From IMG/VR virus record IMGVR_UViG_3300025128_000157, positions 1 to 35,382 of that record: a stretch of 35,382 nucleotides of DNA, one strand, 5' to 3'. Below, piece after piece: positions 1 through 35,382 of this stretch; position 1 is the first letter of the stretch; every line of letters starts with the position of its first letter. Position numbers and translations under genes: made by a program. The notes beneath the pieces are model-generated. The model searched no databases. It saw nothing but the letters and a program-made list of their open reading frames with translations, and was not told the origin of the DNA. Source of the DNA: a virus.

Positions 1-92
1 TCACTATATAATTTACACCATGACCACGAAGTTAATTTTGTTGACCAATGGTATACAAAATTTAAAAAATTATAAATATATTTATCAAACAT
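1..92 (-). CDS. Partial small hypothetical protein (C-terminus outside window)
   Basis: Thirty codons are open from an ATG at 92 to the window edge, starting MFDKYIYNFLNFVYHWSTKL and rich in aromatic residues and tryptophan. The start is supported by an AAAGGA ribosome binding site about 5 nt upstream, inside the end of the nuclease gene, whose stop codon it overlaps by 8 nt. This is typical translational coupling. The end of the gene is not in the window and I do not recognise the product. Confidence 0.55.
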   Translation of the reverse strand, partial: MFDKYIYNFLNFVYHWSTKLTSWSWCKLYS

Positions 93-450
93 TTTTCCTT
101 TCAAATGGTACAACGTTAGTCATGTCCACTTTTTTTACTTGTTTATCTCGTTTAGTTGGCATAACATCTAACACTTCTTTTGTGTCAAGATCTACAAAAA
201 TTAGTTGTACATCTAATTCTTTTTGTTTTTTAGTTTGTGATCTATTAACTTTATAACCATTCTTTGTACGTAAACTCAATGCTTTGACATCAACTAATAT
301 TACATCACCGACGCCATTTTCATCAATCAATACCAAATCAACAGGTCCATGTTGTGACATATTACGATGCACTGAATATCCTAAATTAATAAAATATTCA
401 GCAGCAATTAATTCTGCACGATCACCTTTTATATGTTTACTGTGCGCCAT
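85..450 (-). CDS. PD-(D/E)XK nuclease, Holliday-junction-resolvase-like
   Basis: This 121-residue protein has the layout of a small PD-(D/E)XK nuclease: KGDRAE near the N-terminus (Glu13), PVDLV (Asp38), then a strand ending VDVK (Asp54 and Lys56), which form the expected metal-binding core. Families of this kind include archaeal Hjc-like resolvases and phage junction or debranching endonucleases, so a role in processing replication or recombination intermediates is likely. The ATG at 450 has only a poor GGCGG-type ribosome binding site. A 19-codon frame overlaps the start in another frame (437-496) and may be a displaced N-terminus. The nuclease superfamily is fairly secure; the exact substrate is not. 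Confidence 0.75.
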   Translation of the reverse strand: MAHSKHIKGDRAELIAAEYFINLGYSVHRNMSQHGPVDLVLIDENGVGDVILVDVKALSLRTKNGYKVNRSQTKKQKELDVQLIFVDLDTKEVLDVMPTKRDKQVKKVDMTNVVPFERKNV

Positions 451-496
451 GTTGTACCGCCATTCTAACTACTGTAGTCCATGGATTCATATCCAT
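437..496 (-). CDS. 19-codon overlapping frame upstream of the nuclease (leader peptide or displaced N-terminus)
   Basis: Directly after the stop of the zinc-finger gene, an ATG at 496 opens MDMNPWTTVVRMAVQHGAQ and ends 14 nt inside the nuclease gene. Reading would have to move forward one base around CAACATGG to join the nuclease frame. The joined product would give a longer helical N-terminus ahead of HSKHIKGDRAE. I have a memory of related marine phage nucleases starting with an NPWT-like segment, but cannot verify it. No good ribosome binding site precedes it. It may be a frameshifted start, a leader peptide or chance. Confidence 0.35.
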   Translation of the reverse strand: MDMNPWTTVVRMAVQHGAQ

Positions 497-500
497 ATGT

Positions 501-698
501 TTAGTGCAAGCTGTCAGAAACACCATCATCAATCCAACCCATATCATCGATTTCATAAAACTCTCCTTCCGAATCACAGTCCCAACACTGATGCACTGTT
601 GACTCATCTTTCTCTAAACTTGCTACCTTAACATATCCATTACCTTTACAGGTAGGACATATGTGTATTTTTACTTTAGCTTTTTTTAATTTTTCCAT
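501..698 (-). CDS. Small zinc-finger protein (DnaJ-type Cys pairs)
   Basis: This 65-residue protein carries CPTCKGNGYV (Cys14, Cys17) and CWDCDSEGE (Cys38, Cys41). The CxxCxGxG-like layout resembles one zinc site of the DnaJ central domain. The C-terminal third is acidic and the N-terminus is lysine-rich. Such proteins may bind nucleic acid or act as small adaptors; no specific role can be assigned. It overlaps the end of the upstream ribbon-helix-helix gene by 23 nt, so the two are probably co-translated from the promoter at 874-903. Confidence 0.7.
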   Translation of the reverse strand: MEKLKKAKVKIHICPTCKGNGYVKVASLEKDESTVHQCWDCDSEGEFYEIDDMGWIDDGVSDSLH

Positions 699-849
699 TT
701 AATTTTTTCACTTTCTCATTTGCGATTGATTCAATGGTTTTACTAATTGACAATTTGGCATCGGGCAATAAGACCTTCGATAGCTCAATCAATTTCTTGT
801 ATGTCTCATGTGTTAATGATACATTTCTGTATTTAGTTATATCCGTCAT
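676..849 (-). CDS. Putative ribbon-helix-helix small regulator
   Basis: A 57-residue protein from ATG 849. This start is chosen over the ATG at 861 because AAGGAA sits 3-8 nt upstream and the earlier ATG is fused to that ribosome binding site. The sequence runs from a strand-like NVSLTHETYKKL into two helices ending in a lysine-rich tail. This is the pattern of a MetJ/Arc-type ribbon-helix-helix DNA-binding protein. It is the first gene after a sigma70-like promoter and could be an early regulator, but fold assignment from so short a sequence is tentative. Confidence 0.55.
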   Translation of the reverse strand: MTDITKYRNVSLTHETYKKLIELSKVLLPDAKLSISKTIESIANEKVKKLNGKIKKS

Positions 850-873
850 AATTCCTTTCATTTAATTATGATG

Positions 874-903
874 ATAATATAGGAGATTAATATTAAAAGT
901 CAA
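874..903 (-). promoter_or_regulatory. Sigma70-like promoter for the leftward gene set at 849
   Basis: On the minus strand there is TTGACT (898-903), a 16-nt spacer ending in CC, then TATATT (876-881). An 18-nt spacing to TATTAT (874-879) is also possible. Transcription would begin around 867, giving a short leader with the ribosome binding site for the gene at 849. The -35 box overlaps the start codon of the plus-strand gene at 903, so the two directions should interfere. The CC-TATAT end matches the promoters at 1844 and 13375. Confidence 0.6.
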
Positions 904-1121
904 TGACAAAATTTGTGTTAATAATGTTTTTATGTAGCGCTATCCCTGGTAATGAGTGTCAGCTTTTAGATACACCAATAAGAGAGTTTGATACTTACCA
1001 TAAATGTGCGTATTATGGTTATGATCATTCTAGTATATTACTAAAAGAATTTAATACAGATTTTGTAGACACTAATAAGGTTTTTACTGCGTTTAGTTGT
1101 AAAGAAGATGCAAGTATTTGA
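903..1121 (+). CDS. Small exported cysteine-containing protein, plus-strand
   Basis: A 72-residue protein with a hydrophobic N-terminus (MTKFVLIMFLCSAIPGNEC) and further Cys at 35 and 66, suggesting a short signal peptide and an exported disulfide-bonded domain. I associate this layout with a family of short proteins in marine phages, from memory. It is one of only two genes on the plus strand and is divergent from the regulator at 849. AGGAG at 881-885 is too far (17 nt) for a normal ribosome binding site. Its own promoter is unclear; an extended -10-like TGATAATAT lies at 872-880. Function unknown. Confidence 0.6.
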   Translation: MTKFVLIMFLCSAIPGNECQLLDTPIREFDTYHKCAYYGYDHSSILLKEFNTDFVDTNKVFTAFSCKEDASI

Positions 1122-1139
1122 CAATGTGTCTAAATTGTG

Positions 1140-1208
1140 TTATGGCTCAATCTTCTCACCACAATTAAACCTATCCATCTTACTCTCTCTTTGGATAGGT
1201 GTATTCAT
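1140..1208 (-). CDS. Possible 22-residue peptide gene, coupled to the frame at 1205-1285
   Basis: The ATG at 1208 shares the ATGA junction with the stop of the preceding small frame. It has an AGGG ribosome binding site 6 nt upstream (1215-1218). The peptide ends MDRFNCGEKIEP and is charged and soluble-looking. The ribosome binding site lies in the 3' arm of an 8-bp hairpin, so translation would depend on ribosomes arriving from the frame above. The same bases are also the end of a longer open frame from about 1370. Which of the overlapping frames is used is not certain. Confidence 0.35.
   Translation of the reverse strand: MNTPIQRESKMDRFNCGEKIEP
1170..1199. other. 7-bp inverted repeat (CCTATCC ... 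GGATAGG)
   Basis: CCTATCC (1170-1176) and GGATAGG (1193-1199) are perfect complements separated by 16 nt. The repeat lies between the converging plus-strand gene (ends 1121) and the minus-strand genes, inside the tiny frame 1140-1208. It could be part of a transcript-end structure or of a larger structured RNA; no U-tract follows it directly in either direction. Confidence 0.35.
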
Positions 1209-1285
1209 ACTAAACCCTGTAATTTCCGTGCACGTACTTTTACAGGGCCAAAGGCTCCACACCTCCACCGGACTTGCGGTTTCAT
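1205..1285 (-). CDS. Possible 26-residue basic peptide gene
   Basis: From ATG 1285 the frame reads MKPQVRWRCGAFGPVKVRAR and ends in LQGLV, closing at an ATGA overlap with the next tiny frame. It is strongly basic, with Trp and Cys. Its composition looks more protein-like than the competing Ser/Thr-rich frame over the same bases. No ribosome binding site is seen before the ATG. The DNA here is much richer in G+C than the neighbours. The call depends on the ATGA coupling and amino-acid character only. Confidence 0.3.
   Translation of the reverse strand: MKPQVRWRCGAFGPVKVRARKLQGLV
1215..1247 (-). promoter_or_regulatory. Hairpin sequestering a ribosome binding site
   Basis: In the minus-strand RNA, CCCUGUAA (1247-1240) pairs perfectly over 8 bp with UUACAGGG (1222-1215), leaving a 17-nt loop. 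The loop contains the palindrome CGTGCACG. The AGGG of the 3' arm is the apparent ribosome binding site of the tiny gene starting at 1208. Folding would hide that site until a ribosome translates the overlapping upstream frame through the stem. Confidence 0.5.
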
Positions 1286-1350
1286 AGGTTGCCGTACAGA
1301 GGCTAGCGCGTAGCATTACTTGGACGGAGGTCCTTTTCATCATCAAAATT

Positions 1351-1557
1351 TTATCTACACATACAACCAATCAAACTACCGCTGCCATCTTTCATGATGT
1401 GCAGGTTTAACGTGTCAACGTAGCCTGTTAGTTTTAGTCTTAGTATCTCGCACAGATCCATGCAATTTACTGGTTCCAATAAAGACACATGTTCCATCAT
1501 TTGCTTTGACAACGGAATTAATTGATATAATCCGTCGTTTAGTATTATTAATTCCAT
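1351..1557 (-). CDS. Small hypothetical protein, overlapping the previous gene by 143 nt
   Basis: This 68-residue protein starts at an ATG preceded by AAAGGAAC at a 6-7 nt distance, a good ribosome binding site. The C-terminus reads GYVDTLNLHIMKDGSGSLIG followed by CMCR. The first two thirds overlap the end of the gene 1415-1663 in another frame. After its TAA stop the same frame continues for 15 sense codons (NFDDEKDLRPSNATR) to a TAG at 1303, so a longer ancestral protein or stop read-through is possible. I do not recognise the family. Confidence 0.5.
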   Translation of the reverse strand: MELIILNDGLYQLIPLSKQMMEHVSLLEPVNCMDLCEILRLKLTGYVDTLNLHIMKDGSGSLIGCMCR

Positions 1558-1663
1558 TTGTATGTTCCTTTATTAGTTTATACCAAAGATCTTTATATTT
1601 TGGGTCTTTAGTTTTATTCCAATTATTTGCCGCTTCGTCTATTCTTTCTTGTAGATTCAACAT
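1415..1663 (-). CDS. Small hypothetical protein
   Basis: An 82-residue protein with a helical N-terminal half (ERIDEAANNWNKTKDPKYKD) and a basic second half. The ATG at 1663 is preceded by AGGA at an 8-nt distance and overlaps the end of the gene 1623-1823. The N-terminal WxKTKDPKYKDLWYKL pattern resembles a family of short marine phage proteins I remember but cannot name. Function is unknown. Confidence 0.6.
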   Translation of the reverse strand: MLNLQERIDEAANNWNKTKDPKYKDLWYKLIKEHTNGINNTKRRIISINSVVKANDGTCVFIGTSKLHGSVRDTKTKTNRLR

Positions 1664-1823
1664 GTGTTGTTCCTAACGTTATAATTTTATTTATACTCGG
1701 TGCTTTTAATGTTGCACTTACACCATATCTTTTCCATGCTTTTTTCATTAAATTTAACTCTAATAAAAATGTTGACCACTGACTTTGTGATGCGCCTTCT
1801 ACGTTTATTGTTACTGTTTTCAT
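1623..1823 (-). CDS. Small hypothetical protein, first gene after a strong promoter
   Basis: A 66-residue basic protein (MKTVTINVEGASQSQWSTFL ...). Its ATG has an AAAGG ribosome binding site about 6 nt upstream. It is the first gene behind the promoter at 1844-1872 and overlaps the next gene by 41 nt. The N-terminus looks like a short beta strand followed by a helix; no known domain is visible. Confidence 0.6.
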   Translation of the reverse strand: MKTVTINVEGASQSQWSTFLLELNLMKKAWKRYGVSATLKAPSINKIITLGTTHVESTRKNRRSGK

Positions 1824-1843
1824 ATATACCTTTCTTTTCTTTC

Positions 1844-1872
1844 TATATAGGATATTAATTGATGTTTGTCAA
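1844..1872 (-). promoter_or_regulatory. Strong sigma70-like promoter
   Basis: The minus strand has a perfect -35 TTGACA (1867-1872), a 17-nt spacer ending in CC, and -10 TATATA (1844-1849). The start site would fall near 1837, leaving a leader of about 13 nt that still contains the AAAGG ribosome binding site of the gene at 1823. The -35 box overlaps the stop codon of the 48-residue gene upstream. Confidence 0.7.
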
Positions 1873-2015
1873 CGCCCTTGTCCAACATATTTTTTAAACA
1901 TACGTCGCTTACTTTTGTTCATTTTTGCAAGACTAGGATTTCTACCTATGCTTGTTTTATGAAACACAGGCTCGTGATCTACTTTTGAGTATAAACCTTT
2001 AGACTTCTTGGCCAT
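1869..2015 (-). CDS. 48-residue basic protein
   Basis: Direct translation from ATG 2015 gives MAKKSKGLYSKVDHEPVFHK, then TSIGRNPSLAKMNKSKRRMF and a basic end (KKYVGQGR). The pattern SIGRNP...MNKxKRR...YxGQGR resembles very short proteins I remember from marine phages. It overlaps the end of the zinc-ribbon gene in another frame, with the ATG inside the final codons. Its high Lys/Arg content suggests nucleic-acid or ribosome contact, but the function is unknown. Confidence 0.65.
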   Translation of the reverse strand: MAKKSKGLYSKVDHEPVFHKTSIGRNPSLAKMNKSKRRMFKKYVGQGR

Positions 2016-2229
2016 CTTTTAACACTAATTCTGATTTTTCTTTTTCTGATAATGCTACAGCCGGTATATAACTAATTCTACCATTGATGTGTTGTCTAAG
2101 ATTTTCACCACATATAGTGCATTTATATATTTCTGGCACAACTGATACTAAAAGTGTTTCTTCACTACACTCTGGACACACACCATTAACAACTTCTGTT
2201 TTAAATCTTATTGTTTTTTTAATAGCCAT
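1999..2229 (-). CDS. Zinc-ribbon protein
   Basis: This 76-residue protein contains two CxxC knuckles, CPEC (Cys18, Cys21) and CTIC (Cys37, Cys40), separated by a hydrophobic strand. That is the geometry of a single zinc ribbon. The C-terminus (SEKEKSELVLKDGQ) is acidic and helical. Zinc ribbons of this size can act as small transcription or replication adaptors. It starts at the stop of the upstream coiled-coil membrane protein. Confidence 0.65.
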   Translation of the reverse strand: MAIKKTIRFKTEVVNGVCPECSEETLLVSVVPEIYKCTICGENLRQHINGRISYIPAVALSEKEKSELVLKDGQEV

Positions 2230-2519
2230 TAATTTGCTAGTGGATTGGAAGAAGATGCTTTTAACTCTTCTATTTGTACTTGTAATAATTCTATTTGTTT
2301 TTCGTTAACTAAAATTTTTGTATGACCATGTTGTACACTTAATGCTTCAACTTTTTCTTCTAACACTGCAATTTGTGAAGAGTAATCTGCTGATTCTTTT
2401 GCTTCTAATACTTCTAATTTAGTCATGACTTCACCATATTTAACAAAGCCACCACCAATTGCTGCAATAACACCTAGTAAAGCTGCAACACCTGCTAATT
2501 GATTTTTAATTTTATCCAT
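2229..2519 (-). CDS. Small membrane-anchored coiled-coil protein
   Basis: The start at 2519 is chosen because GGAGG lies about 9 nt upstream; the frame itself is open to 2624, inside the preceding gene. The 96-residue protein begins MDKIKNQ, has one membrane segment (LAGVAALLGVIAAIGGGFV, residues 8-26), then a long heptad-like charged helix to the end. The layout is that of a type of small phage holin-like or membrane scaffold protein. It belongs to a run of envelope-directed genes and could act in lysis or membrane remodelling, but this is inference. Confidence 0.65.
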   Translation of the reverse strand: MDKIKNQLAGVAALLGVIAAIGGGFVKYGEVMTKLEVLEAKESADYSSQIAVLEEKVEALSVQHGHTKILVNEKQIELLQVQIEELKASSSNPLAN

Positions 2520-4140
2520 TTTGTAGTACCTCCAACTCCAATAAGATCTGTTGTTTTCTTGAATTAATCTCTTGAAGTTTTCTTGCTTTAATCTCCATCT
2601 TATCATTTTGGATATACGTTGCAAGACTCTTATTTGAATAAATTACCCTATTATCTATAAGGTTTAATTGATCTAAATATATGTCTTTTGGTGCATAAAA
2701 TGCTACATTATAAGAATCTAATGATACTTGGTCCGTGGTCATTGCTTCCATTTTAATTATATTTTTTATTTGTAGATTTTTAGATATATTTTTTATATCC
2801 TTATCAACTTTTTCCATTACTCTTGCAATATTTTTAACGATAGCTTTTTTCTGTTGTATTTTTTTTTGTTCGGCAAGCTTCTTAGTCTGAACAGTGGACT
2901 TTTTAGCAGTCTCGCTAGTAGGTTTCTTTTCTTTAATTTCTTTTTTTTCATTTGTTTGTTTTACCATCTTAGTAGGTTTTTCTTCAACCGATTCTTCTTC
3001 AACCATTTCTGTTGATTCTTCTTTTACAACTTCTTCTTCAACCATTTCTGTTGGCTCTTCCTCTACTATCTCTTCTACTATTTCTTCTTCAATAATTTTT
3101 TCTTCTGTAAAAGTCTCCTCTTCTTGAGAAACCATTGGTAAGAAACTTGCAATTATTTCTTCTGTTTCTTCATATATTTCTTCCTCTTGTGGTAACATCA
3201 TTGAAAAAAAAGAAGTGCTTACTTCTTCCTCCATAGGCATTTCTTCCATAATTATTTCTTCTTCCATAATTATTTCTTCTTCCATGGGCATTTCTTCCAT
3301 AACAATTAACATTGGTTCAAATGTCATTTCTTCAAATTCTTCTTCTATAATTTCTTCCATAGGTGGTGCTATAAGTGTAAACTCTTCAAACATTTCTTCA
3401 ATATACTCAAATGTAAATTCTTCAAATATCTCTTCTTGTAACTCTTCAAATATATCTTCTATCTCTTCTATAATTTCATTTGCTATAACTGTATTGTCAT
3501 ATGTCATAGTCAGTTTAGCGCCTAACAAGTTAGGTCCACCTAAATCAACTAATGGAGATCCATTATCAATACCAGTCCAAGTCCAATCAAATTGATTGGA
3601 GCCAATGCCATTGTATATAACTTGATCTGTATATTTATCTGCATTTGCATAATAACCTGAGTCTGTATTTCTTATTTGATCTACTTGAGATAACACCTCA
3701 CCATCAGAATCTAATATTTTTACCGTTGTTTTAAATGTATCTCTTCCTGATCTAGATTGACCACATTGAGAAGATGATCCAGACCATTCACAATTTTGTA
3801 CAACTGTAGTAGAATCTAATGTTATACCATTGTCTAACATATTTTGTGTTGTAGTCTCACTACCTGTTGTAACGCCAACTAAATCACCGGTATAATTTAA
3901 ACTACCTGTGCCTGACGATGTGCTACCAACTTCTACTTCTTGGTAATTCCAATTTTGATTTGTGCATGTAGTATTAACAGATGTAAATGATGAACAGCTT
4001 GACTGTACATTAGGAATGTTAGTATCTACTGATTGTAGGTTAGATGCGGCTCCTGTGCCATTAGGTAATAAATTACCTGTTGTAATACTATCAGCTTGTG
4101 CAGCTGTAATTAAAAACAAAAATGGTATTAGCCATTTCAT
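2512..4140 (-). CDS. Secreted Glu-rich / Lys-rich repeat protein
   Basis: The 542-residue protein has a clear signal peptide (MKWLIPFLFLITAAQA, then DS), followed by a Ser/Thr/Gly-rich region with four Cys (49, 59, 117, 126) up to about residue 215. Residues 221-392 are dominated by glutamate with interspersed Met, Phe, Ile and Val (EEIFEEF, MEEEII). A lysine-rich helical part follows at 393-456, then a final helical domain. It resembles a large exported or virion-associated marine phage protein, but I cannot assign a function. The charge blocks could form a polyampholyte stalk or coiled coil. The downstream gene starts 8 nt inside its end. Confidence 0.75.
   Translation of the reverse strand: MKWLIPFLFLITAAQADSITTGNLLPNGTGAASNLQSVDTNIPNVQSSCSSFTSVNTTCTNQNWNYQEVEVGSTSSGTGSLNYTGDLVGVTTGSETTTQNMLDNGITLDSTTVVQNCEWSGSSSQCGQSRSGRDTFKTTVKILDSDGEVLSQVDQIRNTDSGYYANADKYTDQVIYNGIGSNQFDWTWTGIDNGSPLVDLGGPNLLGAKLTMTYDNTVIANEIIEEIEDIFEELQEEIFEEFTFEYIEEMFEEFTLIAPPMEEIIEEEFEEMTFEPMLIVMEEMPMEEEIIMEEEIIMEEMPMEEEVSTSFFSMMLPQEEEIYEETEEIIASFLPMVSQEEETFTEEKIIEEEIVEEIVEEEPTEMVEEEVVKEESTEMVEEESVEEKPTKMVKQTNEKKEIKEKKPTSETAKKSTVQTKKLAEQKKIQQKKAIVKNIARVMEKVDKDIKNISKNLQIKNIIKMEAMTTDQVSLDSYNVAFYAPKDIYLDQLNLIDNRVIYSNKSLATYIQNDKMEIKARKLQEINSRKQQILLELEVLQNG
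3253..3288. repeat. 18-bp tandem repeat in the Glu-rich coding region
   Basis: The unit ATAATTATTTCTTCTTCC occurs twice in a row and encodes the repeating EEEIIM segment of the secreted protein. Shorter variants flank it, for example the GGCATTTCTTCC blocks on either side. Expansion and contraction of such units may vary the length of the acidic stretch. Confidence 0.5.
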
Positions 4141-4355
4141 TCTAGTATAAGTTTTTTAATACTTCTACTGCCATCTATGTTATCTTCTAACTCTGCCATA
4201 GATTTTATGCATTGATATTTAACTTTGCCGTCAGGTTTTAATTGACGTTTAGCTACGCGTGCCCCTTTTAAACATTCAGACATTGAAGTTTGGATACGTG
4301 CTTCTTTAATCTCTCCGTTAATAATCATCAATAATGCTATTACCATTTCAGTCAT
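4137..4355 (-). CDS. Small exported hypothetical protein
   Basis: A 72-residue protein whose N-terminus (MTEMVIALLMIINGEIKEAR) looks like a short hydrophobic export or anchor segment. It is followed by Cys28, Cys49 and a charged region. It overlaps the gene upstream by 8 nt and ends at an ATGA junction with the secreted Glu-rich protein, so the two are probably co-translated. I recall close relatives in marine phage genomes, all without function. Confidence 0.65.
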   Translation of the reverse strand: MTEMVIALLMIINGEIKEARIQTSMSECLKGARVAKRQLKPDGKVKYQCIKSMAELEDNIDGSRSIKKLILE

Positions 4356-4668
4356 ATCTAATCGCTTTGTTAGTATTTCTTGCTAAATCTATCATACTAG
4401 ATAAACCAGTAGAAAAAGCTTTAGCTTCATCAGGGGTATTAAAAGATATGAAGTCTCCTTTTTCTATTGCGTAATCCATTGCTTTTTCTCCTAAATTAAT
4501 TAATTTACCCTCTATCATTCTTATTGTAGGAAACAATATTTCTTTACCTTGATACTCTCCACTTGCTGTTTTTACAGTTTCCATAGCCTCTGTAGTTGGA
4601 GTAGAAGGATCTAATGCTCTTTTTATCCATTCTCTATCATATGCATTATAAGACTCATTCATGTCCAT
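4348..4668 (-). CDS. Hypothetical protein with a phage virion-type motif
   Basis: This 106-residue protein has the pattern EILFPTIRM...GKLINLG...YAIEKGDFISFNTPDEA. It resembles a small module often found beside lysozyme or transglycosylase domains in phage virion proteins, of the form 'PT...G...A...G...F.S.EEA..F'. No catalytic domain is present. It overlaps both neighbours by a few nt in an operon of membrane-directed genes. It may be a virion or host-envelope accessory; the resemblance is from memory. Confidence 0.6.
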   Translation of the reverse strand: MDMNESYNAYDREWIKRALDPSTPTTEAMETVKTASGEYQGKEILFPTIRMIEGKLINLGEKAMDYAIEKGDFISFNTPDEAKAFSTGLSSMIDLARNTNKAIRYD

Positions 4669-5035
4669 TACCGTTTGCTCTTACTTTATCTTTTAAAGCC
4701 TCAAGATCCTCTAAAACTTTTTCCTGATTTTTTTGTAAGAATTGAATGTTAACTTTATTATGCATCATGTCTTCAATTCTTGTTTCAATTTGTTCTACAC
4801 TTTTATAAAGATCCTCAAGTAAAAAATGTTGCTCTTGGTCCGTAGGGATCTGCTCACTTTTTTTTAACAAATCATTTTCAAACAGCTCACGTGATGTTTC
4901 TAACGATACTAATCTTGCAGTCAACTCGGTGTATGCGAACACGCCGGCTGCGACGAGTAAAATTAAGCTAGCAACCGTTTTCATCGGCATCTGTACAGCT
5001 GCTTCTTCAGATATATTTAAAGGTTTTTTATTCAT
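4655..5035 (-). CDS. Membrane-anchored coiled-coil protein
   Basis: A 126-residue protein with a cytoplasmic-looking N-terminus (MNKKPLNISEEAAVQMPMK) and one membrane segment (ASLILLVAAGVFAYTEL, about 22-38). About 85 residues of Glu/Lys-rich heptad-like helix then run to the C-terminus. It resembles the smaller protein at 2229 in architecture. A spanin, holin-accessory or envelope scaffold role is possible. It overlaps the secreted protein gene upstream by 4 nt (ATGA). Confidence 0.65.
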   Translation of the reverse strand: MNKKPLNISEEAAVQMPMKTVASLILLVAAGVFAYTELTARLVSLETSRELFENDLLKKSEQIPTDQEQHFLLEDLYKSVEQIETRIEDMMHNKVNIQFLQKNQEKVLEDLEALKDKVRANGNGHE

Positions 5036-5757
5036 TTAGGTGATTCCCATTTTACAGGTTTTTTCTTAGGTAAAATAACTTTTTTCTTCATATCTTTATC
5101 TACCTTATCAAATTCTTTTGTAGTTTTTGCTTCTTCTTGTAATCTTTTTTTCTCTGCTAGTGCCGCATCTCTTGCTATTTTCTTTTCTTTTTTCTCTCTA
5201 GCTTTCATACGTTTTACATATATGTCATAGTCTGGTCTTTCATTGTCATATTTAGACCAAAGTTTTTCTGCTTCTTTACCAATCTTACCATCTATTGGAC
5301 AAGGTGTTCCTGCTTGTATCATAGATTCAAATACTCTTTCATCTTGACAAAGTATTGCAACAGCTGCAACTTTCATACCAAAATCATTAAGTATTCTTGC
5401 TAGTTTTAATCTTTCACAATTTTTATCTATAAAATGTTTACCACCACTAATACCAAGACCAAATGTCTGTACACCTAAAGATCCACCCACAGCACAAACG
5501 TCTTGCGTCATAGAGTTGTAAGATGGTGCACTAGAACTTGGTGGTGCTGATCTTATGTTTGAATTTGTTGTACTGTTTGTTGTACTATTAGAACTAGATC
5601 CAGATTGATATGTTGTAGTCGCGGTAGATGTATATCCACCTTCGATAGCTGTGTTAGATCCAGATGTATTTGTTTGAGTAGAACCCGGATATGCTGGTTG
5701 CATAAATGCTAACAACACAAATAGAATAATTAATATTCCTGTGAAATAGTAATTCAT
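5032..5757 (-). CDS. Secreted Ser/Thr-rich protein with conserved Cys domain
   Basis: The ATG at 5757 is chosen because GGAG lies about 8 nt upstream; an in-frame ATG at 5772 is possible. The N-terminus (MNYYFTGILIILFVLLAF) is a signal peptide or anchor, followed by a low-complexity Ser/Thr/Asn linker. A conserved-looking domain follows, with Cys in QDVCAVGGSLGVQ, KNCERLKLA, AILCQDERVF and GTPCPIDGKIG. The last 70 residues are Lys-rich and helical. The QDVC...NCERLKL...LCQD...GTPCP pattern is one I recall from marine phages; its function is unknown. Confidence 0.7.
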   Translation of the reverse strand: MNYYFTGILIILFVLLAFMQPAYPGSTQTNTSGSNTAIEGGYTSTATTTYQSGSSSNSTTNSTTNSNIRSAPPSSSAPSYNSMTQDVCAVGGSLGVQTFGLGISGGKHFIDKNCERLKLARILNDFGMKVAAVAILCQDERVFESMIQAGTPCPIDGKIGKEAEKLWSKYDNERPDYDIYVKRMKAREKKEKKIARDAALAEKKRLQEEAKTTKEFDKVDKDMKKKVILPKKKPVKWESPK

Positions 5758-5774
5758 CCTACAACACTCCATTA

Positions 5775-5939
5775 TTACGCTACCTGTCTACAAGAAGGAC
5801 AAGTTTTTTTTACTCCATCTGGGTGTTTTTCACAAACTATCCTTATTTCTTTTTTTGGTAAATCTTCATAAAATTCTATATGTTCATCTTTGCATTTACA
5901 AAACTTACCAAAAATTTTTTCAATTAATTTTTTAATCAT
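5775..5939 (-). CDS. Small Cys-containing protein
   Basis: From ATG 5939 (AGGA about 9 nt upstream) this is a 54-residue protein: MIKKLIEKIFGKFCKCKDEH, then a C-terminal CEKHPDGVKKTCPSC. Two Cys pairs plus a His could bind zinc. The amphipathic N-terminus could lie on a membrane. The frame is open to 5960, but that start lies in the preceding gene and lacks a good ribosome binding site. Confidence 0.6.
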   Translation of the reverse strand: MIKKLIEKIFGKFCKCKDEHIEFYEDLPKKEIRIVCEKHPDGVKKTCPSCRQVA

Positions 5940-6582
5940 GTTTTTTTTCCTCAATCTCATAGAAGAACTTATCCGTATCTTCTGTTTTCCATTGACCCGT
6001 ATCTTCTACGTTCCATTCGTTGGTTTGTACCTTCCAATCAGGAATATTATCTTTTACCGTAAAAGAAGGTAAGTCCCATATACATCTATTATTAGGTTGT
6101 GCTGCAAAATTGCCGTTATCTAACGCAATTATGTGAGCGCACTTATGTTCGTGCGGTACTTCAGAATGTTCCGTATCTAGTATATTACTCTCTGGATGTG
6201 CAAAGTCAACGGTAAATAAATATTTACCTTCGTGCCATTTTTTATCTTTACCTATATATTTTCCGTGTTGACCACTTAAAATATCATAAGTAGTAACAGC
6301 AGGATAATAACTAAAAGAATTCCAAAGCTCCAGTTCATCAAGTCTTTTGGAGGGAACAGACTTGGGTTCATAACCACGTTGAATAAAAGCCGTAATTGGG
6401 AGACGATAAAAGATTGCACCGTTTTCCATAATAGCATGCCATAAGATAGCGCGACCTGAAATACAGCTAAGACCAAAGATAATACAGTCTTCAACTTCTC
6501 CATGATGTTTTTGTAAGTCATATAAATATTCTCTCCTTATTTGTGCGTATTGTACAGGAATATTTGCATTTAAGTAAGCCAT
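5932..6582 (-). CDS. Conserved marine phage hypothetical protein (DUF-like)
   Basis: A 216-residue soluble protein with conserved-looking blocks: MAYLNANIPVQYAQIRREYL, an aromatic and acidic core (ENGAIFYRLPITAF), then HKCAHIIALDNGNFAAQPNN and a Trp-rich C-terminus. I recall homologues in cyanophages and pelagiphages, always uncharacterised. It follows the DNA polymerase by 9 nt, with GAGG before its ATG, and probably closes the replication operon. No catalytic motif is clear. Confidence 0.75.
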   Translation of the reverse strand: MAYLNANIPVQYAQIRREYLYDLQKHHGEVEDCIIFGLSCISGRAILWHAIMENGAIFYRLPITAFIQRGYEPKSVPSKRLDELELWNSFSYYPAVTTYDILSGQHGKYIGKDKKWHEGKYLFTVDFAHPESNILDTEHSEVPHEHKCAHIIALDNGNFAAQPNNRCIWDLPSFTVKDNIPDWKVQTNEWNVEDTGQWKTEDTDKFFYEIEEKKHD

Positions 6583-6591
6583 AAATTAACC

Positions 6592-8442
6592 TCATTTTAT
6601 TGTACCCCAATTTGGTCCAGATTCATAGTCTACTTTGTTAGGTACTTCAAGGTTGACTGCCTCTTCCATAATGGTTTTTATTTTTTCTGCATGCACAGAA
6701 TCTTTAACTGATATATCAAGTTCATCGTGCACTTGTATATGTGGTATTATACCTTCTTTGTATAATTCTAACATAGCTTTCTTTGTCATGTCCGCAGCAC
6801 TACCTTGTATAAGTTTATTTAATGCTTTGTATGTGTATGCACGTTTGATCCCTGGTCCGTGTTCCATGAGCGCTGCATCATGTGGTAATGCTTTATGTAT
6901 ACCAAACTGATTAGGTTCCCATAAATGGAATCTACATAGTCGACCTAGTAAAGTTCTTACTCGACCAGAGTTTTGTGCACGTTGCATAACATTATCCATC
7001 AATTGTTTTACAAATGGAACTCTGTTGTGATATTGTTTAAACAAACTATCGGCTTTGTCTTTAGACACACCTAACTCTGCTTGTAATTTATTTTTACCCA
7101 TACCATAAAACAAACCAAGATTTATAGTCTTAGCTTGTGATCTAGGTATTTCTGCCATGTCAGCAACAATATCATGAAAGTCTGCATCACCATCGTTGTA
7201 TGCATCTAAAACATCGCCAACACCATATAAATTCTGTAAAGCAGCATAATGCACTACCAACCTAGGTTCTTGCTGTGAATAGTCAAAACAACCCCATGTA
7301 TGGCCCTCCTCGGGTATAAATAATGACCTAATCCGTGGTCCAAGGTCTTTGTTTCTAGCAGGAATTTGCTGTAAATTAGGATTAGAATAACTAAACCTAC
7401 CAGTCACAGTTCCGCCATTATCTGAACGCAATTGATTTATCTCTGCATGAATTCTACCTTTATGTGAATGTTTTAATATGGTATCAATAAACGTGGTATG
7501 GGCTTTGTTTATTTCACGGGCCTGGGCAATTAGTTTCACCAGTGGGTGGGGGTGATTCTGTAAAAAATTTTTAGTAAAGGAAGGTGCTTGTGTTTTTTCA
7601 GTTCTATCGTAATCTAGTTTTAGTTTATCAAAAACTTGTGCAATACTTCTTGCAGCCCATATTTGAGTGTCTATGTTGGTTTCTTTTTTTACTTTTTGGA
7701 TTAACATGGCTTCTTGTTGCGCTAACTCTTGCTTCATTGTATGAGCTTTTTGAACGTCCACTCGAACCCCACGAAATCGCATGGCCACCAGACAAGGAAA
7801 AAGTTCCGTTTCCAGATCAAAAATAGATTGTATATCTTGGTAAAGTATTTCTTTTTTAAGTTCTTGCCATAACTCTAAAGTTATCTCTGCATCTTTTTCT
7901 GCGTATGCACCGACATAAATGGCAGGTAGTTTATACATTTCTGCCTTGGCGTCAACCCCCCAATCTTTTGCAGCTTGATATAAATCACTTTCATTTTTAG
8001 TTTTGCCAGTGTATCTTTTAGAACAGTTGTTTAAGTCATAGCGCATTTGATTTTCATCAACAAGGGCCGATGCTATCATCGTGTCTACAATTTTACCGCT
8101 GACACTTAAACCGAGCGCTTGTATCCAGCAGACGTCATACATTGCGTTGTGAAATATTTTATCTGCAGGTGTATCTAATACACCTTGAAACCATGTTAAA
8201 ACTTTTTTACGATCCATGTTGCCACCACCTTCGTGAGCAATAGGATAATAACCTGACCAGCCTGGTACAGCTACAGCTATTCCTGTAACATCACCCTTAT
8301 TAACTACAGATCCTGACCCCATTTTTATTAGGTCTGGGTCTTTAGTTTCTAAGTCAATTGCAATTTCATCATACTTAGAAAGGTCTGGAAAATTTTCAGG
8401 TGGTAACCATTCTGTTTGTGGTTTAAATAGAGGTGTCTGCAT
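6592..8442 (-). CDS. polA: Family A DNA polymerase with 3'-5' exonuclease
   Basis: The replicative polymerase of the phage, 616 residues from ATG 8442, where AAAGGG lies 7 nt upstream; the frame is open to 8457. The 3'-5' exonuclease motifs are present: DLETK (30-34), HNAMYD (98-103) and YAEKDAEIT (180-188). The polymerase core has motif A FDYSQQEPRL (386-395), motif B RSQAKTINLGLFYGMG (434-449) and motif C QVHDE (570-574). Length and layout match T7-like and marine podovirus polymerases. It lacks the 5' nuclease domain of bacterial Pol I. It overlaps the end of the DUF3310 gene by 20 nt. Confidence 0.97.
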   Translation of the reverse strand: MQTPLFKPQTEWLPPENFPDLSKYDEIAIDLETKDPDLIKMGSGSVVNKGDVTGIAVAVPGWSGYYPIAHEGGGNMDRKKVLTWFQGVLDTPADKIFHNAMYDVCWIQALGLSVSGKIVDTMIASALVDENQMRYDLNNCSKRYTGKTKNESDLYQAAKDWGVDAKAEMYKLPAIYVGAYAEKDAEITLELWQELKKEILYQDIQSIFDLETELFPCLVAMRFRGVRVDVQKAHTMKQELAQQEAMLIQKVKKETNIDTQIWAARSIAQVFDKLKLDYDRTEKTQAPSFTKNFLQNHPHPLVKLIAQAREINKAHTTFIDTILKHSHKGRIHAEINQLRSDNGGTVTGRFSYSNPNLQQIPARNKDLGPRIRSLFIPEEGHTWGCFDYSQQEPRLVVHYAALQNLYGVGDVLDAYNDGDADFHDIVADMAEIPRSQAKTINLGLFYGMGKNKLQAELGVSKDKADSLFKQYHNRVPFVKQLMDNVMQRAQNSGRVRTLLGRLCRFHLWEPNQFGIHKALPHDAALMEHGPGIKRAYTYKALNKLIQGSAADMTKKAMLELYKEGIIPHIQVHDELDISVKDSVHAEKIKTIMEEAVNLEVPNKVDYESGPNWGTIK

Positions 8443-8677
8443 CGTAATCCCTTTCAAGTATCATTTCTAAATAATGTATAGCTTTTTCAATGTCTTGCTT
8501 CTTTCCTTTTACAGAATGCCTGCATATATATTTTATAGCATTGCCCTCTGCAAAAAGCAACTTGTTCTCGTTTATAAACTCTGCAGGTTGGATTTTCATG
8601 TTGCGATAATGTTTACCGCCGATTTGGTCTTCTAAAGAATTGTATGTTGTTCCTTTAAATAAATCTTTATGTGTCAT
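8423..8677 (-). CDS. DUF3310 protein
   Basis: This 84-residue protein shows the DUF3310 pattern: DQIGGKHYRNMKIQPAEFIN followed by NAIKYICRHSVKGKKQDIEK and AIHYLEM. The family is common in phages and is sometimes annotated as a nucleotide kinase-like protein, but no enzymatic role is established. It lies between helicase and polymerase genes, overlapping both, so a replication or nucleotide-related function is plausible. Confidence 0.88.
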   Translation of the reverse strand: MTHKDLFKGTTYNSLEDQIGGKHYRNMKIQPAEFINENKLLFAEGNAIKYICRHSVKGKKQDIEKAIHYLEMILERDYDADTSI

Positions 8678-10164
8678 AGTAAATATCCCTTCTCATATTT
8701 TTTTGGTTCTATTATGTGTAAGTTTTCTTTTGTTCTTGTTGCACCAACATAAAACAATCTGTTTTCATCGTCTGGATCTCTTTCGTAACCTTTCATAGTA
8801 TTTTGTGTTAGATCTGTTAACAACACAACGTTTTGTGATTCACCACCTTTAGCACCATGTATAGTAGATAACTCTATTCTTGGTTTTTCATTTAGTCTTT
8901 CTCCATTTGCTCTCATCTTTCTTAAATAATCTACTTTAGTTTGTCCAGCATCATCAAATGCTTCAAACCAAACTGTTTTAATCTGTAAACCATAATCTTT
9001 TGTAAGTTGATCTATTGTATAAAAAGATTCTTTTGCCATACCTTTAATTTTTTTCTTGTGCCAATGTTTTGGACTCATGTATTTAGATATATTTTCTATT
9101 TGTTTGTAAGATAGTGGTTGTCCTTTTAATCCACCTTCCCATGCTGTTGCTGCTTCGTGTAAATCTTTTTCTGTGCCTCTTCTGTATTTAGATGAATAAT
9201 ACAAACCACGTTGATACAAAGATTCTTCTACATCTTTTAATAAATGTTTAGTTCTAGCTAATACTAACCACTCACCTGATGACATATCAATTGTATCTGC
9301 ATTGTAATGTCTTTGTAAGCTGCCTTGATTTATTTTTGGTTGCCATGTTTTATCTATTCTGTTTCTAATTCTATTAATAATACCCATTGCTAATCCATGC
9401 ACTTTTGCTGGTATTCTAAATGATTGTGTTAGTGGTAGGTATTGTCCTTTTAAAGCTATAAAAGAATCTACATCTGCACCAGCCCATTTGTATATTGCTT
9501 GATCATCATCACCTGCAATAAAAGAATCCTGTGTTTTATTCCAAATAGTTTTTGCCATGTCCCATTGCATTAGTGACAAATCCTGTGCTTCATCAATAAA
9601 CACTACATCAAATTTTGGAGACTTATCTAATTTTGTAAACTCTGTAATCATGTCATTAAAATCTATTAAGTCGTATTCTTTTTTGTATCTGGTTAATTCA
9701 TTGTGAATAATTTTAAGTGTGCTTCTTTCTAAATCTTGTGTGTGTTCGTGTAAATCAAACTGTTGTTCTGGTGTAATGTTTCTAAGTTGTGCTAGTTGTA
9801 TAATTCTTAAATACTCACTATCAGAGTTAAATGCACTTCCTTGATCTTCTTGGTAGTCTGCATAAGTTACAGGAAAACCTAATTTTTTTCCTAAATCTTT
9901 GTAATGTCTTTGTTGCATAACCTGATCTTTTTTTATTCCAAGTCTTCTAAATGCTAGTGAGTGTAATGTTCTAAAATATGGTAAATCATCTTCTGTAAGA
10001 TTAAATTTTTTTATTGCTCTATCTCTTGCTTCGTATGCAGCTTTCTGCGTAAATGCAAAATATCCAACTTTATCAGGATCTGTATTTTTTAAATAATCAT
10101 CTACTTTGTTTAACAACGTTGTAGTTTTACCTGTGCCTGGTGGTCCTAATACTATCGTTCTCAT
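8674..10164 (-). CDS. UvrD/Rep-like superfamily 1 DNA helicase
   Basis: The 496-residue protein has all main SF1A motifs. Walker A is GPPGTGKTTT (7-16), motif II VVFIDEAQD (187-195), motif III AGDDDQAIYKWAGAD (217-231), then a QSFR motif (247-250), STIHGAKGGE (433-442) and FYVGATRTKE (471-480). It should unwind duplex DNA 3' to 5' at the expense of ATP. It is shorter than UvrD itself, as expected for a phage version. Coupling to the primase upstream (1-nt overlap) suggests it is the replicative or fork helicase. Confidence 0.93.
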   Translation of the reverse strand: MRTIVLGPPGTGKTTTLLNKVDDYLKNTDPDKVGYFAFTQKAAYEARDRAIKKFNLTEDDLPYFRTLHSLAFRRLGIKKDQVMQQRHYKDLGKKLGFPVTYADYQEDQGSAFNSDSEYLRIIQLAQLRNITPEQQFDLHEHTQDLERSTLKIIHNELTRYKKEYDLIDFNDMITEFTKLDKSPKFDVVFIDEAQDLSLMQWDMAKTIWNKTQDSFIAGDDDQAIYKWAGADVDSFIALKGQYLPLTQSFRIPAKVHGLAMGIINRIRNRIDKTWQPKINQGSLQRHYNADTIDMSSGEWLVLARTKHLLKDVEESLYQRGLYYSSKYRRGTEKDLHEAATAWEGGLKGQPLSYKQIENISKYMSPKHWHKKKIKGMAKESFYTIDQLTKDYGLQIKTVWFEAFDDAGQTKVDYLRKMRANGERLNEKPRIELSTIHGAKGGESQNVVLLTDLTQNTMKGYERDPDDENRLFYVGATRTKENLHIIEPKKYEKGYLL

Positions 10165-11651
10165 TAATATGGATCTTTTGGTTTTAATTCTTTTTGTGTA
10201 TAATCATCTGTTTTTTTATCAAATTGTTTTACAACAAATACAGATATTCTTTCTTTACTAATTCTTTTGTCATCACAGTTGCATGTTTCTTTTAACATCT
10301 GCGCTGTACGTGAGTATGGTACATCCCAACGTTTTCTAATTAAAAATTGATTGTAAAACTTATCAAATATAAAATGATGATAACCTTCTTTTGTTAAGAC
10401 ACCACCACGTTTTAAATCTTTTATGTCTGATCCTATGTGTCTATCTAAACAAAATTCTTCTAAGTGGTTTTGTAATTGATCCTGTGTAGTCACACCTTCT
10501 GGTGGATCTATTGGTTCGTGATTCTTCATCAGTGGATTTATTATCATATCCCAGTCTTTTGGTTTTACTGTTGGTGGTTTAAAATCTAACTGTTCCATAC
10601 ACGCCTCTTGAAATAAACTTTGTTGTTTTAAAAATTTTACATTTTCTAAATGTAATCGTTCACCATCTACGTTTAAATAATAATATGGTTTTTCTAATTT
10701 AATTTTTTGTAAATCAGTTAGCGCAGGAAATACTATCTCTTCACCAATACCAAACTTTCTTTCTCTACATAGTTTTTTATCACAAAGATTACACATAGGT
10801 GTGTCATTACACTTGTAACCCCATTCTTTTTTATCATGTTGACGTTTAATTATTTCTACTTCAGACTCGCTTAGTGGTGTTGTTGATGCAGTTGCATTAA
10901 ACAAAGTCATTTTACTTTTCCATTCTGCAGGCCATTTCTTTTTAGCATACACACCAAAATGAAACATAGAATTGTTACGTCCACCTTCTGGTATTTTATT
11001 CATAGCCATAAGTTCTATACACGGTGGTGCATCAGAATATTCTGATTGTGGTCTTTCTATTTTTATTTTTGTAATGTCTTTTTGTTTTACTGTATTATAT
11101 ATTGTGTAAAATTCTTCTAATGTTGCAGCATTACCATCTTCTTTAAATGCATATCGTGTTGTGTTATTACCATTAAAGTATGGTAAGTTTAAAAAATTAC
11201 CCGTATCATCTGATGATTTTAATTGTATTTGTTTTGGAAAAACTTCTGATCCGCCATATCCTAATAATGTTTTTATTTCCGTTAGTTTATCTCTCATTCT
11301 TTCTGCAGCTACGGGTAGTTCCGAAAAGAGAAAGACGTGTGCTCCCCCACTCTTTGACCTACACACAGCCAAAGGCAATTTAAATTGTTTTATTTTATCT
11401 ATAAGTTGTTTGTGATCAAACCCTGCGTAAGAATCTATATCCACACAACCCCATATACATTGATTATCTTCGTTAATTGGTATAATACCCAAACTTTGTG
11501 TACCATTTAAATGCATAGTCCACAGGTCCGTGGTCACTGGTTGACGTACAACAAATGATTGACCTTTTAATTTGACACCATTCTCAGCTGGTGTACTTAC
11601 TTTAGTACAACCATGAGCTCGTTCCAATCCCTTAAATATTTTTTCAAACAT
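10164..11651 (-). CDS. Archaeo-eukaryotic-type primase (TOTE/AEP-like)
   Basis: The 495-residue protein has an N-terminal AEP-type primase domain: CVDIDSY (69-75) carries the two metal-binding Asp, and CRSKSGGAHVFLF (97-109) carries the sxH motif. EVFPKQ follows at 136-141. PEGGRNNSMFHFGVYAKK (221-238) resembles the PriCT domain, and a Cys cluster (281, 287, 290, 295) may bind zinc or FeS. The C-terminal third may form a winged-helix part. It would synthesise primers for the family A polymerase. The ATG at 11651 has no clear ribosome binding site and lies 9 nt after a hairpin. Confidence 0.82.
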   Translation of the reverse strand: MFEKIFKGLERAHGCTKVSTPAENGVKLKGQSFVVRQPVTTDLWTMHLNGTQSLGIIPINEDNQCIWGCVDIDSYAGFDHKQLIDKIKQFKLPLAVCRSKSGGAHVFLFSELPVAAERMRDKLTEIKTLLGYGGSEVFPKQIQLKSSDDTGNFLNLPYFNGNNTTRYAFKEDGNAATLEEFYTIYNTVKQKDITKIKIERPQSEYSDAPPCIELMAMNKIPEGGRNNSMFHFGVYAKKKWPAEWKSKMTLFNATASTTPLSESEVEIIKRQHDKKEWGYKCNDTPMCNLCDKKLCRERKFGIGEEIVFPALTDLQKIKLEKPYYYLNVDGERLHLENVKFLKQQSLFQEACMEQLDFKPPTVKPKDWDMIINPLMKNHEPIDPPEGVTTQDQLQNHLEEFCLDRHIGSDIKDLKRGGVLTKEGYHHFIFDKFYNQFLIRKRWDVPYSRTAQMLKETCNCDDKRISKERISVFVVKQFDKKTDDYTQKELKPKDPY

Positions 11652-11660
11652 ATTTTTTAA

Positions 11661-11690
11661 TGGGCGCTTCCACTCTCGCTTTCACGCCCA
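11661..11690. promoter_or_regulatory. 6-bp hairpin before the primase start
   Basis: TGGGCG (11661-11666) and CGCCCA (11685-11690) are perfect complements with an 18-nt loop, in the 54-nt gap between the candidate ssDNA-binding gene and the primase. The local DNA is G+C-rich. In the minus-strand RNA the stem ends 9 nt before the primase ATG, which lacks its own ribosome binding site. It may regulate translation or protect an mRNA end. There is no U-tract for a standard terminator. Confidence 0.45.
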
Positions 11691-11705
11691 CTCCTAGGAT
11701 TTTAT

Positions 11706-12464
11706 TTAGTATGGTGAATCTGTTTTTGATTCGTCTGATCCGTGTTTAACTTGCACATCACCTTTACCAACTTGTTCAGCAAAAGATTTTGCAATTCCAT
11801 AAACACCTTGATCTTCAACCGGACCAACTTTAGACACTTCCCAACCAAACCATGTTCCTTTGTCATTTGACATTTGAACAGTTTTTAGATTGTAAATATG
11901 GCTATATGTTGGCGGTGTAAACAAACCAGTTTTACCTTGCAATTTAATTCCCATCATAATGGAATTCCATTTACGACTAATTTTTAGTTGAGTCGCTTTC
12001 ATAGAAATTAAAGCAGTTTGTGGTGAATCACCTAACACAACTACATAGTGATTTGCAGTGTTGTCAATGTAATTACCATTTGGCAATCTATCTTTGTAAG
12101 ATTTATCACGAGTTGTTTGACTCATAATATCAGAACTAGCATCGTGAATTGCAACGGGTGCACCAGTGCCAGCTCCTCTGTCTTGCCATTCTATTAATTT
12201 TCTTTCATAGAATACTGGCAGTACATTTATTCCCTTACTTCCATCATAAAGTTCATTTGTGACACTGTTAATAATCATACCTGGTTCGGCATCCTTAACA
12301 TATCTTGCGTGTACTTTATTTACTTCAGGAGATAGTTGTCCTAATACTTTCAGAAATGGTAGTGCAAGATCTTCTTGCGTCATGTTCTGAGAGCCTTTAT
12401 CTGCATCAGCTTCAAACATATTGACTGCTAATGCACCTTCTTCTTTTTTTACTACTTGGTTCAT
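11706..12464 (-). CDS. Candidate ssDNA-binding or replication-associated protein
   Basis: A 252-residue protein lacking a recognisable enzyme motif. It has a leading acidic stretch, conserved-looking blocks (LALPFLKVLGQLSPEVNK; GINVLPVFYERKLIEWQDRG) and a polar C-terminus. Its place between a coiled-coil replication-operon gene and the primase suggests a single-strand-binding protein with a role like that of T7 gp2.5. That call is from position and composition, not from a motif. AAGGAA lies upstream of the ATG. Confidence 0.5.
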   Translation of the reverse strand: MNQVVKKEEGALAVNMFEADADKGSQNMTQEDLALPFLKVLGQLSPEVNKVHARYVKDAEPGMIINSVTNELYDGSKGINVLPVFYERKLIEWQDRGAGTGAPVAIHDASSDIMSQTTRDKSYKDRLPNGNYIDNTANHYVVVLGDSPQTALISMKATQLKISRKWNSIMMGIKLQGKTGLFTPPTYSHIYNLKTVQMSNDKGTWFGWEVSKVGPVEDQGVYGIAKSFAEQVGKGDVQVKHGSDESKTDSPY

Positions 12465-12466
12465 GT

Positions 12467-13018
12467 TTATTGTTTCCTTTTTATTGTTGTTTTATTTCCA
12501 ACGAATACGTTGAAAAGTTCCGTTGGCATTTCTTTACCTGCCTCAATACGTTCACGGACTAACGCTTTGAGAGTCATAGGTTCAACCTTTAATTTTTGTT
12601 GAGGTTGATATCCATGACTCTCTGCAAGGTTGGCATAATCAGCCGCCTTGTTATCCTCGTTACGACCAAAAGATACGGATATCTCATTTTTGATTATATC
12701 TCCTAGTCCATTATTACGAAGCCATCCAAACGCTGCCTCTCTATTTGCAATAGTGATGCTTGCGCTGTAATTTGGTTTTACATCTACAGAAGATCCATCC
12801 ATAAGTTTAAGATGTGATAAACCCATCTCAGACATCATAGTTGGAATTACTTCTCCAGATATATTATCAATTTGTTTTTTTGTATTTTTTATATTTTCCT
12901 CTTGTAGTTCAAGTCTTTTATTTAGATCTTCTAATTTTTCTACTTGGTCTGCAAGTGATTGTATATTGGTTGTTTTTTGCAAAACATTTTCTTGGTCTTT
13001 TTCAAAATCAATTTTCAT
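12467..13018 (-). CDS. Conserved coiled-coil phage protein
   Basis: The start at 13018 is supported by AAGGAG at a 6-nt distance; the frame is open to 13105. The 183-residue protein has an N-terminal coiled coil and then a compact domain containing MSEMGLSHLKLMDGSSVDVK and GWLRNNGLGDIIKNE, followed by SVSFGRNEDNKA. I remember this domain as a frequent replication-region protein in phages, without an established role. It overlaps the gene at 13367 by 11 nt. Confidence 0.65.
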   Translation of the reverse strand: MKIDFEKDQENVLQKTTNIQSLADQVEKLEDLNKRLELQEENIKNTKKQIDNISGEVIPTMMSEMGLSHLKLMDGSSVDVKPNYSASITIANREAAFGWLRNNGLGDIIKNEISVSFGRNEDNKAADYANLAESHGYQPQQKLKVEPMTLKALVRERIEAGKEMPTELFNVFVGNKTTIKRKQ

Positions 13019-13367
13019 TAATTTCTCCTTTCTCGTATAGATTAATTTCAATAGGATAATATGCTCTTTCTTGTTTGTCCCATTTAAGTAAATTGTATTT
13101 ACCATTTGTCATGTCAGAAACTATTGAACATGCAACACCTATAATAGCAGGATCACCAGTCAATAATAAATAATCTTCTGTCGTAAAATCTTTTAATGCT
13201 TTTCGTAATTTAAAAATTAACGGACCAGGAGAAAATATTATTTGTGAAAATTCTGGTAGTAAAAATTCAAACTTACCATATTTTGCAGCACCCATAATAT
13301 TAATTTTTGGTGCGCCTGATTGAGTTCCAGCAACTTCTTGAATTACATAAACTTTATTTTCTTTCAT
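13008..13367 (-). CDS. Conserved hypothetical protein, first gene of the replication operon
   Basis: The ATG at 13367 gives 119 residues (MKENKVYVIQEVAGTQSGAP ...), with a core of FLLPEFSQIIFSPGPLIFKL and LLLTGDPAIIGVACSIVSDM. An upstream TTG in the same frame is less likely. There is no ribosome binding site: the -10 box ends 7 nt before the ATG, predicting a leaderless message. I recall homologues in other marine phage replication modules. Its role is unknown, but its place as first early gene suggests regulation or replication initiation. Confidence 0.65.
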   Translation of the reverse strand: MKENKVYVIQEVAGTQSGAPKINIMGAAKYGKFEFLLPEFSQIIFSPGPLIFKLRKALKDFTTEDYLLLTGDPAIIGVACSIVSDMTNGKYNLLKWDKQERAYYPIEINLYEKGEINEN

Positions 13368-13369
13368 GC

Positions 13370-13398
13370 TTGACAATATAGGTCCTGTCTATTATATT
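13370..13398 (+). promoter_or_regulatory. Rightward half of a palindromic two-way promoter
   Basis: On the plus strand TTGACA (13370-13375), 17 nt, TATATT (13393-13398). It drives the SNF2-like helicase at 13422. The predicted leader is about 17 nt with a purine-rich AGAAAGAAGAAAA segment. Both promoters occupy the same bases, so only one polymerase can bind at a time. The symmetry could also serve a dimeric repressor. Confidence 0.75.
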
Positions 13399-13403
13399 GT
13401 CAA
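13370..13403 (-). promoter_or_regulatory. Leftward half of a palindromic two-way promoter
   Basis: On the minus strand TTGACA (13398-13403), 17 nt, TATATT (13375-13380). The two arms TTGACAATATA and TATATTGTCAA are exact reverse complements of 11 bp with 12 bp between them. The predicted start site falls at or next to the ATG at 13367, so the replication operon would begin with a leaderless gene. Confidence 0.75.
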
Positions 13404-13421
13404 CTAGAAAGAAGAAAAACT

Positions 13422-14852
13422 ATGAACTATAAATTTAAAACAAAGCCATACAAGCATCAAATGACTGCTTTAGAAAAGTCATGGAACAAAGAAACTTATG
13501 CGTATTTTATGGAAATGGGTACGGGTAAAACAAAAGTATTAATAGATAATATGTCCATGCTTTACGATAAAGGTAAAGTAGATGGCGCATTAATTGTAGC
13601 ACCTAAAGGTGTTGTTGGTACTTGGTATAGCAACGAATTACCTACACATTTACCAAGTCATATAGAAAATGTGACTGTATTGTGGCAGCCAAATATAAAC
13701 AAAAAACAACAACAAAAACTAGAAACTTTGTTTGAAGTAGAAACAGCTTTACATATTTTAATTATGAATGTTGAAGCTTTTAGCACAGAAAAAGGTAAAA
13801 AATTTGCAGAAAAATTTTTACGATCACACAATACATTAATGGCCATTGACGAGTCTACTACAATAAAAAATCCTAGTGCTAAACGTACAAAAAATATTGT
13901 GGCTTTAGCAAAACAAGCTAAATACAGACGTATTATGACAGGTTCTCCTGTTACCAAAAATCCATTAGATTTGTATAGTCAATGTGAGTTTTTAGATTCT
14001 TATCTTTTAGATTTTTCTTCTTATTATGCATTTAGAAATAGGTATGCAGAAATGAAAACTATGCATGCACATGGTAGGTCTATACAAGTGGTAGATAAGT
14101 TTAGACATTTAGATGAATTGTCTGACACTCTTAAAAATTTTTCTTATCGTGTATTAAAAGAAGACTGTTTAGATTTACCAGACAAAATATTTATTAAACG
14201 TCAAATACAGTTAACACCTGATCAATTTAAATTGTATGAACAAATGAAAAAACAAGCTTTAGCAATACTACAAGGTAAAGTATCTAGTACAAAAAATTCA
14301 TTAACTCAATTAATGAGATTACAACAAATAACTTGTGGTCATTTTACAGATGATAATGGCACTACACAAGCTATTAAAAACAACAGAGTTGACGAACTAA
14401 TGAATGCGTTAGAAGAAATTGAAGGTAAAGCTATTATTTGGGCCCATTATCAATATGATATTAATAAAATTATAGAGGCTATTAATAATGAATATGGTCC
14501 AGGATCTTTTGTTGACTATTATGGACTTACACCAAAAGAAGACAGACAAAACAATATTAAGCGTTTTCAAGAGGACCCTAAGTGTCGATTTTTTATTGGA
14601 ACGCCCTCTACGGGCGGCTATGGCATAACTTTGACGGCTGCAAACACCGTAATTTACTATTCTAATGGATATGACCTAGAAAAACGTTTACAATCAGAAG
14701 ATAGAGCACATCGTGTTGGACAAAAAAAACCTGTAACTTATGTAGATATAAATGCTGAAGACACTGTTGATGAAAAAATAGTTAAAGCATTAAGAAAAAA
14801 AATAAATATAGCTTCTGAAGTATTGGGCGAACAACTTAAATCATGGATTTAG
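13422..14852 (+). CDS. SNF2-like superfamily 2 helicase/translocase
   Basis: The 476-residue protein has the SF2/SNF2 core: Q-like region KPYKHQMTALE, Walker A MGTGKTK (32-38), motif II DEST (143-146), TGSP (173-176), GTPSTGGYGITLTAA (393-407) and QSEDRAHRVGQ (424-434). The DEST and RAHRxGQ forms are typical of SNF2-family dsDNA translocases rather than DEAD-box RNA helicases. It could clear proteins from DNA or help in recombination or replication. It is one of two plus-strand genes and converges on the endolysin gene with a 30-nt gap. Confidence 0.9.
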   Translation: MNYKFKTKPYKHQMTALEKSWNKETYAYFMEMGTGKTKVLIDNMSMLYDKGKVDGALIVAPKGVVGTWYSNELPTHLPSHIENVTVLWQPNINKKQQQKLETLFEVETALHILIMNVEAFSTEKGKKFAEKFLRSHNTLMAIDESTTIKNPSAKRTKNIVALAKQAKYRRIMTGSPVTKNPLDLYSQCEFLDSYLLDFSSYYAFRNRYAEMKTMHAHGRSIQVVDKFRHLDELSDTLKNFSYRVLKEDCLDLPDKIFIKRQIQLTPDQFKLYEQMKKQALAILQGKVSSTKNSLTQLMRLQQITCGHFTDDNGTTQAIKNNRVDELMNALEEIEGKAIIWAHYQYDINKIIEAINNEYGPGSFVDYYGLTPKEDRQNNIKRFQEDPKCRFFIGTPSTGGYGITLTAANTVIYYSNGYDLEKRLQSEDRAHRVGQKKPVTYVDINAEDTVDEKIVKALRKKINIASEVLGEQLKSWI

Positions 14853-14862
14853 TAGGACTATA

Positions 14863-14884
14863 CGCGTAGCGCGCGCAAATTTTT
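14863..14884 (+). terminator. Possible terminator of the SNF2-like helicase
   Basis: The 30-nt convergent gap contains CGCG-TAG-CGCG (14863-14873), unusually G+C-rich for this genome, followed by CGCAAA and a run of T (14880-14884). The stem is only 4 bp, so efficiency is doubtful. No U-tract exists for the opposite direction, so it would act mainly on rightward transcripts. Confidence 0.45.
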
Positions 14885-15368
14885 AACCTACGACTTTGCC
14901 GTCTTTCCATTCCATATCTGGAAGACCTTCAGTGTATTTTTTCCCGTCGAAAGTAAGAACTTGTTTTCTATTTGAATCTGATTCGTGATAAGATATGTGG
15001 ACCCATCCACCTGCGGGGTCGTCTTTATCGTAGTACTCCATAATCAATTGATCAAAGTCCACGTTATTTTGTAGCCAGTAAGCTGTCTTAATGTTGGGCA
15101 CGCCAAAGATTTCTAGGTCGACCGCCTGGCCCTTCGCGTGCTGCGAAGTCTTTTTGCTGCCGATCGCTTCACATAACGCTTCACTCCGGTAGCCGCTGGT
15201 TATGGTCACAGGTTTGTCTGCCCATGCACGTAAAGGTTCAAGCACCTCATAACATAGGTCACCTAAACTTTTAATTTCACCTGATCCTGGTGTGTTATCA
15301 ATTCCCCTACGTTGAGCAGTCATTGATTTGGTCATTTCTTTTAAACTAAAGTGTTTTGAAAGTTGCAT
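14883..15368 (-). CDS. M15-type peptidase endolysin
   Basis: A 161-residue zinc D-Ala-D-Ala or L-Ala-D-Glu type peptidase. It shows SGYRS (58-62), SQHAKGQAVD with ligands His77 and Asp84, and GWVHIS with His124, the three-ligand pattern of the M15 family. It would cut peptidoglycan cross-links at lysis. There is no signal peptide, so it needs the holin-like protein encoded just upstream. The ATG overlaps a 14-bp palindrome ATAAAAATTTTTAT and has no clear ribosome binding site. Confidence 0.9.
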   Translation of the reverse strand: MQLSKHFSLKEMTKSMTAQRRGIDNTPGSGEIKSLGDLCYEVLEPLRAWADKPVTITSGYRSEALCEAIGSKKTSQHAKGQAVDLEIFGVPNIKTAYWLQNNVDFDQLIMEYYDKDDPAGGWVHISYHESDSNRKQVLTFDGKKYTEGLPDMEWKDGKVVG

Positions 15369-15376
15369 AAAAATTT

Positions 15377-15571
15377 TTATTGAGTGTTTGTTATTAACAT
15401 AAAAATCATATTAGCCATACCCATAATTAACATACCGGCAGATACTAATACAATTTTTTCTAATCTACTTATTTGATTTTCTATTTTATTAATTTTGTCA
15501 TGAGTTTGTTTTTGCATTATTCTGCAAAGTTTTTCATGTTCCTCTATTTTTTGTAACGCATTTTTAGCCAT
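15377..15571 (-). CDS. Holin-like membrane protein
   Basis: A 64-residue protein with a charged helical N-terminus (about 38 residues with heptads, KINKIENQISRLEKI) and one C-terminal membrane segment (VLVSAGMLIMGMANMIFMLI, 41-60). The size, the topology and its position directly before the endolysin fit a small holin or haemolysin-XhlA-like protein. It overlaps the giant virion gene by 1 nt in a TAATG junction and has AGGAG upstream. Confidence 0.7.
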   Translation of the reverse strand: MAKNALQKIEEHEKLCRIMQKQTHDKINKIENQISRLEKIVLVSAGMLIMGMANMIFMLITNTQ

Positions 15572-18500
15572 TAAGTTCTCCTAGCAATTTCTTGCTCCAT
15601 TGGTGATAGTAGTGCACTCTCCGTGCTTGTCAAGTCTGTTGTTGGATTAATTATAGTTTCGATTCCTGTTGACATGCTTGCCAAAGTAGTATTGTCAAGG
15701 TCTGGTAACGTCATTGACGCAGGTAATTGTGATGATTTTTGTTTTAATTCAAATTCTTTTTTCTTTTGTTTAATTTCTTCTTTAATATTTTTGTCATATT
15801 CTTTTTGTTCGTCTTTTAAATCACGATAATCAATATTTAATTTTCTTTTTTCTTGTATTTTAAATTTAAAAGGTTGTCTTAAATATTTTTCTCTTTCTGC
15901 ATCACTTAAACCTAATGGTATATTATCATATTTATTTTTAATATCTTTTAATGCATCTCTGTCAACCACATCGTTTGCATTATAAAATGTTTTAAGAGTT
16001 CTATTTAAATTATTTACAGCAGAAGCTAATCCGCCTTTTTTATTTTTTAATGTGTTAATATATCCTTCTGCATTATACAATCCTAACATTAAAGCAGATA
16101 AATCTTGTTTTGACACTGCTCTTCTTGCTTTAATAATGTCTTTAATTTCTTTTTCACTAAAATTTAATATTCTTAAATTTTTAACGTCTTTATATAAATT
16201 AGACATAACACGATAATTGTTAGATTGTAAATTTTCAAATTCATTTGCAATTGTAAATGGTTTGTTACCAGCTGCTATTGCTTCAATATCTTTTTGTAAA
16301 TTACCTGCATTAACAATATCTAACGTCCATGCATTTCTTGCTCTTAAAATTTCCCCAGCATATTGACCCATTTTAAATCTCATAGCTTGTGCAGGGTCTT
16401 GTTTTCTTACACCAAAACCAGTTAAATTTTTTACAACTTCATCAAATAAATCGTATTGTTGTGCAGATTTTGTAAGGTCTTTACCAATAGCCATCATAAT
16501 TCTTTCAGCACTTACAAGTGTTGTTGGTCCAAGTTTCTTGTATGAATGGTACATCATTTTATTAATCCAATCAGGATCGTTTTTTATATCTGCAATTTGA
16601 CCACCAGATTTAGTTCTCATAATACCGTTTCTATCTGGTATTAATTCTGCCATTGTTTCTGCCATAATTGATGGACTTAAAAAAGTTGATAGTGAAGATT
16701 CAATACTAGATGCTACTGTTTTAACCATTAAATCTAATGTGTTTTGATCTGCATTTTTTCCTTCAGCAAGTGTTTGCATAGCTGCTTTAAATGGTTCAAG
16801 TAATGGTGCATAAGGAATTAATGTTCCAAGATCATTTGCTTTCCAAGAGTGATCTTTATTTTGTTTACTAATAGGCACCATATCTTTTGCTTTTTCATAA
16901 TCAGCTGCAAAACTATCCTTGTATGCTTGGTACATTTCGTCTGTTATACCTGTAACTGTTTTAGCTGTATCTAACACAACAGCTGGTGCAACAAATACTG
17001 TTGTGCCAAAACCTATAAGTTTTCTAGCACCTATTTGCCTAACGTAAGGGTTATTAGACCTTAACATTCTTTGTCCTCTTCTAAATATTTGAAAAGAATT
17101 ACGATACATTTCTGATTGAAAGGCAACGAAATTACCTAATAAAGGAAATTTACGTACGTTTTGTACAAACGTTGGAATCATAGAATAGTTTGGATAAGTA
17201 TTTTTTACATCTAATCCTGCAGCTTCACTTATTGCATCTGACAAAGTTTTTTTAGTACCATCTGGTTTAATAGGTCTAAATTCATAACCTTCAACTAATC
17301 TAAAATAATCTTTAACGTCGTCCATGTTTTTAAACGCAGGAAGTAATTGTGATTTACTAAATTGAAAACCATAAAACTTCCATAAGTTATCTCCCATTTG
17401 ATAACCTTCAATAGTTTTAGTAACTGCTCTTCCAAGCATTCCTTTTTTAGTAAATAATTTTTCAAAAAGTTGATCAGAGGTTCTACCACTAAATACAGTT
17501 TTACCGCCTATAACACCAGAACCCATAAGTTCAGGTATAATTTGTTCTAATTCTTGAGCAACTGTAGATGAATCTAATGCACCGTTATCCATTGCTTCTT
17601 TTAATTTTTTTCTTAACTCTTGAGGACTTCTTGTTTTACCAAGTAAATCATCAGTAAACATTCTAAAATTATCCATGACACTAGCGCCAACACCAATGTG
17701 TCCATTTGCAGTTGCAAACATAGCAGCTGTTGTAATATTACGCATTTGTGTCTGTAAACTTAATACAGTTTTATTCATTTGTACTGCTGCTTTCATAGCT
17801 AACATAGATTTCATCATTGGTAATTTTAATAATGTATCCATCATTAGTGTAGTATCTGACATAGCTTTAGAAATTTCTGGTAATGTTTTCATCATTGTGC
17901 CGTCTTTATTTTTAAACAAACTTTGCATATCTATGTGATAACCTGGTTTAATTTTTACAGGAACTAAACCTCTAGGGTTTACAACATTATTTTTTGCAAT
18001 AAACTGTCCGTATTCTAAATCGTTTTTAAAAAATAAATTACCATTACCAAAGTTAGCCATTTCTTTGTATGACTTATAAGAATTTGCAACGTGTGCATTT
18101 TCTACAATTGTATCTAATATAATTTTTTTAGGATCTTTAGTTGCACCTAATAGATCTGCTATTTCATCAGGTAATAATCTTTCATTAGAATAAAATTTTT
18201 TAAATGTATTTTTAGGAACAAAACCTTCAGCAAAATTTACAATTGCTTTTAATCTTTGATTAGCAGTTGTTGCCTCACTTCTACCAATAGTCATTATATT
18301 TTCTACAGCAAGTCTTGCTTGAATGTTTAATTGTTTTTTATTCATATTTTTATAATCAGGCATTTCTTTCATAAGTCTTGCAAAATAATTTACTGCTTTA
18401 TCATACACTGGTTTTGCTGCTGTAAATTTAGAATTTTTAAATATTTCATAACTTGTGTGTAGATATTTACCCATGTTTTTAATAAGATCTTCTTTAACAT

Positions 18501-20130
18501 TAGAGTCTTTTAAAATAGGTTGTAACACTTTCATTTGGTCATCAATTAAATCTCTAATAATAAACGCTGAATCTTGTAATGGATTAGGTAAAGAATTTAA
18601 TTTTACCTCACCTCTCATATATTTTAAAACATCATTCCAATGTTTTAACGCGCCGGCTGCAGTTTCACTGCCCATAAAAATATCACTAAAACCAACTTTA
18701 GCCATTTTATACATTTCTCTGTCTAAATCTTTTGCAAATATATCAAATTCTTTTTTAACAGATCTATTTAATTGATCTATTTTTTTTAATTCTGATGATG
18801 CTTGTGGTCCAAATTTACCACCAGACATTATTTTAGATAACGTACTTTCTAATGCACTTCTAATAGAAGGCATTACACTAGACATACCACTGTAATCTCT
18901 TGCTGAAGAAAATTTCCATAAACTAAAATCTGGTATACCTGCTTTTTCTAACCCCGCATCAATAGCTTTATTTGTTTTTTGTAATGCTGTCATTACCGGT
19001 TTACTGCCAACAACTTTACTAGCGCCAGTTAACACTGGTCCAACGGCATTGTTTAATATAACACTTGTACCTGTTGCACCAAATTTTAATGTAGGTCCAA
19101 CTAATTTTAATGCACCCATAAAAGTTGCACCTTCTATACCAAACTTTAATTTGTTTCTAAGTATTGCAGCAGCTTTTTCTTTACCATCTAATCCTTCTAA
19201 AGATTCTGGTTCTGTTGCAAGCATTGACTGCTGTAACCAATTACCACCTTCTGCTTCTGTTTTACCAAATATGCCACCAAGTGTTTCTTGTCCGGATGCA
19301 GAAACAATTGCATCACTAACACCAACAGGCAACGCCCAATAGCCACCAAATTTAGCAGCGTTAGTTACACCTTTACCAACACTAGATGTAGCTGCCGCGC
19401 TTTTTAATGCTTTTTCTGCTAACTTTGTTTTAGTTGCTTTACCTAATACTTTTTTTACAATTTTTTGTGCAATACCAACAGGTGTACCATACTGTGTTAG
19501 TAGTGATACAAACTGTGCGTAGGCAGGTTCAGGTCTTTCTAATAACTCTGATAAATCTACTTGCGGTAATACTTCTTCTACTGTTTTTAAATAATTTGTA
19601 TCTAAATATAAATCAGATAATGATGCAAGAAGTTCACTTGTACCACGTGCCGTTTGATATAAACCATGACCAATACCTGCAGCAGTATCTACTGCTGTTG
19701 TATCTAATATAGCTTTTTTAAATTCTTTAGCTCCTTCTGATCCTTTGTTAAATTGTAAATCGTACGTTGCTTTACCAAGATACCTATAATCATTGTAACG
19801 CATCTTATCAAATTTATCGGTTGCAAATTCTTTAACATAATCTCTATTTTCTAATAAATTTGATGTGCCTTTTTCTTTTATATCTGCAATGTAATTATAA
19901 ACAGGAGTTGGATCGTTTCTAAATATACTAAGATAACGATCAATATCTAATTGTACTTCTTTAGGAAGTTCTTCTACAAAACTTAAATCAGCGTCTGATA
20001 ACACAGCGTTAGGTGTTTTTTTACTATCGTTATAATAATTATCACCACCTTCAGTTGCTTCGTAAATAGATTTATATAAATCTGTTTCTTGAAACTTATC
20101 TTTTAGTCTTGTAAATACGTTATCAGCCAT
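15571..20130 (-). CDS. Giant virion protein, probable internal/ejection protein
   Basis: The 1519-residue protein starts after a strong AAGGAGG ribosome binding site. It is mostly helical and polar with several alanine- and glycine-rich or hydrophobic segments, for example near residues 145-175 and a membrane-like stretch near 1035-1060. The C-terminus is Lys-rich coiled coil followed by a polar tail. Size, position before the lysis genes and lack of enzyme motifs fit internal core or ejection proteins of podoviruses such as T7 gp15/gp16. No lysozyme motif was seen. Homology is not established. Confidence 0.65.
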   Translation of the reverse strand: MADNVFTRLKDKFQETDLYKSIYEATEGGDNYYNDSKKTPNAVLSDADLSFVEELPKEVQLDIDRYLSIFRNDPTPVYNYIADIKEKGTSNLLENRDYVKEFATDKFDKMRYNDYRYLGKATYDLQFNKGSEGAKEFKKAILDTTAVDTAAGIGHGLYQTARGTSELLASLSDLYLDTNYLKTVEEVLPQVDLSELLERPEPAYAQFVSLLTQYGTPVGIAQKIVKKVLGKATKTKLAEKALKSAAATSSVGKGVTNAAKFGGYWALPVGVSDAIVSASGQETLGGIFGKTEAEGGNWLQQSMLATEPESLEGLDGKEKAAAILRNKLKFGIEGATFMGALKLVGPTLKFGATGTSVILNNAVGPVLTGASKVVGSKPVMTALQKTNKAIDAGLEKAGIPDFSLWKFSSARDYSGMSSVMPSIRSALESTLSKIMSGGKFGPQASSELKKIDQLNRSVKKEFDIFAKDLDREMYKMAKVGFSDIFMGSETAAGALKHWNDVLKYMRGEVKLNSLPNPLQDSAFIIRDLIDDQMKVLQPILKDSNVKEDLIKNMGKYLHTSYEIFKNSKFTAAKPVYDKAVNYFARLMKEMPDYKNMNKKQLNIQARLAVENIMTIGRSEATTANQRLKAIVNFAEGFVPKNTFKKFYSNERLLPDEIADLLGATKDPKKIILDTIVENAHVANSYKSYKEMANFGNGNLFFKNDLEYGQFIAKNNVVNPRGLVPVKIKPGYHIDMQSLFKNKDGTMMKTLPEISKAMSDTTLMMDTLLKLPMMKSMLAMKAAVQMNKTVLSLQTQMRNITTAAMFATANGHIGVGASVMDNFRMFTDDLLGKTRSPQELRKKLKEAMDNGALDSSTVAQELEQIIPELMGSGVIGGKTVFSGRTSDQLFEKLFTKKGMLGRAVTKTIEGYQMGDNLWKFYGFQFSKSQLLPAFKNMDDVKDYFRLVEGYEFRPIKPDGTKKTLSDAISEAAGLDVKNTYPNYSMIPTFVQNVRKFPLLGNFVAFQSEMYRNSFQIFRRGQRMLRSNNPYVRQIGARKLIGFGTTVFVAPAVVLDTAKTVTGITDEMYQAYKDSFAADYEKAKDMVPISKQNKDHSWKANDLGTLIPYAPLLEPFKAAMQTLAEGKNADQNTLDLMVKTVASSIESSLSTFLSPSIMAETMAELIPDRNGIMRTKSGGQIADIKNDPDWINKMMYHSYKKLGPTTLVSAERIMMAIGKDLTKSAQQYDLFDEVVKNLTGFGVRKQDPAQAMRFKMGQYAGEILRARNAWTLDIVNAGNLQKDIEAIAAGNKPFTIANEFENLQSNNYRVMSNLYKDVKNLRILNFSEKEIKDIIKARRAVSKQDLSALMLGLYNAEGYINTLKNKKGGLASAVNNLNRTLKTFYNANDVVDRDALKDIKNKYDNIPLGLSDAEREKYLRQPFKFKIQEKRKLNIDYRDLKDEQKEYDKNIKEEIKQKKKEFELKQKSSQLPASMTLPDLDNTTLASMSTGIETIINPTTDLTSTESALLSPMEQEIARRT

Positions 20131-20138
20131 TTTCCTCC

Positions 20139-21119
20139 TTATCTAGAGGCCAAATCTACGACCAGCTGTACGTTATATTTTTGATTAAATAGATCAACAT
20201 CGTCTTGATCTTGTATGTTAGCAAAATCAGCAAAAGCTTTTTTGTTATATGCAATAAGAGATACTACCTCATCAGGTATTTCTTTAGGTAATCTTTGTCT
20301 TAAAATTGTAAATGGATCTTCACCTTGTGGTTGTGCCATAGTTTGTTGTGGTTGTGCCATAGTTTGTTGTGGCTGTCCCATGTCAAATCCACCACCCATT
20401 TGTTTATTAATTCTTCCACCATCTTTATATCCTTGAATAATTTTCATCATGGCTTCAATAGATTCTTCACTTAAATCAGGGTCATCACCTGTTGCTTTTC
20501 CAGTTGCAATTAAAGCATCTATTGCTTGTTGTCTTACAGTATCGCCAGATATAAATACTCTCATCTGTTGATTTAAATCACCTATTTGGCTTTTAATAGT
20601 TGAAATTTTTGCTGCATCTGTTTCTGGATCTAATCCAACAAGTTGTCCTCTTAATGCATTAATTTGTTTTTGAATTTCTTGAACAGCAGCTTGAGATTTT
20701 AATCTTGTAGAAAATGAGCCACCTTTAGGTTTTAACAATGTTGCCATTGTAGTTGCTTCTTTTAAATCTAATGCATCTATTTGTGTATCTAATTTATTTT
20801 TAGATACCATACCACTTCCTACAGCTTTTAATACTGCAGGGTTACCAAACGCCATAGCAAGATCACCAAAATCCTGAACACCTTCTAATGCTCCTCCAGA
20901 TAATGCTTGATACACTGCTAGAGGTCCTAAAGCTGATTGTTGATTTTGTAGTCCTGTTCTTGTTTTTTCAAATGCTTCTGGAATAGCTTGTACAGCTTCA
21001 GTAAATGTACCAAATTTAAAATTTTGTCTTGGTGTGTCTAACCCAGATGTAATACCAGTGCCGGCAGACGTTGGTCCGCCTTTTCTAAACATTGGTCTTT
21101 TCATTACTTTGTAATCCAT
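20139..21119 (-). CDS. Virion-associated protein with GGRI motif
   Basis: A 326-residue protein with an N-terminal MKRPMFRKGG, helical middle and KDGGRINKQMGGG (232-244), followed by a duplicated PQQTMAQ. The last 60 residues form a compact helical region. The GGRI motif recurs in the proteins encoded at 22504 and 24690. Position and overlap with the Gln-rich gene suggest a virion or assembly role. Confidence 0.6.
   Translation of the reverse strand: MDYKVMKRPMFRKGGPTSAGTGITSGLDTPRQNFKFGTFTEAVQAIPEAFEKTRTGLQNQQSALGPLAVYQALSGGALEGVQDFGDLAMAFGNPAVLKAVGSGMVSKNKLDTQIDALDLKEATTMATLLKPKGGSFSTRLKSQAAVQEIQKQINALRGQLVGLDPETDAAKISTIKSQIGDLNQQMRVFISGDTVRQQAIDALIATGKATGDDPDLSEESIEAMMKIIQGYKDGGRINKQMGGGFDMGQPQQTMAQPQQTMAQPQGEDPFTILRQRLPKEIPDEVVSLIAYNKKAFADFANIQDQDDVDLFNQKYNVQLVVDLASR
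20329..20370. repeat. 21-bp tandem repeat (two units)
   Basis: Two identical 21-bp units (20329-20349 and 20350-20370) encode the repeated PQQTMAQ heptapeptide just after the GGRI motif; a degenerate third unit follows. This looks like recent slippage duplication inside a linker. Confidence 0.75.
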
Positions 21120-22504
21120 TAACCTAACCCAAATAGTTTACCTAAACCAAATGCACCAATACCTGATTGTATTGCGCTACCAAAAGGACTTGGAGCTGCT
21201 GCTGATGGTCCAGTTTGTGTTTGAACAGAACCTAGTCCACCCATGACACCTGTTAATCCTTGACCAAATCTGTCTAGTCTTTGTAGAGGTTCCATCTGTC
21301 TCATTTGTTCTGCTTGTCTTGCAGCGTCTTCTACTGCTTGTCTGTATTGTAAATCTCCACCTGATAATCCTTGACCAATTGCAAGTTGTTGACCTGCTAA
21401 TGCTGGTTGTAGTTGTGCAAGATTACCATAGTATTGACCTAAACCTAATTGTTGTTGTGCAAGTTGTTGTTCTGCAGTTCCTAAACCTAAACCAGTTCCA
21501 GCTAATTGTTGTTGTGCTGCTGCTAACTGTTGTCTTTGACTGCCTAGTCCTGCTTGTTGACTGGCTAGTGTTGAAGTTGCTGTTCCTAAACCTAACTGTT
21601 GTCCAGCAAGTCCTGCTTGTGAGCTAGCTAATTGTTGTTGTGCACCAGATAAACCTAATTGATTTGCAAGATCTTGTTGTCTTGCAGCTTCTGCTTGACC
21701 AAAAGCTTGTTGATTTAATTGTGCATCTATTAAAGCTCTATCTCGCTGTCTTTGTGCATCAAACGATCCAAGTTGCACACCAAATCTACCTGAATCTAAA
21801 TTACCTACTGTGCCTAATCCTGCTTGTTGTGTAATAGCTGATCTTTGTGCTGCAGCTTGTGCATCATATTCATCTAAAGTTGCTTGTCTAACAGCTGCTT
21901 GATATGGACTTTCGTAAGCTTGTCTTTGAGCCGTGGTCATTGGTCCTGTTAATCCTGATGCTGCAGTCAAAGGTGCTGCTGCTCCTCCTAAAGTTGTTCC
22001 CGCTGCTCCTAATCCTGTTTGTGCTGCAGATATAAATGGTGATACACCACCTAATGTTGTTGCTGCTGTTCCAATATCTGTTCCAGCTTGTGTTAATAAG
22101 GGTTGAGCTAATCCTGCTGCTGTTGCAGCTCCTGTTAATTGACCTCTAACATTTCCTAAAGTTGTTCCTGCTGCTGTTGCTTGTGCTGCTGCTGGATCTA
22201 AAAATTGTTGAAAGCCACCAATACCCGTTGCACCTGTTGTGCCAGTAATTGCACCTGTTGTTGGGTCAAATGCTAAAGTTCCAAGCCCTGCTTGTGTTGC
22301 TGCTTGTTGTTGTGCTGCTTGTGCTAATGCATTTTGTTGTGCGACTCCTGGAGCAAAACCTTCTGCTCTTGTAACAGGTGTTGCGCCTAATGGTTTTAAT
22401 GCACCAGCGGCTGTTGTTTGACCAGTTAAAAGTTCTAAATATTTTTTTGCACCTTCTTCAAATATCGGTGCCGGTTGTGTTATATTAGTTATAGTTTCAG
22501 CCAT
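21119..22504 (-). CDS. Gln/Ala/Gly-rich repetitive virion protein
   Basis: The 461-residue protein is dominated by Ala, Gln, Gly, Leu and Thr. Its middle contains degenerate repeats of the type QQLAxxQQxLxGLG (about 270-370), and the C-terminus is Gly-rich. The composition suggests long Gln-rich helices or a fibrous element. It overlaps both neighbours by single bases (TAATG). It may be an internal virion or tail-assembly component; no family was recognised. Confidence 0.6.
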   Translation of the reverse strand: MAETITNITQPAPIFEEGAKKYLELLTGQTTAAGALKPLGATPVTRAEGFAPGVAQQNALAQAAQQQAATQAGLGTLAFDPTTGAITGTTGATGIGGFQQFLDPAAAQATAAGTTLGNVRGQLTGAATAAGLAQPLLTQAGTDIGTAATTLGGVSPFISAAQTGLGAAGTTLGGAAAPLTAASGLTGPMTTAQRQAYESPYQAAVRQATLDEYDAQAAAQRSAITQQAGLGTVGNLDSGRFGVQLGSFDAQRQRDRALIDAQLNQQAFGQAEAARQQDLANQLGLSGAQQQLASSQAGLAGQQLGLGTATSTLASQQAGLGSQRQQLAAAQQQLAGTGLGLGTAEQQLAQQQLGLGQYYGNLAQLQPALAGQQLAIGQGLSGGDLQYRQAVEDAARQAEQMRQMEPLQRLDRFGQGLTGVMGGLGSVQTQTGPSAAAPSPFGSAIQSGIGAFGLGKLFGLG

Positions 22505-24105
22505 TATGCTACCTGTGATTCCAATCTTTTCATTGTGTCGTACATTCTTTTAGCGCCTTGGTTTACACTTCCACCGCCTGCAGCTTTTACAGCGTCTGCT
22601 GTAAACACGAATTCATTTTTGCTGACTCTTGCTGGGACGTCGTCAGCTTTTTCCGCTTTTCCTATAGGTATAAACCCTCCACCACGTAAGTCAAGTTCCA
22701 TTCCTGGAGGTGTAACATCTGATGGTTGAGTTTGTAATGATGATAAACCACCCATTGCTTTATTTATTCTACCACCTACAGCAAAGTCAGCTATTGTTAA
22801 TTTACTAAATGTTTCCTTAGCCCAATCTCTTGCTGTTTGTATATCTACTTCTGATGCTGCTGCATTTTCTGCTAACAATGCATCTTCTGCTGCGTCTGCT
22901 GCTTCTATTTCATTTCTGTATTTTTTTGCTTTTATGTTTGCTGCAATACCCATACCCCATGATCCAAGTTTTAATATACTTGGTTTAAAAGTTCCATCTT
23001 CTTGTTTACTACCAAACAAACTTTGACCTACTTTAGTCTCTAAAATACCTGGTCCACCTTCTTTACCAAATTTAAACATTTCTCCAGCTTTACCAAAAAG
23101 ACCTGTTTTTTCAGGTTTATATATTGTACTAGGCATAGTAGGTTTTTCTAAAAACCTTTCATATTCTCTAAATTTTTCTGGACTTTCAAAGTCTGTAAAA
23201 TCATCTATTCCACCTTCACCAGGAAAAAAATCACCGTAAATATCTTGATTTAAACGATCGAATCTTGCTTGTTCTGCAGGTGAAAGAGTTTCATAAAATG
23301 CTTCCATTTCACTTTTTGATTTATAATTTGGTATTCCATATTTATCTTGTCTACCTATTATTTTTCGTGTTCCTGCTTCTTCACCAACTAAAAATTCACC
23401 TAAATTTTTATCTGAAAATGGTAAAGGAGTTTTTCCTAAAGCTTCTCTAACAGTATCTCCTCGTAAACCTTCAGGAACTAATTTTGAAAATCTTCCAGAC
23501 ATTGGTAATTTCATTCTTCCAACAGTTGGTGCAAGAGTTAATGCTAAATCTAAAGGACTAATTCTACCTCTTTGTTTTGCTGTTCCTCCAAGATATGCTA
23601 ATGGCCCTGCAATCGGTCCCATAAAAGGTGCAGCCATTCTTAAAATACCTGCTGCTTCTTTAGGAACTATTTTTTGTGCAACTTTAGTAAATGGTCTTGT
23701 AACTTTTCTTAATGCTTTTTTAAGACTACTACCTATGCCATATTGTTTTCTTTGATCAAGGCCCATGATACCACCGAATGCAGCCATCTGTCTGTCAGGT
23801 AATGGTGGTCCTATAGGTCTTGGACCAAAAGGATTAATTGGATCTTCATCACTTGGTAATACAGGTCCTTTTACAAGACCTCTAAAATAATCTTCTAAAG
23901 CATCATTATATTCTTCAGTCCCTCTTAATGGTATCATATCAGGAAAAACTCTTTCAAATTCTTCCATATATTCTCTCATAGGAAAACTTTCTGACATATT
24001 TTTTTTTAGTTGTTCTTGTATTGGTGAGCTTTCACCTTCATTACCAGTAAGTCTGATATTGCTTGCACCTTTTTCTAGCGATTTAATTCCTTCTTGATCT
24101 ATCAT
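22504..24105 (-). CDS. Virion-associated protein with GGRI and C-terminal phage motif
   Basis: A 533-residue protein. Visible parts are an acidic N-terminus, MAAFGGIMGLDQRKQYGIGS (107-126), a basic helical segment, GGRINKAMGG (444-453) and the C-terminal block VPARVSKNEFVFTADAVKAA followed by GGGSVNQGAKRMYDTMKRLE. I recall the C-terminal block from many phage structural proteins, as a compact helical end. No ribosome binding site precedes the ATG; a promoter lies upstream at 24155-24183. Function is likely in virion assembly or ejection. Confidence 0.65.
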   Translation of the reverse strand: MIDQEGIKSLEKGASNIRLTGNEGESSPIQEQLKKNMSESFPMREYMEEFERVFPDMIPLRGTEEYNDALEDYFRGLVKGPVLPSDEDPINPFGPRPIGPPLPDRQMAAFGGIMGLDQRKQYGIGSSLKKALRKVTRPFTKVAQKIVPKEAAGILRMAAPFMGPIAGPLAYLGGTAKQRGRISPLDLALTLAPTVGRMKLPMSGRFSKLVPEGLRGDTVREALGKTPLPFSDKNLGEFLVGEEAGTRKIIGRQDKYGIPNYKSKSEMEAFYETLSPAEQARFDRLNQDIYGDFFPGEGGIDDFTDFESPEKFREYERFLEKPTMPSTIYKPEKTGLFGKAGEMFKFGKEGGPGILETKVGQSLFGSKQEDGTFKPSILKLGSWGMGIAANIKAKKYRNEIEAADAAEDALLAENAAASEVDIQTARDWAKETFSKLTIADFAVGGRINKAMGGLSSLQTQPSDVTPPGMELDLRGGGFIPIGKAEKADDVPARVSKNEFVFTADAVKAAGGGSVNQGAKRMYDTMKRLESQVA

Positions 24106-24131
24106 AATTTTTTATATTGATTTGTTAGAGG

Positions 24132-24146
24132 CAGGAATTTAACCTG
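24132..24146 (-). other. tRNA T-arm-like hairpin in an intergenic leader
   Basis: On the minus strand CAGG-TTAAATT-CCTG forms a 4-bp stem with a 7-nt loop, followed by CCTCTAACA. This differs from a canonical T-arm mainly in lacking C56 of the TTC. A complete tRNA is not present: no matching acceptor 5' strand at the right distance. It may be a remnant of a tRNA-derived attachment site or coincidence. Confidence 0.25.
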
Positions 24147-24154
24147 AGTTGTTA

Positions 24155-24183
24155 ATAATACTTTGTTTATAATCATAAATCAA
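24155..24183 (-). promoter_or_regulatory. Possible promoter before the virion gene at 24105
   Basis: TTGATT (24178-24183), 17 nt, TATTAT (24155-24160) on the minus strand, in the 79-nt gap between 24105 and 24185. This is one of the few gaps in the structural operon. The resulting leader of about 43 nt would carry the small hairpin at 24132-24146. The -35 is two steps from consensus. Confidence 0.4.
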
Positions 24184-24184
24184 C

Positions 24185-24526
24185 CTATGATGTTACTTCT
24201 CTTGGTTTAATTTCTAACGCTGATAATACCACATGTAGTCTATTAGCCGTAGCAGCTGTGACTTTTACTACTTCACTTTCTTCTACTACCAAAGGTCCAG
24301 TCAATAGTTCCGTGGTCCCATTAGCAGATATTGATTTAGTCTTAAACAAGCTAAATATGTTAGAACTAGTGTCTGTAATTGTTACTGTTATTGTATCTGC
24401 ATTACCTGAATCTTCTGACACTAATATAGATTTTATTACAGCAGTTGTAGCTGATGGCACCGTGTATAGTGTTGTAACACTTGTTGTAGTTAAATCTACT
24501 TTTTTATTTACAAATGAATTAGCCAT
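24185..24526 (-). CDS. Small beta-rich virion protein
   Basis: A 113-residue Thr/Val/Ser-rich protein with alternating strands (TTAVIKSILVSEDSG, TITVTITDTS, VVKVTAATANRLHVVLSALE). The pattern is that of a beta-sandwich decoration or tail protein. It overlaps the 54-residue gene upstream by 1 nt in a TAATG junction. Probably structural; no exact family recognised. Confidence 0.6.
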   Translation of the reverse strand: MANSFVNKKVDLTTTSVTTLYTVPSATTAVIKSILVSEDSGNADTITVTITDTSSNIFSLFKTKSISANGTTELLTGPLVVEESEVVKVTAATANRLHVVLSALEIKPREVTS

Positions 24527-24690
24527 TAGTTTATAAAATAATTAAAGGCTTCTATTTCATCCTTTAAATCCTCTTGATATGTTGAATTTAATTTTTGTAT
24601 TACAGCAGATAAATCTCTATTTAAAGACTCTGCTACAGATTGTTTGTATTCTTTATCCGGGTGTGTGAGTACCTGTGTAATTCTAGCCAT
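24526..24690 (-). CDS. 54-residue helical protein
   Basis: Direct translation from ATG 24690 gives MARITQVLTHPDKEYKQSVA, ESLNRDLSAVIQKLNSTYQE and DLKDEIEAFNYFIN. It is joined to both neighbours by 1-nt TAATG overlaps, which strongly supports translation. The short helical charged sequence with LNSTYQEDLKDE resembles small conserved proteins I remember near tail genes of marine phages. The function is unknown; a small assembly chaperone is possible. Confidence 0.75.
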   Translation of the reverse strand: MARITQVLTHPDKEYKQSVAESLNRDLSAVIQKLNSTYQEDLKDEIEAFNYFIN

Positions 24691-25421
24691 TATAAAGTAA
24701 CTATGCCTCCTTTACCATAACTAATTCTACCACCATCTTTAAGACCATAACCATAACCTTGTCTTCCACCGCTATCATAAGAATAACCACCACCTACTCC
24801 TCCTGAATCAGACACACCTTGATCTCTCCCACCTCCTCCTTGTGGAGGAGCTGTTGGCCTTCTTCCAATTCTTGTTGCATTTGCTAAATCTTCAGCTTCT
24901 TTTTCTGCAGCTTTAATTATATCTTGCATTTCTTTTTCTTTTCTAGCTTTTTCTATAGCTTGTTTTTCTATTCTTTCTTGTTCTTCTTTTTTAGCTTTAA
25001 CAATTTTATAACCAATTCCTGCAATAGGGTTTATCATAGATAGATATGTAGCAGGATTTGTTAAATAATTTGTTATTGCTGTTTTATAATCTACATTTTT
25101 TAAAGCGTCTAAAATACCAATTTTATTTTGATTATTTTGATTACCTGTTAATGCTACTTCATCATATATATTTCCTGTAAAAACAGGTAGATTACCACCA
25201 TCATTATTATCACCAATATTTTGATTTATAAAAGGTTTTATTGGTGCAGGAATCATGTCTATTGGTGCAACAGTTTGTATGCCTGTATTAAGATTTGTAT
25301 TAGAAGCTGTATTTATATTTGCAATAGGTGCAGTGTAATCAAATGTTCCATAACCACCTAATCTACTTCTGTCTAAATCACTAAGACTTAATTGATTAAA
25401 AAAATCAAATTCGTTTTCCAT
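24690..25421 (-). CDS. Virion-associated protein ending in GGRI motif
   Basis: A 243-residue protein: Asn-rich N-terminal half, a coiled coil with alternating Lys/Glu (about 140-185), then a Gly/Ser/Tyr-rich tail (GGVGGGYSYDSGG) that ends KDGGRISYGKGGIVTL. The C-terminal GGRI repeat links it with the genes at 20139 and 22504. It overlaps both neighbours by 1 nt. Probably a tail or internal virion component. Confidence 0.6.
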   Translation of the reverse strand: MENEFDFFNQLSLSDLDRSRLGGYGTFDYTAPIANINTASNTNLNTGIQTVAPIDMIPAPIKPFINQNIGDNNDGGNLPVFTGNIYDEVALTGNQNNQNKIGILDALKNVDYKTAITNYLTNPATYLSMINPIAGIGYKIVKAKKEEQERIEKQAIEKARKEKEMQDIIKAAEKEAEDLANATRIGRRPTAPPQGGGGRDQGVSDSGGVGGGYSYDSGGRQGYGYGLKDGGRISYGKGGIVTL

Positions 25422-27583
25422 TATCTTCTACCATCTGGTTGTATGTCTAATCTAAATGTGCCTAGTTTCCAAAATTGACTTGTACTTGTGTTATCAACTT
25501 TTAAAGATATAGATCTAGCACGTGCACGCGTATCTATTTTTTGTGTACCACTACTTATTGTAAATGGACCTAATGTAGAACTTGCTTGTGTGTCATTTGG
25601 AAAATCTCTTAAATTTAAAGTAATTCTAGTATCACCTGTTTGTGCTAAAAAGTCTGGTAATACTCTTCTAATTTTCATCATAAATTCACCATCACCTTTT
25701 AATGATGCGCCACCATCTTGAGTTAACCCTATGTCAAAATCTCCAGATTCAATTGAAGCTGTAATAGCAGACGTTGCTCCTTCTTTAATTTGATCTAACC
25801 CTGTTTCATGTTCATAATATATTGATGTGCCATCTGTATTACCCTGCACGTAAGTTGCTGAGCCAGATGTACCATTATTATCTGATACATATTGTGATGC
25901 ATGAGGTTTACCAAACACTGCAGAATCAGACCAAGCTGTTCTGTCTAATGTGCCTGTTGTCCATATAGGTCTTTGTGGTGATGAATCAATGTAGTTGTAT
26001 GTTACAACTCTGTTAACTGTGTTAGATCCTGAGTTAGGATAAAACCAACTTATCTCACCAAACAAATTATTAAGGCCTGCATTAATATGTTGTTTTGGAA
26101 TTGTATTAATATCATCGTAAACAAAATCTTCTACTAAACATGGTAATGATTCTAACTGTCCACCATACCTAAAGAAACCATTTTCTGACATCCAATATGC
26201 TGTACCGTCAACTTCAACGCAAGCGTTCTTGCCAATTAATCCACAGTTAGTACCAACTTGTTCAAAAGCAAATGTAAAAGGTGCACCAACAAATCGCATA
26301 ATAAATAATGCAGTGTCAGTCCAAACGTAAATTGCATTTCTACCTCTTAACGCACCAACGATCCGTGATCCGTCGGCCAGTCTTTGTGTACCTGCACTGT
26401 TGGTTGCTGTAGGTGTATAATCTGTAATGTCTTCTTGAGAAGAAAATCTTATAAACATTTCGTCTTGTGTAGATTTAGTTCCTATAGTTGTTTCTGTACC
26501 AAAAAATACTAAGTGACGATCGGGTGTAGATACCAACATATCACGAGACGCTGTTGGTGCACCACTTGCAATTGTTGCTCTAGTGTTTGTTGCATTGTCT
26601 GCGTTTGAATCCCATGTAAATGTTTCACCATTAAATATAGTTGCAACAACTTTATTGCCAAAATTATCTAATGACCACAAACCTGGATCAGTTACAATAT
26701 CTCCAGATGCTGCAGAATTCCATGCAAAATAATTAGATGCATCTGTAACTGTTGCACCTGATGAGTGTGTTGCAGCTGTTGTACCATTTGCACCTCTTGT
26801 TAATCCTGATAGTGTTCCACCGCTATTTCCTGTATAAGTAATTAATTCATTTCCTATTTGTACTGTACCTGATGATGCAAACGATGTTGAACTTGCCATT
26901 GTTAATGATGTTACACTAGTATTTATTCCTGATGACAATGTTGATGTAAACTGTCCTTGTGCTTGACCACCCCATGATCCAAGACCCCAACCTGTTGATG
27001 CTACCTCAACTGCTGGTCCTACTGGATAATAATGTTGTACTCTAATACCACCAGAAGTGCTTGCTCCAGAACCACTTTCGTTAGATGGCATAGTAATAGT
27101 TAAAGTAGTGTCAGTTGGTATTGAAGTTACCATAAATTTTATATCTGTAAAATCACTAGATCCAAAATTAGAATTAGTAATGCTTGTAAAACTATCTAAT
27201 AAAATTACATCACCTTTGTTTATATTGTGTGCTGATGCAAAAGTTAAAGTTACAGCTGCGGATCCATTAGTTGTACTAAACGCTGATGTTAAAGTTGTAG
27301 TAGCTTTTATTGGATGTACGTCATAAAAAATACCACCTGAGTATATATATAAAATTCTGTTTGTTCCTAATGCTGCGTATTTAATTCCTGCTGTATTTAC
27401 AAAATGGTGTATAGCTGTATTACGTCCTGTTAAAGATATAGAACCTAACTGTGCCCAACCACCTATTTTTTCTGGATAACCATATCTAAAACGGACATTG
27501 TCACCTGAAACCCATTGGCCCTCACCTTCGGTGGCTGTAACTTGTTTATTAAATCCTGGTGCAAATCTTACTTTTTGTAGCAT
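25421..27583 (-). CDS. Large tail protein (gp12-like candidate)
   Basis: A 720-residue beta-rich protein beginning MLQKVRFAPGFNKQVTATEG. Residues 231-281 include SSGTVQIGNELITYTG and GLTRGANGTTAATHSSGATV, a module I recall from phage structural proteins. The rest resembles a beta-propeller or tail-tube-B layout with repeated 'FG', 'YW' and 'TDTALFIMRF' segments. Size and position before the adhesins fit a podovirus tail nozzle protein such as T7 gp12, but homology is not shown. It has an AAAGGG ribosome binding site. Confidence 0.65.
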   Translation of the reverse strand: MLQKVRFAPGFNKQVTATEGEGQWVSGDNVRFRYGYPEKIGGWAQLGSISLTGRNTAIHHFVNTAGIKYAALGTNRILYIYSGGIFYDVHPIKATTTLTSAFSTTNGSAAVTLTFASAHNINKGDVILLDSFTSITNSNFGSSDFTDIKFMVTSIPTDTTLTITMPSNESGSGASTSGGIRVQHYYPVGPAVEVASTGWGLGSWGGQAQGQFTSTLSSGINTSVTSLTMASSTSFASSGTVQIGNELITYTGNSGGTLSGLTRGANGTTAATHSSGATVTDASNYFAWNSAASGDIVTDPGLWSLDNFGNKVVATIFNGETFTWDSNADNATNTRATIASGAPTASRDMLVSTPDRHLVFFGTETTIGTKSTQDEMFIRFSSQEDITDYTPTATNSAGTQRLADGSRIVGALRGRNAIYVWTDTALFIMRFVGAPFTFAFEQVGTNCGLIGKNACVEVDGTAYWMSENGFFRYGGQLESLPCLVEDFVYDDINTIPKQHINAGLNNLFGEISWFYPNSGSNTVNRVVTYNYIDSSPQRPIWTTGTLDRTAWSDSAVFGKPHASQYVSDNNGTSGSATYVQGNTDGTSIYYEHETGLDQIKEGATSAITASIESGDFDIGLTQDGGASLKGDGEFMMKIRRVLPDFLAQTGDTRITLNLRDFPNDTQASSTLGPFTISSGTQKIDTRARARSISLKVDNTSTSQFWKLGTFRLDIQPDGRR

Positions 27584-27599
27584 ATAGCCCTTTATATTA

Positions 27600-28166
27600 C
27601 TAAAAGGCCCAGCTTACAAATGAATATCTAGTGCCTTTGGTTGCTTCTTTTACTTCGTGTGGATACATAAAGTTCGACGGAAATAAAAGTATATCTCCTG
27701 TTTTTAGCTTAATTTCTTTACCTCTGCAATAAAATTCACAGCCTTCATAGTCTTCATTAAGATTTGCTACAATTGATACTATCGGCACCCCTTTCATTTG
27801 ACCATCAAATATACTATGGATATGATCATAATGTTCTCTCATCATAGTGCCTACTTCATATTTATTAAATCGTATAGGACTAAATTTTGTAAGCCATGGT
27901 GCATTAGTTTTTTCTCCTGGTGTGCTATGTTTTATTTGATAATTTTCTAATGCTTTTACAAGATAAGGTGTTATTTTATTTTGTTGTTCTTTAGTACAAG
28001 GCATAACATCTAATTCTTTTTCTTTTTCAGATTGAAATGTTCCTGCAGCATAGTTATTCCAAGTATGTTTTTGCCATTCTTTTTTATTACATTCATCTAT
28101 TAATTGTTCACACACCTCTGCAGGTATATGATTTTCTACGTATATGTAATCTTTAATTGTGCTCAT
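27600..28166 (-). CDS. Prolyl-4-hydroxylase-like Fe(II)/2-oxoglutarate oxygenase
   Basis: A 188-residue enzyme with the double-stranded beta-helix iron motif: EHYDH (His112, Asp114), distal MYPHEV (His170) and GTRYSFVSW (Arg180, which should bind 2-oxoglutarate). The family hydroxylates prolyl or other side chains. In marine phages such enzymes are frequent; targets are unknown and could include the phage adhesins or host proteins. It starts 14 nt inside the upstream oxygenase gene, with GGAG before its ATG. Confidence 0.88.
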   Translation of the reverse strand: MSTIKDYIYVENHIPAEVCEQLIDECNKKEWQKHTWNNYAAGTFQSEKEKELDVMPCTKEQQNKITPYLVKALENYQIKHSTPGEKTNAPWLTKFSPIRFNKYEVGTMMREHYDHIHSIFDGQMKGVPIVSIVANLNEDYEGCEFYCRGKEIKLKTGDILLFPSNFMYPHEVKEATKGTRYSFVSWAF

Positions 28167-28779
28167 TTATCATTCTCCTTATATCTAGATGGGTTAAACT
28201 ATCTTTACTACCTAACGTATCAATACTAAATGTATTAAATGACATACTAATTCTAGGTTCGTCACCTTGATTAGTAGGTACACTGTGTTTTAAATTAGAT
28301 GGAAACAATATAAGTTCTCCATCCGTGCAAGGTAATAAAAATGTTTCTGAGTTTAAATTATTATATTTTTTAGGATCAAGTTTTATTCCATGTTGTATTG
28401 ATTTAGAAAAAGATATGGGTGGTAGTTTAGAATCTTGTCTAAAATAAAATACACCACTTATAATACTATTAGGGTGTACATGTTCGTGATGTTTAGATCC
28501 TTTTGGATTTTTATTTAACCAACACTGTGTAACAACTAACCTTTGATCTGATTGAAATACATTTTTAGTAAATTTATTTAATGCCTCATAAATAAAATTT
28601 TTTATATTTTTAAATTGTTCGTGATCTAATAAATAAGTATCTTTAGATTTAAAATTTTCATTAGAGTTTTGTTTAATCCAATCTAATGTATTAATATGTT
28701 TTAGTTCATCAACTAAAGAACCTTCATACTTTGTAATTAATAAAGGTGTAGGAAATATTTGTAATAATTCGTCTTTCAT
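28153..28779 (-). CDS. Second Fe(II)/2-oxoglutarate oxygenase-like protein
   Basis: A 208-residue protein with the layout of the putative 2OG-Fe(II) oxygenase family PF13759: KHHEHVHPNSIISGVFYF (His97-His102 region), then GELILFPSNLKHSVPTN (His165) and PRISMSFNTF (Arg176). The predicted leaderless promoter at 28787-28815 places the ATG 7 nt after the -10 box and there is no ribosome binding site. It is coupled to the second oxygenase, so the pair may act on the same substrate. Confidence 0.8.
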   Translation of the reverse strand: MKDELLQIFPTPLLITKYEGSLVDELKHINTLDWIKQNSNENFKSKDTYLLDHEQFKNIKNFIYEALNKFTKNVFQSDQRLVVTQCWLNKNPKGSKHHEHVHPNSIISGVFYFRQDSKLPPISFSKSIQHGIKLDPKKYNNLNSETFLLPCTDGELILFPSNLKHSVPTNQGDEPRISMSFNTFSIDTLGSKDSLTHLDIRRMINEHN

Positions 28780-28786
28780 ATATAGG

Positions 28787-28815
28787 ATTATACTATATTA
28801 TATTAAGTTTGTAAA
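28787..28815 (-). promoter_or_regulatory. Promoter of the oxygenase pair, leaderless geometry
   Basis: TTTACA (28810-28815), 17 nt, perfect -10 TATAAT (28787-28792), then exactly 7 nt (CCTATAT) to the ATG at 28779. This predicts transcription starting at or within one or two bases of the ATG. The sequence from the spacer to the ATG is nearly the same as at 34587-34615. Confidence 0.75.
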
Positions 28816-28820
28816 ATTAA

Positions 28821-30737
28821 TTAAACACCACCATTTGAATCAGAAACTGCTTCATTACTTGTTTTAGCAGCAGTTAAATCTCCAAAGTCTGCAGCGTTAC
28901 CAGTTGATGCTATTGTTACATAATCTAAAACATTTGAAGCACTTGGTGTGTAACCACCTCCCCAAGTTGCTCTAGTTCTATTTCCTGCTGATGCAAAACT
29001 TCTTCTAGCTACAGTTAAATTTCCAAAATCAGTAGCGTTACCAGTAGAAGCTATTGTTATATAATCTATTACATTTGATTTACTTGAATCATCATCTCCA
29101 CCACCAAAAACTCCTCGTGTAGGTGAAGCACTACCTGCTTTACCATAAAGCGCAACTGTTAAATCTCCAAAATCAGCAGCATTACCAGTTGATGCTATAG
29201 TTATGTAATCCATTATATTAATTATTCCAGAAGGTGTTTTTTGAACACCTCCTGCAAACACACCTCTAGTTGTACTACTTGTAGCAGCACCATTATATTT
29301 TGCAGAAGTTAAATCACCAAAATCTGATGCATCACCAAAACTAGCCATTGTAATATATTGAATTACATTAACAGCATTAGGACTTGTTGCAGGGCTACCT
29401 CCTGCTCCTCCTGCACAAATTCCTCTAGTAGAACTGTTTAAACCATAAAAACCTCTACCAACAGCAGCTAAATTTCCAAAGTCAATAGCATTTGATTTTG
29501 TACTAAATTCAACTACATTAATATTTTTTGTTAAAGCAGGTGCACCTGCACCACCTTGCCAAAAACCTCTAGTTAAACTAGCACAACCACCAGGCCAATA
29601 TTTATTTGTAGCTGTCAAATCTCCAAAATCATGAGCATTACCAAGAGCAGAAACATTTATTTCTTCTATAACATTAATCATACCTCCTGAATAACCTCCA
29701 CCATATAAAGCTCTTCCTGTGGTTCCAGGCATATAAGTTACTGATGAACGTTGAAAATTATTATTACCAGAAAAATCTATACCATCATGAGATGTAGTTG
29801 CTCCTTTATTATTATATTTATTATCAACATTTAAGTCTCCAAAATCTGTCATGTTTCCTAGCGTAATCATATTAAATCTTGTAACATTATTAACTATTCC
29901 AGGATAGTGAACACCCCCTAACATAAAAGCCATTGTGCCTTGACAGGCACTTGCAGCTTGTCTTTGACCACCAGTATTAAATAATTCTCCAAACTCTGTT
30001 GCATTACCAGTTGAAGCTATAGTAAATACATCTGTTGCACCCACGTTTTTACTACCAGCCTGGTGACCTCCCATAAAAAATCCTCTTCCAAGAGAATCAT
30101 TTGCTGCACCCATGTAAGCTGCAGTTCCAGATAAATCTCCAAAATCAGCTGCATTACCAGTTGATGCTATAGTTACATAATCCATAACATTTAAAAAAGC
30201 AGGTGACGGTGAGCTTCCATCTGTACCACCAGCAAACACTCCTCTAGTAGGACTTGAAATTCCAACAGGTGCATTTCTTGAAACAGTTAAATTACCAAAA
30301 TCAACAGAGTTACCAGTTGAAGCAATATTACCAAAATCAATTACATTAATAGCAGGATTACCACCAAAACATAAATACGTAATTTCATTACTAGTAGCTC
30401 CTCCATAACCTCTTGCAACTGTTAAATCACCATGATCACTACACTTACCGCCTGATGCTACAAGCACACTATCTATATCTGTTACATTACCACCAGTTTC
30501 ACCTCCATAAAATAAAGCTCTTGATCTATTTGATGCACTTAAACCACCATATAAATCACGACCTCCTAATAAATCTCCAAAATCAACTGATGTTCCTGAT
30601 GATGACATAAGCATTACTGAACCACTTGTTCCATAACTTCCAGGATCTACTGCACCACCCATTTCAATAGCTCTGTCAGATCGAACTTCGTTAGCTCTTG
30701 TTTTATCATATCGTTCTCTAATATTCCAAACAGCCAT
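28821..30737 (-). CDS. Propeller-repeat adhesin, paired 6 + 6 repeats
   Basis: The 638-residue protein is built from twelve repeats of about 45-50 residues with the signature NxxDYxTIASTGNAxDFGDL followed by a TRGxFxGG turn. Six repeats are followed by a different linker (SHDGIDFSGNNNFQ ...) and then six more. This resembles Kelch-type beta-propeller blades, so two six-bladed propellers are likely. It should act as a receptor-binding or tail fibre protein. It overlaps the next paralogue by 1 nt, with GGAGG before the ATG. Confidence 0.75.
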   Translation of the reverse strand: MAVWNIRERYDKTRANEVRSDRAIEMGGAVDPGSYGTSGSVMLMSSSGTSVDFGDLLGGRDLYGGLSASNRSRALFYGGETGGNVTDIDSVLVASGGKCSDHGDLTVARGYGGATSNEITYLCFGGNPAINVIDFGNIASTGNSVDFGNLTVSRNAPVGISSPTRGVFAGGTDGSSPSPAFLNVMDYVTIASTGNAADFGDLSGTAAYMGAANDSLGRGFFMGGHQAGSKNVGATDVFTIASTGNATEFGELFNTGGQRQAASACQGTMAFMLGGVHYPGIVNNVTRFNMITLGNMTDFGDLNVDNKYNNKGATTSHDGIDFSGNNNFQRSSVTYMPGTTGRALYGGGYSGGMINVIEEINVSALGNAHDFGDLTATNKYWPGGCASLTRGFWQGGAGAPALTKNINVVEFSTKSNAIDFGNLAAVGRGFYGLNSSTRGICAGGAGGSPATSPNAVNVIQYITMASFGDASDFGDLTSAKYNGAATSSTTRGVFAGGVQKTPSGIINIMDYITIASTGNAADFGDLTVALYGKAGSASPTRGVFGGGDDDSSKSNVIDYITIASTGNATDFGNLTVARRSFASAGNRTRATWGGGYTPSASNVLDYVTIASTGNAADFGDLTAAKTSNEAVSDSNGGV

Positions 30738-32641
30738 TAACTTAATCCTCCATGACCATTAGATGCTGAAGCGTTAAGCATATTGACAACAGTTAAATCT
30801 CCAAAATCTGCTGCGTCTCCTGTGGAACCAATAGTAATATAATCTATGGTTACTGATCCTGTATCGTCTGCAATATTTCCTCCAGACATTACACCTCTTG
30901 TAATATTTGAAGTTCCTCCTGTTCGTCTAGCTACAGTTAAATCTCCAAAATCTGTGGCATTACCAGTTGAACCAATAGTAATATAATCTATGGTATTATA
31001 AAAAGTAGATGCTGGAGCTGAAAAAGTATATCCTCCTGGAAATACACCTCTTGTAGCAGAACCAAGTCCAGTGGTCCATCCTCTTGCAACTGTTAAATCT
31101 CCAAAATCTGTAGCATTACCAGTTGAACCAATTGTTACATATTCCATTGTGTTTTGAAAAGATAAACTTCCTTGTTCACCACCTGCTAAAACTAATCTTG
31201 TAGTACTAGCTATTCCACCTACGTTTGCTCTAGCAGCTGATAAATCTCCAAAATCAGATGCATTACCTATTGTTGCAATTACAACATAATCTATTACATT
31301 TGATTTTGAAGGAGTTTCACCACCTGCAAAAACAGCTCTTGTGCTATTAGAATTACCACCTACTCTTCCTCTTGCAGCTGATAAATCTCCAAAGTCACTA
31401 CTATTTCCTTCAGACGCAAAAAATGTTGAGTTAATATGATTAGTGCTTGCACCTAAACCACTAGCAGTCACAGCTATTACACCATTAGATCCTCTTCCTT
31501 CAGTGGCTGTGGCAGTATTTAAATCTCCGAATCTAGCTGCATTACCTGTTGTTGATATGTTAAAAAAATCTATATGAGTTTGAGCTGTAAAAGAATTATT
31601 TACACCTCCTAATCTAAGTGCTCTTTGTCCTACACCTGGTCCTTGTGCGATTGGTGCTATTCTTGTTCCTTGATATCCGTCATTTAAACCACCGTGTGCG
31701 TTTGATCCTCCTGAAGGACCTGCAACACCATTATTCATATCTCCAAAATCTACAGCTGCTCCACCATTTGCAAATATTGCAAAATCAATAGTGTTAACTT
31801 TACTTCCAGTATTTCCACCTGCTGTTAAACTTCTCACAGAATTAGAAGCGTTACATGTATATCCTCTAGCTGATGTTAAATCTCCAAAATCTATAGCATT
31901 ACCTTGACTAGTCATTTCTAATTTTTGAATATGATTAACATAATCACTTCCATAACCTCCTGAGACAAATCCTATAGTAGATGAAGAATTATTTCCACCG
32001 CTTGTTCCAACAGCGTATGCTAGATCTCCAAAGTCAGTAGCATTACCAGTTGTAGCAATTTGAACAAAGTCCATTGTATTTACATAAGAACCTGTCGTGC
32101 CTCCACAACGAATAGCTCTTGTTGGACTTACAACACTCTGAGGTTCTTGAACACTTTGTGTTAGATCTCCAAAATCTGTTGTGTTACTTGTAAAAGCCAT
32201 GGTAACAAATTCAATAATATTAACATTAGAAGGCGTTGCACCTCCCATTCTAAGCCCTCTAGTAGAGTTACTAGCTCCAGTCACAAAGTTTGTATTAGCA
32301 CTTATGTCACCAAAATCAGCAGCATTACCTTGAGTCATTATGGTTACATAATCCATAACATTTGTTATACTTGGAGTCCCTCCTCCTAAATGTATATGTC
32401 TTGTGAGTGAAGAAAATGCTGATTGGTGTTTTCTGTTTCCAGTTAAATCTCCAAAATCTGCTGCATTACCTGCTGATGCTAAAGTTACAAAATCTATTAC
32501 GTTTATAACTGAACCTGTATCACCCCCAGAAAAAATTCCACGAGAACTATGATTACGCCAATAGCCACCCATAACAGCGTCATTGACTTGTTTTAAAGTC
32601 CATACGCCCGAACAGTCATCAAGTTGCGGGTAGTTCGCCAT
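30737..32641 (-). CDS. Propeller-repeat adhesin, paired 6 + 6 repeats
   Basis: A 634-residue paralogue. After an N-terminal segment (MANYPQLDDCSGVWTLKQVN) there are six DFGDL-type repeats, an SNAHGGLNDGYQGTR linker and six further repeats, ending SNGHGGLS. The N-terminal part probably anchors to the tail. Several repeats are almost identical (three start GSTGNA/DA), suggesting recent internal duplication. Role inferred as tail fibre or host-receptor binding. Confidence 0.75.
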   Translation of the reverse strand: MANYPQLDDCSGVWTLKQVNDAVMGGYWRNHSSRGIFSGGDTGSVINVIDFVTLASAGNAADFGDLTGNRKHQSAFSSLTRHIHLGGGTPSITNVMDYVTIMTQGNAADFGDISANTNFVTGASNSTRGLRMGGATPSNVNIIEFVTMAFTSNTTDFGDLTQSVQEPQSVVSPTRAIRCGGTTGSYVNTMDFVQIATTGNATDFGDLAYAVGTSGGNNSSSTIGFVSGGYGSDYVNHIQKLEMTSQGNAIDFGDLTSARGYTCNASNSVRSLTAGGNTGSKVNTIDFAIFANGGAAVDFGDMNNGVAGPSGGSNAHGGLNDGYQGTRIAPIAQGPGVGQRALRLGGVNNSFTAQTHIDFFNISTTGNAARFGDLNTATATEGRGSNGVIAVTASGLGASTNHINSTFFASEGNSSDFGDLSAARGRVGGNSNSTRAVFAGGETPSKSNVIDYVVIATIGNASDFGDLSAARANVGGIASTTRLVLAGGEQGSLSFQNTMEYVTIGSTGNATDFGDLTVARGWTTGLGSATRGVFPGGYTFSAPASTFYNTIDYITIGSTGNATDFGDLTVARRTGGTSNITRGVMSGGNIADDTGSVTIDYITIGSTGDAADFGDLTVVNMLNASASNGHGGLS

Positions 32642-32649
32642 TTAAATTC

Positions 32650-32952
32650 CTAGTCTATTTTTTTAGTCCAAACATAATTAGCTGCATTAGTTTGATTAAA
32701 ATCTTGTTGTCCACCTTCTCCATCAGGTTCTTTCCAATCAGATGTGTAAGTATCTAAATAAGATTTTATTGCTGCTGCATTTGCTAATACACCTAAACCT
32801 TCTTCATCTGATCCATCAACAGTTGCACCAATCATGTCCCAATCTTGAGGAGATGCACCGCCATTTGCTTTTGGATAGTATCCACCATCAGCTATGAAAG
32901 TTGGAATAGTCCCTTGAGAAGTTAAGTTATATTTAATTATTTTATTTGCCAT
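32650..32952 (-). CDS. Small virion-region protein
   Basis: A 100-residue protein (MANKIIKYNLTSQGTIPTFI ...) with a DGGYYPKANGGASPQDWDMI segment, acidic middle and a Trp-containing C-terminus (NYVWTKKID). It lies between a coiled-coil protein and an adhesin, and overlaps the former by 11 nt. Perhaps a tail-fibre adaptor or chaperone; I do not recognise the family. Confidence 0.6.
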   Translation of the reverse strand: MANKIIKYNLTSQGTIPTFIADGGYYPKANGGASPQDWDMIGATVDGSDEEGLGVLANAAAIKSYLDTYTSDWKEPDGEGGQQDFNQTNAANYVWTKKID

Positions 32953-33784
32953 TTGTTGTATCCTTATTATCTATTAGTTTAGTATTAAGCGACTCTTCAT
33001 CGTACAGCTTAAATCCTCTACGTTCTGCAAACTTATTTGCATCACTAGAAAACTTAGCCGCGCACGCTTCTAACCATTGCATGGTCATTTCATGTGTAGG
33101 CGCTTTGCCTTCATCCATCATCTTATTTTCCATTTTAAGATACGCATAAATTTCAGCTTGTGCCTGTGCACTGTTTATACCCATATCGAAGAGATAAATC
33201 AAGTTCCCTTCATCAATAACTCCACCCCTAGCTCTTGCTGCATTTAGGGCTTGTTTCATACAAGTCATAACATGATAGTTAGCTTCTTCCTTTTCATACT
33301 CTTCTTCAGTAATGTCTTCTTTACCTAGTTTTTTAAGAATACTTTTATATTGATTAGTAAAAAAATTCATTTTTCTTATGGCACCTGATATAGAGTTTTG
33401 AATATTATTCATATTAACCTGTATTTCTAAAATCTCTGTTTCAAGTAATTCTTTTTCAAACTCAGTCATATCTAAATCTGTTTTAAGTTTATGTTCTTTT
33501 TCTCTAAGCTCTATGTCTTTTTTTCTCATCTTAAGATGAGCTTCTTCTAAAGCCATTCTAGTTTTATCTATTTCAGCTAATGTATGTTTGACTGATCTTA
33601 TAGGTGTGATCGCTGTAACATCTAACATAACACCCATAAACTGTGAGTGTGATTTATAAAAATTTGAGCTAGATTGTTTTATCGCTGGCAAAGTAGTATG
33701 GATATTATCCAACATTGCTTTGTATTCTTTTTTAACTAGCGGTGAATTTGATATTTCTTTTATTATTAGATCTTTATTTGACAT
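32942..33784 (-). CDS. Coiled-coil protein of the adhesin region
   Basis: The 280-residue protein has a long charged coiled coil (about residues 75-150, with KKDIELREKEHKLKTDLD) flanked by helical domains. The C-terminal part contains YLFDMGINSAQAQAEIYAYL. GGGAGG precedes its ATG, at the very end of the sulfotransferase gene. It may be a fibre-associated or scaffolding protein; no enzyme motif was seen. Confidence 0.6.
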   Translation of the reverse strand: MSNKDLIIKEISNSPLVKKEYKAMLDNIHTTLPAIKQSSSNFYKSHSQFMGVMLDVTAITPIRSVKHTLAEIDKTRMALEEAHLKMRKKDIELREKEHKLKTDLDMTEFEKELLETEILEIQVNMNNIQNSISGAIRKMNFFTNQYKSILKKLGKEDITEEEYEKEEANYHVMTCMKQALNAARARGGVIDEGNLIYLFDMGINSAQAQAEIYAYLKMENKMMDEGKAPTHEMTMQWLEACAAKFSSDANKFAERRGFKLYDEESLNTKLIDNKDTTNGK

Positions 33785-34579
33785 TTATATTTCCTCCCAG
33801 AAATTGCATTGTTTATATTTATCAATGATACTTTTTGGTATGATACTATACGCATCATACTTTTCTTTATAGTTACTTATAGCACCAGTTGTTAGTGTAT
33901 GCAACCCTTCTCCAATTATGGTATCATCGTAACCCATATTGTTTACTTTAAATTGACTTATGTTATTAAAGTCATGTTTAAATTTTGGTATACCTAAGAA
34001 ATTATATACACCATCTATAGTGTTTTCAGTATCTTTTACTAGGTCCTTAAATTTTACTATGTGATATATTTCTTTAGGTTGTTGGTCTATTAAATGTTTT
34101 ATACCTATTAATTCTTTTACAATTTGACCATCTGTATTCATTAACATGTTACATTTTTCTTCTACAGTTTTAGCTGCATATTGATTAATAAAAGATGTTG
34201 GTTCTCTATTAGACCAATCAATAAATGAACCTAATACTTCTATTATATCTCTAACAAGAACTATAATTTTTATATTAGATCTTGTTTCTTTTAAAAATTT
34301 TAAATTTATAGGATATCCCCAAGGTGCTCTGTCAATTATATAATCTTGTTTCCAATCTTTATAATAATTTTCAAATACTTTTTTTGCTACATTATCAAAT
34401 GACTTGTGATCAGGATAATTTTGAAATATGTCTGTGCGTTTAAGCATAAACAATTCACCCATCATATCAGCGCAAATACTATTTGCTGTTGCTGCAACAT
34501 TAGGGTTTTGATTCATAATAGAACCAAACACTGTGTTTCCTGCTCTCGGTAATCCATTAAGGAAAAATATTTCTTTCAT
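33785..34579 (-). CDS. Sulfotransferase
   Basis: A 264-residue protein with the 5'-phosphosulfate loop LPRAGNTVFGS (10-20) and the 3'-phosphate-binding segment IIVLVRDIIEVLGSF (105-119), typical of PAPS-dependent sulfotransferases. It would move a sulfate group from PAPS to a hydroxyl on a sugar, peptide or small molecule. The gene lies between two adhesin genes and has its own promoter with the -10 box 7 nt before the ATG. The acceptor is unknown. Confidence 0.87.
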   Translation of the reverse strand: MKEIFFLNGLPRAGNTVFGSIMNQNPNVAATANSICADMMGELFMLKRTDIFQNYPDHKSFDNVAKKVFENYYKDWKQDYIIDRAPWGYPINLKFLKETRSNIKIIVLVRDIIEVLGSFIDWSNREPTSFINQYAAKTVEEKCNMLMNTDGQIVKELIGIKHLIDQQPKEIYHIVKFKDLVKDTENTIDGVYNFLGIPKFKHDFNNISQFKVNNMGYDDTIIGEGLHTLTTGAISNYKEKYDAYSIIPKSIIDKYKQCNFWEEI

Positions 34580-34586
34580 ATATAGA

Positions 34587-34615
34587 ATTGTACTATATTA
34601 TTTTATTACTGTAAA
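34587..34615 (-). promoter_or_regulatory. Promoter of the sulfotransferase, leaderless geometry
   Basis: TTTACA (34610-34615), 17 nt, TACAAT (34587-34592), then 7 nt (TCTATAT) to the ATG at 34579. The -35 overlaps the last codons of the upstream adhesin gene. Nearly the same block is found before the oxygenase pair, with the same spacer length and distance to the ATG. Confidence 0.7.
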
Positions 34616-35382
34616 CCACCATGTCCATTAGAACCAGAACCCATATCTTCTCTTGAAACAGTCATATCTCCAAAGTCTGCTGCATTACCTGTTGAAGCAA
34701 TAGTTATATAATCTACTGTTGCAACGTGAGCAGGATTTGCATATCCTCCTGCAAAAAGACCTCTAATATTAGTACTAGCTCCTCCAGGAGCTCTTCTTTC
34801 ATCAGTTAAATCTCCAAAGTCCGTAGCATTACCTGCACTGGCAATTGTCACATATTGAATAACATTATGTACACTTGGAACAACACCACCTGCAAAAACA
34901 CCTCTAACATTTGAACTAACATTAGAACCAGGCTGAGCAACAATACCTAATAAATCTCCAAAGTCAGTTGCATCTCCTGTAGAAGAAATTGTTATATAAT
35001 CTATTGTATTATTAAAATAAGGAGATGATCCACTCTCATAACCTCCACCAAAAACACCTCGTGTCGAAGAACAATGTCCAGAAAATGATTGTCTTGCAGC
35101 AGTTAAATCTCCAAAGTCTGCAGCGTTACCAATCGAAGCCATTGTAATATATTCTATTACATTTATAAGATTATCACTAGCATCATAACCACCTGCTGTA
35201 ATTCCTCTAGTTGTGTTTGCAAATCCAGCTCTAGCTGCATAAGTATCTGCAACATCTCCAAAATCTGCTGCATTACCTTTAGTAGCAAATTCTATATATT
35301 CTAAATTACTTGTATTGCTTGGTGTTCTTATTCCTGAAAAAACAGTTCTTATATTATTAGAAGCTCCTCCAGAAGATCTACA
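34606..35382 (-). CDS. Partial propeller-repeat adhesin (N-terminus outside window)
   Basis: The frame is open to the right edge; an internal ATG at 35142 is not the real start, since the same repeat pattern continues upstream to 35382. At least 258 residues are present, with five complete DFGDL-type signatures and part of another repeat, ending SNGHGGLQ. It is the third paralogue of the adhesins at 28821 and 30737. Its C-terminus matches the ends of the propeller modules in those proteins. Confidence 0.75.
   Translation of the reverse strand, partial: CRSSGGASNNIRTVFSGIRTPSNTSNLEYIEFATKGNAADFGDVADTYAARAGFANTTRGITAGGYDASDNLINVIEYITMASIGNAADFGDLTAARQSFSGHCSSTRGVFGGGYESGSSPYFNNTIDYITISSTGDATDFGDLLGIVAQPGSNVSSNVRGVFAGGVVPSVHNVIQYVTIASAGNATDFGDLTDERRAPGGASTNIRGLFAGGYANPAHVATVDYITIASTGNAADFGDMTVSREDMGSGSNGHGGLQ

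Follow-up and report, generated by a model that had tools for sequence, protein, structure and literature searches.

The 34-base inverted repeat at positions 13370-13403 of the viral DNA analysed here (IMG/VR record IMGVR_UViG_3300025128_000157, 35,382 nucleotides, referred to as the window) is very probably a pair of divergent promoters of the type TTGAC-N17-YTATAT, which overlap one another and would serve the housekeeping RNA polymerase of the host. The element reads TTGACAATATA-GGTCCTGTCTAT-TATATTGTCAA. Its arms, TTGACAATATA at 13370-13380 and TATATTGTCAA at 13393-13403, are 100% complementary and lie 12 nt apart, exactly the sequence and coordinates of the perfect 11-bp repeat described in a first-pass annotation of the window. 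That annotation also placed a consensus -35, a 17-bp spacer and a TATATT -10 on each strand, and both sets are where it put them. The rightward promoter (+ strand) has the -35 TTGACA at 13370-13375 and, 17 nt from it, the -10 TATATT at 13393-13398 (TTATAT at 13392-13397 in the alphaproteobacterial register). The leftward promoter (- strand) has TTGACA at 13398-13403 and, again at 17 nt, TATATT at 13375-13380 (CTATAT at 13381-13376 in the same register). The rightward -35 extends over the final base of the leftward -10 and over the leftward discriminator, while the leftward -35 lies within the region predicted to melt in the rightward open complex. The perfect symmetry would then arise because each -10 abuts and slightly overlaps the opposite -35. 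From this geometry we expect rightward transcripts to start at 13403-13406, 5-8 nt past the -10, and leftward transcripts at 13367-13369, with no leader or one of 1-2 nt.

An 11-bp repeat taken alone is unremarkable and means little, because dinucleotide shuffling of the AT-rich window produces a perfect inverted repeat of 11 bp, with a gap of at most 30, in 44% of cases. An interlocked pair in which both promoters score at least 11/12 occurred in 0/300 shuffles, and one in which both score at least 10/12 in 6%. Both promoters of the element score 11/12, the top score among the promoter-like sites listed in a 20-kb scan, where a third site, inside coding sequence, ties with them. The element is present as a single copy in the record. 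Both strands fit the alphaproteobacterial consensus exactly, as TTGAC-N17-TTATAT on the + strand and TTGAC-N17-CTATAT on the - strand. The sequence features of overlapping divergent sigma70-type promoters are present: a spacing of 16-18 bp on each strand, overlapping cores and divergent genes on both sides.

To the right lies the only obvious rightward gene of the window, encoding an SNF2-type DNA helicase (13422-14852, + strand; Pfam PF00176 and PF00271, PHROG 62). Its leader (13405-13421, + strand) contains a ribosome-binding-site-like sequence, AGAAAGAAG, that is conserved among relatives. To the left, on the - strand, the first gene is Pam3 gp32-like (13008-13367; Pfam PF23992, with profile position 1 at residue 4) and is followed by the rest of a replication operon (6592-13105) with Pam3 gp33-like, Pam3 gp34-like, primase, UvrD-type helicase, DUF3310 and DNA polymerase A genes. 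The leftward ATG (13367-13365) begins just 7 nt beyond the leftward -10, and the mRNA of the replication operon should therefore be leaderless or nearly so, which on this spacing we consider probable. In the window's clade the leftward start codon is mostly 7-9 nt beyond its -10, and in those members whose arms span 37 nt it runs into the -35 of the promoter facing the other way. Two further leftward promoters of the same consensus without a palindrome, TTGAC-N17-CTATAT at 1844-1872 and TTGAC-N16-CTATAT at 876-903 (both - strand), serve as controls. Rfam gave no match anywhere in the window. The stretch at 1150-1350 (- strand), which is GC-richer and by eye resembles a structured RNA, had no Rfam match and folds no better than its shuffles (z -0.86). 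The region 5932-6582 (- strand) matches PHROG 3704, labelled ferredoxin, and the gene at the same place in the phages HTVC027P and 023Pt_psg01 is annotated PurM.

Relatives were gathered by helicase homology and not by motif, and 158 distinct upstream regions were aligned. The best characterised are HTVC027P, a phage of the marine bacterium Pelagibacter, and phage 023Pt_psg01, with helicase identities of 61-64%, and we infer Pelagibacter as the host of the window. The GenBank records of both phages begin with the start codon that opens the replication operon, and the gap is easily overlooked because the record ends cut through it. In the two clades nearest the window, its own and that of 023Pt_psg01, 111 of the 112 distinct relatives that could be read retain both arms, counts that are not independent, given shared descent. 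The first-pass reading of two overlapping divergent sigma70-type promoters is borne out here, as is its expectation that the arms are conserved together. Of the 113 regions from these clades, 108 carry the two arms within the gap, and in three more the arms sit behind a small gene that has been inserted; the remaining two are one split pair (L020 and its identical copies) and one cut-off contig. Three phages of the 023Pt_psg01 clade considered as arm losses were rejected as such, the element being intact beside the inserted gene. In these three (L172, L213 and L225) the small gene lies between the promoter pair and the helicase and now heads the rightward unit. Several relatives have exchanged the gene on the replication side for another and retained the promoter. 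The element is absent from HTVC023P and the freshwater phage DSL-LC04, which are more distant helicase relatives with the divergent layout, and the gene order differs in Xanthomonas phage Carpasina, Pseudomonas phage LKO4 and Podoviridae ct3Et533. The gap before the helicase of HTVC023P (L435/L439) has no interlocked promoter, but it does have an AT-rich inverted repeat, ATTATTTATTT / AAATAAATAAT.

The distance between the arms varies among the relatives. Measured from TTGAC to GTCAA it falls into length classes of 33, 34 and 37 nt, and on the helicase tree the class has changed at least 17 times. We scored YTATAT at every spacer length, per class and strand: the best rightward -10 is at N17 in all length classes, and the best leftward -10 is at N17 in the 33 and 34 classes and at N16 in the 37 class. 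In these alignments the arms have shifted relative to each other and each -35 is still in register with its own -10. A varying arm distance with a steady -35/-10 spacing is what two promoters predict, and it is not what a fixed dimer operator predicts; the constant half-site spacing expected of an operator was not found. The comparison demonstrates, at the level of aligned sequences, that selection maintains both -35/-10 pairs at promoter spacing. Within the 33 and 34 classes, none of the 11 rightward TATATT boxes has an extended -10 TG, a feature that only one of the 17 weaker TANNTT boxes at this register lacks. All four independent tree pairs agree with this trade-off, although the 4-6 independent events are too few for significance (sign test p 0.125).

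We propose that the host housekeeping polymerase (sigma70-type) reads both promoters; HTVC027P has no RNA polymerase gene and reportedly depends on the polymerase of its host (PMC12753301). Rightward initiation would yield the transcript of the SNF2-type helicase and leftward initiation that of the replication operon, an mRNA that probably lacks a leader. Polymerase bound in one direction would be expected to block the other, because the sites coincide and one open complex would melt the -35 of the other. Steric exclusion has been reported at bidirectional promoters, and in E. coli it matters only with strong promoters (PMC12825309). Competition between the two directions is plausible here because both promoters are near consensus. 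By default the pair probably serves to express both units compactly and in a set ratio, with no dedicated regulator, rather than acting as a bistable switch. The first-pass annotation had spoken of a switch, a label for which we see no support, as no regulator gene was recognised among the window proteins scanned and the element shows no sign of operator symmetry in its interior.

It is quite possible that both promoters are real and that their overlap reflects mere compaction, with initiation too infrequent for polymerases to compete. This would be a sub-case of the interlocked promoter pair and is not exclusive of it. The gaps in these phages are short, and the bidirectional promoters tested in E. 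coli fire too rarely to interfere (PMC12825309). Those examples are weak, however, whereas the hexamers here are near consensus both ways (11/12), and the pair is still interlocked after all the changes in length class, though L020 demonstrates that splitting is possible. We only tentatively suggest that the interlock has been selected for its exclusivity, so that one unit is transcribed per genome copy at a time, setting the ratio or order of helicase and replication operon expression early in infection without a regulator.

Natural variants bear on the further possibility that the element works as a promoter in the rightward direction alone, its leftward half being a by-product of symmetry or shared descent. 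In the HTVC027P clade the leftward -35, and with it the right arm, is lost and the rightward promoter is kept, and in the 023Pt_psg01 clade the leftward -10 is less constant; both observations point to the rightward promoter. Against this, no part of the element is as constant in the window's own clade as the leftward -10 (TATATT in 33/40), from which the leftward ATG maintains its distance. Moreover, where phages have lost the right arm or split the pair, a leftward promoter is seen at a site of its own. The promoters of L020-L022 stand apart, back to back, and the far arm is gone from each. No leftward TTGAC promoter was found in the gap in any of the 65 HTVC027P-clade regions tested, and 31 of the 65 have a perfect leftward TTGAC-N16-YTATAT promoter directly after the first leftward gene, about 400 nt downstream; the equivalent position has such a promoter in only 3/50 and 2/55 of the other clades. 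A strict-consensus leftward promoter further down is absent from about half of the HTVC027P clade. On these grounds a rightward-only function is very improbable. Relatives in which only one arm is conserved were what the first-pass annotation had named as counting against its reading, and the HTVC027P clade is such a case; yet the promoter of the retained arm is kept and about half of the clade has a leftward promoter elsewhere, so that the pattern fits the promoter pair. The -10s of the two strands overlap in the HTVC027P-clade gap in 29 of 34 cases. One locus placed in this clade by best match (L160) has both arms.

A strict scan of viral contigs, with gaps of 8-16 allowed, returned among readable loci only gaps of 12 (76) and 11 (4), practically all upstream of this SNF2-type helicase. 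Under relaxed criteria, 84,980 bacterial genomes yielded 62 stretches with the -35/-10 interlock, so these phages are not alone in having this geometry. The gap is 12 in 49 of the 62, where equal thirds would be expected for gaps of 11-13 (p about 2e-13), and 30 of the stretches sit between divergent genes. Among the few neighbours checked, three are TetR-type regulators and one is another helix-turn-helix protein. The bacterial cases (L367-L428) come from Paenibacillus, Lachnospiraceae, Treponema and others, and several have a TetR-type neighbour and an inner palindrome.

Such neighbours, and the extra inner symmetry that sometimes goes with them, recall another reading, in which the palindrome is the operator of a dimeric repressor or activator controlling nearby divergent promoters and the promoter-like hexamers are incidental. 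The outer arms, which are perfectly dyad-symmetric, would suit it, and the first-pass annotation had suggested that a dimeric repressor could bind the symmetrical DNA. This suggestion is not upheld by the relatives, in which the half-site spacing shifts by up to 4 bp and the promoter spacing is kept. The 12-nt central segment (13381-13392) varies among relatives, is without dyad symmetry and gives no sign of an operator; interior dyad identity in the phages is 0.28, the chance level, versus 0.44 in the bacterial matches. L020 and the HTVC027P clade have lost the symmetry and retained the promoters. Searches with Pfam and PHROGs recognised no DNA-binding regulator among the window proteins scanned, several of which have no family and which come from a record that is itself a fragment. 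We consider an operator very unlikely. That the repeat is instead a recombination core site, a replication origin box or an RNA hairpin, as inverted arms with a short spacer next to a replication operon might suggest, is extremely improbable, as the centre and the arm spacing vary, and the single-copy element follows promoter spacing and, lying upstream of both predicted starts, should not appear in a transcript as a hairpin. These grounds led us to reject an operator, a recombination site and an origin alike.

Tn10 tet and ant/mnt of phage P22 are examples of divergent promoters that overlap and have a regulator between them. The interlocked pair resembles such TetR-type divergent pairs in that divergent promoters occupy the same bases and would be sterically exclusive; it differs in that no regulator gene was recognised among the window proteins scanned and the phage elements showed no operator symmetry in their interior. 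In the literature searched we found no phage precedent with the exact geometry, P22 ant/mnt included. As a sequence type, the two halves belong with the sigma70 promoters of alphaproteobacteria, for which CTTGAC-N17-CTATAT is the consensus in Sinorhizobium meliloti (PMC2873474), and both fit TTGAC-N17-YTATAT exactly. Ordinary promoters of this type, including the two others in the window, are one-way and non-palindromic, unlike the phage element.

The closest known systems are the bidirectional promoters described by Warman, Forrest, Wade, Grainger et al., which share a -10 and have starts mostly 18 bp apart, with 10 and 23 also common; the five tested in E. coli have low basal activity (PMC12825309; PMC10268837). 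The likeness is that of a short, near-symmetrical element at which polymerase binds in either orientation, one at a time, and gives divergent RNAs, although the exclusion is for the phage element predicted from its geometry. The arrangement differs. The -10s of the phage element are 12 bp apart and unshared, each overlaps the -35 of the other, the hexamers are near consensus both ways and the predicted starts are about 35-39 bp apart instead of the 10, 18 or 23 bp of shared or reciprocal -10s. It is the HTVC027P clade that resembles the shared -10 type of E. coli (PMC10268837). Bidirectional promoters have recently been recognised as common, and those tested in E. coli are too weak for polymerases to compete. 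The phage family described here is natural and deeply sampled, near consensus in both directions and fully interlocked, and its split, shared -10 and relocated variants are built-in natural controls. With it one can test directly when competition between polymerases governs gene expression, and it offers strong promoter candidates in a group akin to the cultured phages of Pelagibacter.
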